The position numbers were made by a program, and so were the translations under genes. The notes beneath the pieces are model-generated. The model made no database searches, was not told the DNA's origin, and was given only the letters and a program-made list of their open reading frames with translations. A stretch of 41,296 nucleotides of DNA, from positions 1 through 41,296 of the IMG/VR virus record IMGVR_UViG_3300030450_000764; one strand, given 5' to 3'. The stretch's first letter is position 1; every line of letters begins with the position of its first letter. Shown piece by piece: positions 1-41,296 of the stretch. Origin of the DNA: a virus.

Positions 1-4
1 ATTC

Positions 5-102
5 CTAAAATGAAACGCTTAATTCCTTTCCTCTTTCTCTTCGCGGTATCTCCTGCACAGGCTGGCTATATCCATAAAATTACAGCCTCAGCACAGGGCA
101 TC
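5..102. repeat. 98-bp terminal direct repeat (circular contig overlap)
   Basis: Bases 5-102 are identical to 41199-41296. The four bases before position 5 differ from those before 41199, so the overlap is exactly 98 bp with a ragged left edge. This is what an assembler leaves at the ends of a circular or circularly permuted phage genome. A short true terminal repeat is possible but less likely, because the repeat covers the start of a coding gene. Confidence 0.9.
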
Positions 103-528
103 GTGGATGGCAGTTACTCAAATGCAACCCGCCTAGGCTCAACCTATTCCATGAGTTCGTCAGGGGTCACAGCAGGAACGCTTGGAAAGTTAACAGCACC
201 CGCCGCTGATAGTAACGGTGATCTGACGGGTGTGGCAGCAACGATGGGTTCGACGGCATACACCCAAACCACCGCAGGCGCGGCTACGGCTTTAACAGAA
301 TCGTTCACTATGGGCGATAATATAACCAGCGCAACAGCAGTCTCAGCGACTACAGGGGCAACGGCTACCCTCCCTAGCCTCGGTTCTACTGTTACTTATA
401 GCGGTGGTAATAGAACAACAATGGCAATAGGGATCACAACCGTAGGCGGCGGCACAGTTAGCCTAACTCCAGGTTCGTCAGGGACGAGCGTAACGGGTTC
501 CGTAACAAGTACGTTGCAAGTTGACTAA
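10..528 (+). CDS. Secreted Ser/Thr/Gly-rich protein, unknown function
   Basis: A 172-residue protein that starts with a clear signal peptide: MKR, a hydrophobic core LIPFLFLFAV, then SPAQA|GY as a type I cleavage site. The mature part is almost entirely Thr, Ser, Gly and Ala with no cysteine, as expected for an extended beta structure. Its start overlaps the stop of the two-TM gene at 40713-41207 across the circular junction (ATGA), and the next gene follows directly. The three consecutive genes here all begin MKR plus a signal peptide, so they form one export cassette. Function is not known. A surface, lysis or virion decoration role is possible. Confidence 0.85.
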   Translation: MKRLIPFLFLFAVSPAQAGYIHKITASAQGIVDGSYSNATRLGSTYSMSSSGVTAGTLGKLTAPAADSNGDLTGVAATMGSTAYTQTTAGAATALTESFTMGDNITSATAVSATTGATATLPSLGSTVTYSGGNRTTMAIGITTVGGGTVSLTPGSSGTSVTGSVTSTLQVD

Positions 529-960
529 ATGAAAAGGGCATTAATCCTTTTGGTACTATTGCCAAGCCCTTGCTTTGCTATTCCTGTAATCCCAAATTTT
601 GCAGCAGGAAATAGCATAAGCCGAACGACCAGCTCTAGCGAAACGCGAGAAATTATCCGTTCATATTCTTACTCGACAGGCTACCAATATACCTCTGGGG
701 GTTCAAATATAGAGCCGCTAAATGGCGGCACAATTACACCGCCTTCCGTCGGTGGAACACCAACAACTATTAATGGAATAACGTCAACAACAACAAGCAT
801 AGATTTGAATAATAAGCCTCAATGGAAGCAGTCAGTCGCGGGTGCTAATACTCAATACCATGAAACCTATATGGGGCCAGGGTTAAATTCTTTTGTTGAA
901 ATAGATAGGACTATAACTATACAATCAGTGACAGAATCAACAAGTACATTTACACAGTGA
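529..960 (+). CDS. Secreted small protein, cyanophage-type family
   Basis: A 143-residue protein with a signal peptide (MKRALILLVLLPSPCFA|IP). The mature part is rich in Ser, Thr, Gly and Asn and ends in QSVTESTSTFTQ. It starts on the base after the previous stop and its TGA overlaps the next GTG start, so it belongs to the three-gene export cassette. From memory, proteins of this pattern (FxPG near the start, EIDRT..QSVT..FTQ at the end) occur in T4-like cyanophages of marine picocyanobacteria. That match was not searched. Function unknown. Confidence 0.8.
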   Translation: MKRALILLVLLPSPCFAIPVIPNFAAGNSISRTTSSSETREIIRSYSYSTGYQYTSGGSNIEPLNGGTITPPSVGGTPTTINGITSTTTSIDLNNKPQWKQSVAGANTQYHETYMGPGLNSFVEIDRTITIQSVTESTSTFTQ

Positions 961-1670
961 AAAGGATATTACCCTTACTATTTATTAGTCTAGGGCTGCA
1001 ATCTCCTGCGCTAAGTAATACCACTTCTACAGCAAACCCAATCGCTAATTCCTCTGGGAGCGTCCAAAATGTTGGCGTAATGAACATGCCAACCCGTCAA
1101 TTCCAGAACCAAGTAGGATTAAATACAGTTGTCTGTCAAGGAGATACCTTGGTTGTCCAACCTTTTCTGACCACAGGATTCAGCGCAACAAGGCCATATC
1201 AAAGCAGCTACCTCGATCCCATTTATTCAACTAGGGACATAGAAGGAACTACAGACGCAGATGGGAATGTTGTAGGCGACGGCGACGCGGATGATCCAGG
1301 AAAAGTCATTGGTTACAGGACGATCAGAACGGCACAAAAAGACAACTATTCAATCTCACCAGGAATAAGTGTTAGCTGGAATATTCAACTTGACAGAAAA
1401 TCTGTTAATACTTGTAGGCAAGCACAGAAAAGACAATCAGATTTGATTCTGGCAAAGCTAAACGATCAGAAAATAGCAGTCGAATTAGGACGGTTGAAGA
1501 CATGCGGTGATCTTATGAGCAAGGGCTATCGCTACAAGCCTGGAACAAAATACGCAATATTATGCGCCGACGTTGAGTTGGTAAGTACTCCGAATACGTT
1601 GATTGATCATCAACATCCTATTTCTTCAACGGTGGCAAATCCTTCTTCTGGCGGTAACGATTCGCAATAA
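957..1670 (+). CDS. Secreted protein with RDxE/DDPG motif, cyanophage-type family
   Basis: A 237-residue protein from a GTG start that overlaps the previous stop (GTGA). The signal peptide MKRILPLLFISLGLQSPALS is followed by a mature domain with about five cysteines (VVCQGD, NTCRQ, KTCGDL, ILCADV). Other marks are a DADDPGKVIGYRTIRTAQKD segment and a helical stretch around LNDQKIAVELGRLKTCGDLM. I recall this family, next to the protein encoded opposite it, from marine T4-like cyanophages (recall, not searched). Its last 53 bases overlap the convergent gene 1618-2349. Possible roles are a secreted structural, adhesion or lysis factor; the sequence does not decide. Confidence 0.82.
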   Translation: MKRILPLLFISLGLQSPALSNTTSTANPIANSSGSVQNVGVMNMPTRQFQNQVGLNTVVCQGDTLVVQPFLTTGFSATRPYQSSYLDPIYSTRDIEGTTDADGNVVGDGDADDPGKVIGYRTIRTAQKDNYSISPGISVSWNIQLDRKSVNTCRQAQKRQSDLILAKLNDQKIAVELGRLKTCGDLMSKGYRYKPGTKYAILCADVELVSTPNTLIDHQHPISSTVANPSSGGNDSQ

Positions 1671-2349
1671 TTTCTGATCGGGTTAATTTTTCGGGCTTCT
1701 TACCTAATAGCTTCTTAACTCTTGTTATCACTTGCTTAAAGAGGGGCTTGAGGAGTTTAGTAGCCCAAGGTGTAAGAGTAGCGGCTGATGTAGCTACGAT
1801 TGTTATTCCAAAAGTTGTAGCAGCTACCGACGGACTTGGAAGGTATCTGTCGGGTATGGAGGTCGGCCCCCAGACTTCAAGGCATTTACCATCAACAACT
1901 TCAAACCCGATAACTTTCTCCCTTGCTTCTGCGTTTTTTATATCGCCTAGGCGGTAATTCTGGTCTTTCGCAGGACATTCAATCTCTTTATCATCGCTTG
2001 TGCTAGGTGGAATTTTAGGGACTTCTTGTTTTGCTGTATTGGGTTGTTGATTCTGTTCAGGTTGTTCTGCGGTTTTGGGTGCTTGCTTCTTAATAACCGT
2101 TGCCCCTGGAGAATAATCAGGAGCAAAATACCAAGCTGGCGCATGATCACATAAGACGGTGTTCCCATCTGGGTCATTGTTAAAATGTTCTTTACCGCTT
2201 GTCTGCTTTTCCCTTGTCTCAGCACAAGGCATGTCAATGATAGGGAAGCCTTGTTGTAAATGAATAGCAGGCGGAACAACAATAGGCGCAGGAATCTCTA
2301 GGATTTCAGGGATTGCAACCTCTTGTATTTCGATCTCACCGATGTCCAT
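1618..2349 (-). CDS. Proline-rich protein with one C-terminal TM segment
   Basis: A 243-residue protein. Residues 1-50 are rich in Ile, Pro and Glu (MDIGEIEIQEVAIPEILEIP). The middle is hydrophilic with ECP and RLGDIKNAEAREKVIGFE segments and VVDGKCLEVW. A hydrophobic segment follows (TTFGITIVATSAATLTPWATK), then a very basic tail (VKKLLGKKPEK). The architecture matches a family I recall from marine T4-like cyanophages, where it also lies beside the secreted proteins encoded opposite. It is the last gene of the long leftward operon and converges with 957-1670. Function unknown. One membrane anchor and a basic tail suggest it sits in the inner membrane or virion. Confidence 0.82.
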   Translation of the reverse strand: MDIGEIEIQEVAIPEILEIPAPIVVPPAIHLQQGFPIIDMPCAETREKQTSGKEHFNNDPDGNTVLCDHAPAWYFAPDYSPGATVIKKQAPKTAEQPEQNQQPNTAKQEVPKIPPSTSDDKEIECPAKDQNYRLGDIKNAEAREKVIGFEVVDGKCLEVWGPTSIPDRYLPSPSVAATTFGITIVATSAATLTPWATKLLKPLFKQVITRVKKLLGKKPEKLTRSEIIANRYRQKKDLPPLKK

Positions 2350-2512
2350 CGATAATCATATTAATTAAAATCGTCTTGCTGTAATGACTGGTAGTACCAG
2401 CCAAAGATTGCAATTCTTTGCTGGTTTTATATCGCAGAAAATGACGATATCCGTCTAAAGGATCGGGTGATGTATAAACGAATAACGAGCCAATCCAGTT
2501 GAGTGGATTCAT
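2336..2512 (-). CDS. Small 58-residue cyanophage-type protein
   Basis: This short ORF begins MNPLNWIGSLFVYTSPDP and ends ILINMIIDGHR. Its ATG overlaps the upstream stop (ATGA at 2509-2512), and its end overlaps the start of 1618-2349 by 14 bases, which is typical coupled spacing in this operon. The middle has YKTSKELQSLAGTTSHYSK, a pattern I recall in small cyanophage proteins (KxLxxLxGTxxHYSKxxLIxM). Function unknown. A 28-bp imperfect palindrome lies inside it (2397-2424). Confidence 0.72.
   Translation of the reverse strand: MNPLNWIGSLFVYTSPDPLDGYRHFLRYKTSKELQSLAGTTSHYSKTILINMIIDGHR
2397..2424. repeat. 28-bp imperfect palindrome inside a small gene
   Basis: The sequence runs CCAGCCAAAGATTG then CAATTCTTTGCTGG, a hairpin centred on TTGCAA with one bulge on each arm. 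On the plus strand it is followed by TTTTAT, so it could weakly terminate rightward transcription running through the convergent genes. It lies within coding sequence and may be only an mRNA structure. Confidence 0.35.
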
Positions 2513-2724
2513 CTAAATGGCATCGCGGGGCCAGTTGATTTAGGCATTTGGCTGCCGATAGCAGAAGGCAGTGATTTCGTCACATTTCCCATGACGGCTT
2601 CCTTTATTTTATCCTTAAAGTCTGGACCTGTTACATACCTATAACCAAGGAAAGCACTCACGGCAAGCCCACCACTAAGGACTAAACTTAAGACAGCAGC
2701 CCCGTTTACGATCTTCTGGAACAT
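2509..2724 (-). CDS. Small single-TM protein, cyanophage-type
   Basis: A 71-residue protein starting MFQKIVNGAAVLSLVLSGG. It has one hydrophobic segment at about residues 8-30, followed by an amphipathic stretch (FKDKIKEAVMGNVTKSLPSAI) and a tail ending MPFR. The MFQKIVN start and the tail with MPK..GPAMPF match a small membrane family I recall from T4-like marine cyanophages (not searched). It sits in the leftward operon downstream of the fiber genes. A holin-like or envelope role is conceivable on size alone, but nothing proves it. Confidence 0.8.
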   Translation of the reverse strand: MFQKIVNGAAVLSLVLSGGLAVSAFLGYRYVTGPDFKDKIKEAVMGNVTKSLPSAIGSQMPKSTGPAMPFR

Positions 2725-2780
2725 GGATTCTTATATGAAGGAAGCTTTTTTAAAAGCCTTAACCCCAATCCTAGCAATGA

Positions 2781-3005
2781 TTACGGTTTTATTTTCTTGC
2801 TTGATGCCTTTGTACCTAGTTGGACAACTCCTGTCTGATCAATCTTCTTCGCCAACATTTCGGCAAACTGTAGGCCGCCATCATACATATTAATTTTTAC
2901 AGAAGCATCTTGAGAGACGGCATCGGCTTGTAGTTTGCGCTGCTTTTCTTTGTTTAATTCTTCTTGCCATTCAAGAGCAAGCTTTTTAACATCTTCAATG
3001 TTCAT
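2781..3005 (-). CDS. Small hydrophilic helical protein
   Basis: A 74-residue charged, mostly helical protein (IEDVKKLALEWQEELNKEKQRK at the N-terminus) with a basic C-terminus. Its start overlaps the stop of the fiber gene 3002-4072 by four bases, so it is probably translated with it. No family recognised. A small fiber-associated or chaperone-like role would fit its place and its predicted coiled coil, but that is inference. The 56-base gap downstream contains an A/T-rich imperfect inverted repeat around 2733-2755 and no gene. Confidence 0.75.
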   Translation of the reverse strand: MNIEDVKKLALEWQEELNKEKQRKLQADAVSQDASVKINMYDGGLQFAEMLAKKIDQTGVVQLGTKASSKKIKP

Positions 3006-4072
3006 AAAACAATCCAGTTGTCGCCTGAGTCTATAGTAACTGTCGCGCCTGAATTAATAGTTATTGGCCCTGCACTCATAGCGTTACAGGCTGCACCGAG
3101 AGTATCCCCGATTGTGTAGTTAGCTGTAACTGTTTGACCGTTCTCTTGGAAAATCTTATCTGAAGATCCACCAGTTGCACCACCTCCAGATGCTTCTTCC
3201 CATGTCATCCCTCCTGTGTTCCCTGATCTAGCTGTTAAAACATATCCATTAGTCGGGCCATTACTTACTTTTAAATTCGCCTCATCAATAATATTATTGG
3301 CGATTACTGTCGCAATATCACAATCAGCCGACCCGTTGAAACCTGTGTCGCTTGCTGTAACTTCTCCAGTCAAAGAGAAATTTCTACTGGTTGCTAAAAT
3401 CGTTGATGTTGCTGCATTTCCTGTGCAACTTCCAGATGATCCTGAAGCGTCGCCTGTTACATCGCCTGTTAAATCACCTGCAAATCCTGTGGCAGTTAAG
3501 ACCCCAGACGAAGAATTAAAAGTTAAATTCGTTCCACTTTTCGGTGCAAGGTTTCCTGTTGCCGATGTTGCAAATAGAAGATTGCATGAAGTATCAGAAG
3601 ATTCATCTGCAACCGTTACAGTTGTCGCTATTGCAGCCGTTCCACTTGTGTCTTGGTTAAGCGTTGCGACTCTTGCAGCGGCTAAAGTTCCTGAACCGAT
3701 ATTGGAAGCGTTGGTTGTGTCTGTTGTTGCCGAGGTCGCTAGACCAAGCATTGTTCTTACTGAGCTTGGCGAAATCTCTTCAATAACACCCGCACCAGAA
3801 GAATCGCGACCTAATAAACGATCAGTTGCACTTACGTTTTGAATCTTGGCATAAGTAACAGCGTCAGCGTCAATCGTGAAAGTTCCGCCGTTGCTGCTAA
3901 CTGTTATGTCGCCTTTATCTCCATCAGATATTCCAATAGGAACAACTGAGCCACCATCATTCTTTGTGAAGAGCAGAGCCGTATCAGTTCTTACCGCTAA
4001 TTCTCCGACAGACAGATCTGAACTACCAGGGTCCGAACCACTTCCGCGCTTGAGTTTAATAGTGTTAGCCAT
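3002..4072 (-). CDS. Tail fiber protein with shared C-terminal domain
   Basis: A 356-residue Ser/Thr/Gly/Asn-rich fiber protein. The N-terminus MANTIKLKRGSGSDP..LSVGELAVRTDT resembles that of the next fiber (4098-5360), suggesting a common attachment domain. The middle holds glycine-aspartate repeats (GDLTGDVTGDASG) typical of phage fibers. The last 50 or so residues (ENGQTVTANYTI...GPITINSGATVTIDSG) repeat the C-terminal pattern of the fiber at 8971-9564. A strong Shine-Dalgarno, GGAGGTAGG, precedes the ATG. It likely forms a trimeric receptor-binding fiber at the tail tip. Confidence 0.88.
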   Translation of the reverse strand: MANTIKLKRGSGSDPGSSDLSVGELAVRTDTALLFTKNDGGSVVPIGISDGDKGDITVSSNGGTFTIDADAVTYAKIQNVSATDRLLGRDSSGAGVIEEISPSSVRTMLGLATSATTDTTNASNIGSGTLAAARVATLNQDTSGTAAIATTVTVADESSDTSCNLLFATSATGNLAPKSGTNLTFNSSSGVLTATGFAGDLTGDVTGDASGSSGSCTGNAATSTILATSRNFSLTGEVTASDTGFNGSADCDIATVIANNIIDEANLKVSNGPTNGYVLTARSGNTGGMTWEEASGGGATGGSSDKIFQENGQTVTANYTIGDTLGAACNAMSAGPITINSGATVTIDSGDNWIVL

Positions 4073-4097
4073 TGGACCTACCTCCTAATAAGTGTGT

Positions 4098-5360
4098 TTA
4101 GTAGGTTCCTCCGTCTACATCAAATCCAGAAGTAGAACCATCCTCCAGAAATGTGACTAAATCCGACATGGCTACCTGCTTCATTGTCCCTGCATCGTTG
4201 CAAACAAAACGATCAGCAGTAGCTAAAGTCGTTGAAGTAGCTGACGTTCCACCGTCGCAACAGGTGTTGAACTCCGAAGTCGTTACGGTTGCTCCATCGA
4301 GAATTTCAATTTCTGTCGAAGTCAGAGCAGCTAAAGCCGCAGCCCCTCCAGATTGACAACTAGATAGAGAAGTAAGATCAGCATCAAATGCCTGAACATT
4401 AGTCCCTATTACAAGACCTAAAGCTGTTCTTGCTGCACTGGCTGTTGTTGCTCCTGTTCCTCCATCTCCTACAGCAAGCGTTCCAGTGATTGAACTAGCG
4501 TCTAGTTTTAAAGCCAGTTCAGTCGATTCAATTACTAAACCGCCGTTTGATTTAAGATCGACAGAATAAACATTTCCGGTTCTATCAAGCCCATCTCCTG
4601 CGGATGTAACGCCCGCGGAACTAAATTGAGTAAAAGCTAAGTTATTAGTTCCAACGACTGCTGACCCCTTATTGGTACTACAAACAAAACCTGTATCAGC
4701 AAGTGTTGAACCTTGCTCTACAAAGGTGAACGCTCCAGCAGCATCACCACCCGCAGCCATGTCATCGGCTCTTGCCCATCCTCCAGATTTACAAAGGTAA
4801 ATACCATTTTGAGATGCTGTACTTTGATCTTTTACGAGAACTCTTTCGTCTGCACTAATTGCAACGCCATCAATCGTTTGAGTACCTGAAAGAGTGATAT
4901 TTGCTGTAGTCGCAATTTTTACTGAGTCTTTAACATCAAGTCCTTCAGCAGTTGAATCAACGTACGCTTTTGTGGCTGCATCAGTATCAGCAACAGGAGT
5001 TGCAAGCGATGTGATCTTTTGACTGTTTAGAGAAACAGCACCATCAGGAGCCGTAAATTCATTTAGCTTTAATAAGTCAGCAGCAACTAAAGCACGAAAA
5101 GTAGGAGCCGCAGCCGAACCACTTGCAGGGCCAACAAGAATTGTATTTGCTGTTCTTGTATCTGTTTTATTAAAGAACGCTCCAGAACCACCAACGGTAA
5201 TAATCGAGCTGGCAGAAGGAGGCGTTGAGCCATTATCACCAAAACCGTAATACAGTTTCAGATCACTTTCGTTAAAAGCTAATTCCGAAGGAGACAGACT
5301 TGACGGCGCACCATCTGCGCCACTAGCAGCTCTTTTCTTAATCCTGATCGTGTTAGCCAC
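4098..5360 (-). CDS. Tail fiber protein with phage tail-collar type repeats
   Basis: A 420-residue fiber protein from a GTG start whose G overlaps the upstream TAG. It starts MANTIRIKKRAASG, like the neighbouring fiber. Residues near 115-140 contain LNSQKITSLATPVADTDAA followed by TKAYVD, the phage tail repeat found in many fiber shafts. The C-terminal third has several cysteines (SSCQSGG, NTCCDGG, FVCND), unusual for a fiber and perhaps relevant to trimer stability. A GDGGTGATTASAARTALGL segment is also typical of phage fibers. Role: host recognition. The exact receptor cannot be read from sequence. Confidence 0.88.
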   Translation of the reverse strand: MANTIRIKKRAASGADGAPSSLSPSELAFNESDLKLYYGFGDNGSTPPSASSIITVGGSGAFFNKTDTRTANTILVGPASGSAAAPTFRALVAADLLKLNEFTAPDGAVSLNSQKITSLATPVADTDAATKAYVDSTAEGLDVKDSVKIATTANITLSGTQTIDGVAISADERVLVKDQSTASQNGIYLCKSGGWARADDMAAGGDAAGAFTFVEQGSTLADTGFVCSTNKGSAVVGTNNLAFTQFSSAGVTSAGDGLDRTGNVYSVDLKSNGGLVIESTELALKLDASSITGTLAVGDGGTGATTASAARTALGLVIGTNVQAFDADLTSLSSCQSGGAAALAALTSTEIEILDGATVTTSEFNTCCDGGTSATSTTLATADRFVCNDAGTMKQVAMSDLVTFLEDGSTSGFDVDGGTY

Positions 5361-5590
5361 TAGAAGTTGCCCCCGTTAGTAAGTGTGTCTGTGGTCCAAG
5401 TATTATTGGCCTTAAGACTTGAAGAACTACCGTCATAGTAAACGATAGATTTGTTTACAGCACTATCTACGTTAATTGCATCAGCAGCACTTGCGCCCTG
5501 TGGTCCTTGAGTCGCAACAGTAATAACTGAAGAATTGTCTTCATCAATCGTGACTGTATTCTTGTTTGTGGTGATATTTACTGAAGTCAT
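5360..5590 (-). CDS. Short fiber-associated protein with GPQGA motif
   Basis: A 76-residue protein (MTSVNITTNKNTVTIDEDNS, then VITVATQGPQGAS). The collagen-like GPQGAS turn after a short beta strand is common at the joint of phage tail adaptor and fiber proteins. Its start overlaps the stop of 5587-5928 and its stop overlaps the next fiber start, so the three genes are coupled. It is probably a linker between the baseplate-upper-like domain and the fiber. No enzyme motif. Confidence 0.78.
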   Translation of the reverse strand: MTSVNITTNKNTVTIDEDNSSVITVATQGPQGASAADAINVDSAVNKSIVYYDGSSSSLKANNTWTTDTLTNGGNF

Positions 5591-5928
5591 GCTGTGTATC
5601 CTTCGTCCATAAATATCGTACCTTCTAGCCAGTATTCTTTCAGCCCTGAACCGTTAGTTAATAACACATCATATTTATATTCATTATCAGTAAAAGTCGT
5701 CGTTTGTGTGTCAGTTAAAGTCCATGTCCAAGTCCCACTACCGGCACTTGTTATGGCACAAGTGACATCAGCCGCCTTAGAAGTGCGTCCAGAGTCCCAT
5801 ATTTGAGAGGCGATTGAATAACCCGTAAGATTAACCGCACTACCGTCTGAATCTTTAAGAGTTACAGAGACGCTATGATCCGACCTTCTTTGGATCGTCA
5901 TATCATAAGTGCCAGGAGCTATAGCCAT
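5587..5928 (-). CDS. BppU-like immunoglobulin-fold tail protein
   Basis: A 113-residue protein with a TIQRRSDHSVSVTLKDSDGS stretch, then VNLTGYSIASQIWDS and a terminal YWLEGTIFMDEGYTA. This layout matches the Ig-like N-terminal domain seen in phage upper-baseplate (BppU-type) adaptors. In marine phages these are often followed, as here, by a GPQG protein. It probably attaches the following fibers to the tail tip. The fold assignment comes from pattern memory and not from a search. Confidence 0.75.
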   Translation of the reverse strand: MAIAPGTYDMTIQRRSDHSVSVTLKDSDGSAVNLTGYSIASQIWDSGRTSKAADVTCAITSAGSGTWTWTLTDTQTTTFTDNEYKYDVLLTNGSGLKEYWLEGTIFMDEGYTA

Positions 5929-5989
5929 AAGCCCAAACTAATACTGTTAACAGGATAGCTTAAATCTAGTCAGCAGGGTCAGGCTTATG
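5926..5989. repeat. Inverted repeat bracketing the gap between two fiber genes
   Basis: CATAAGCC (5926-5933) and GGCTTATG (5982-5989) are perfect inverted copies on both sides of the 56-base gap. A perfect palindrome CTGTTAACAG (5944-5953) lies between them. The arms overlap the start of one fiber gene and the end of the other. It may be a transcript hairpin or a trace of past cassette exchange. Confidence 0.45.
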
Positions 5990-6626
5990 AAACTCTATAG
6001 CTTGCAGTAGCGAAAAATTGAGTAGTATTTTGATCAGCTTGATTTGTTTTTAACATTGTCCCAGTTCCACCATTACTAGGAACTAATAAATCTATATATG
6101 TATTACCTGCATAACAATAAGCTGTTAAATCATCACATTCTAATTTATATCTATTACCAATAGTAAAATTAGCAGTATTCCTACCATCACCACTACCAGT
6201 ATTTGATGCAGGTGCAAAAGGTAAACCAGTAACTTTTAAATCATCATTAGAACCACCACCAGCGTTACCATTACAATAACCTGATATATAAATGCCTACA
6301 GTTACTATGTTTCCTATTTTTGTATACTTTCCATAATTCTGATAGTGTGAAAATGTAGCACTAGATTGATCAGGTGCGTCATAAGTAGGAGTGAATGATC
6401 CCTCTTCATAGTCGTGTAATACCTCACTTGTTGCTCCAGCTCCATCAGAAGTGGCACTAAAGTCAATACCGTGACCAGAAGTTCCTATTACTAGGTTGCC
6501 ATCAGATATTGTGAAGTTACTTGTACCATTAGTTGCAGCATAGGTAGCTGTCCCATCACTAGCTAATGTAATCGCATCACTTGATGCACCTGTGTGGCGT
6601 ATGGCGTTAACTTTGAGCTGTGACAT
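5985..6626 (-). CDS. Tail fiber/adhesin, SGHGIDFSATS family
   Basis: A 213-residue protein. The first 90 residues hold the module ISDGNLVIGTSGHGIDFSAT, followed by LHDYEEGSFTPTY. The same module occurs in 7005-7727, so the two genes are paralogs with different C-terminal halves. The second half is a beta-rich domain with YTKIGNIVTVGIYISGY, likely the receptor-facing part. The module is common in marine phage fibers by my recall. The start MSQLKVNAIRHTGASSDAIT is also typical. Its ATG overlaps the stop of the upstream small gene. Confidence 0.85.
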   Translation of the reverse strand: MSQLKVNAIRHTGASSDAITLASDGTATYAATNGTSNFTISDGNLVIGTSGHGIDFSATSDGAGATSEVLHDYEEGSFTPTYDAPDQSSATFSHYQNYGKYTKIGNIVTVGIYISGYCNGNAGGGSNDDLKVTGLPFAPASNTGSGDGRNTANFTIGNRYKLECDDLTAYCYAGNTYIDLLVPSNGGTGTMLKTNQADQNTTQFFATASYRVS

Positions 6627-6937
6627 TATGCTGTACCCGACTTGTCTGCTATCAGTTTAGCCTTGTAAGCATCTTTTACACTCTGAACCCAAACAGCACT
6701 ACATACACCTTTTACTTCATCTGGAATATCAGTTGTACCGTCTGGCTCTTTTGTTAATGGATTATCAACGAAATTATCAGAAGCATCTAGCGTGCCAGAG
6801 CTAAGTACAAACCTTTGAAAGGATCTGCTTATTTCCTTACCGTCTTTTTTTATAACCACGGCCTTTCTAACTTGCACATTTTTATACACTGAGACAATCT
6901 CAATTTTGTCGTACTCGATTGATTCTGTAAGAGCCAT
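6626..6937 (-). CDS. Small fiber-cluster protein, unknown
   Basis: A 103-residue soluble protein (MALTESIEYDKIEIVSVYKN..., ending VWVQSVKDAYKAKLIADKSG). It lies between two fiber genes and its stop overlaps the start of 5985-6626, so it is co-translated with a fiber. I recall similar short proteins between fiber genes of marine phages, where a chaperone or structural role is suspected. No catalytic motif is seen. The 67-base gap upstream (6938-7004) holds a GTTCGATTGAAC near-palindrome and no gene. Confidence 0.75.
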   Translation of the reverse strand: MALTESIEYDKIEIVSVYKNVQVRKAVVIKKDGKEISRSFQRFVLSSGTLDASDNFVDNPLTKEPDGTTDIPDEVKGVCSAVWVQSVKDAYKAKLIADKSGTA

Positions 6938-7004
6938 TTTTAGGAGAGTTCGATTGAACTAAACAGGTTTAAATGAGACTTAGTTTAGAGACTTAGCTAC
7001 GGTC

Positions 7005-7727
7005 TTAGGCTGTCATATATGTAAGAGTAACCGAAATCTTGGTAGTACTTTTCAAAACTAATGATGCATTGCAGAATACTGGAGTAGTAGCAGAATCCTG
7101 AGCAACAATTCTTCCAGTTGTTCCGTTGTTATAGAACTGAACGTGGTAAGTCCAAGGAGCAGTACCAGACATACCGCTAGTGCTATCCAAATCCGAAAAG
7201 CCGACTGTTCCTGTTATTCCTGGCGAGTTCATTACTCCAGAATCCATAGAAGTAAAAGGGAGTCCACTCCAGTCAATAGCTTTACTGTTACTTTGATTTG
7301 AGGGATCACCAGAAACCTCGCCACCTCCATGAATGGTTACTAATCTCCCGACTTTTGTGTAGACACCAAATCTTCCAGACATCGACATATTACTTTCACC
7401 TTCAACCTTGAACTGCATCGTAAAAGTTCCTTCTTCATAATCGCTAAGAAGCTCTGAAGTACCTGAACCAGAAGTAGCACTAAAGTCAACACCGTGACCA
7501 GATGCTACGACTAAATTACCGTCTGCAATAGTAAAATCGGTAGCTCCATGAGTACCAGTTAAAGAACCAAATTCAAGCGTCCCAGGAGTACCACTGTTTT
7601 TTAAATATTGTTCAGCAGTACCAATCGTGTGAGGTAATTTAAGTTCTAAATCTCCACTTGGATTAGTTGCCGGAGCTGCGATTGACATTGAGTTGCCACC
7701 GCTATGCGGTAATTTAATTGCGCCCAT
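7005..7727 (-). CDS. Tail fiber/adhesin, paralog of 5985-6626
   Basis: A 240-residue protein starting MGAIKLPHSGGNSMSIAAPA. The module at about residues 65-105 reads FTIADGNLVVASGHGVDFSA and continues to LLSDYEEGTFT, matching the neighbouring fiber. A different C-terminal beta domain follows (YTKVGRLVTIHGGGEVSGDP). The N-terminal LKLPHTIGTAEQYLKNSGT segment is common in marine phage fibers. It begins directly after the stop of the S74-peptidase fiber gene. Probable receptor-binding component. Confidence 0.86.
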   Translation of the reverse strand: MGAIKLPHSGGNSMSIAAPATNPSGDLELKLPHTIGTAEQYLKNSGTPGTLEFGSLTGTHGATDFTIADGNLVVASGHGVDFSATSGSGTSELLSDYEEGTFTMQFKVEGESNMSMSGRFGVYTKVGRLVTIHGGGEVSGDPSNQSNSKAIDWSGLPFTSMDSGVMNSPGITGTVGFSDLDSTSGMSGTAPWTYHVQFYNNGTTGRIVAQDSATTPVFCNASLVLKSTTKISVTLTYMTA

Positions 7728-8969
7728 TTAACCAGCCTCCAATGCTGCGACTTTAGTTTCTAATGCCTTAATTCTATCGTCTTGTCGTTTAATTAAATTA
7801 ACTAAATGAGGTACGAACCTTTCATAAGCAACGTTATCAGGTTCAGGTTCAGACAAAGGAGTCCTTATTGGAGCTCCAGTTTTGTTGTTTGGATCTGGAG
7901 CATAATCAGCAACTTTCCAAGTAACTAATCTTGGATCAATAGCAGCAACTTCTTCTGCAATAAATCCCCAATAACCCCAATCCTTATTCTGACCCTGTGG
8001 GATATTCACTTTAGTATCATCTTGCTGATACCAAGTAGGTCGCATTGTTAATATTTTATCTGCATAACTATCTTGAATAGTTTCTATATTCTTCTTCCAC
8101 TTTCCAGAAGAACTAGAACGACCCATCCCTCCATCTTCAAAGACAAAAACGTTGGCTGATAAACCAGCATTAGTGTTTGAACTATATAAAGAACTATACC
8201 AAACGCCTGAACCAGTTATTCTCAATCTACTAGCTATATCTCCACCGCTAGGTCTAGTTTGAAGTTGAAGACCTCCATCGTCTTTATTTGTCGTATCACT
8301 GCCAGCTGTTAAATATATTGCACAATTTTGATTACCATTCCATCTACCATCAATAATACCTAAAGCATTGTCGGCAGAAGTTCTATTAGCATCCATTATT
8401 AGTGCTGTATATTCATTAGCACTGTTGACAATCTTTACACCAGTTTCACCACCACCAGCCGTACCTCTTATATCAAGTAAAGTTGTAGGCGACTCGATTC
8501 CTATTCCGACTTTTCCATCTGCTTTTATAGAGAATGGAGTACTCCAACTTATTGTGCCATCTGCTGAACCACTTGCTGCTGTTCTGAAATCATATCTACC
8601 ATCATTCATATAAAGATAATTTGCATGTCCACTCCCAATATATTTTCCAGTATCACTGGTATTAACGTAATAATTAACACTTATACCACCTCTATCTTCA
8701 TCGCCACTACCTCTTCCAATAACAGCAAGACCTGTTCCTATTTGTAATGCTCTAAAGTCTCCACCAGTTTTCCAAGATTTAGGTGTAACACCTAATCCCA
8801 TCTCGCCATTTGAATTAATAAGCGCTCTTGAAACCCCCGCTGTAGAGGCATGTATCTCGTCAGACGCATAATAGACTCCGCTGTTTGCGTCTGTTCCTCT
8901 TACGCTTGGACTGCCCGCAGATCCGTCTACTGATGCTATTCCTGTTGAACCATTAATCGTTATTGCCAT
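7728..8969 (-). CDS. Tail fiber with C-terminal S74 intramolecular chaperone
   Basis: A 413-residue fiber. Residues 1-284 carry repeats of the GxGTxxP/GIGIESPTTLLDIRG type found in fiber shafts. Residues 285-413 look like a peptidase S74 domain: SSSSGKWKKNI at the processing site, then MRPTWYQ, WGFIAEEVAAIDP, YERFVPHLVNLIK and a terminal coiled coil RIKALETKVAALEAG. In endosialidase-type proteins this domain helps the fiber trimerise and then cuts itself off at a serine, using a Ser/Lys pair. The serine cluster 285-288 and K290/K292 are the likely active site. The mature fiber would then be about 285 residues. Confidence 0.9.
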   Translation of the reverse strand: MAITINGSTGIASVDGSAGSPSVRGTDANSGVYYASDEIHASTAGVSRALINSNGEMGLGVTPKSWKTGGDFRALQIGTGLAVIGRGSGDEDRGGISVNYYVNTSDTGKYIGSGHANYLYMNDGRYDFRTAASGSADGTISWSTPFSIKADGKVGIGIESPTTLLDIRGTAGGGETGVKIVNSANEYTALIMDANRTSADNALGIIDGRWNGNQNCAIYLTAGSDTTNKDDGGLQLQTRPSGGDIASRLRITGSGVWYSSLYSSNTNAGLSANVFVFEDGGMGRSSSSGKWKKNIETIQDSYADKILTMRPTWYQQDDTKVNIPQGQNKDWGYWGFIAEEVAAIDPRLVTWKVADYAPDPNNKTGAPIRTPLSEPEPDNVAYERFVPHLVNLIKRQDDRIKALETKVAALEAG

Positions 8970-8970
8970 A

Positions 8971-9564
8971 TCAAACGATTGCCCATGATGACGTTGAAGG
9001 TATTGTAACCGTTACTCCTGAATTTATCACTATCACGCCAAAGCTGCCAACACCACGAGACGCGGTCAAAGTATAACTATGAGTCACAGCGAGTTGATTC
9101 TCCCAGAAAACAGCATTATCTCCATTGTTACCACCTGTTGCACCTTGACCTGAGCCGACATCAGACCAAGAACCATTTTTATACGCTTCCACCTCATGTT
9201 CAGTGCTGTTATATCTCAGATCCCCGTTCGTTGCGCTACCTGGCCTTTGTGCTGTAGTTCCTGATGGCAACTGGATTGAACCAGTGGAATTAAATATAAC
9301 TTCGCCTGTAAATGTTGCTCCAGCTAATAAAGCAAGACCTAAGTTTGCTGCATTACTTGCTCCAATTTCCAGCCACGCATTATTGGCCCCATTCCTCATC
9401 TTGAGGAGATTATTACTTGTATCTAACCACAGCATATAAGCCACAGTTGTTGACGGTGCTGATGACCCAGAGTTCAGCGATTGGATTGCGCCAAGAGCAT
9501 TATTAAGGTCACTACGGACAGCCGAACCTGAACCATTTGAGAGGATATAGTCGTGTTGGGAAAT
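8971..9564 (-). CDS. Tail fiber protein with probable ATT start
   Basis: With the start placed at ATT (9562-9564), the protein is 197 residues and begins (M)SQHDYILSNGSGSAVRSDL. That matches fiber proteins I recall from marine phages, which begin MSQHDY. The usual start codons lie 40 codons later (GTG at 9444, then ATG at 9435) and would remove this conserved part. A perfect Shine-Dalgarno GGAGGT lies 7 bases before the ATT, and the frame is open only back to a TGA just upstream. The C-terminus (WENQLAVTHSYTL..VIVINSGVTVTIPS) shares the terminal pattern of 3002-4072. Either ATT is a real rare start codon or the ATG was lost by mutation or sequencing error. Confidence 0.82.
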   Translation of the reverse strand: MSQHDYILSNGSGSAVRSDLNNALGAIQSLNSGSSAPSTTVAYMLWLDTSNNLLKMRNGANNAWLEIGASNAANLGLALLAGATFTGEVIFNSTGSIQLPSGTTAQRPGSATNGDLRYNSTEHEVEAYKNGSWSDVGSGQGATGGNNGDNAVFWENQLAVTHSYTLTASRGVGSFGVIVINSGVTVTIPSTSSWAIV

Positions 9565-9570
9565 TTTTCT

Positions 9571-9576
9571 ACCTCC
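9571..9576 (-). promoter_or_regulatory. Shine-Dalgarno that sets the ATT start
   Basis: GGAGGT on the minus strand, 7 bases upstream of ATT at 9564. It is the best Shine-Dalgarno match near this gene. It is too far from the GTG at 9444 or the ATG at 9435 to serve them, so it supports initiation at ATT. Confidence 0.75.
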
Positions 9577-9590
9577 AGTTCATCATTAGT

Positions 9591-12500
9591 TTAAGCCCCT
9601 CTGCCATAACCGACAGCAGTCCAAGAGAAGTTCTTGTTAATTCCTGAACCTCCTGAGTTCTTCAAGGTTACAGTAAATTGCGTTCCTGTAACAGTTCCCA
9701 TGTCGATGTAATCACCGCTAGAAAGTCCATGAACAATAACAGAAACACTTGGCAAATAGGCTGTTGTGCTTCCACCTAGATCAGAAGTTCCTGTCCAGAA
9801 AGGCTTGGTGAAAGTTATCGTTTTAGCAGAAGTAGTACTAGCAACAACTCCGTTACTATGTTCAGTCCTTTGATCGAATCTTGCTTCATAACCTAGCTGG
9901 TCAATTAAAATATTCTCCGTTGTATCTCCGCTTGTTAAATCTGTTTTGAACTGGAATCCTCTACCGCTAAATGTTCCATTCTTTAGCGATACCCAAGAGC
10001 CCCAAGTGGGCGAACTACTTGGATTATCATTGGTTGCACGAATAGAAAGAGAAGCGTTTACATCATCAATGATGTCACCGTCCCAGTCTGACCTTGCATC
10101 AACGTCGGGCCAAACATCCATCAAATCACTTGGTCTTATTCCTCTAGTTACAAAATAGCGTTGGACATCTAAAGCAAAGACACCGCCTAAATCTAAAGTG
10201 TCATCGAAAGTATAAGAACCTGTACTGTTTATATCCCCACCGCTTGAAGTTAACTGAAGGGCATCAAGAGTAGCGTCATATTCTGTATTTGTCTTACTTC
10301 CTGCAAATGGTGTTGGACTGATTTGATCATCCCTTTGATTCTTAACTAATAGCGTTTCTGCTTTTTGTGCTGTTGTTTGGATAACTATGCTTGTGGCATT
10401 TGTACTGAAGTTTCCAGAATCATCGGCAAATTTAACTAATGTCTCTCCTGTTAATTTAGGGATTATTACCTCTGTAGAAGCACCAGCAATCGCATCAATA
10501 AGATCAATAGAGTTGTTCCATGTTCCAGTGCCATCGGTCAGACCTGAATGACGAATATGAACTTTACCTCCTACTTTTACATCAAGAGCCGTTGTCTGGT
10601 CCCATTTAAGCCTTCCTGAGTTCGGGCTAATATCTTCAAAGGTTAAATTGGCAACATCACCAGGAACAGCCGTTTTTCCTAATAAATTGAAAGTATTAGT
10701 AGAGAACGGACTTGCAAATCCTAAATGATTCGTCGCTTGTATTTGTGTTTTTAAAGTCCCAACTCTTAACCTTTCTATTCTTATAGCAGTAGAAGTTTCT
10801 CTAATTGTTGTCCAGTTATCATCATTTAACTGATAACTAATTATATATTCAGAAGCAGCACCGTTAGCTGGTGGCGACCAATCTAATTCAAAGGCTGTTT
10901 TTATACTTTGACCGTCTTGATATAAATGCTCTTCACCCGTAACATTAGTAACAGCCTCAGGAACAATGCTTAAATTACTAATATCAGGGACGGATATTGC
11001 TTGGTCACGGTCTACTGCATCGTAGATGCTACTGTTGTAAGCTATTGCTGAAACGGAGTAAGAAGCATTGCTGCCTTCTGATATTTGTAAAACTCTGAAC
11101 TGTTGATATTTAATATCATCTGTTTCAATCATCCATACTGATTGCACATTAGGAGTTTCCGAGAAGGCAGAAGAAAGTGTAATTGTAGTCCCACTAATTG
11201 ACTGAACATCTTTCTTTTCTATTAATCCAGAAGGTAAAATAACAGAACATTTTGGATTGTTTGCTAAATCTATTGAGCCTAAATCTGTATCACTATCAGC
11301 ATCAAATATAGTTGTAGAAGTAACAGAAGAAATCCTACCGCTCCTTCTTTTTCCACTCCTTACTGGATCTGCAATATCTATAACCATCCCAGGGGATAGA
11401 ATTATCCCACTTTCTAAAGCAACCCCAAAGGTAACTGTTTCAGTTAAATTCTGTTCGCTAAGTAATAACCATTCACCAAATCTGTGCGCTTGTCCTTGTG
11501 AATAACACCCGACTGCTTTTGTCGCTTTATTTATAACTCCGTAGTTACTAATTCCATCAGCATCTTCAACATATTCATGCTGAACTTCTCCTAATAAACC
11601 ATAGTCTTGCCATGCAACGGTACAAGTTGTGTGCCTAGATTTCTGAGAGGAGCCTGTATAAGTAAACATCCCGTTAATCACATTCGATGGACTTAAGACA
11701 TATTGACTATCGGACGGACTATCTTGATTAAGGATAAACGCGCCAGCTCCGTAATAACTAATTCCCCTAAAAGCAGAAGAAAGCTCGTTAATTGCGTCAA
11801 AGATCTCAGACCTTGAGTGCATATATAAATTCAAAGAGAATCGTGGCTCTGTTCCTCCTTTTCCATCTGGGACCAATTCATTGCAATATTTCGAGCATGT
11901 ATAAAAATCCCACTTATCAAGTGAAGCTGTAGGGATCGACGCCCCATAACGAGTCGATGTCATAAGATCCCATAAACACCAAGCAGGATCTGAACACCAT
12001 TGAGCAGAACCAAACGAACCATTCCAAATACCTGAATAAGTGACTCTCCCTGTGTTTGAGTCAACAGAAGCATTAGACGGAAGTTGTATCTTTATGCCCT
12101 TAATGTGATAACGCCTTTGAGGGATCCCATTAAAGCTTCTTGAATCAAACCTTAAATAGCACAGGGCAGAATTAGGATATCTGAACTTTTCATCAATAAT
12201 TTCGGTATAGCTTGCCCATGTTGTTACCGTTTGATTTTTTGTTGTTTGATTATCTGCGGTAACTCTTACTAATTTAATATCTACAGGGAACGCACCTGTC
12301 AACGCAATCATATAATCTCGCTTATAAGAGTTGCTACTTTTACCGCTAAAGTTTGCATTTGCAACAGTGTTGTAGCCTCCTCCGTTGTACTGAATATCAA
12401 TTCTACACTGAACGGAATTGCCATTAACATCTCCGTTATCCTGGAACTTCTGTAAACTTGGGAGGCTTATTGTAACTCTTACTCTATCGATTGTCGTATC

Positions 12501-13289
12501 TGTAATTTGTCTTATAACAGGACTCGCATTTGTAACATTTAAACTAACATTTACTTCTCTTTGACTGCCTATTGATCGACTTATATAAGATTGGGCTTGT
12601 GTTCCTGTTTTTGTTTCGAGAACATAGCCTTCAAAATTAGAACTGCCATCACTACTTTTCAGCGGTGTTCCGTCTAAATAAATCCCCTTTTCATTATCAA
12701 CAATCCCACCGATTTCACCTTCACAGAGTAGATCAATAACTTCTACACGTTGAAAACTTTGAAGTGTGTCGTCTGCTTCAACAGGAGTATGACCGCCGCC
12801 ACCTTTTGATCCTCCGCCACCAGAGCCACGGATCCCTAGTCCAAGACCTGCATTGTGGACTCTAATGTTCTCAGCAATAAATGTATGTTGATTCTCAACC
12901 GTTAAGTTGTAAACAGTACCGACTCCTATCTTTTTCTTTTCTATTAATGGAACTAAATGATTATTCTGATTAACTACACAGTCGTCTTCTTTAAGAGTTC
13001 CAACCCCGACAAAAGCATTGAATTGATTTAAGACCCAATGGTTAGGCGTAGCTGTAAAAGAATCACCGCCCCAAAACTTGAACCACCAAATCTCTTCTTC
13101 TTCATGCTGATGTACTTTTAAGACCTTTGCTTCATGTATTTTTCCTTGATCATCAAAACTTAAAACAATATCGCCTTCAAAAATTGAATTAATTTCCTTA
13201 TAGCCATTCGGGACTGATACGCGAGTAGTGCCAATAAAACACCCTCCTCCTGCTCCAGCAATATTTGGTTTAGTTATTGAATTAGTCAT
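9591..13289 (-). CDS. J: Tail tip attachment protein (lambda J-like) with N-terminal Hint domain
   Basis: A 1232-residue central tip protein. After a 16-residue leader, residues 17-146 are an intein-like Hint domain (separate entry). Next comes a glycine-rich linker and the lambda J-type start GGHTPVEADDTLQSFQRVEV, followed by IDLLCEGEIGGIV. The middle (about 430-720) is the phage-tail/J core. A fibronectin III-like domain (about 770-865, WSPPANGAASEYIISYQLND) and a beta-rich C-terminus follow. Lambda J contacts the receptor and closes the tail tip. The ATG overlaps the stop of the I-like gene (ATGA). If the Hint domain cuts itself out, the mature protein would start at Ala147 and be 1086 residues. 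Confidence 0.92.
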   Translation of the reverse strand: MTNSITKPNIAGAGGGCFIGTTRVSVPNGYKEINSIFEGDIVLSFDDQGKIHEAKVLKVHQHEEEEIWWFKFWGGDSFTATPNHWVLNQFNAFVGVGTLKEDDCVVNQNNHLVPLIEKKKIGVGTVYNLTVENQHTFIAENIRVHNAGLGLGIRGSGGGGSKGGGGHTPVEADDTLQSFQRVEVIDLLCEGEIGGIVDNEKGIYLDGTPLKSSDGSSNFEGYVLETKTGTQAQSYISRSIGSQREVNVSLNVTNASPVIRQITDTTIDRVRVTISLPSLQKFQDNGDVNGNSVQCRIDIQYNGGGYNTVANANFSGKSSNSYKRDYMIALTGAFPVDIKLVRVTADNQTTKNQTVTTWASYTEIIDEKFRYPNSALCYLRFDSRSFNGIPQRRYHIKGIKIQLPSNASVDSNTGRVTYSGIWNGSFGSAQWCSDPAWCLWDLMTSTRYGASIPTASLDKWDFYTCSKYCNELVPDGKGGTEPRFSLNLYMHSRSEIFDAINELSSAFRGISYYGAGAFILNQDSPSDSQYVLSPSNVINGMFTYTGSSQKSRHTTCTVAWQDYGLLGEVQHEYVEDADGISNYGVINKATKAVGCYSQGQAHRFGEWLLLSEQNLTETVTFGVALESGIILSPGMVIDIADPVRSGKRRSGRISSVTSTTIFDADSDTDLGSIDLANNPKCSVILPSGLIEKKDVQSISGTTITLSSAFSETPNVQSVWMIETDDIKYQQFRVLQISEGSNASYSVSAIAYNSSIYDAVDRDQAISVPDISNLSIVPEAVTNVTGEEHLYQDGQSIKTAFELDWSPPANGAASEYIISYQLNDDNWTTIRETSTAIRIERLRVGTLKTQIQATNHLGFASPFSTNTFNLLGKTAVPGDVANLTFEDISPNSGRLKWDQTTALDVKVGGKVHIRHSGLTDGTGTWNNSIDLIDAIAGASTEVIIPKLTGETLVKFADDSGNFSTNATSIVIQTTAQKAETLLVKNQRDDQISPTPFAGSKTNTEYDATLDALQLTSSGGDINSTGSYTFDDTLDLGGVFALDVQRYFVTRGIRPSDLMDVWPDVDARSDWDGDIIDDVNASLSIRATNDNPSSSPTWGSWVSLKNGTFSGRGFQFKTDLTSGDTTENILIDQLGYEARFDQRTEHSNGVVASTTSAKTITFTKPFWTGTSDLGGSTTAYLPSVSVIVHGLSSGDYIDMGTVTGTQFTVTLKNSGGSGINKNFSWTAVGYGRGA
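12852..13241 (-). other. Hint (bacterial intein-like, BIL-type) domain in J, residues 17-146
   Basis: A 130-residue self-processing domain. Block A: Cys17 in CFIGTTRVSVPNG. Block B: SFTATPNHWVL with the TPxH histidine. Block F: VYNLTVENQHTFIAENIRVHN, ending His145-Asn146. The next residue is Ala147, not Cys, Ser or Thr, so standard splicing lacks its +1 nucleophile. This is the BIL pattern, in which Asn cyclisation and thioester hydrolysis cut the protein rather than join it. There is no homing endonuclease. Glycine-rich sequence flanks both edges (GAGGG before, GLGLG after). Expected outcome: autoproteolysis that trims the tip protein. Confidence 0.85.
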
Positions 13290-13924
13290 GCGTCAAAGGT
13301 ATCTAAGCCAGCGCTTAGGACAGCACTTCCAACAAAGCATTTACCGTAAATAATTGGTATTGGTCCACCTTGTCCTGTTGTTTGTTGAATCCCACTAAAT
13401 GAAAAACTCTGTAATCTACTTGCTTCTGGCGGAGCCTGTGGGACTGGCGTCAACATTTGAGCAATACCACCAAGCATTAATGCAACACCCATTGTTCCGA
13501 CCATTGTTCCAATAGAGATGCCTGCCCCAATTCCAAAAGTTCCAATAGTTGCACCACCAAAACCTCCAGCGAATCCTGCCGCGCCTATTCCTCCTGTCAT
13601 AACTACGGCTGCGACCATAAAAGCACCTACAACAAATCGCCCAAAGCCACCAGAGCCAGCAAGGACAGGGGTTATATGAAAAACATCCTTCTCACTCCAA
13701 GGATGAAAAAGAGTTTCTATATTATCTTCTCCCACTTCAGTCTCCCCCAACAGAACTTTGTAAACGATCCCATCTTGTCCGCTGTTAACAATCCATTTAT
13801 CCAGACCTGCGAAATTTGCACATAAAGCTTTTAGAGCTTCTGCCGGATTAAAAACATCAAGCTCGAACGTTCCTTGACCTCCGAGCCTCTCTTTTAATGC
13901 ACCGTAGACTTTAACGACTTTCAT
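13286..13924 (-). CDS. I: Tail assembly protein, lambda I-like
   Basis: A 212-residue protein. The N-terminal half (KVVKVYGALKERLGGQGTFE, then ALKALCANF, LFHPWSEKDVFHITPVLAGSG) is the lambda I family ubiquitin-like domain. A glycine-rich hydrophobic segment follows (MVAAVVMTGGIGAAGFAGG) and a tail ending with PIPIIYGKCFVGS. It overlaps J by ATGA and the K-like gene by 14 bases, the same order as in lambda. Lambda I acts with K, L and J in tip assembly. Confidence 0.88.
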   Translation of the reverse strand: MKVVKVYGALKERLGGQGTFELDVFNPAEALKALCANFAGLDKWIVNSGQDGIVYKVLLGETEVGEDNIETLFHPWSEKDVFHITPVLAGSGGFGRFVVGAFMVAAVVMTGGIGAAGFAGGFGGATIGTFGIGAGISIGTMVGTMGVALMLGGIAQMLTPVPQAPPEASRLQSFSFSGIQQTTGQGGPIPIIYGKCFVGSAVLSAGLDTFDA

Positions 13925-14630
13925 GCCTTAATACCTTTGCCGTCATCTTATGATAATAGCCTCCCCATTTATAAACATCCCTACTCGATAAACGGTTATG
14001 GACATGATGCAAAATTAGATTTTCGCCAATGTAAATTGCTGCGTGATTGGGAACAAGACTATCTATATTCATAAGGATCATGTCTCCATATTGAATATTT
14101 TCTAGCTTTATTTCTTTCATCCCCTCTCTCTCAAAATTATCAGCATATAAATTCTCCCCTTTATGCCACCAGTCATCTTGTCTGTTGTACTCTCTAAACT
14201 TGATACCTAGCTCTTTTTCATACCAATCTTTGCAGAGCGTATAGCAGTCAACTATTCCATGCGCCCACTGCCTTCCTACATAAGGAAGTTTAAAACCAGA
14301 CGGCTCGTAATAGCCCCATTTTTCAGTTTTAGGATTAACAATGAACCAAGGGAGATCACTTCTTTCACAGGCGACCTTATCTGCTTCACTTGGATTTTGA
14401 TTTGTTACTGGATGTGAATGAATAACTGCCACAATTTCACCTTGGTTTTCACATTTTAAATAATCATTTGGGTCCAGACAAAAGTGCAACTCTGGTTCCT
14501 CAGCAATATTCTCGCAACGAAAATATCTTTCTCGACCTTTAACAATATGAACAAGCCCGACACTTTCTCTAGGATCTTCTTGCTTCGCATGTTCCAAAGC
14601 TTGCTTTTTTATCTCTTCACTTATCTTCAT
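13911..14630 (-). CDS. K: Tail tip peptidase, lambda K-like (JAB + NlpC/P60)
   Basis: A 239-residue two-domain hydrolase. Residues 1-110 are a JAB/MPN-type domain with Glu22, the HSHP motif (His71, His73), Ser81 and Asp84, the usual zinc ligands. Residues 120-239 are an NlpC/P60 cysteine peptidase with HGIVDCYTLC (Cys129), YGDMILM and NHAAIYIG (His196). In lambda-like phages this protein is needed to assemble the tip and is thought to cut cell-wall peptide during DNA entry. It is the only clear peptidoglycan-type hydrolase in the genome. Its start overlaps the L-like gene stop. Confidence 0.92.
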   Translation of the reverse strand: MKISEEIKKQALEHAKQEDPRESVGLVHIVKGRERYFRCENIAEEPELHFCLDPNDYLKCENQGEIVAVIHSHPVTNQNPSEADKVACERSDLPWFIVNPKTEKWGYYEPSGFKLPYVGRQWAHGIVDCYTLCKDWYEKELGIKFREYNRQDDWWHKGENLYADNFEREGMKEIKLENIQYGDMILMNIDSLVPNHAAIYIGENLILHHVHNRLSSRDVYKWGGYYHKMTAKVLRHESR

Positions 14631-15520
14631 CGGATTTTTCCTGCACTTGGGAATGATCCGAAAGGTAATTCAGCATTATTGCCAAAGCGAAGCTTGCAGC
14701 TAGTCAAACGCTTGCCGCAACGGTCTGTCGCTAGAGACCCCGTAGGATCATCGTCCGCGTTCCAATAATTACTACCTGAATAACTACATTCAGAGCTGCG
14801 ATATTCCCACTGACAAACGTTTGCTATTAGCTGCCTCTTCGGTATGAATTGCCCCGCCAGGTCGAACTTTGAAGCCAATTCAAACTGAACAATATCTCTG
14901 TTCTCTGTGTCTTTTCTGTCGATATACCAAATTTCTATAGGCCACTGGCAATTAGGGTCCGCCGTTGTTTCACCATCAAGGAATTTTTTTAGTGTGCGTA
15001 TTCGTCTTACCTCTGCTCCAGTTAAATCATTATGAGCAGTTACAGCATTAACATTTAATAAAAGAGCTGTTATTAATCCGTCTGTATTTGCAACCGTAAG
15101 ATTGGGCCTTGGTAATGATCCAGACGATGTTTGTTCAAATCCTTCGGCTTTTATTGCTAATGAATTATATGTATTTCCATCCCAGACAATTCCACCTGTA
15201 AGAGCTGCATTACACCCATTATGCCAACGGGTAATATTTGAACTTCCATGCAAAGAATTATCGAGCCTTAGTTCAAAAAGTTCAACAATTGCACTGGGAG
15301 CAAGGACAGAAAGATCAGCATAAACGCTACTGATTGCCTTCCAAGTAACAGTATTATCAGTCGCTTCGATTCCTATATCTGTAGGCCAAACAGGTTCGGA
15401 TCCTGCACTTGTCCCTGCTGTAACGCATTTAAAAAATAGCCCTGTGACCTGATCAGTCGCAGCTCTTCTTACATCTCCTAATGAATAGGCTGTTGAGGCT
15501 GTCCATGATGCAATTGCCAT
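14627..15520 (-). CDS. L: Minor tail protein, lambda L-like, with extra N-terminal domain
   Basis: A 297-residue protein. Residues 70-297 match lambda L: FELRLDNSLHGSSNITRWHN, then a C-terminal iron-sulphur region with Cys236, Cys245, Cys268 and Cys275 and the LPFGSFPSAGKIR end. Residues 1-65 are an added beta domain (WTASTAYSLGDVRRA ... GTSAGSEPVWPTDIG ... TVTWKAI). That resembles carbohydrate-binding-like modules found in phage tail proteins. Lambda L is about 232 residues, so the length difference fits this fusion. The gene overlaps K by four bases. Confident for L; the added domain's role is inferred. Confidence 0.9.
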   Translation of the reverse strand: MAIASWTASTAYSLGDVRRAATDQVTGLFFKCVTAGTSAGSEPVWPTDIGIEATDNTVTWKAISSVYADLSVLAPSAIVELFELRLDNSLHGSSNITRWHNGCNAALTGGIVWDGNTYNSLAIKAEGFEQTSSGSLPRPNLTVANTDGLITALLLNVNAVTAHNDLTGAEVRRIRTLKKFLDGETTADPNCQWPIEIWYIDRKDTENRDIVQFELASKFDLAGQFIPKRQLIANVCQWEYRSSECSYSGSNYWNADDDPTGSLATDRCGKRLTSCKLRFGNNAELPFGSFPSAGKIR

Positions 15521-15523
15521 TTC

Positions 15524-15865
15524 TTACGGCTCCGCTACTTGTTCAAATGTTGCTTGAATCGTTGCTCTGTTTTTATAAGGGATAGTTTTACCCCAACTGG
15601 TACAAACAAACTTTGATGCGCTGCTTTCCCCTGGAGCAGTCCAATCGAAAGATTCGCTTCCGGCTCTTGCGTCCAAAAAATCAGAAATCGTGTCAGCATC
15701 CGTTTCGCTGATATTCGTCCATTTCGGATTGTATTTTTTCAAATTTTGATTCAGGCCAAAAACTGTCCTCATGGAATATCCGTCACCAAATTGAACTTGT
15801 CTTACATTTGGTTTGCTGTTTTTCCTTAATCCATAATCGGGGGTAATGCTTGGGAAAGTTGCCAT
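15524..15865 (-). CDS. M: Minor tail protein, lambda M-like
   Basis: A 113-residue protein starting MATFPSITPDYGLRKNSKPN, then VQFGDGYSMR and, near the C-terminus, WTAPGESSASKFVC and ATIQATFEQV. This is the lambda M/phage minor tail family, which joins the tail tip to the tape-measure end. It sits between the tape measure and L, in the lambda order, with gaps of two or three bases. Confidence 0.9.
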   Translation of the reverse strand: MATFPSITPDYGLRKNSKPNVRQVQFGDGYSMRTVFGLNQNLKKYNPKWTNISETDADTISDFLDARAGSESFDWTAPGESSASKFVCTSWGKTIPYKNRATIQATFEQVAEP

Positions 15866-15867
15866 AA

Positions 15868-17880
15868 TTAAGCTCCTGCTAAAAGACCACCAGGACGACG
15901 CTGCTTAACCAATTCGCTTTGAATAGCAGCCGCCAACATCTCACCAAGAGCGCGCCCTTGTTCCTCGTTACCTTCCACAGAACTACCAGAAGCGTCAACA
16001 GAAACGTTAACATTATTTGTTGTCCCTCCTAATGCATTATTCGGTGTAATACCTCCAGACCTGCCAGGGGTAAACAATTCGGGACCACGTTCTCCAACCA
16101 TGTAAGATTGCCCGCCTGATACTGGACCTCCCTTTGCTCTAGCTCTACCCGCCTCTATCTCGTTAGCTCCTGTCATCCCACCCATCTGGCTCGACACATC
16201 AACGGGTCCGAATTTATTGCCAAGCCATCCAGAGAAGCCACGCATAAGTGGCGCAATGATCGCCTGTCTTATTGCTATTCGAGTCATATCAGCGATAATT
16301 GATCTTGCAAAATCAGAAAATGACAGCTTCCCAGTTTGGACAAAGGAAACTAAAGCGTCCTCCATCCCACGGAATGATTTCACCACTATGTCACCAACTT
16401 GACCACCGAAATCTTGGACGCTCTTGGCATAAGTGCTGAATTTTTTAGCGAAAGCATCTTGGAACTGCGCCGAGGTTTGTTCTGTTATATCCTTCAACGC
16501 ACCCATCGCCTCGCTTGCTTTCTTGATTTCCTCCGCTGCAATGTCTCCAGGGATTTCTGTCAAGCGACCCCTAAGTTCTTCTAACTGAGTATTAAGCCCT
16601 TGTATCCTCGCCACCAAATGGCTAGTAGAAGCATCACTAGAAGTTGCGGTAGAACTGCCACCAAAAGCTCTTTCTGGGTTAATGCCTTGTCCTCGCTTGT
16701 TAGCCGCCTCAATTCTTTGCAGAGCTAATTGCGCCTCTGCTAAAGCCAACTCTCTCGTACTTATTGCTGCCTTGACCGCCGCCGTGTCTGTTCCTTTCAG
16801 CAAGTCGTTATATTCTTCGGCTGCCCTTTTGCTTTTAACTTGTTGATCCGCTAAGGCAAAAATTCCAACTGTTAAAAGAGACAGACCAATAACGACTGGT
16901 CCCATCGCTGCCTTTGTTAATCCAATAGCAGGGAGGAATTTCCTTAGAAGGAAGACCCTAAAGATCCTCCAAGCCCTGTGAGCTCGTTGTATTCCAAAGG
17001 CCATCGGTCCCCATGCAGTAGCGAGAGCAGCTACGGCGACAGTGGCCTGCTTTACTGGAGCAGGAAGATCAGCAACCCATTTTACCGCTTCCGTTATAGC
17101 TTTTGTCACGGCGACAACAGCAGGGAGCAAATACTCTCCCATCTCAACACTTAAATCGCTAATTACATTCTGCAAATTCTTGAAGGCTTGCTCTGGAGAT
17201 CTCGCCATTAAAGCCTCAATGCTTGCGCCTCCCTCGTTCTCAATGCGCTTTAAAGCTTTGATAACAATTTCACTTGTGACTTTGCCTTCTGATGCAAGTT
17301 TTTTGATCTGACCGACAGGCTTACCCATTTCTTTTGCAATAATCTGAGTCAAAATTGGGAGTTGTTCCGCGATCGACCTATATTCATCACCTTGTAAACG
17401 GCCAGAACCTAACGCTTGAGATAGCTGCAAGAACGCTCCAGAGGCTTGCTGTGCGCTAACTCCTGCCAGTTTTGTGGCAACGTTAAAGCCCATATATGTC
17501 GTCTCAATCTCTTTCAACGTCACACCTATCGGTCTTAAACGTCCATAAATATCAGTGATACCGCTTAAAGCTTCTGTTTGACTTAGGCCGAATCTTTTTG
17601 CTGCTCTTGCTGCTAAGTTTTGCGCGCCTTCGTTCTCTCCATATTGCTTTGTTAAAAGCTCTAAACGTATTTGAGTCTGCTTAAAAGAAGCCGCCATTTT
17701 TACCATGCGCCGCCCTGTTTCGGCTAAAGCTAGTTTTGTTAATACACTTTGCAGACCTCCGAAACTTTTTTGAGCCTTTAGGTTTTGTTTTGCTAAACGT
17801 CCTGTTGCATTACCTAACTCGCGGAGTTTCGCAATAGCATCCCGCGCATCAACCCTAAATTTTACGAGTGATTCAGCCAT
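15868..17880 (-). CDS. H: Tape measure protein (lambda H-like)
   Basis: A 670-residue protein. The N-terminus is a helical core (VRKF-type charged start, then LGNATGRLAKQNLKAQKSFG). Residues 60-250 carry the tape-measure domain, with GLSQTEALSGITDIYGRLRP, LSQALGSGRLQGDEYRSIAE and GKVTSEIVIKALK. A hydrophobic middle (about 270-345) holds likely membrane segments. The C-terminus has the lambda-H end (TGKLSFSDFARSIIADMTRI). Length sets tail length: at about 1.5 angstrom per residue, near 100 nm. It follows the G-T gene with a 9-base gap, and no strong Shine-Dalgarno is seen. Confidence 0.92.
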   Translation of the reverse strand: MAESLVKFRVDARDAIAKLRELGNATGRLAKQNLKAQKSFGGLQSVLTKLALAETGRRMVKMAASFKQTQIRLELLTKQYGENEGAQNLAARAAKRFGLSQTEALSGITDIYGRLRPIGVTLKEIETTYMGFNVATKLAGVSAQQASGAFLQLSQALGSGRLQGDEYRSIAEQLPILTQIIAKEMGKPVGQIKKLASEGKVTSEIVIKALKRIENEGGASIEALMARSPEQAFKNLQNVISDLSVEMGEYLLPAVVAVTKAITEAVKWVADLPAPVKQATVAVAALATAWGPMAFGIQRAHRAWRIFRVFLLRKFLPAIGLTKAAMGPVVIGLSLLTVGIFALADQQVKSKRAAEEYNDLLKGTDTAAVKAAISTRELALAEAQLALQRIEAANKRGQGINPERAFGGSSTATSSDASTSHLVARIQGLNTQLEELRGRLTEIPGDIAAEEIKKASEAMGALKDITEQTSAQFQDAFAKKFSTYAKSVQDFGGQVGDIVVKSFRGMEDALVSFVQTGKLSFSDFARSIIADMTRIAIRQAIIAPLMRGFSGWLGNKFGPVDVSSQMGGMTGANEIEAGRARAKGGPVSGGQSYMVGERGPELFTPGRSGGITPNNALGGTTNNVNVSVDASGSSVEGNEEQGRALGEMLAAAIQSELVKQRRPGGLLAGA

Positions 17881-17889
17881 GTTAAGAGT

Positions 17890-18398
17890 CTAGCTTGATC
17901 GCTTCTCATAATCAGATTTTAACTCGTAATAAGCCGCAAAAGCTATTAACTCCGCTTCAGTTATTTCATTACGCAATCTTCCTACAGTCATCCCTAATTC
18001 TGTCGCCAAGAAAAATTCAAAAAAGAACCATGGGTCTGCTTCTAAAGCTTTTTTATTTCGCCAATCTCTGCTCCCTCTTCTAATCCGTTTAAGAATAATT
18101 CAAGCTCATTTAAAACTTTTTCAGGTAATTCTCTCTGCAATTTAATTGCATCACCTGGAGAAAAAGCTTTGGTCCCATCTTCTAATTCTGCTTTGATGCA
18201 AAGCAATTGAGTGCTTGCTTTTAAAGCATCCTCACCCGCCGACTTCATAGACAAGACACGATCAGCACGTGTAATGGCCTTAAAATAAAGGTCAATGACA
18301 TGAGAGCCTTTTGCGTCTGTTAGTTCAAACTTACGACGATCATTCAAGTCAAAAGCACCGCAGAGAAGGTCAACGGTGCGATCTTTGTTAGTAGCCAT
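17890..18398 (-). CDS. GT: G-T tail assembly chaperone made by -1 frameshift
   Basis: After Lys117 of the G frame, a -1 slip on AAAAAAG (18048-18054) opens a second frame. It adds 52 residues (ALEADPWFFFEFFLATELGM ... LIAFAAYYELKSDYEKRSS) and ends at TAG 17890-17892, giving 169 residues. The total of 509 bases plus one re-read base is 170 codons exactly. This is the conserved G/G-T arrangement of long-tailed phages, where the minor fused product helps load the tube protein on the tape measure. The T part has no start codon of its own near its beginning, which supports frameshifting. Confidence 0.85.
18042..18398 (-). CDS. G: Tail assembly chaperone, lambda G-like
   Basis: A 118-residue protein (MATNKDRTVDLLCGAFDLND ... 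LPEKVLNELELFLNGLEEG, ending EIGEIKKL). Size, composition and position between the tube protein (V) and tape measure match the G-type chaperone. It ends two codons past the slippery heptamer, so most ribosomes make this short form and a few continue into G-T. Confidence 0.86.
   Translation of the reverse strand: MATNKDRTVDLLCGAFDLNDRRKFELTDAKGSHVIDLYFKAITRADRVLSMKSAGEDALKASTQLLCIKAELEDGTKAFSPGDAIKLQRELPEKVLNELELFLNGLEEGAEIGEIKKL
18048..18054 (-). promoter_or_regulatory. Slippery heptamer A AAA AAG for -1 frameshift
   Basis: In the G frame the codons read ATA AAA AAG CTT TAG. The last A of ATA plus AAA AAG make A AAA AAG, the classic efficient -1 slip site. The stop codon TAG lies 3 bases after it. 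A slip by one base continues into the T frame. Confidence 0.88.
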
Positions 18399-18425
18399 TA
18401 AAAAATCAGGTCAGGTTTCTTAATT

Positions 18426-18842
18426 CTATGCTGCGCTGGTAATTGCGCCACTTGTTTGGAAATTACAAGTAACAGCCGTCAAATCGCCAATTGCTGTTGC
18501 AGTACTCATTCCTGTGACAACACCTGCAAAACTCCACTTCTTAGATCCAGAAGTGTCAATATAAAGCTCGAACTGAGCATCAGCAGCATCCTCAGTAACC
18601 AAAACCTCATCAAGCAGATTCTTAGTTTCGTTGCCTGTTGCAGCGGTGTAAAGGAACTCAACAGAGCCAGTGCCAGAGATCAAAGATCCCACAAAAGAGC
18701 GTGCTGTGTTTCCATGAACTGTTGTGTCAAGAACGTCTTTAGAAACGTCTAAGCTCCAGCTTCTTGTCTGAACAACAGCTTCAGTTGTGCCTGAACTGTT
18801 CTTAAACTTGACAGAGCCTTCCTCGCCTCGATAGTTAGCCAT
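18426..18842 (-). CDS. V: Major tail tube protein (V-like)
   Basis: A 138-residue protein: MANYRGEEGSVKFKNSSGTT, then WSLDVSKDVLDTTVHGNTAR, SGTGSVEFLYTA and a C-terminus with GDLTAVTCNFQTSGAIT. The D-TT-HGN-AR-FV segment and size are typical of phage tail tube proteins with a beta-barrel fold. It is directly upstream of the G/G-T chaperone, as in lambda. It polymerises into the tail tube. Confidence 0.9.
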   Translation of the reverse strand: MANYRGEEGSVKFKNSSGTTEAVVQTRSWSLDVSKDVLDTTVHGNTARSFVGSLISGTGSVEFLYTAATGNETKNLLDEVLVTEDAADAQFELYIDTSGSKKWSFAGVVTGMSTATAIGDLTAVTCNFQTSGAITSAA

Positions 18843-18870
18843 GCGACTGTAAGAAAGTAATGTTTAAAGT

Positions 18871-19017
18871 TTAGCCCTTATCGGACTTAACTACAGGTTT
18901 TAGCGAGCAATTCTTTTTTTGCTCTAAATATTGCTGACACCTTGGATCCCATAAAGATGGATTCCTTTTCCCCTTCACCGCTTCAACCGCATCAAGTTGT
19001 TCTTCAGTAAGAGCCAT
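18871..19017 (-). CDS. 48-residue small protein between tail terminator and tube
   Basis: A short ORF (MALTEEQLDAVEAVKGKRNP ... WDPRCQQYLEQKKNC). Its ATG is 3 bases past the stop of the tail terminator gene and the frame fills the 178-base gap almost wholly. No family recognised. It is hydrophilic and basic at the C-terminus with two cysteines. Given its place, a minor head-tail joining or accessory tail role is plausible. Confidence 0.65.
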   Translation of the reverse strand: MALTEEQLDAVEAVKGKRNPSLWDPRCQQYLEQKKNCSLKPVVKSDKG

Positions 19018-19020
19018 TGC

Positions 19021-19449
19021 TTAAAGATCTTCAATTACTTCAAATGTTACTCGTATTTGGGTCTGAAAGTAACCTTCCGGCGACGGCGTAGACATAACTT
19101 CAGGACCAACAGGGGCATCAAAATAAACGCCTGAAATGTTAATTCTGTTGTATAGATCCCGAACTCTTTTGGCTATCACATAATTATCACCAGAGCCAAC
19201 GCCTTTTGGAGTGAAGATATTGACGGACATAAGTCCCATAAGACTGTTGCTTGAACTTGATGTCCCTCCTTGCGTTAAATAGCCGCTACTGCTAAAACCT
19301 AAAGAGCATTGACACCAGCTTTTATTAGGGGTCGGGATAGCAGGAACATTATTAAAAATAACCGTGACAGGTGGCGTACCTGTTTCGAGTTCGTCTTTAA
19401 GACGACTTTCAATAGTTGAGCGAACAGTGTTTAAATCAGTAGCAGCCAT
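19021..19449 (-). CDS. Tail terminator-like protein (gpU/DUF4128 type)
   Basis: A 142-residue protein with an N-terminal helix (LNTVRSTIESRLKDELETG), a beta core (WCQCSLGFSSSGYLTQGGTS, LMSVNIFTPKG), a second helix (DNYVIAKRVRDLYNRI) and a terminal strand (FQTQIRVTFEVIEDL). This alpha-beta order and the position just before the tube gene match the tail terminator that caps the tube at the head end. Family call from pattern memory. Confidence 0.8.
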   Translation of the reverse strand: MAATDLNTVRSTIESRLKDELETGTPPVTVIFNNVPAIPTPNKSWCQCSLGFSSSGYLTQGGTSSSSNSLMGLMSVNIFTPKGVGSGDNYVIAKRVRDLYNRINISGVYFDAPVGPEVMSTPSPEGYFQTQIRVTFEVIEDL

Positions 19450-19953
19450 TTAATTAGTCTCCCTAACAAACTTTTCCCAGTTGTAGTCAATATATTTTTG
19501 CATTCCTTTTGCAATTAATTCAGGGAAACCAGCGACAGCACCCTGTTTTGTTTTATAGCTTCCTCCCCACGATGCGGGCAAGCCTGTCCCGTAGCAGACT
19601 GGTTCTGCATATTCCATGCTGTTTGTAATGCTATAAAACTTGTCCAACTTCTCATTTCCTGGCCTATAATTTGTCCCTTTTGGTCCTGTCCTCGAAATGT
19701 TTAAAGCTTTTGTCGAAGGATCAGTTACAACATTGATAGGCGAAGTATCAGAATATTTCTGCCCCTCTTTTCCCGCCTTTACCCTAGGGTCCGTCCCTTC
19801 ACCAATAAACCAATTTGCTCTAAGTCGCCCCGTATCAACGGGTGTTGCAAGCTTGAGCCTTGCATCAGATTCCAGAACGGTACTCTGTAACAAAACTTCA
19901 AGAAGCTTCTCAACCTTTTCAGGTATTTCTTCAATCTCCCAGCGTTCTGTCAT
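19450..19953 (-). CDS. Neck protein, HK97-gp10-like / lambda Z-like
   Basis: A 167-residue protein. It holds LKLATPVDTGRLRANWFIGE, a hallmark of the HK97 gp10-like neck family, and YSITNSMEYAEPVCYGTGLP, then AGFPELIAKGMQKYID near the end. It joins the head portal side to the tail terminator. Its ATG overlaps the stop of the head-closure gene by four bases. Confidence 0.85.
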   Translation of the reverse strand: MTERWEIEEIPEKVEKLLEVLLQSTVLESDARLKLATPVDTGRLRANWFIGEGTDPRVKAGKEGQKYSDTSPINVVTDPSTKALNISRTGPKGTNYRPGNEKLDKFYSITNSMEYAEPVCYGTGLPASWGGSYKTKQGAVAGFPELIAKGMQKYIDYNWEKFVRETN

Positions 19954-20312
19954 GCTCTTAAAAATAATTCATAGCTTAAATCTACTCCGGCTTGCATAAC
20001 TGTTTTAACTTGAATGATTTGATAAGTCACACTGTTAAAAACAATTCGATCTTTCGTTGTTGGTGCATTGCTCACCGTACCTGCCGCGATCATACACTTC
20101 CGATCGTCAGCCTGAACTAAATCATTAACCTCTCGATTGTTAATCTCTTGGAAAACGCCTTTAATAGTTGAATCTGTTGTTGAATCTCTTACTTTTCCCG
20201 TTGAAGTGTTATAACTTCCCGTTGCAACACGTTGGAAAGTAACATCGACTCCTAACCCAGGGATTTGGCTAACCTTGTCAATTGCCTTTTGTAAAGCGTT
20301 AGCAAAAGACAT
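19950..20312 (-). CDS. Head closure/head-tail adaptor protein
   Basis: A 120-residue protein (ALQKAIDKVSQIPGLGVDVT, then IKGVFQEINNREVN, DRKCMIAAGTVSNAPTTKDR and SVTYQIIQVKTVMQAGVDLS, ending YELFLRA). The pattern is that of stopper/head-closure proteins (SPP1 gp16-like, lambda FII-like). It starts on the last base of the previous gene's stop. Position between the connector and neck genes agrees. Confidence 0.8.
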   Translation of the reverse strand: MSFANALQKAIDKVSQIPGLGVDVTFQRVATGSYNTSTGKVRDSTTDSTIKGVFQEINNREVNDLVQADDRKCMIAAGTVSNAPTTKDRIVFNSVTYQIIQVKTVMQAGVDLSYELFLRA

Positions 20313-20548
20313 TAGATCCTGTAAGCGACAACCTGACCGCTAGCCAGAGTAATGCTAGTGATGACAACATCCTCGATTTCGCTTCCTGCGTTCATCGTGA
20401 TTCCATTAATAGTAGAAGATCCGTTTTCAGTTAGATCACTAGAAACAAAAGTGCAAGAAGCATCAGCTAAAGCATGAACTTTTCCGAAACGCCCAGTATG
20501 TGCGCTTTGATCAGTGATGATCATTGCAGATGTGAACTCAAACGCCAT
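20312..20548 (-). CDS. Small structural-region protein, unknown
   Basis: A 78-residue beta-rich protein (FTSAMIITDQSAHTGRFGKV, then INGITMNAGSEIEDVVITSI). It contains no catalytic motif. Similar short proteins occur between the connector and head-closure genes in marine phages by recall, and a decoration or neck-fiber role is possible. It overlaps the head-closure gene by one base. Confidence 0.7.
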   Translation of the reverse strand: MAFEFTSAMIITDQSAHTGRFGKVHALADASCTFVSSDLTENGSSTINGITMNAGSEIEDVVITSITLASGQVVAYRI

Positions 20549-20550
20549 GA

Positions 20551-21120
20551 TTAGCTCCGTTTAATAGATACAGTACTCGGTCCACCTATTCTAATACCTA
20601 CAAAATATCTCTCCACCATTGGCGGAATATTATTAAACCAAACAGGGCCAAAACGATAAGGCTCAACGGCTATACCTCCAACGCCGACACGTTGATAAGC
20701 TTCCAAGCCTGTAAGGTTTAATGCTTCTTTATTGTTATTCAAATAACAAGCTAAAAGAGCTTGGGCTTTCTTTATCTGTTCAGGAATCTCAGTATCAGTA
20801 AAGAAATCAGCAGTTATACGGAAAGGAAAACCTGTCGCGTAAGTATTGACATAAGTATCTGGCTTTCTTACTCCAGTGCGCGGCCATTGCAGTGCTTGCG
20901 TATCAGTTGCTTTTGCACCTAAAAATCTTTCACGGTCAATTCTTTGACACGCGGTATAAAGAGCACGATTTTTTGCATCAGTTGAAGTTGTGCTGGAAGT
21001 ATCCCACGCAGCAACATCCTCGTCTTGCACTAAGCCATCGATTAATTCGTTGCACTCAGTCAGAGTGATGTAACTGTTGGCGGTTGCTGACCCCACCGTC
21101 GCCACTATTGATATTGCCAT
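20551..21120 (-). CDS. Head-tail connector of the DnaT-like/gp6 family
   Basis: A 189-residue protein. The start GSATANSYITLTECNELIDG, then RALYTACQRIDRERFLGAKA, QALQWPRTGV and EQIKKAQALLACYLNN are the marks of the phage 'DnaT-like ssDNA-binding' family, which are really head-tail adaptors next to capsid genes. It follows the capsid block here. It probably docks under the portal. The small ORF 21056-21229 overlaps its start. Confidence 0.85.
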   Translation of the reverse strand: MAISIVATVGSATANSYITLTECNELIDGLVQDEDVAAWDTSSTTSTDAKNRALYTACQRIDRERFLGAKATDTQALQWPRTGVRKPDTYVNTYATGFPFRITADFFTDTEIPEQIKKAQALLACYLNNNKEALNLTGLEAYQRVGVGGIAVEPYRFGPVWFNNIPPMVERYFVGIRIGGPSTVSIKRS

Positions 21121-21229
21121 TTGTAGAGGCTTTTGGTTTGCGTTTACGTTTCGGCTTAGGAACAGGAATAGAGGCCGCCTGTTCAGCAGCCTCCCTTTCC
21201 TTTGCTCGCCTAAATGCGAACAAGCCCAT
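21056..21229 (-). CDS. 57-residue basic protein overlapping the connector
   Basis: Begins MGLFAFRRAKEREAAEQAAS and continues with PVPKPKRKRKPK. Its ATG overlaps the stop of the upstream decoration-like gene (TAATG at 21227-21231), and its last 65 bases overlap the connector in another frame. The MGLFAFRRA..EAA start and a proline-lysine tail resemble small proteins I recall at this spot in marine phages. The basic tail might touch DNA or the capsid inner face. Moderate certainty. Confidence 0.65.
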   Translation of the reverse strand: MGLFAFRRAKEREAAEQAASIPVPKPKRKRKPKASTNGNINSGDGGVSNRQQLHHSD

Positions 21230-21594
21230 TAGCTTGCAGCACCTTTTAGAACTGCATAGTTCAAGACAATTGCTTGGCTCAAAGAACCGCCGGATAGGTT
21301 TCCGACAGAGATCTTAAAAGAACCAGCGGCAACTGTCGAAACACAGAGCCAATATGCGCCGGCTGTACCACCAGAACCGTGGTTAACCACGATTACATCA
21401 GTAGCAGCGACCTTGTCATTAGTAACAGTGAAAGTTACTTCTGCTGCATCAGCTAATGCAGCAGCGTTCATTGTGATCTGACCGCTTGTTGTGTTTAGTT
21501 CAACAGCAGTTGATTTGCTAGTAGCTTGAGTAACGGCTCCGCCAGAAACGTAACCAATTGCCTTGCCACCAACAGCTTCAAAAACGGAAGTCAT
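21229..21594 (-). CDS. Head decoration-like structural protein
   Basis: A 121-residue beta-rich protein (GGAVTQATSKSTAVELNTTS, then TFTVTNDKVAATDVIVVNHG). It lies 13 bases downstream of the capsid gene and upstream of the connector. It is low in charge and has no enzyme motif. A capsid decoration or cement protein is the likely role; alternatives are a head fiber or a neck protein. Confidence 0.72.
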   Translation of the reverse strand: MTSVFEAVGGKAIGYVSGGAVTQATSKSTAVELNTTSGQITMNAAALADAAEVTFTVTNDKVAATDVIVVNHGSGGTAGAYWLCVSTVAAGSFKISVGNLSGGSLSQAIVLNYAVLKGAAS

Positions 21595-21607
21595 TAGTTA
21601 GTTCCTC

Positions 21608-22639
21608 TTAATCGTAGTTAGAAACTACGGTTGCTCTCGCAATACCGAGGTTCTTGTTTTCGTAAACCTTAGACCAGTTCGCCACAGTACCTAGCTGAGC
21701 GACTGTCGGATTTGTCGTGGTCACTTGCCATTTGCTACCAACTGGGTGATAGCAATAGTGAGCGTCATAACTGATGGCATCAGATTTGGCCAAGATGTCT
21801 CTATCTTGCTCAATGTCTAAGGCTGCCTGTTCGCCACTTCCAACAGCTCCGGCTGTGAAGAAATAAGCCGCATACTCAGAAGTTGCGCCTGAGCCTGTCT
21901 TACTTACATCATCTGAGAAGATGACATTTAGACCGCAGAAGGTAGGGACTTTGTCGTCTCCACCATAAGCGTTTGCCATTGATCCGCCTGACTGAGTTGT
22001 GGTTGTACCACGGGCATCAGCAGTAGAAACGTAATCAATCAACTTACGCTCAACCAAGTCATAGTAAGTATTGCTATGAATAGCAACAGCGGTTAGCTTG
22101 TCGCCCTGCTCGCCAAACTTGGCTCTTGCAGCAGCAACAGTTCTAGGACTTAAAACAGTTGGTGAATCTCCGCTTTCTGAATCAACGCACATTGTGAAGA
22201 ATGCGCTGTTTGAATCATTAGCGTTTAGTGATCCGAAACAACCTTCCAAAGCAGCAAGAAGATCTTTCTGTCTTTGGTTAGCAATGTAAGCAGCAAGCTT
22301 ATTGCCGATTGCAGCCATAGCATCAGAACCAGCAGCAATTGAAGCTAAATCTCTTGCCTCAAATGCACGGCCTCTATGAAGCTGCACACCAATTTGCTTG
22401 CCTGTTGAAATCTTGCCAGGTGTCAATGAAGTGCTATCAGATAGAACCTCTTGATCTCCTGAAAGGTTTGCACCCCAGAAAGGTATATTTACGAAGTCAC
22501 CGCCCTCAGTTCCGTTCAACTCCGCCAATGGCTGTACGACTCCAGACTGCAAAAAGCGGTCCAAGTTTGTGGTGGCCTGTACGACGTAGGGGACGAAAAC
22601 TTCTGGGATGATGACATCACTCCGTCTTGTAGGAGCCAT
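21608..22639 (-). CDS. Major capsid protein (HK97-fold)
   Basis: A 343-residue protein starting MAPTRRSDVIIPEVFVPYVV. Marks include VNIPFWGANLSGDQEVLSD, GKQIGVQLHRGRAFEARDLA, KLAAYIANQRQKDLLAALEG, AVAIHSNTYYDLVERKLIDY and SYDAHYCYHPVGSKWQ. These are the coat protein family with HK97 fold common in marine siphoviruses. A scaffold gene precedes it, as in P22/lambda-like heads. The 91-base leader (22640-22730) contains repeated GGCGTAACC and a nested inverted repeat (separate entry). Confidence 0.92.
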   Translation of the reverse strand: MAPTRRSDVIIPEVFVPYVVQATTNLDRFLQSGVVQPLAELNGTEGGDFVNIPFWGANLSGDQEVLSDSTSLTPGKISTGKQIGVQLHRGRAFEARDLASIAAGSDAMAAIGNKLAAYIANQRQKDLLAALEGCFGSLNANDSNSAFFTMCVDSESGDSPTVLSPRTVAAARAKFGEQGDKLTAVAIHSNTYYDLVERKLIDYVSTADARGTTTTQSGGSMANAYGGDDKVPTFCGLNVIFSDDVSKTGSGATSEYAAYFFTAGAVGSGEQAALDIEQDRDILAKSDAISYDAHYCYHPVGSKWQVTTTNPTVAQLGTVANWSKVYENKNLGIARATVVSNYD

Positions 22640-22664
22640 GTTTAATTACTCAGATAATTTTGCA

Positions 22665-22704
22665 GTTTGGGCGTAACCCGTTACCTCACCAAACAGGCGT
22701 AACC
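22665..22704. promoter_or_regulatory. Nested inverted repeat in the capsid leader
   Basis: GTTTGG ... CCAAAC forms an outer inverted repeat, with GTAAC CC GTTAC inside it. GGCGTAACC occurs twice (22670-22678 and 22696-22704). The core TAACCCGTTAC (22674-22684) recurs in changed form before the histone-like gene (25076-25086) and the scaffold gene (23445-23455). It may be a late promoter, an RNA hairpin controlling capsid expression, or a protein site. Confidence 0.5.
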
Positions 22705-22730
22705 TATTCTTTCAGTGATTACTCAATATA

Positions 22731-23441
22731 CTAGCGGCTTTCTGCCATTTCTCTAAGTTTTTTCCAAACATCAGCCCCTTGTTGTCTATAAATACGGGTC
22801 TGTTCACTTAAATTCTCAGAGCCTTTTAGGAAATGTTTTAAATCTCCTTGGTCAACAGATCCGCCCGCAGGCATACCGCCTTGTGATGCTCCCCCTCCTC
22901 TTGGTGCTGGCTTTTTAACGACCCATCTTGTCTTTTCATTGGCTGCAAGTTTCTTCTGAACAGCTTCCTCTATTGTCATTCGACTGAACTCATCAACATA
23001 AACAACAGAACCATCTGCTGATATCTCGAACTTATCTTTTCCTAATTTCTCCAGGGCGTAATCAGTGTCATGCACCGCACTAGATAGAGCAGAAAGAGCA
23101 GGTGAGATTAGTTGCAAATCTTTAATCTTTGCTTCCAAGCTTTTAATTTGCGAATCCTTTTCTTTCACCGCATCACGGAATTGCTGCTCGCGTGATTGCA
23201 ATGCTTCGCTGTACTTCCCTTTTGCTTCTAGCTCTGATTGGTCTACTTTCCTTTTGAACTCTTTTAACTCTTCATAATCATCAGGTTCATTCAAATTAAC
23301 CAACTCTTTTCTTTGCATCTTTCCGATTAGATCGAAGTTTTTCTTTTCTAATCCTTCGATACTTTGCTTTAGTTCTTCAACGGTAGCTTCTAATTTAGAA
23401 GTGTCAGAGGCCGTAAGCTCCTGAGTGTTTTCTTCAGACAT
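22731..23441 (-). CDS. Capsid scaffolding protein
   Basis: A 236-residue acidic, mostly helical protein. Coiled-coil segments run through residues 10-110 (LEATVEELKQSIEGLEKKNF, EQQFRDAVKEKDSQIKSLEA). A C-terminal basic/glycine linker (VVKKPAPRGGGASQGGMP) and a short helix (QQGADVWKKLREMAESR) follow, probably the capsid-binding end. This is the usual scaffold plan, placed directly upstream of the capsid gene. No protease domain is seen. Confidence 0.85.
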   Translation of the reverse strand: MSEENTQELTASDTSKLEATVEELKQSIEGLEKKNFDLIGKMQRKELVNLNEPDDYEELKEFKRKVDQSELEAKGKYSEALQSREQQFRDAVKEKDSQIKSLEAKIKDLQLISPALSALSSAVHDTDYALEKLGKDKFEISADGSVVYVDEFSRMTIEEAVQKKLAANEKTRWVVKKPAPRGGGASQGGMPAGGSVDQGDLKHFLKGSENLSEQTRIYRQQGADVWKKLREMAESR

Positions 23442-23444
23442 AAA

Positions 23445-23455
23445 TAACCCGTAAG
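23445..23455. promoter_or_regulatory. TAACCCGTAAG motif before the scaffold start
   Basis: On the minus strand CTTACGGGTTA lies four bases before the scaffold ATG (23441). Similar 11-mers lie in the capsid leader and before the histone-like gene. It lies in the 60-base gap between divergent genes. Confidence 0.4.
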
Positions 23456-23501
23456 GCTAGTTTTCTATTAAGTTAGCAGAAACCACTAGGAAGCAACCCC
23501 C

Positions 23502-23750
23502 ATGCCTAGCCCAATTAAGCAAGAAGAAGGATTCACCGTTCGTCAATTAAAGCAATTATTAGCATCTGTTCCCGATGTTGATGGTGAAGGCAACGAGTCA
23601 ATGGTCTATGTCGTAACAGGCAATCAGATGGCCGACGTTATTACGCTAGGTAAAGCAGACGACCAAGACGACATCCTTCTAGTCCCTGGTTTTTGGACCG
23701 ATGTTATGGAAGAACTTGAAACGCTAGACAATTTTATTGCTGACGATTAA
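23502..23750 (+). CDS. Small acidic protein encoded against the operon
   Basis: An 82-residue very acidic protein (only about 4 Lys/Arg, many Asp/Glu). It starts MPSPIKQEEGFTVRQLKQLL, then SVPDVDGEGNESMVYVVTGN, ADDQDDILLVPGFW. It is the only plus-strand gene inside the 31-kb leftward block. It is convergent with the highly basic gene 23747-25048, and their stop codons overlap on TTAA. AGGAAG and GCAACCCCC precede the ATG. Function unknown. Acidic partners often neutralise basic proteins, so it may control or shield the histone-like protein; this is inference. Confidence 0.72.
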   Translation: MPSPIKQEEGFTVRQLKQLLASVPDVDGEGNESMVYVVTGNQMADVITLGKADDQDDILLVPGFWTDVMEELETLDNFIADD

Positions 23751-25048
23751 AAGCGAGGACCGAAATTCTTCCAAGCTGTACTTCCGCCCATTGCCTTAGT
23801 CATAATATCCTCGGCCTGCTGCATCCGTTTTCTACGTCTTGCCGCAGATGGACCAGATGGGCCGCCTCTTATTAAATTACGTTTAGCCGTTCTTAAAATA
23901 CGATCTCTCTTTGTAGCGGCTGAACCTCTCCTTTGCTGACTAGCCCTTCTTTTCGCCTTGCTGCCTTTACCTCTAGAAGATTGTTTAGCCGAGGACTTCA
24001 TCTGTTGCTTAAGGCTTTCTCCTCCAGGTAAACGCCCTTTAGGAGTTCTGCCCTTAGTCTTTTGTCCAATCATTGCTTGTGTCTGCCTGTATCCAATACC
24101 CTTTCGCTTCTGTGCTGCTGTTCCTCTTCCTTTAGTTGCTCCGCCTCTTTCTCTTATTAAGTCTCTTCTCTTGATCCTTGCTTCTTGTCCTTTTTTAGAT
24201 AGGCCATAACCTTTTCCTTTTGTTGCACCCTTACTCATTGACTTCTTCATCTTCGTAAACTTACCCTTCGCCGCTGCGCCTTTCTTCGCTTCTTTTGTTC
24301 CTCTGTCTATCTGACTAAATCTTTCGGCTGTCTTTGCTGCTGTCTTCGCTTTCTTATAACGTTGCTTGGCTGTTCCTTGGGCTTTCTTGGCAGTGGCAGT
24401 TTTCTTAGCAGCGGCAGCCTTCTTGGTTGCGGGCCTCTTCTTCACTCCCTTGAACTCACTACCTCTTAATTCTTTGTTTGCAAACTTCTTACTGTCGATT
24501 TTTGCCCTTAATTTTTGAGACTTTGTTTTTGATCCTGCTCTTGGTGCTTTCGTTTTCGCGGGTGTTTCTCTGAAACCCTGAGAATAAGCTTTTTTCCCCG
24601 TTTGCTTCTTAATGACTCGCTTTTGTGCCGAGTCTGTGGTTGATCTGCTCTTTCTATCTGCGCCCTTTGCTGCTTTCCATTCTTTTTTTGCTGCGCGGCC
24701 TTTTGTTGCTTTACTGCTGAATTTTTTAGCTCTACTTGCTTTAGCTTGTTTTGCGAAATTCTTCTTTAAGCCTGCGCCTGCCGCTGTTCTTTTCTTCGTT
24801 AACTTATTGGTGACGCGAGTTAAACCTGATTTTGCTCCGCCTATTTGCTTTCTATGTGCCGCCGATCCTTTCTTTGTATTAATACCGATTCCACTTTGCT
24901 TCTTTCTTAATTTACTAGCTGCTGCCTTATAAGTTGAGCGTGCTTTCAAGTTCTTAGCCGACTTTCCCATCTTGCCGCCTTTGCCTCTGGTCCCTCCTCC
25001 TTTAGAAGCGAAACGCCCGCCTTTATCTCTTACATATCTACGAGCCAT
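23747..25048 (-). CDS. Histone H1-like Lys/Arg-rich protein
   Basis: A 433-residue protein with extreme basic charge: about 30% Lys or Arg in the first 70 residues. It starts MARRYVRDKGGRFASKGGG and has many AKK, KGR and GKG repeats, with no acidic core. The only ordinary segment is the C-terminus (MQQAEDIMTKAMGGSTAWKN). The MARRYVRD.RGRFA start recurs in marine phages by recall. It lies in the head block between MuF and scaffold genes, so it is probably inside the head, where it could condense DNA or be injected. It is far longer than typical phage internal basic proteins. Function not proven. Confidence 0.8.
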   Translation of the reverse strand: MARRYVRDKGGRFASKGGGTRGKGGKMGKSAKNLKARSTYKAAASKLRKKQSGIGINTKKGSAAHRKQIGGAKSGLTRVTNKLTKKRTAAGAGLKKNFAKQAKASRAKKFSSKATKGRAAKKEWKAAKGADRKSRSTTDSAQKRVIKKQTGKKAYSQGFRETPAKTKAPRAGSKTKSQKLRAKIDSKKFANKELRGSEFKGVKKRPATKKAAAAKKTATAKKAQGTAKQRYKKAKTAAKTAERFSQIDRGTKEAKKGAAAKGKFTKMKKSMSKGATKGKGYGLSKKGQEARIKRRDLIRERGGATKGRGTAAQKRKGIGYRQTQAMIGQKTKGRTPKGRLPGGESLKQQMKSSAKQSSRGKGSKAKRRASQQRRGSAATKRDRILRTAKRNLIRGGPSGPSAARRRKRMQQAEDIMTKAMGGSTAWKNFGPRF

Positions 25049-25075
25049 GACTCTTGATTAAACGTTACAGGTAGT

Positions 25076-25086
25076 TTACCCGTTAC
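25076..25086. promoter_or_regulatory. TTACCCGTTAC motif before the histone-like gene
   Basis: TTACCCGTTAC lies in the 50-base gap before the basic protein start and resembles the capsid-leader core. A GTTTACC...GGTTAAAC imperfect inverted repeat surrounds it. Confidence 0.4.
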
Positions 25087-25098
25087 GGTTAAACTTTG

Positions 25099-25293
25099 CT
25101 AATCAAAGACCGCTTTTAAAATATTTATATCTTTATCTGATCGACAGTCAACATATAACCCCTCGATCAACCATCCCATCTTTTCTTTCTCCTCCTCTCC
25201 CTTAGCCTTATTTATTGCATCAGCAAGCTTCCGAGGAACAGTCTTATCCCTCGGCCATGCTCTTGTCATTTCCATGGCTTCAATCAGAGTCAT
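25099..25293 (-). CDS. Small charged head-region protein
   Basis: A 64-residue protein from ATG at 25293 (MTLIEAMEMTRAWPRDKTVP ... WLIEGLYVDCRS). That ATG overlaps the MuF gene's stop (ATGA), so this start is preferred over the upstream one that adds 11 residues. No family recognised. It is helical and mixed charge, placed between MuF and the basic protein. Confidence 0.7.
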   Translation of the reverse strand: MTLIEAMEMTRAWPRDKTVPRKLADAINKAKGEEEKEKMGWLIEGLYVDCRSDKDINILKAVFD

Positions 25294-27572
25294 TTTAGAG
25301 CTTCCTCCAATGTCTCCTCGACCCAATTATAAACTCGAGGGGCTTCTTGCTTTAAACCTTCAGGATTTAAAACATATTGAACAAAGCCCTCTGCAAATTG
25401 TTCGCGAGGATTTTTATAAGCATAACCCGTAACTTTTGCAACTCCCCCTAGCCCCTTCCATTTGCTTCCTAATGCAACACCGCCTGAGCCTTTGGCATGA
25501 ACCTGATGACCGATCTCATGGATCATTGTAACGATCCAATTGCTTCCTTTTTCTGTCTTATAAACTGTTGACCCTGTGGTCCAGTCAATAACGTTCGCCA
25601 TATTCACAGGTGACTTACCCAAGAGTTTATTTGCCTCAACCGTTTTCGCTAAGACTTCCGCAGCCGTTTTCTTAATAAATTGCGCTCTAGAAGCTGTAAT
25701 TCTTGTTGATACTCCTGTTAATTTAGTGTTGATAATATTTGAAGTCATAAAGGTATATCCATTAGCCCTGCTCCCAGGAGACTCTAGAAGAAGCTTCAAA
25801 GTCTCGTTCCTCCCATTACCGTCCTTAATTCGTGCTGCTTTCCTTAAGAACCAGCTCTTCTCCTTCCCTACATAAGTTCGATTGTATTCACCATATTTCT
25901 CTAAATCCTTTACGGCTGAGTCCATGCTCTTCTTCAAATCTGCCTTGTAATACCAAGCAGCATTAGAAGATTTCCACTTTTCTCCCTTCATCGTAAAATT
26001 GTTGAAAATATTGTGCTTAGTCATAAAGCGACGCATCTTTCTAGAATTAGCCCCTGTCTCTCCACCTAGCTCCTCTATTTGATTCCAACTTGACTCAACC
26101 ATACCCTTTATACCTTCTTCTCTGTATGAAATAAGTTTCTGAAGCTGCGCCTCGACTTCAGGTGATCCGACAGTAGTGCTTGCAATCGAACCCGCCTTGG
26201 CCTGTGCGGCTCTTATGTTTTTCGCCAGCTCGTCAAGCTGTTTCTCATTCTTAATAACAATCGTTGGTTCTGACGGCCTAACTACTTTCTTCAATTTATA
26301 ATCACGCCTTAAATTAGATAATGTCTTCTCTGTTCCGTCCTCCCTTACCAAGCTAACAATTGCCTTATTCGGATCTTTATATCTAGCGGCCAATCGATTA
26401 AAATAAACGGCTTTATCATATCCAAGCGCGTCAATCTGCTCGACTCCAGGCAAAACTTTTCTCCCTTCCTTTACCCTTTTGCTATATAACCAATCGCCAT
26501 ATTTTTCAGTGGCAGGTACAAGACCATCTTTTGATTGCCGTCTTGCTTCGCCAACTCCCTCGATCTTGTCGGGTGCAACAATCCCATAGTCTTTTTCTAA
26601 TCCATCCCAATCAATAACAGGAACAGTTGTTGACCTGCAATTGAAATGCAACGGCGGCATCGGTCCTTCTTCGTAATCAAATAACTTCCCATCCTTTGAC
26701 GCACATAAAAGAGTTGTATTACTGTCGAGCGTTGCCACGTATCTATATTTCTTAGTGACTTCTGAGTTTGCCTTATATGTCTCTTGGCTTGCAGTGTTTG
26801 AAACTTGGTTAACGCTTGTCCTTACGAGCGTCATTATTTGATTATTCGCCAAACGAGTACCGTCTTTTCCTCCCGCCAATGCAATTGCCCTGGCACTTGC
26901 CTTCTGACCTCGGCCAAACTCCATTCCTTCAAAATTAAACTTATCCTGTGTCCCAATTATTTGACGGACAATCTTATCTGTAGATAGTCCCGTTAACATC
27001 CCAGTTTGCACAGTCATTCTGAATTTCTGCGCTGATGTATTAGCAATACCCCTAAAAGCTTTTTCCACAGTGTCGCCATTAGGCAAGACCATTGGCGTGC
27101 CTTGTTTTGCAGTCAATTTATAAACGCCTTTACCCGTCAAAGAATCACCCGCCTCCGTCGTGACAAGATTTAGCTCAGTTGGGTCTTTCGTTACAACGGC
27201 CTTTGCAAATTGAGGACTAATCTCTAATTCTCGAATAAGCCCATCAGCTTCGGGTATCTCCTGAAGTAATTGAGCTAACGCGAACTCACTTTCTATTTTT
27301 GCTAACTCATCAAGATCCTTCGTCATAAATTTTGAAGCGTCACCAGCCCAACCATTAAGGCTTGTTTTTAAAGATCCGATAATCTGCCTCAACCTCTTGG
27401 CTCTATAAGAAGACGAATAAGCCTCCGAACTCATCGACTGCAATTCCTTCGTCGCATCGACCAAAATGCGGTTATAAGTAATCATTAATTTCTTCGCCAC
27501 GCCTGTCTCGTAACGATTCAAATTAATAGCGTGTTTAAAAACACTTGATGGCGTTCCGCTAGGGTCAGCCAT
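25290..27572 (-). CDS. MuF head protein with C-terminal zincin peptidase domain
   Basis: A 760-residue protein. Residues 190-325 are a phage MuF/SPP1 gp7-like domain (LVRTSVNQVSNTASQETYKA, TLDSNTTLLC with Cys290, GPMPPLHFNCRSTTVPV with His309 and Cys312). About 300 residues of mixed helices follow. Residues 640-760 are a metallopeptidase-like region with HEIGHQVH (His685, Glu686, His689) and NPREQFAEGFVQYV, where Glu724 or Glu728 may be the third ligand. MuF proteins sit at the portal and travel with DNA; their C-terminal extensions are often toxin-like. This one would be a peptidase delivered to the host or used in maturation. The peptidase call rests on the motif alone. Confidence 0.85.
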   Translation of the reverse strand: MADPSGTPSSVFKHAINLNRYETGVAKKLMITYNRILVDATKELQSMSSEAYSSSYRAKRLRQIIGSLKTSLNGWAGDASKFMTKDLDELAKIESEFALAQLLQEIPEADGLIRELEISPQFAKAVVTKDPTELNLVTTEAGDSLTGKGVYKLTAKQGTPMVLPNGDTVEKAFRGIANTSAQKFRMTVQTGMLTGLSTDKIVRQIIGTQDKFNFEGMEFGRGQKASARAIALAGGKDGTRLANNQIMTLVRTSVNQVSNTASQETYKANSEVTKKYRYVATLDSNTTLLCASKDGKLFDYEEGPMPPLHFNCRSTTVPVIDWDGLEKDYGIVAPDKIEGVGEARRQSKDGLVPATEKYGDWLYSKRVKEGRKVLPGVEQIDALGYDKAVYFNRLAARYKDPNKAIVSLVREDGTEKTLSNLRRDYKLKKVVRPSEPTIVIKNEKQLDELAKNIRAAQAKAGSIASTTVGSPEVEAQLQKLISYREEGIKGMVESSWNQIEELGGETGANSRKMRRFMTKHNIFNNFTMKGEKWKSSNAAWYYKADLKKSMDSAVKDLEKYGEYNRTYVGKEKSWFLRKAARIKDGNGRNETLKLLLESPGSRANGYTFMTSNIINTKLTGVSTRITASRAQFIKKTAAEVLAKTVEANKLLGKSPVNMANVIDWTTGSTVYKTEKGSNWIVTMIHEIGHQVHAKGSGGVALGSKWKGLGGVAKVTGYAYKNPREQFAEGFVQYVLNPEGLKQEAPRVYNWVEETLEEALK

Positions 27573-27575
27573 TTC

Positions 27576-28994
27576 TTACTCCTCTATTTCAGCAGGTTCT
27601 TCCGCTACCTCAACAGGTGATGGATCTAATAAAGCTCCTTCTGTTGCTGCCAATTCTTCCTCAACGTCAAATTCGTCAGGTAATACTTCACCCTGCGAAA
27701 GCATGGTTAATAATGTTTCCTTAGCAATTGTTCCTGCTGTATAAAGTTGCAGCAAGCTTCCGATTTCTTGAGGATTAAGACGCGCTGCCATGAAGTCACG
27801 GTTGACATAACAACTGCCGCTTTCAACTCCTAAATAGTCAGCATGAAACTTTAAGCAGTTATCAATTAAGTCCTGTACCTGTTGAGCAACCACAAGCATG
27901 GTTGCATCCGATTGGGATCTATCGATGGCCTTTGAAGTAGCTGTGGCATTGGTCAAATTCTGACCAAGGATTGCCGCTAGGCCCAATTCATTTATTTGTG
28001 ATGATATTTCTTTGAGCCGTTCTTGTTGTGCTGAAAAGCTATTGCCCGCAGGTTCTATGTATTCAATTCTTGCCTCCGCTGGCATTGCAAAAGCCTCCCC
28101 TGGACCTGCGCTTATTTCACCATCGCTCGGTGGCATCCCAAATATTGAAAGCATCGGCACAGCAGCGCAATGCAAAATATTGTCGTAATCGCTCTGAATC
28201 TGATAATGCTTCAAGTTCAATTCCCCTACGTCACTCATCGGCGGGCGCGACTCTAAGTAACCAACCTTATTTGAATAAGCAACAGCAAAAGGAATTACAT
28301 CTAAAGACGTTGTGCCCTGCTCCTCAATCTTAAATTCACCGTCCTTATTCTTACGATGAATCTCAAAAGACCCAGGCGTTAGCACCCTGACTTGCTCCAC
28401 TTCCTTAACACCATATAAACCATCTTCAACTAAAACCCGTTCGACTAAACGCAACTGAGTTAAGAAATCCTTCCCTTCTTTTTTCTCAGTCTTCCAACCA
28501 ATAATATCCCTAGGACTATAAGTCACCCAATATGGTCTACCTTCTTCAGTCTCTAAAGCAGGCGCATCGACAAGAACACCTACATGTCCATACCGCAGAA
28601 GTTTGCGACAAGTCTCATAGGTCCAAATATTTAAGTCGTTATTAGATAAATCAACATCAAACAAAGCTTCCCGAATAACATCAGGCGTATCATTTAATTG
28701 CACAGGCTTACGGGTTAACATACCCGCCAACATTCTCTCGATCCTGATGAAATAAGGACTTAAAACACTTCTGCTAAGTCTTGCATCATAACTAAGATCA
28801 GTCTCTCTCTCTTCCTGCGGCAAGTATTTTCGATGTTTAGATCTTATTTCGTAAGTCCCCTGAATAATAGTTTCAATTAGCCCCCAATGAGGCTGCATAT
28901 TTAACCATTGCTGGTTTGGATCATTAACATCAACCACTCGCGCTTCCGCTGGCTTTCTGTTTTCTCTATATCCGCTGTATGCGCTGAAAGTCAC
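27576..28994 (-). CDS. Portal protein (DUF4055-like)
   Basis: A 472-residue protein. Marks: WLNMQPHWGLIETIIQGTYE, LPQEERETDLSYDARLSRSV, PYFIRIERMLAGMLTRKPVQ, PYWVTYSPRDIIGWKTEKKE, YQIQSDYDNILHCAAVPMLS and IDRSQSDATMLVVAQQVQD. This is the portal family found next to MuF and terminase genes in many phages. It forms the ring through which DNA enters and leaves. The acidic end (EVAEEPAEIEE) is usual. The MuF gene starts 3 bases after its stop. Confidence 0.9.
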   Translation of the reverse strand: MTFSAYSGYRENRKPAEARVVDVNDPNQQWLNMQPHWGLIETIIQGTYEIRSKHRKYLPQEERETDLSYDARLSRSVLSPYFIRIERMLAGMLTRKPVQLNDTPDVIREALFDVDLSNNDLNIWTYETCRKLLRYGHVGVLVDAPALETEEGRPYWVTYSPRDIIGWKTEKKEGKDFLTQLRLVERVLVEDGLYGVKEVEQVRVLTPGSFEIHRKNKDGEFKIEEQGTTSLDVIPFAVAYSNKVGYLESRPPMSDVGELNLKHYQIQSDYDNILHCAAVPMLSIFGMPPSDGEISAGPGEAFAMPAEARIEYIEPAGNSFSAQQERLKEISSQINELGLAAILGQNLTNATATSKAIDRSQSDATMLVVAQQVQDLIDNCLKFHADYLGVESGSCYVNRDFMAARLNPQEIGSLLQLYTAGTIAKETLLTMLSQGEVLPDEFDVEEELAATEGALLDPSPVEVAEEPAEIEE

Positions 28995-29008
28995 GGGGAA
29001 AGCCTCAC

Positions 29009-30370
29009 TTAATAAATTCTAATTCCTGTTCTGCTTCCCGCACGGGCATACAGAATAGAGAACTCTCGATATACACAGTATCCTAATGCGTCATTCATGT
29101 GATCGAAACCATTTAGCTTATCGGGCTGTTGTGTTTTCTCATCCCACGACTGAAGCTCAAGGCACTCGATTACCCTTCCGCAACGGGAGCTAACCTCCAA
29201 GCGTGATTCCCCTTTGGAGTTACAGAGAAGATTTTGCAAAGTCTGGACTCGATCTTTGATTGCGGGGTTAGATCGCGGCGACATATTGGTAAAGCCATAA
29301 GATTCGAGTATGGATATATCTGTTCTAGAGGCGTTTGCGTTTGTCGAACGTTGCGAACCTGAAGCATCTGGAAATACCTGAATTTTACGATTTGGATAAC
29401 GCCTAACGATTTCCTGAGCTAGTGCGTCAGTGTCGTGAGCCTTAACAATTTCGTCTATTATGACTAACTTATTTCCGTCCCGCACACATACAACAGCATT
29501 TGTATTAGAAACGTTGAAGTCGATTCCTATTTTTAAAGTTTCTTGGCTGTAATCAGGCAAAGTATCCTTAACGTGAATATCCCTAGAGAACCGATCATAT
29601 ACTTGACCCGTTGTTAAATTGACGAACTGCCCGTCTAAATAAGCCTTGATTAATTGCTCAGAATAATTCTGCTCAAGTGATTGAATAAATCCATCAGGCA
29701 AATAAGGATTATCCATTGTTCTTGCTCTAATCAATGCGGTGTCTTCTGTTGCGTCTTTGTCGAATGTATGAAATGCCCAACCATATCCCTCTGGAGTCGT
29801 TGAAGCATAAAATTGTTGATTATTGCCCGACCTCAATCTTGCTAATGCCATATTCATTGCATTGGTAGCTTCACCCATTGGGATCGTATCGGCCTCATCA
29901 AATCCACAAGCACACAAGTTTTGACCCCGTAAGCGTTGATAAGTAAGGATTGTTCTAAGCAATATTTGATGATTTCCTTCCTCAAAATGAAGCGTAAACT
30001 CAGGCAACGGTGAAGCTCTATAACTAAAAGGAATTTGCCATTGGTCAAAAAGATCATTCATCGTTCTGATCAAAATATCCCGAAGCATCACATTGGTCGG
30101 CTCGAAAATAGCTGAAACATAGCCAACGTTATCGGCGGCAATAATACTGGCTTTAGCTACTAATCCATGCGTCTTTCCTGCTCCAAAACCACAGACTAAA
30201 CCGAGCTTTCGGTGCTCTGTATCTTCACAAAACGCCTTTTGATGCGGCAACAATCCTTCAAATATTCGCGCCTTAACTTCTTCCGCCGTAGGCAAACTAT
30301 TAATAGAAGACTGATAAGCAAAAGCGGTAAGCGGTTCTTTTTCACATATCCCAGCGATTAGAGAAGTCAA
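29009..30370 (-). CDS. terL: Terminase large subunit
   Basis: A 453-residue packaging motor. ATPase: Walker A GFGAGKTHG (61-69), Walker B GFDEAD (156-161), coupling motif STTPEG (190-195). Nuclease: IGIDFN (Asp284), FPDASG (Asp335) and GFDHMNDALGY (Asp423/Asp427), an RNase H-fold site. It overlaps the small terminase gene by four bases and lies just upstream of the portal. It pumps and cuts phage DNA. The circular assembly fits headful packaging but cannot prove it. Confidence 0.95.
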   Translation of the reverse strand: MTSLIAGICEKEPLTAFAYQSSINSLPTAEEVKARIFEGLLPHQKAFCEDTEHRKLGLVCGFGAGKTHGLVAKASIIAADNVGYVSAIFEPTNVMLRDILIRTMNDLFDQWQIPFSYRASPLPEFTLHFEEGNHQILLRTILTYQRLRGQNLCACGFDEADTIPMGEATNAMNMALARLRSGNNQQFYASTTPEGYGWAFHTFDKDATEDTALIRARTMDNPYLPDGFIQSLEQNYSEQLIKAYLDGQFVNLTTGQVYDRFSRDIHVKDTLPDYSQETLKIGIDFNVSNTNAVVCVRDGNKLVIIDEIVKAHDTDALAQEIVRRYPNRKIQVFPDASGSQRSTNANASRTDISILESYGFTNMSPRSNPAIKDRVQTLQNLLCNSKGESRLEVSSRCGRVIECLELQSWDEKTQQPDKLNGFDHMNDALGYCVYREFSILYARAGSRTGIRIY

Positions 30371-30690
30371 CTTAATTCAAACCTCAATAACCGAGCTTGT
30401 AATTCCACAGCGCGTAAGGCTGCCTGGTGATTACCACGTTTTGCAGACTGAGCTTCGTAATTTTGAAGACGGCTAAGAGCAGATAACAACCATTGCGGTC
30501 GCTCAATTTCAGCATCTAATTGAACCAGTGTGCGGGCGCGGGCAATATAGGTTTCTGATTGTCTTAAACCAACCTTGTAGTTTTCCGAACAGTATTGAAC
30601 AACCTGGGTCTTACTGTGACCATTGATCAGTAAATTATAAACAGAATTAACCCTGCAATCAACTTCCCTGTCTGTAGATTTCTTAGCCAT
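30367..30690 (-). CDS. terS: Terminase small subunit-like HTH protein
   Basis: A 107-residue protein. Residues 10-50 look like an HTH (VNSVYNLLINGHSKTQVVQY, SETYIARARTLV), followed by a helical oligomer-forming part (LSRLQNYEAQSAKRGNHQAA). Size and position directly upstream of terL, with an ATGA-type overlap, fit the small terminase that binds the packaging site. The family identity is less certain than for terL. Confidence 0.75.
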   Translation of the reverse strand: MAKKSTDREVDCRVNSVYNLLINGHSKTQVVQYCSENYKVGLRQSETYIARARTLVQLDAEIERPQWLLSALSRLQNYEAQSAKRGNHQAALRAVELQARLLRFELS

Positions 30691-30704
30691 AGGATAAATA
30701 TAGT

Positions 30705-30911
30705 TTATTCACTGAATTTTGGTTCATAAGCGGTGTGAATATAATTTCTAATAGAATTTAAATCACGGGACAACATAAGGATAGCGTCATCCGAAATAGG
30801 GTCATTTGAATCAAGAGCATTATCGGCTAAAGCAGCCGCAGTATATTTGGCTTGAGCGAGAAGTAGAACCATACGGTCAACGACAGGTTCTTGTCTTTTT
30901 GAGACTGACAT
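30705..30911 (-). CDS. Small helical protein before the terminase genes
   Basis: A 68-residue helical protein (MSVSKRQEPVVDRMVLLLAQ, then ALADNALDSNDPISDDAILM and LSRDLNSIRNYIHTAY). Its neighbours are the AT-rich intergenic region upstream and terS 14 bases downstream. No family recognised. A packaging or regulatory accessory role is possible. Confidence 0.7.
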   Translation of the reverse strand: MSVSKRQEPVVDRMVLLLAQAKYTAAALADNALDSNDPISDDAILMLSRDLNSIRNYIHTAYEPKFSE

Positions 30912-31105
30912 GAGACAGAAATGAGATTAGATAAATGTTCCTACGTTCCTAATGTGCCTACCTTTGCCTACGAGTTTCCTTATTCTCTATTTACCCCTAT
31001 ATATACCCTAAATATATATATAATATATATATATAGAATATATATAGAACAGTTAGAACAGGTTATTAAAAGAGGGTCATTGCAAGGGGTTGCGGATGTT
31101 CCTAC
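30912..31105. promoter_or_regulatory. AT-rich intergenic region, candidate origin and promoter
   Basis: About 194 bases between the end of the primase gene and the start of the packaging operon. A run of alternating TATATA (about 31010-31046) is the most AT-rich stretch I noticed in the genome. Beside it are spaced CCTA repeats: GTTCCTA at 30937 and 30945, GCCTAC at 30956 and 30966, and a further GTTCCTA at 31098. ATGTTCCTAC occurs exactly at 30935-30944 and 31096-31105, bracketing the region. An AT-rich melting region with short iterated sites next to the replication protein gene fits an origin. A promoter for the packaging operon is also likely here. Confidence 0.5.
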
Positions 31106-31117
31106 CTAGGGAACATC
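31095..31117. terminator. Hairpin at the end of the primase gene
   Basis: GATGTTCC (31095-31102), loop of 7, GGAACATC (31110-31117). The primase stop codon lies in the loop. There is no T-run on the minus strand, so it is a weak terminator candidate or an mRNA 3' end structure, or part of the repeated site region. Confidence 0.4.
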
Positions 31118-33160
31118 GGTAGGTACAGGAGGGAACCAAACGTATTTAAGTGTTCCCCCTATCCTTTTACGCTTTCTCTCATATTTGAGATTGCGTAAGA
31201 TTGATGCGACATTCATCGAGTCGGTTTTAGTCTGTCTTTCGACGGAGCGTTCAATGGCCTCGGTGAGCAAAAGTTCAGTTGTAATAGGTTTTATTTGATT
31301 AGACGGATCAGCTAAATATTGAGCAATAACAGGAGCCCAGGGCGACTCCACCATGTAGTCCATATTCTCAGAAGCGATTTCGGCCTCTTGCTCATTTGTT
31401 AAATAATGCAGTTCGCCTTTACGGTAAGCGGCGACGGCTGCCGACCATATTGAATCTCTCTCAAGCTGTAAAGAATCGAGATCAATTGAATCAGTAATAG
31501 ATTTTTGGCAAGGTATAACCCAGAATCTTCTATTGCCAGTGTCATCAATTAATAATCCTGATTGCTTGTTAGTAGAACCAACGACGATACCTTTACGGGG
31601 CCATTCTTCAACAGACCGACCATAAGGAACACGTAATAAATCCGTAGAACGAGAAAGAAATGATTTAACCTGACCAGCATGTTTTCGAGATGTGATCGAA
31701 TCCAATTCGGCCCACTCCATTATCCATGACCTATGAAGAACGAGGAGGTCATCCTTTGATGAAATATCTCCGAGTGCATCAGAAAAGAAAGGGCCAGCGA
31801 GCGTTTTCCAAAAGGAAGATTTTTTCACACCTTGCGCTCCTTGAAGAACGCAAGCAGAATCGTGCTTACACCCAGGCTGATATACCCGCCTTACGGCGTT
31901 TATCAGAGTTGCCTTAAGCATTGCATCGTAAATAGTTGGCTTGCCAACGGCTACATCTTTTGGCCGAAGGTATGTTGTAGATAACTGTTCAATATAAGTA
32001 GGGTCAACGGTTGCACTGACATGATCAAGGTAAAGCTTGACGGGATCATATGGATTTTCGTGAGCAACTTTTAATAAGCAATCCACCGCTAATTCTTTGG
32101 AAACTTTATAACCAAGTTCAGCCAGATTCAGATAGAACAGTTCAGCATTTTTTAGAACTTTCCCATCCATTTCAATGTTATGGGTAAAGGTATTAAATCG
32201 AAGTTCAGTCTTTTGACTACGGAGAAAAGAAACTAATTCCTGAGATGTTAGCTGTTCTAATTTGCCAGGTAACGGCGGTGTATTTTCAGGAACGATAGAA
32301 CTAGGGAACTGTTTCGGCGGTTGTATCCATCCGTCTTCTTTAGCAAATTTCTGAAGCGTACCGAGAGAGATCCCTGAACGGTTGAAGGATTTCCATTTCT
32401 CCTCACACTTACCAGGATCAAATTTACTGTTCTTCTGAGATAGTTCGATCCAGTCTTGTAAAAGTGAATCATCACCAACGGAATGAGCACCCATTCCAAT
32501 GGCGAGCCAAGTTTCGTAATTATCTAAACGGTTTGGATTAATTGATTGAAGAAGTGACCGTGCTTTGTCTGAATCTGAATTAAAAACCTGAACAGGTGTA
32601 ATAGTCTTTTTCTTCTTTTCCATCATCATTTTTAATAATGATTCAGGAGCATCGGCTAAAGGAAGATCGGACGGTGAGCGTCCTTCCATCCATCGATATC
32701 CACATCCTTCCATCGGATGCTGACCAGCTACAACAGACTGACAAGCTTCCCACCGTAATTCGACCTGTTCCAGATTGCCGTCTTTATCCTTTTCACCTGT
32801 CTTGTATTTTTTAGTTTTAATCTTGGCCCAATATTGTTCTGGGACGTTGTAGATCAATTGGAATCTCCCGACGCGCCCTGATGTCACCATCCAAGATTGA
32901 GGAAGGGAACCAATACTTAATTTATTTTCAGTAAGCCATTGCGAACAGGAAGCACCGTCGTGATCAAGAAACATCACGCCAGATTTCGGACCTGATACAA
33001 CGCCAATTGCTTTTGCTTTGCCGCCGGATATTTCTTTAAAAAGGTCGAGGCGTGAGAGTGGCTTGTTTTGCCAATCTTTTTGATAAGGCCGCTTGTTGCC
33101 ATCGACGGCAACATATCCCCACGACTTAGGAAGCCGTAAGAGTTCTTCTTTTATATCCAT
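31106..33160 (-). CDS. Primase-polymerase/helicase replication protein
   Basis: A 684-residue protein. Residues 15-170 look like an archaeo-eukaryotic prim-pol domain with LDHDG (65-69) and GRFQLIYNVP. Residues 195-275 are a PriCT-like helical domain (INPNRLDNYETWLAIGMGAH, KCEEKWKSFNR). Residues 410-620 are a VirE/D5-type P-loop ATPase: Walker A GAQGVKKS (441-448), Walker B SWIMEWAEL (478-486), RVPYGRSVEEWPRKGIVVGS and NRRFWVIP. It probably unwinds and primes the origin. No separate DNA polymerase is present, so a host polymerase is presumably recruited. It starts 2 bases after the regulator gene. Confidence 0.88.
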   Translation of the reverse strand: MDIKEELLRLPKSWGYVAVDGNKRPYQKDWQNKPLSRLDLFKEISGGKAKAIGVVSGPKSGVMFLDHDGASCSQWLTENKLSIGSLPQSWMVTSGRVGRFQLIYNVPEQYWAKIKTKKYKTGEKDKDGNLEQVELRWEACQSVVAGQHPMEGCGYRWMEGRSPSDLPLADAPESLLKMMMEKKKKTITPVQVFNSDSDKARSLLQSINPNRLDNYETWLAIGMGAHSVGDDSLLQDWIELSQKNSKFDPGKCEEKWKSFNRSGISLGTLQKFAKEDGWIQPPKQFPSSIVPENTPPLPGKLEQLTSQELVSFLRSQKTELRFNTFTHNIEMDGKVLKNAELFYLNLAELGYKVSKELAVDCLLKVAHENPYDPVKLYLDHVSATVDPTYIEQLSTTYLRPKDVAVGKPTIYDAMLKATLINAVRRVYQPGCKHDSACVLQGAQGVKKSSFWKTLAGPFFSDALGDISSKDDLLVLHRSWIMEWAELDSITSRKHAGQVKSFLSRSTDLLRVPYGRSVEEWPRKGIVVGSTNKQSGLLIDDTGNRRFWVIPCQKSITDSIDLDSLQLERDSIWSAAVAAYRKGELHYLTNEQEAEIASENMDYMVESPWAPVIAQYLADPSNQIKPITTELLLTEAIERSVERQTKTDSMNVASILRNLKYERKRKRIGGTLKYVWFPPVPTDVP

Positions 33161-33162
33161 TT

Positions 33163-33324
33163 CTATCTCTTTAACTGATATTCATAAGCATCAGGTTGAA
33201 CCTGCGCTCTGCGAATAATGGTCCGAATAAAAGCAGCTCTTGAAAGTTCTGGCCCTTTGTTTTCGTCTAACCATTGGATTTGCTCCAACGGTAGGGCGAC
33301 GGTTATGACGCTTGTTTTCTGCAC
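33163..33324 (-). CDS. Ribbon-helix-helix regulator
   Basis: A 53-residue protein from GTG (33322-33324): QKTSVITVALPLEQIQWLDE, then GPELSRAAFIRTIIRRAQ. A beta strand TSVITVALP followed by two helices, the second with SRAAFIRTII, is the classic RHH/CopG-type DNA-binding fold. GTG is the only usual start in the open frame, since TAA lies 10 codons upstream. It sits next to the divergent promoter with direct repeats (33347-33363), so it may repress its own operon and the rightward genes. Confidence 0.78.
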   Translation of the reverse strand: MQKTSVITVALPLEQIQWLDENKGPELSRAAFIRTIIRRAQVQPDAYEYQLKR

Positions 33325-33330
33325 TGTTGC

Positions 33331-33363
33331 TTGACTATTGGGTTGATAGCGTTACACTAGCGT
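33331..33363 (+). promoter_or_regulatory. Rightward promoter with TAGCGT direct-repeat operator
   Basis: TTGACT (33331-33336), 16-base spacer, TACACT (33353-33358): a good sigma70 match reading right. TAGCGT occurs at 33347-33352 and 33358-33363, 11 bases apart, flanking and touching the -10 box. One-turn spacing fits an RHH dimer pair, so the regulator at 33163-33324 is the likely ligand. TTGGGT--TG and CAACACCCAA form an imperfect inverted repeat around it. Confidence 0.62.
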
Positions 33364-33381
33364 CAACACCCAACCCCGTCA

Positions 33382-34650
33382 ATGATTGAGTTAAGACTTT
33401 ACCAGGAAACCGCCGCGGATAAGATAGCCGCCTTATTGAAGAATGAAGGTTGTGCATATCTTGCTGGAGAGGTGCGAACGGGGAAAACTCTCACGGTTCT
33501 CTATGCTGCCAAAAAACTTAAATACAAAAGGATTTTATTTATAACGAAGTTAAAAGCTATTGCGAGCATCCAAAGGGATGCGTTGAATTTAGGCGTTCAT
33601 GTATTAGTAACAAATTATGAACAGCTAAAAAAATATCGCTACAGCGAATGGGATTTATTAATTGCGGATGAAGCTCACGGTCTGGGAGCGTACCCAAAGC
33701 CATCCTTGAGATTTAAAAATCTATGCACGGTCAACTATAGAAATATTGTCCTACTTTCCGGAACCCCATCACCGGAGTCGTACTCACAATTATTTCATCA
33801 GTTCAAGTTGACCCGTAGGTTGTGGCATCGGTATAGCAATTTCTATGAATGGTCAAAAGCGGGTTATGTGGATATCTGTTCCAAGCGGGTGGGCACGGGC
33901 CAAGTTGTGAACGATTACTCGAACGCCAATAAGGAATTAATTCTAAAAGAGATCGAGCCTTACACCGTCAGAATGACGCAGAAGCAAGCGGGCTTTGAAA
34001 CGCAGATCGAGGAAAGTGTGAAGTATGTCCAGATGCAACCGATCACTTATGAAATTGCAAAGGACATTATCGACGACGGGATCAGCCAGACGCAAACAAT
34101 TAAGGGGCATGTCCGAACAGTTCTAGCTGATACGGGTGCAAAGAAATTAAGCAAGCTCCGTCAGATTTATTCAGGGAGTGTTATCACCGAGGAAGGGGTT
34201 AAATTGATCTTTGATAAATCAAAGGCTGAATATATAGAGCGAAATTATAAGGATTCCAAAATTGCGATCATGTACACCTTCGATGCGGAGGGAAAAATGT
34301 TACGTGAAACTTTTGGCGACCGTGCGACCGATAGCCCAGAGAAATTTAATAACAATGAAGATGCTGTTTTTATCGGCCAGGTGCGAGCAAGCCGAGAAGG
34401 CGTTAACTTGTCAACGGCTGAGTATTTGCTTTTTTATGGAATCGACTATGCGAGCCTCTCTTACTTGCAAGCTCGCGATCGCGCAAGCTTTTTGGGAAGA
34501 AGAACAAACCCCAGAGTCCATTATATATTTGCTTTGAATGGAATCGAACCGAGAGTCCTCCAAAGGGTGCGAACAAAAGAAGATTTTACGGTCAGTCATT
34601 TTCGATCGGTCAGAGAGCAGTTATCAATCGAAGCTCATAAAAACTTATGA
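33382..34650 (+). CDS. SNF2/DEAD-like DNA helicase
   Basis: A 422-residue superfamily 2 helicase. Motif I GEVRTGKT (29-36), motif II DEAH (96-99) in LLIADEAHGLG, motif III LLSGTPSPE (125-131). The second RecA domain has IAIMYTFDAEGKML, VFIGQVRASREGVNLSTAEY and the arginine motif QARDRASFLGR. It is the first gene of the rightward operon. Its leader is CACCCAACCCCGTCA with no Shine-Dalgarno. It overlaps the VRR-NUC gene by 113 bases. Such helicase-nuclease pairs are common in phages and likely act in replication or recombination. Confidence 0.9.
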   Translation: MIELRLYQETAADKIAALLKNEGCAYLAGEVRTGKTLTVLYAAKKLKYKRILFITKLKAIASIQRDALNLGVHVLVTNYEQLKKYRYSEWDLLIADEAHGLGAYPKPSLRFKNLCTVNYRNIVLLSGTPSPESYSQLFHQFKLTRRLWHRYSNFYEWSKAGYVDICSKRVGTGQVVNDYSNANKELILKEIEPYTVRMTQKQAGFETQIEESVKYVQMQPITYEIAKDIIDDGISQTQTIKGHVRTVLADTGAKKLSKLRQIYSGSVITEEGVKLIFDKSKAEYIERNYKDSKIAIMYTFDAEGKMLRETFGDRATDSPEKFNNNEDAVFIGQVRASREGVNLSTAEYLLFYGIDYASLSYLQARDRASFLGRRTNPRVHYIFALNGIEPRVLQRVRTKEDFTVSHFRSVREQLSIEAHKNL

Positions 34651-34852
34651 AAAGGCTGGATATTTAGTCTTAAAACTGATCCAAGTTCAAAAAGCGGGAT
34701 ACCCTGATTTACTCTTAATGAAACCCAACGGCGAAATTCGTTTTGTAGAGGTGAAAGCTAAAAGAGGCCGTTTAAGTAAAATTCAGAAATATCGAATTGA
34801 TGAGCTAAAAGGACTTGGCTTTAATGTAGAAGTTGCCAAATCCGAAGATTAA
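34538..34852 (+). CDS. VRR-NUC nuclease
   Basis: A 104-residue nuclease. After an N-terminal segment that overlaps the helicase frame, the VRR-NUC core runs from SSYQSKLIKTYEKAGYLVLK, through AGYPDLLLM (Asp57) to RFVEVKAKRGRLSKIQKYRI (Glu71, Lys73, Gln83). The first 24 or so residues may not be part of the native protein, but ATG at 34538 is the only usual start. A later non-AUG start such as ATT at 34598 cannot be excluded. It is likely a partner of the helicase, cutting branched or unpaired DNA. Confidence 0.87.
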   Translation: MESNRESSKGCEQKKILRSVIFDRSESSYQSKLIKTYEKAGYLVLKLIQVQKAGYPDLLLMKPNGEIRFVEVKAKRGRLSKIQKYRIDELKGLGFNVEVAKSED

Positions 34853-34866
34853 GTTAATTTTTATTT

Positions 34867-34895
34867 ACGCGGGTTGTCCCCATCACTCCCCGCGT
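34867..34895 (+). terminator. GC-rich hairpin after VRR-NUC
   Basis: ACGCGGG (34867-34873) and CCCGCGT (34889-34895) can pair, with a 15-base loop. No T-run follows. It may help the terminator just downstream or belong to a structured RNA. Confidence 0.4.
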
Positions 34896-34907
34896 ATGTA
34901 GCAGAAA

Positions 34908-34940
34908 AGGGCGCAACTTGGATTAGATTGCGCCTTTTTT
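34908..34940 (+). terminator. Rho-independent terminator
   Basis: GGCGCAA (34910-34916), 11-base loop, TTGCGCC (34928-34934), then TTTTTT (34935-34940). A textbook intrinsic terminator ending the helicase-nuclease transcript. Confidence 0.85.
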
Positions 34941-35075
34941 CATGCTAGCTGCCAATTCCTTAGAAACTGACTTCAGGGGAGCCTTGCCTACTAGAGCAAG
35001 GGACAACCTTGGCGTTGCGAACATGTTACAGGCATCCAGCGGCAAATGAATAAAGTAAATTGTGACGAAACATTA
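34941..35075. other. Structured stretch without a supported gene
   Basis: About 135 bases without a convincing gene. It holds CCTTGC (34982-34987) and GCAAGG (34996-35001), a perfect 6-base hairpin, followed by AAGG...CCTT. A 33-codon minus-strand ORF exists at 34923-35024 but has no Shine-Dalgarno and overlaps the terminator, so it is not called. The stretch could hold a small RNA, a packaging site or a control element. Confidence 0.35.
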
Positions 35076-35080
35076 AGAGA

Positions 35081-35112
35081 GGGATACAGAGAGATATAGG
35101 GCGGCATACAAT
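35081..35112 (+). promoter_or_regulatory. Promoter with GGGATACAGAG operator-like sequence
   Basis: TACAAT at 35107-35112 is a strong -10. GGGATACAGAGAGATATAGGG lies upstream in the spacer and -35 position. The same RGGRWTACAGAG pattern occurs in the promoters at 36049 and 36252. Predicted transcript start about 35119, giving a leader that begins near CACCAACCCC. Confidence 0.6.
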
Positions 35113-35139
35113 AAGGGAGTCACCAACCCCATTTTTGTT

Positions 35140-35343
35140 ATGACTTCATCTGCTATTAAGATTCCTTCTAAATTGACAAGAAACATTTTGTTTAATCAAA
35201 AGCAAGACCTCGAATCAATCAACGCAGGACTTAACCGCAGGATGGCAAGTTTAGAGGAGGAAGTGAGATCGCAAGACGGTCTTGAAGCCCAAGTCTTACT
35301 AACCATCGCAGGGATTGCCTTTTTAACAGCAATCATTTTTTAA
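35140..35343 (+). CDS. Small tail-anchored membrane protein
   Basis: A 67-residue protein: a basic N-terminus, a coiled-coil-like middle (DLESINAGLNRRMASLEEEV) and a C-terminal hydrophobic segment (VLLTIAGIAFLTAIIF) ending at the stop. Tail-anchored design. It has its own promoter and terminator, with a CCAACCCC leader and no Shine-Dalgarno. No family recognised. It could act on the host membrane early in infection. Confidence 0.75.
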   Translation: MTSSAIKIPSKLTRNILFNQKQDLESINAGLNRRMASLEEEVRSQDGLEAQVLLTIAGIAFLTAIIF

Positions 35344-35349
35344 CCAACC

Positions 35350-35372
35350 GCCCCGCAAGGGGCTTTTTTTTT
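35350..35372 (+). terminator. Rho-independent terminator
   Basis: GCCCC (35350-35354), loop GCAA, GGGGC (35359-35363), then nine T (35364-35372). A strong intrinsic terminator for 35140-35343. Confidence 0.9.
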
Positions 35373-35379
35373 GCCTGTT

Positions 35380-35385
35380 TATAAT
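35380..35385 (+). promoter_or_regulatory. TATAAT -10 box
   Basis: A perfect -10 hexamer 23 bases before the ATG of the next gene, directly after a terminator. No good -35 box is seen at the usual spacing. The leader that follows reads CAACAACCCT and lacks a Shine-Dalgarno. Confidence 0.55.
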
Positions 35386-35407
35386 AAGAACAACAACCCT
35401 GAATCTT

Positions 35408-35749
35408 ATGCCTCAATCACCGTTTTCAATTGAGTGGGGAGTGGCTTGCCCTCTTTGCAGAAAGAAAAAGCCAGTCGATGAGGATTATACAATCCCTGGA
35501 GATAATAATCTTCATCAGAAAACTTATAGAATCTGGCCTACTCACGAAGATGATCTATCAGGCAAATGCGTGACGATTAAAGATGAACATAAGGAATTAT
35601 GGGTCGATACAGAGACTAAGGACGGTGACAATCCTAGCCCCAGAGGCAGAGGTGCTATCGCTGTCGAGTTTTGGTGTGAGCAGTGCGGGTCTGATCTGAC
35701 TTTTGTGATTCTTCAACATAAAGGCTCGACCTATATGGGATGGAAATAG
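35408..35749 (+). CDS. Zinc-ribbon-like protein
   Basis: A 113-residue protein with two CxxC pairs, CPLC (residues 14-17) and CEQC at about 90-93, the layout of a four-cysteine zinc ribbon. The middle is hydrophilic (KKKPVDEDYTIPGDNNLHQK). An FVILQHKGSTYMGWK tail follows. Function unknown. Small zinc-ribbon proteins in phage early regions often bind host RNA polymerase or nucleic acids. It sits after its own -10 box. Confidence 0.78.
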   Translation: MPQSPFSIEWGVACPLCRKKKPVDEDYTIPGDNNLHQKTYRIWPTHEDDLSGKCVTIKDEHKELWVDTETKDGDNPSPRGRGAIAVEFWCEQCGSDLTFVILQHKGSTYMGWK

Positions 35750-35772
35750 ACGAGCGTTGCTAAGATAGAGGC

Positions 35773-36051
35773 ATGGCTCCTAAGAAAATAAAAAGTCCTC
35801 GCAAGAGTGCAAAATATTACAGATCGAATCCAGAGGCTAGGGAAAAGAAAAACGCGGCTCAAAGAAAGCGCAACAAAACAACAGCCGCTAAAAAATATAG
35901 ATCGAAGTTACAGGCAGCCAGAAGAAAAGACGGCAACGCCGGCAAAGGTGGCAAAGATTATAGCCATACAAAGAAGGGTAACTTAGTCAGAGAGTCGTCA
36001 AGCAAGAACCGAGCACGGCAAGGATCAGGAGGCAGACCAAAGAAGAAATAG
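35773..36051 (+). CDS. Small Lys/Arg-rich phage protein, HNH-like family member without motif
   Basis: A 92-residue basic protein (KSPRKSAKYYRSNPEAREKK ... YSHTKKGNLVRESSSKNRAR and a GRPKKK end). I recall this family (KSAKYYRxNPEARxKKN ... SH...SxNRAR) as widespread in cyanophages and other aquatic phages. It may bind nucleic acid. No complete nuclease motif is evident, only a lone His in YSH. The -35 box of the next promoter overlaps its stop codon. Confidence 0.8.
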   Translation: MAPKKIKSPRKSAKYYRSNPEAREKKNAAQRKRNKTTAAKKYRSKLQAARRKDGNAGKGGKDYSHTKKGNLVRESSSKNRARQGSGGRPKKK

Positions 36052-36077
36052 ACAGAGGGCTACAGAGGGGGTACAAT
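36049..36077 (+). promoter_or_regulatory. Promoter with GACAGAGGG..TACAGAGGGGG spacer
   Basis: TAGACA (36049-36054), 17-base spacer, TACAAT (36072-36077). The spacer GAGGGCTACAGAGGGGG is nearly that of the promoter at 36266-36294 (24 of 28 bases shared across both boxes). It drives 36101-36232. Confidence 0.75.
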
Positions 36078-36100
36078 AAACAAGTTCACGCATTTATTAC

Positions 36101-36232
36101 ATGCACGAATCAACCATCGCCGCCGCTAAGGCTTTATCTGAAGCCATCATTGAGAACGGCGACCTCGAAGAGATCACCATCTACAACCTGCCTGAAAACT
36201 TGGCTGATTTTCTTGAAGATTATGAGGAGTAA
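36101..36232 (+). CDS. 43-residue acidic protein
   Basis: A short ORF (MHESTIAAAKALSEAIIENG ... LPENLADFLEDYEE) with its own promoter 24 bases upstream and a terminator that overlaps its last codons. It is helical and acidic. Function unknown. The promoter-gene-terminator cassette shows it is a real, separately expressed early gene. Confidence 0.75.
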   Translation: MHESTIAAAKALSEAIIENGDLEEITIYNLPENLADFLEDYEE

Positions 36233-36250
36233 TAGCTCCTCTTTTTCTTT
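36224..36250 (+). terminator. Rho-independent terminator overlapping a gene end
   Basis: GAGGAG (36224-36229), loop TAATAG, CTCCTC (36236-36241), then TTTTTC. The stop codon TAA lies in the loop, so the terminator uses the final coding bases. Confidence 0.85.
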
Positions 36251-36251
36251 G

Positions 36252-36294
36252 GGAGATACAGAGAGTTGACAGAGGGATACTGAGGGGGTATATT
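36252..36294 (+). promoter_or_regulatory. Consensus promoter with repeated GAGATACAGAG/GAGGGATACTGAG sites
   Basis: TTGACA (36266-36271), 17-base spacer, TATATT (36289-36294): near consensus. Upstream GAGATACAGAGAG (36253-36265) and spacer GAGGGATACTGAGGGGG make a tandem pair of the shared site. Likely the strongest plus-strand promoter here. It drives the gene run 36317 to at least 38252. Confidence 0.8.
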
Positions 36295-36316
36295 AGATAT
36301 ATCAGCAACCAACCCC

Positions 36317-36463
36317 GTGAAAAACATCACAACATTCCTTGCTTTTGGCTGTTTCTCAGCCGCCTTATTTTGGGGCATGAATACAAGCCTCGGTGACATG
36401 ACCCGTCACGATTGCGAGGTCAACAACATCCCATTAGCTTGCGAGTCTTTAAAAAATGACTGA
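36317..36463 (+). CDS. 48-residue membrane protein from a GTG start
   Basis: GTG lies directly after CCAACCCC, about 16 bases from the predicted transcript start. The protein MKNITTFLAFGCFSAALFWG has an N-terminal hydrophobic segment, then TSLGDMTRHDCEVNNIPLAC with two cysteines. It could be a membrane protein or a secreted small peptide. Its end overlaps the next ORF by 8 bases. Function unknown. Confidence 0.72.
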   Translation: MKNITTFLAFGCFSAALFWGMNTSLGDMTRHDCEVNNIPLACESLKND

Positions 36464-36590
36464 ATTCAAAAAAATAGTAAGGCTTTCAAAAAACAAGAAA
36501 TCAAAAGCTCCCAACAGCCTCAAGACAGCAGACGTTTCTTTTTCTGAGAGAGATAAAGTTACTTTCTACGGGTCTTATGAGAAAAGATGA
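36456..36590 (+). CDS. 44-residue basic protein
   Basis: A short basic ORF (MTEFKKIVRLSKNKKSKAPN, then VSFSERDKVTFYGSYEKR). It overlaps the previous ORF by 8 bases and the next by four (ATGA at 36587-36590). Operon coupling supports it. No family recognised. Confidence 0.7.
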   Translation: MTEFKKIVRLSKNKKSKAPNSLKTADVSFSERDKVTFYGSYEKR

Positions 36591-36874
36591 GTGGCCTTTC
36601 AGATATAGGAGCGCGGCGGCCAACCCCGACCGCCACACAACCTAGTCACGGCAGCGACCTGACCGTCCGTGACAATCCTAATTTAACTATGACTGACCCA
36701 GAAGTCTTAAACACTTTCAAATCCGCTGAAGAACACGGCGGATCTTTTATGACCCATTTAGCACGGGCTGGCATAGCAGCCGACCCAGTTAACAGGGCAC
36801 TAATCCTTAGAACATGGCCAAGTATTTATCAAACCTATGGCCCAGGTTCGGCACTTTATAAAGAGGGATTATGA
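36587..36874 (+). CDS. Small protein before the exonuclease
   Basis: A 95-residue protein: a disordered start (ARRPTPTATQPSHGSD), then an ordered part (PEVLNTFKSAEEHGGSFMTH, NRALILRTWPSIYQTYGPGS). It overlaps the exonuclease gene by ATGA. No family recognised. Placement suggests a recombination accessory. Confidence 0.72.
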   Translation: MSGLSDIGARRPTPTATQPSHGSDLTVRDNPNLTMTDPEVLNTFKSAEEHGGSFMTHLARAGIAADPVNRALILRTWPSIYQTYGPGSALYKEGL

Positions 36875-37674
36875 CCCAAGGATCTGTTCAAATAACCAAC
36901 GCTCATTACCATGCTGATCCGGCTGTTAATGCTAGCAAGCTGAAAACAATCAACACCCACGGCGCATGGGCTTACTGGAATTGTTTTTTAAATCCTGAAC
37001 GTCCAGAGCGAAAGCCAACACCTGCAATGCTCTTGGGTACGTTGACCCATGCTTGTATTCTCGAACCTGACTTATTTAATAAACAGTTCACGGTGGTTGC
37101 AAGCCGTAATACAAAGAAAGGGAAAGAGGAAGCAAAGGAAGCCGAAGAAAAAGGCATGACTGCGGTTACTCAATCAGATATGGATCTTGCCTTGAAGATG
37201 AGGGAAGCCGTTTATCAAGATGAGGAAGCCAAGCAGTTACTAAAAGAAGGCGTTGCAGAAAAATCATGGTGGAGGGATGACGAAAAAACAGGGCTAACAA
37301 TGAAGGCGAGAAGTGATTTTTATACAGGTGATATTATTGTTGACCTAAAAACAAGCCGTAGCGGTGCAAGCCCTAAAGAGTTTGGGAAAGCGGTTGCAAA
37401 TTTCGGCTATCACCTTCAGAACGCGCATTATTTAAATGTCTGCGATGCTAAGCGTTTTATCTTTCTTGTTGTCCAATCAGAATTTCCATTTGATACGGCT
37501 CTTTATGAGCTAGACAGCCAAGCCTTACAAGAAGGCCAGCGGTTATGCCGTCAAGGCTTAGACCGTATCGCTGAGTGTACTATGAGCGACCATTGGCCGC
37601 ATCATAGTGAGCAAGGCGGCATCCAAACTTTAAGCCTACCTCGGTGGGCGTTCTCAACCCCAGTAAATAAATGA
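36871..37674 (+). CDS. RecE-like PD-(D/E)XK exonuclease
   Basis: A 267-residue nuclease. VNASKLKTINTHGAWAYWNC and GTLTHACILEPD (His60) are the RecE/DUF3799 start. The catalytic set is Glu130 (VAEKSWW), Asp149 (KARSDF) and Asp158-x-Lys160 (VDLKTS), with Gln183 in HLQNAHY. It probably resects double-strand ends to give 3' tails for the ERF protein encoded next, with which it overlaps by four bases. Together they form a lambda Red-like pair. Confidence 0.88.
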   Translation: MTQGSVQITNAHYHADPAVNASKLKTINTHGAWAYWNCFLNPERPERKPTPAMLLGTLTHACILEPDLFNKQFTVVASRNTKKGKEEAKEAEEKGMTAVTQSDMDLALKMREAVYQDEEAKQLLKEGVAEKSWWRDDEKTGLTMKARSDFYTGDIIVDLKTSRSGASPKEFGKAVANFGYHLQNAHYLNVCDAKRFIFLVVQSEFPFDTALYELDSQALQEGQRLCRQGLDRIAECTMSDHWPHHSEQGGIQTLSLPRWAFSTPVNK

Positions 37675-38252
37675 AAGAACTCCATGCGGCCTTGAAGAAA
37701 TTTCAAGAGCAATGCCCTTCTCTATCTAAATCAAGAACGGCAGGATTAGGGAAATTCTCCTATCAATACACGCCCCTGGAAGAGATGCTTTCAGTTGTTC
37801 AACCCGTGTTACTTAAAAATGATCTTGTTTTAACTCAAACTTTTGGGTGCAATGAGCACGGTCAAACTTTGATCGTTACCCATTTGATTCATAAATCAGG
37901 TGAAGAATTAAAGGGCGAAACACCTTTATTCTTACCCAACGACATGGGATCAAAACCAATGTTTACTTACGGCGGTTCTATTACTTATGCCCGACGGTAT
38001 GCGATCAAAATGATCCTCGGAATTGAACCCGACATGGATATGAATACAGAGGAAGAATTACCTAATCAACTCGTCAAACCCGTCACGAAAGCAAAGACCG
38101 AACCCGTCAAGTCTGACCTAAAGACAGTGTTCTTGAAAAAGCTAAAAGATCCTGATTCTGATAGTGAAAAGATTATTGCAATGGCTGAGCAACGACATAA
38201 AGAAGGACAGTTATCAAAGGATGATCTAACCGAGATCAAGTTAGCCGTATGA
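37671..38252 (+). CDS. ERF-family single-strand annealing protein
   Basis: A 193-residue protein with SYQYTPLEEMLSVVQPVLLK, VTHLIHKSGEELKGETPLFL and FTYGGSITYARRYAIKMILG, the diagnostic ERF region. The acidic/lysine C-terminal tail is usual. It binds ssDNA and anneals strands resected by the exonuclease. Confidence 0.9.
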   Translation: MKELHAALKKFQEQCPSLSKSRTAGLGKFSYQYTPLEEMLSVVQPVLLKNDLVLTQTFGCNEHGQTLIVTHLIHKSGEELKGETPLFLPNDMGSKPMFTYGGSITYARRYAIKMILGIEPDMDMNTEEELPNQLVKPVTKAKTEPVKSDLKTVFLKKLKDPDSDSEKIIAMAEQRHKEGQLSKDDLTEIKLAV

Positions 38253-38476
38253 CTGAATATCTAACACCCAAAGACCTGGCAGAACGCTACGGCATAAAAA
38301 TTTCAACCGTCAGAGTATGGAGGCAGAGAACAAAAAGAGGGCAATCTTATGGACCGAAATGGGAAGATACAGGACCAGTCCTGTTGAAACCCTATTCCCC
38401 TCGAATCAGATATAAACTAACTGATGTTCTTGAGTGGGAAGCTAAGAACAACATCCAACCCCAAACTTCTAATTAA
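38249..38476 (+). CDS. Excisionase-like HTH protein
   Basis: A 75-residue protein with YLTPKDLAERYGIKISTVRV and WRQRTKRGQSYGP, a MerR/excisionase-type winged HTH (HTH_17). The SPRIRYKLTDVLEWE end is the usual C-terminal wing of that class. No integrase is present in the window, so it is more likely a transcription or replication regulator than a true Xis. Confidence 0.82.
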   Translation: MTEYLTPKDLAERYGIKISTVRVWRQRTKRGQSYGPKWEDTGPVLLKPYSPRIRYKLTDVLEWEAKNNIQPQTSN

Positions 38477-38477
38477 C

Positions 38478-38753
38478 ATGGACACTGCATTTTCAGCCCG
38501 CTTTCGTTTTAAAGAAAGAGATCAAAAGGGCAATTCAAAAGCTCCAGACAAGTCACTGATTGTAGACTTCACACCTGAAGAAGCAAAGAAAGCCGCTAAA
38601 TGGTTAATGAACCAGGCGACTGAAGCAGAACTTGGTGGCTCAACAATCCGTCAATACAAAGGGAAAAACTCCTTTGATGAAGTACCAGGATTCACTTTAT
38701 GGGGATCTTATTGGTCTAATAACGAAGGCGGTAAGATCGAGCCTCAAGGCTGA
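38478..38753 (+). CDS. Conserved small protein, ssDNA-linked context
   Basis: A 91-residue protein from ATG at 38478 (MDTAFSARFRFKERDQKGNS, then DFTPEEAKKAAKWLMNQATE and DEVPGFTLWGSYWSNNEGGK). The longer frame that begins upstream is rejected because it overlaps the previous gene. No enzyme motif. Its place after ERF suggests a recombination/replication accessory. Confidence 0.78.
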   Translation: MDTAFSARFRFKERDQKGNSKAPDKSLIVDFTPEEAKKAAKWLMNQATEAELGGSTIRQYKGKNSFDEVPGFTLWGSYWSNNEGGKIEPQG

Positions 38754-39085
38754 TGGAGTTCCTTAGTGACCTCTGGTTCAGTCTTACCTACAGACTAAAG
38801 AGAGCCTTCTACTTTTCTTTTAAGCGGCTTAAATGGTTCCTTCACATCAAGGAACCGCCTCTTATTAGTGTCGAGCTACAAGAAATGCCTAGCGAGATGC
38901 TGGGAGGAATAGAAGGCATGTTGTTCATCAAATGGCAACGTGAAAGGAAGATGCCCGAAGCTTTTCAATTGCAAAGTTTTGAATTTCAACATCTTCTGGA
39001 GTCTTCTAAAAAACAAACCTTTCAGACATTACCCGCCGATGTAGAGAAGGTATTAAAGGAAAAATACGGGGAGAAAAATGCCTAA
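38753..39085 (+). CDS. Hypothetical protein with basic aromatic N-terminus
   Basis: A 110-residue protein. MEFLSDLWFSLTYRLKRAFY begins an aromatic, amphipathic helix pair that may touch membrane. The rest is soluble with SVELQEMPSEMLGGIEGMLF. Its ATG overlaps the previous stop (TGATG). No family recognised. Confidence 0.7.
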   Translation: MEFLSDLWFSLTYRLKRAFYFSFKRLKWFLHIKEPPLISVELQEMPSEMLGGIEGMLFIKWQRERKMPEAFQLQSFEFQHLLESSKKQTFQTLPADVEKVLKEKYGEKNA

Positions 39086-39338
39086 CCCTAATCGCGTTGG
39101 TCAACGTTTCGATGTCGGTGATCGCGTCCTGAAAAGGAGGATTGACGGCATCAATACCAGACTTCCAAAAAGGACAGGAAACGTTGTCGAGGTTGTGGAG
39201 GAAATGAAGAAGGTCAAGAACAGAGCACCTTTTAAGCATTACAGCTATAAGGTTATTTGGGACGATCTAAGATCTCCATCACTCCATGCACAGCAGACTC
39301 TTCGGCCTTTAGATGGAAAGGAGAGAAAGGAAAAATGA
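39078..39338 (+). CDS. SH3-like small protein
   Basis: An 86-residue basic protein: NPNRVGQRFDVGDRVLKRRI, RTGNVVEVVEE and YSYKVIWDDLRSPSLHAQQT. The GDRV..+ ... GxVVEV ... YxVxWDD pattern fits a small beta-barrel (SH3/KOW-like) that binds nucleic acid or protein. Overlaps the previous gene by 8 bases. Confidence 0.72.
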   Translation: MPNPNRVGQRFDVGDRVLKRRIDGINTRLPKRTGNVVEVVEEMKKVKNRAPFKHYSYKVIWDDLRSPSLHAQQTLRPLDGKERKEK

Positions 39339-39529
39339 CTTTCCATGACATAGAGATGCATCACGCATGGGATGCCCATGGAACAAATGGATTGCCTGTT
39401 TGGGATTCCGAAACGAGAGAGACTAAAAAAATAATAGGCACACTGAAGTACAGAATCTCCGATGAGGTTTTATCTCCGTGGTTAGTTGAAGTCAAGCCTC
39501 CTTATCCTTATTTAAGCAGACATGACTAA
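39335..39529 (+). CDS. Small hypothetical protein
   Basis: A 64-residue protein from ATG at 39335 (MTFHDIEMHHAWDAHGTNGL ... SPWLVEVKPPYPYLSRHD). This start overlaps the previous stop (ATGA) and follows GGAGAGAAAGG. A longer upstream frame overlaps the previous gene and is not used. No family recognised. Confidence 0.68.
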   Translation: MTFHDIEMHHAWDAHGTNGLPVWDSETRETKKIIGTLKYRISDEVLSPWLVEVKPPYPYLSRHD

Positions 39530-39671
39530 ACGACAACGTGCCATCGCAGAGGAGGAGACCCCTTTTGGTCATCTCCTCCGACCTCTCCCAGACACCGAGG
39601 AAATCAAACGCGCTCTAACTCGAATAAAAGAGTTAGAGTTTTGGGTTTCTGAACGTAGAAAGAAACTTTGA
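39522..39671 (+). CDS. 49-residue charged protein ending the rightward operon
   Basis: A short ORF (MTKRQRAIAEEETPFGHLLR, then PDTEEIKRALTRIKELEFWV, ending SERRKKL). It overlaps the previous stop by 8 bases and converges with 39633-39938 by 39 bases. It is helical and strongly charged. No family recognised. Confidence 0.65.
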   Translation: MTKRQRAIAEEETPFGHLLRPLPDTEEIKRALTRIKELEFWVSERRKKL

Positions 39672-39938
39672 GAACCAACTCGGTTCTGGCTGTATGACTC
39701 TATTTTCAGCACAGGCAAGCTTCGCGGTTAAGAGGTGAATCTGATCCAAAGACCGTGAAATGAATATGCCTTGCTGATGATTCTGCCTGAGTATTGCCTC
39801 AACACATCGGTGGAGTTCATCAACATCTTCTATTGTTAAAGCTTGCCTTATAGCTTTTTCCATTTCAAGTTCTTCTTCTATTGTCGGCGGCTTTGCCAGC
39901 TCTAAAACATAAGAAAGTTCAGGTGGAAGTTTAGACAT
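39633..39938 (-). CDS. Hypothetical helical protein
   Basis: A 101-residue protein from ATG at 39938 (MSKLPPELSYVLELAKPPTI ... RQALTIEDVDELHRCVEAIL). This start matches the SKLPPEL pattern and is 8 bases inside the previous gene's end, in the usual overlap style. It is helical and acidic in the first half. Function unknown. Confidence 0.72.
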   Translation of the reverse strand: MSKLPPELSYVLELAKPPTIEEELEMEKAIRQALTIEDVDELHRCVEAILRQNHQQGIFISRSLDQIHLLTAKLACAENRVIQPEPSWFSKFLSTFRNPKL

Positions 39939-40125
39939 TACGGCCACCTGTTTGTAAATCACGTTTACCGCCGAGGGTCCAAGTTTGGAACCAATTCGCA
40001 TCGTTTGCTAGTAACTCTGGCAAGCGATTTTTTACTTTGCAATGTAATTCTGAAACGGCTGCCCGCATGTAGGGATCACCACGGTCATAGGCATCAAAGA
40101 AATCCCTAAGATCCAAATCACTCAT
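39931..40125 (-). CDS. Small hypothetical protein
   Basis: A 64-residue protein (MSDLDLRDFFDAYDRGDPYM, then AVSELHCKVKNRLPELLAND, and a basic tail). Overlaps both neighbours by 4 to 8 bases in a tight leftward operon. No family recognised. Confidence 0.7.
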   Translation of the reverse strand: MSDLDLRDFFDAYDRGDPYMRAAVSELHCKVKNRLPELLANDANWFQTWTLGGKRDLQTGGRNV

Positions 40126-40316
40126 TCCATCAGCTCTTTTTCTAACTCTTCTGCCTTTTCATATAAGCCTGTATAGAAGCCGTGCTTTTCATGTCCCTTA
40201 AGATGCCTCCCGTCGAGCACGTACAGCCTCTCTGTTCGGAGCATCCTTTCTGTCTGAGCCTTGACCCACTCTGGTCCCATAACGCTGCGCATAGCAGGGT
40301 TGTCTACTTCTTTCAT
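40122..40316 (-). CDS. Small hypothetical protein
   Basis: A 64-residue mixed-charge helical protein (MKEVDNPAMRSVMGPEWVKA, then LYVLDGRHLKGHEKHGFYTG). Overlaps both neighbours by four bases. Function unknown. Confidence 0.7.
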   Translation of the reverse strand: MKEVDNPAMRSVMGPEWVKAQTERMLRTERLYVLDGRHLKGHEKHGFYTGLYEKAEELEKELME

Positions 40317-40498
40317 TGTAATTTAGTAGTCTCGCTTGGGAAAAGTCTAGCTTCAATAAATTCAACCGCCTGATCATCTAAAGAATTGTTTGTTTGTTTT
40401 GTAGCTGCCTTAAGAATGGAAATAATAAAGCGTTTACCTTGATCACTTTGCAGAAAAGAATACAGCAAAGGCTTTAATGGCTTAAGAAGTTTTTTCAT
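40313..40498 (-). CDS. Small basic amphipathic protein, cyanophage-type
   Basis: A 61-residue protein. MKKLLKPLKPLLYSFLQSDQ begins an amphipathic basic helix, followed by GKRFIISILKAATKQTNNSL and DDQAVEFIEARLFPS. The pattern MKKLLKP..S..GKR.I..L...K.T.N..DD resembles small cyanophage proteins I recall. It may bind membranes or partner with the TM protein encoded just upstream. Confidence 0.72.
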   Translation of the reverse strand: MKKLLKPLKPLLYSFLQSDQGKRFIISILKAATKQTNNSLDDQAVEFIEARLFPSETTKLQ

Positions 40499-40683
40499 AA
40501 GTTACCTCGCCAATCCCTTTTTCTTGGTTGTTTGTCTAATAATACAGCTACTTGCTTTTCTAGCTTGTTTAGGCGGGCAAATATTTCAACGGTGGTTTTC
40601 TGACGGCGGTTACTAATGTTGCTAAATGTCATCATCAGCATCGAGAAGATAGCCCCGACAATTGCAGCAATAATCTCATTCAT
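40495..40683 (-). CDS. Small TM protein with coiled coil
   Basis: A 62-residue protein: an N-terminal hydrophobic segment (NEIIAAIVGAIFSMLMMTFS) followed by a coiled coil (EIFARLNKLEKQVAVLLDKQ) and a basic end. It is the first gene of the minus-strand cluster and diverges from 40713-41207. A spanin- or holin-like lysis role is one option; so is a membrane-bound virion factor. Similar small cyanophage proteins exist by recall. Confidence 0.74.
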   Translation of the reverse strand: MNEIIAAIVGAIFSMLMMTFSNISNRRQKTTVEIFARLNKLEKQVAVLLDKQPRKRDWRGNL

Positions 40684-40712
40684 TTAGATTGTTAAGGTAT
40701 TGCATTTATTTT

Positions 40713-41207
40713 ATGGCAGAAGCTAAGCCACCCGAAAAAATAGCACCACCCAAAAAAGAAAAAGAGAAGATATCAAAAGTAGACCCAGACGATATGCCCG
40801 CATATCAAGAAATGGTTCTTTTCTATCTGACGACTGGGATAAAGACGTTATTAATCGCATGGTGTATAACCATAATTTCGTTAGCCTATATCAAGCTCCC
40901 AGAAAGTAAATGGTGGGTGGCAGATCAGAGAATTGATGCAACATATGCGGCGGGCGTCCTTGGTGGGCTGCTTGGATCGCTCGGAGTGACTGTCGCTAAC
41001 GCAGGCAAAAAGAAAGACGAAAAGAACAATGCTTCTGCTAAAAGAGAAATTGACGAACTAAAAAAAGCTTTAACCGAACTTTCAAAAGCTCAACAATATC
41101 AGACCATTAGGGTGATTACTCCCCTTAAGATAGAAGGGGCCGAGGTTATTAAGACCGATCCAATTACAGGTAAAGAAATTGATCCACAATCTGGAAAACT
41201 AAAATGA
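40713..41207 (+). CDS. Two-TM protein with coiled coil (holin candidate)
   Basis: A 164-residue protein from ATG at 40713 (MAEAKPPEKIAPPKKEKEKI). The upstream TTG frame start is less likely, since it adds only eight hydrophobic residues. TM1: YLTTGIKTLLIAWCITIISL. TM2: TYAAGVLGGLLGSLGVTVAN. A coiled coil (REIDELKKALTELSKAQQ) and a C-terminal tail with VITPLKIEGAEVIK follow. Its stop overlaps the signal-peptide gene at the circular junction, so the four genes make one operon. Two TM and a charged tail fit a holin, but no endolysin lies nearby. A structural membrane protein is also possible. Confidence 0.76.
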   Translation: MAEAKPPEKIAPPKKEKEKISKVDPDDMPAYQEMVLFYLTTGIKTLLIAWCITIISLAYIKLPESKWWVADQRIDATYAAGVLGGLLGSLGVTVANAGKKKDEKNNASAKREIDELKKALTELSKAQQYQTIRVITPLKIEGAEVIKTDPITGKEIDPQSGKLK

Positions 41208-41296
41208 AACGCTTAATTCCTTTCCTCTTTCTCTTCGCGGTATCTCCTGCACAGGCTGGCTATATCCATAAAATTACAGCCTCAGCACAGGGCATC
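41199..41296. repeat. Right copy of the 98-bp overlap
   Basis: Identical to bases 5-102. It holds the start of the signal-peptide gene (ATG at 41204, 31 codons) and the last bases of the two-TM gene. It confirms that the two-TM gene and the export cassette are adjacent in the circular map. Confidence 0.9.
41204..41296 (+). CDS. Partial second copy of the secreted protein gene (contig overlap)
   Basis: The first 31 codons of the gene at 10-528, repeated because the contig end overlaps its start. It is not a second gene. Confidence 0.9.
   Translation, partial: MKRLIPFLFLFAVSPAQAGYIHKITASAQGI

Follow-up and report, generated by a model that had tools for sequence, protein, structure and literature searches.

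The tail tip protein J encoded in a viral DNA stretch of 41,296 nt (record IMGVR_UViG_3300030450_000764; the whole stretch is termed the window, and all positions are given in its coordinates) starts with a complete Hint-superfamily domain of the BIL type, and among related phages this domain is an allele rather than a fixed part of J. In the reading preferred here, to which a probability of roughly 0.6 is assigned, an A-type-BIL-like self-processing leader would free J at Ala147, and the allelic cassette would have been spread by recombination at glycine-codon repeats.

The J gene and its surroundings

The features referred to below are the following:
9591..13289, minus strand: J precursor, tail tip/central fibre protein, 1232 aa, open frame from ATG to stop
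13286..13924, minus strand: gpI-like tail assembly/plug protein (PHROG 32, E=4.4e-46)
15524-15865: M-like protein, named by gene order and appearance only
15868-17880: tape-measure-like protein, named by gene order and appearance only
13242..13289, minus strand: N-extein-like leader MTNSITKPNIAGAGGG, 16 residues, with GGG just ahead of Cys1; glycine-rich in all relatives
12852..13241, minus strand: Hint domain (A-type-BIL-like), J residues 17-146, from Cys1 to His129-Asn130, supported by profiles, AlphaFold and Foldseek
13239..13241, minus strand: Cys17 codon TGT (Hint Cys1), predicted N-side nucleophile
13038..13049, minus strand: block B TPNH, J residues 81-84 (Hint 65-68)
12852..12857, minus strand: His145-Asn146 (Hint His129-Asn130), predicted site of C-side cleavage by Asn cyclisation
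12792..12851, minus strand: C-flank AGLGLGIRGSGGGGSKGGGG, residues 147-166, predicted new N-terminus of J

Residues 157-1063 of J match PHROG 31 ("central tail fiber J", E=1.9e-224), and further matches were obtained with Pfam FNIII-A_GpJ (E=5.4e-37) and with NF049904 lambda_TipJ (E=3.6e-117, which lies under that model's own cut-off). The tail genes ahead of J stand in the lambda-like order L-K-I-J, with L identified by Phage_tail_L (E=2.6e-55) and K by its JAB and NlpC/P60 domains; the TGA of the gpI-like gene and the ATG of J share an ATGA overlap, as read from the sequence. Hub, FNIII domains and gene order together are those of a lambda J tail tip.

Several other genes of the window were recorded in passing. 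A tail fibre-like protein of the same tail region (7728-8969, minus strand) has a Peptidase_S74 intramolecular chaperone at its end and so contains a further self-cleaving module. A MuF-like head protein (25290-27572, minus strand; Phage_Mu_F, E=5.3e-12) bears the zinc-metalloprotease-like motif HEIGHQVH at its C terminus and gives a weak, sub-cut-off match to the ATLF domain (E=0.00095). Among the head genes lies an extremely Lys/Arg/Ala-rich protein of 433 residues (23747-25048, minus strand), DNA-condensing in appearance and without a Pfam match, and at 10-1670 (plus strand) three neighbouring genes each have an MKR start and a signal-peptide-like leader, the second being DUF6322.

Fold and class of the Hint domain

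A BIL-type Hint domain had been predicted from the sequence at 12852-13241, and this assignment was confirmed by profiles, structure prediction and homologues. Cys17, TPNH, the VHN/Ala147 junction and the block of 130 residues were all found as described, with no endonuclease insert within the Hint in the copies measured; the block-F His is present as well, in YNLTVENQHTFIA. The NCBIfam intein N- and C-terminal models TIGR01445 (E = 4e-6) and TIGR01443 (E = 0.0027) both scored above their curated cut-offs and matched 25/25 of the Hint family members tested, and Pfam Hint, PT-HINT and Intein_splicing gave E = 2e-5 to 2e-4 with the single sequence, each under its own gathering score. The AlphaFold model of the domain had a pLDDT of 96.6, and Foldseek against the PDB returned the BIL2 domain of T. 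thermophila (6y75) as the best hit (E=3.2e-11), followed by matches to the C. thermocellum BIL (2lwy, TM 0.92) and to the gp41-1 mini-intein. The closest PDB entry in the search with the Hint family profile was again 2lwy (E=5e-10). A chance match of motifs was ruled out by the agreement of profile, fold and homologue evidence.

The glycine-rich flanks also bore out the prediction. In a second model, which covered residues 1-436, the Hint folds as a domain of its own and is flanked on either side by a glycine-rich tail predicted to be disordered (residues 1-14 and 149-178, pLDDT < 50). The lambda-J-like start HTPVEADDTLQ is present at residue 167, although it follows Asn146 at a distance of 20 residues and not of 22 as first given.

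Class 3 inteins have a block-F Cys belonging to the WCT motif and lack Cys or Ser at position 1 (PMC7664689); this class was ruled out, as position 1 is Cys and block F (TVYNLTV) has Asn112 and no Cys. The Cys, Ser or Thr at +1 of a class 1 intein is replaced by Ala147, and Ala is found in 122/123 copies. Cys1, the TxxH block B, the C-terminal His-Asn, the non-nucleophilic +1 residue and the lack of an endonuclease are all features of A-type BILs. The domain is labelled A-type-BIL-like only, because it occupies one fixed site in a phage J protein instead of a hypervariable region of a non-conserved bacterial protein.

Occurrence and conservation

Related stretches were retrieved from a viral contig collection, 435 with the Hint query and then 567 with the alignment query. 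Each scan covered the best 80 loci and used exact peptide patterns, so that all frequencies are those of samples and the 123 distinct copies are partly non-independent; the viral contigs are fragments. The same insertion, for which a search of other phage J proteins had been proposed, was thus found at the same J site in uncultured viral contigs. A close Hint copy was undetected in the collection's records of isolated phages, 1,535 of which were matched by the J protein, and Prochlorococcus phage MED4-117, whose J comes nearest among the isolates, has no Hint in it. A prophage or cellular origin was considered and rejected: apart from remote matches, genome contigs yielded a single close one when scanned, on a 7-kb contig of a cyanobacterial MAG.

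The Hint is located at the J start in 123/123 distinct copies readable. Every copy read has the same layout of start codon, short leader usually ending in IxGxGGGG, Hint, AGLG, second glycine-rich stretch and J body. Cys1 was found in 122/123 copies, His-Asn in 123/123, Ala at +1 in 122/123 (with Ser in the remaining one) and AGLG right after the Hint in 119/123, and Thr65 and His68 of block B in 93/93. The retrieval patterns NHWVLNQ and TVYNLTVE bias these counts in the Hint-based sets but not in the set of 33 copies fetched via the J body, in which all catalytic positions are intact (TPNH in 33/33). Each of the first 81 copies to be measured is 130 aa long, and a 25-member alignment of the Hint is gap-free. 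With a median dN/dS of 0.14 among Hint copies, and of 0.15 for the Hint against 0.23 for the J body in matched pairs, the domain is under strong purifying selection; recent lateral spread, and not function, may account for part of its conservation.

Single positions deserve mention. In one copy (L006:1346-1410) Gly (GGT) stands at Cys1 of an otherwise intact domain, while its close relative L002 reads TGT; the difference is due either to a sequence error or to a genuine loss of the N-side step. The sole copy with Ser rather than Ala at +1 (L011:6427-6429) is the only one able to splice by the class 1 route. The second cysteine, Hint Cys88 (12978-12980), and Hint Asn112 at position 4 of block F (12906-12908) are invariant in all copies counted, and a redox role of Cys88 together with Cys1 is conceivable.

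Many non-catalytic positions are invariant too, for example in NHWVLNQFN, which is more than self-cutting seems to need. The Hint might accordingly stay attached to J in the virion and serve the tail tip structurally or in binding. This is considered very improbable, given that all splice-junction residues (Cys1, block-B Thr/His, block-F His and His-Asn) are conserved and that the domain is frequently and precisely absent from sister phages.

Presence and absence alleles

Retrieval with the J body gave, among the best 80 loci, 35 with the Hint, 43 without it and two with a truncated J (78 classifiable). Hint-less J proteins start MTRILGAGGGGGGGGGGKGGGG..TPTEADD, and Hint-bearing ones read MTRILGAGGGGGGG-Hint-AGLGLGIAGAGGGGGGGGKGGGG..TPTEADD; the C-flank thus comprises a full J N-terminus (IxGaGGGG..KGGGG..TPTEADD) as found in Hint-less J. 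The J bodies of L160 (without Hint) and of L130 and L132 (with Hint) are 99% identical at the protein level, and the DNA of L160 and L132 is 92-94% identical on either side of the insertion. More generally, the DNA flanking empty and occupied alleles is about 90-94% identical on both sides, and no other changes were found alongside gain or loss of the Hint in the aligned neighbouring DNA. When L160 was aligned with L135, the difference was located between the repeats GGTGCTGGTGG and GGTGCTGGCGG. The five-residue core of the flanks gave p = 0.0004 in the flank-similarity test; since its variable residue alone gave p = 0.17, duplication of the flanks rests mainly on the alignments of empty and occupied alleles. 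On a J-body tree of 69 proteins at least 13 presence/absence changes (gain or loss) were counted, at least nine of which are forced by well-supported branches. This widespread, laterally moving cassette, present or absent and bounded by imperfect repeats, had no place in the original prediction.

The alleles also bear on the proposal that cleavage acts as a control step in time with tail assembly, the Hint shielding J until the tail tip is assembled or triggering that assembly. Such a step would suit the location of the Hint at the J start, that is, at the gpI/gpJ boundary where plug meets hub (PMC10721106, PMC11101478), and the strong purifying selection on it. Yet 43 of the 78 classifiable nearest J relatives have no Hint, including ones with about 99% identical J bodies, and the domain comes and goes without other changes in the aligned neighbouring DNA. 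Phages with near-identical J bodies would therefore assemble the same tip in its absence. The proposal consequently found no support and is regarded as improbable; a timed switch is possible, but an essential one is unlikely.

Lateral movement of the cassette

Loci L121 and L109 share a stretch of 528 bp with 92% identity, which consists of J start, Hint and C-flank and ends there; identity falls to mostly 60-75% in the neighbouring sequence and to 55% between the J bodies. Some J proteins that are 84-86% alike bear Hints merely 64-68% alike. The 528-bp island and these mismatches between Hint and J identities argue that the cassette moves laterally, and together with the J tree they rule out strict vertical inheritance. 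In a further locus (L033:1023-1412) the Hint is about 79% identical to those of L028 and L055 and the J body only 34%, which indicates from the sequences that distant families of J have acquired the cassette too.

Recombination probably takes place at the glycine-codon repeats. Ordinary recombination there, homologous or slipped, would let phages gain, lose and exchange the cassette of J start, Hint and glycine-rich C-flank without homing, and the Hint would stay catalytically intact for as long as it is present. Neither in the element itself nor by HNH family search was the own or linked endonuclease of a homing intein found: HNH genes occur in Hint-bearing and Hint-less records alike and are missing from several Hint-bearing ones, including four of 38-41 kb.

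Proposed self-processing

Residues 1-146 of J are proposed to be a self-processing leader composed of a short glycine-ended peptide and the A-type-BIL-like Hint. After translation and folding, Cys17 would form a thioester with Gly16, and Asn146 would cyclise with breakage of the Asn146-Ala147 bond. All residues for these steps are present, namely Cys1 and the block-B Thr and His for the N-side thioester and the block-F His and His-Asn for the C-side cyclisation; block-B Thr and His assist the N-side chemistry in inteins. As Ala at +1 makes the usual transesterification impossible, the main products would be cleaved: free Hint and a J starting AGLGLGIRGSGGGG, the N-terminus of which would resemble the direct J start of Hint-less sister phages. 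A direct attack by the amine of the freed Ala may also ligate leader and J in some molecules. As originally predicted, the most likely product is therefore still a mature J that starts at Ala147, and its length of 1086 residues is arithmetically right (1232-146 = 1086). Where BILs lack the +1 nucleophile, cleaved products predominate (PMC7664689), and A-type BILs retain the C-terminal His-Asn (PMC7765530).

Self-cutting as such, its chemistry, the preference for cleavage and the recombination route are all inferred. Cleavage is favoured over splicing because the C-flank already holds the whole glycine-rich N-terminus of Hint-less J; relative to the latter, the predicted splice product would have an extra AGLGxx and a repeated IxGxGGGG stretch. 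A Hint-free J made from a separate gene or an alternative start was ruled out for the window, in which the 35 codons after the Hint contain no ATG, GTG or TTG; an ATG between Hint and J body is absent in 90/93 loci. Since C-side cleavage alone needs no Cys1, the strict conservation of this residue hints at N-side cleavage or splicing too.

It is from this point that a mini-intein can be argued, one which mainly splices despite Ala at +1 and links GAGGG with AGLG; as a passenger, selfish or nearly neutral, it would have kept its residues because J must shed it. Conservation of Cys1 along with His-Asn is what N-side chemistry would need, the patchy alleles and lateral transfer are intein-like, and joining would do no more than extend a glycine-rich tail that is predicted to be disordered; a further paper, to judge from its citation in PMC7765530, deals with splicing by BILs that lack a +1 nucleophile. 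Against this, Ala has been kept at +1 in 122/123 copies, though Ser or Thr is one base change away, the element is without an endonuclease and the four records of 38-41 kb are without an HNH gene, and joining is unneeded where the C-flank holds a complete J N-terminus. Predominant splicing is thus judged unlikely, if still the most serious competitor of the self-processing leader.

The observed pattern would be equally expected from a passenger that J must lose and from a mildly useful processing domain; the conserved Hint could also be retained for binding. What is a single-chain hub in T5 corresponds in lambda to gpL, gpI and gpJ together, gpI being the plug (PMC10721106, PMC11101478), and hypervariability has been ascribed to the site of the split (PMC13243795). 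The Hint lies at this gpI/gpJ boundary. An extended account is offered tentatively, at less than even odds: an endonuclease-free mobile Hint allele would insert at a glycine site, carry its own copy of the J N-terminus, remove itself, recombine through the repeats and possibly confer an advantage at the plug-hub junction. If this holds, the freed Hint or the processing itself may be advantageous to the phage there.

Comparison with known systems

Self-cutting Hint domains are known chiefly in bacterial secreted proteins and as inteins of nucleic-acid enzymes, and J is the host-recognising protein of the phage. No earlier description of a Hint or BIL in phage tail proteins was found in the open-licence literature, and hundreds of uncultured phage contigs carry the Hint at the start of this protein. 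Natural pairs with 92-94% identical DNA, with and without the Hint, make the benefit of an intein-like element to its host protein directly testable, and the annotation of phage J proteins and of virion J N-termini should allow for the domain.

The PT-HINT, Hint_2 and Hedgehog Hint domains belong to the same superfamily, and their Pfam models match all or most members weakly, but the present carrier is a tail tip protein with no toxin or Hedgehog context. Lambda gpJ and the siphophage split hub share the lambda-type J body (PHROG 31, FNIII-A_GpJ) and the L-K-I-J order, whereas no close copy of the J Hint is detectable in the isolate phage records of the collection. The mini-inteins (gp41-1, 6qaz; mycobacteriophage terminase inteins) are alike in fold, terminal residues, sporadic alleles and lateral transfer; they differ in having Cys, Ser or Thr at +1 in place of Ala and in lying in active-site motifs instead of a disordered glycine-rich tail near the N-terminus. 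In one survey, mycobacteriophage inteins are found mostly in terminases and enzymes acting on nucleic acids or nucleotides, with a portal protein as a structural example (PMC5050341). Closest are the A-type BILs (C. thermocellum, 2lwy), which share the Hint fold (TM 0.92), Cys1, TxxH, His-Asn, the lack of an endonuclease and the non-nucleophilic +1 residue. Their described setting is a hypervariable region in a bacterial protein that is not conserved (PMC7765530); in contrast, the J Hint is found at one fixed site of a conserved phage structural protein, is followed by a nearly invariant AGLG and behaves as a mobile allele that is either present or absent.
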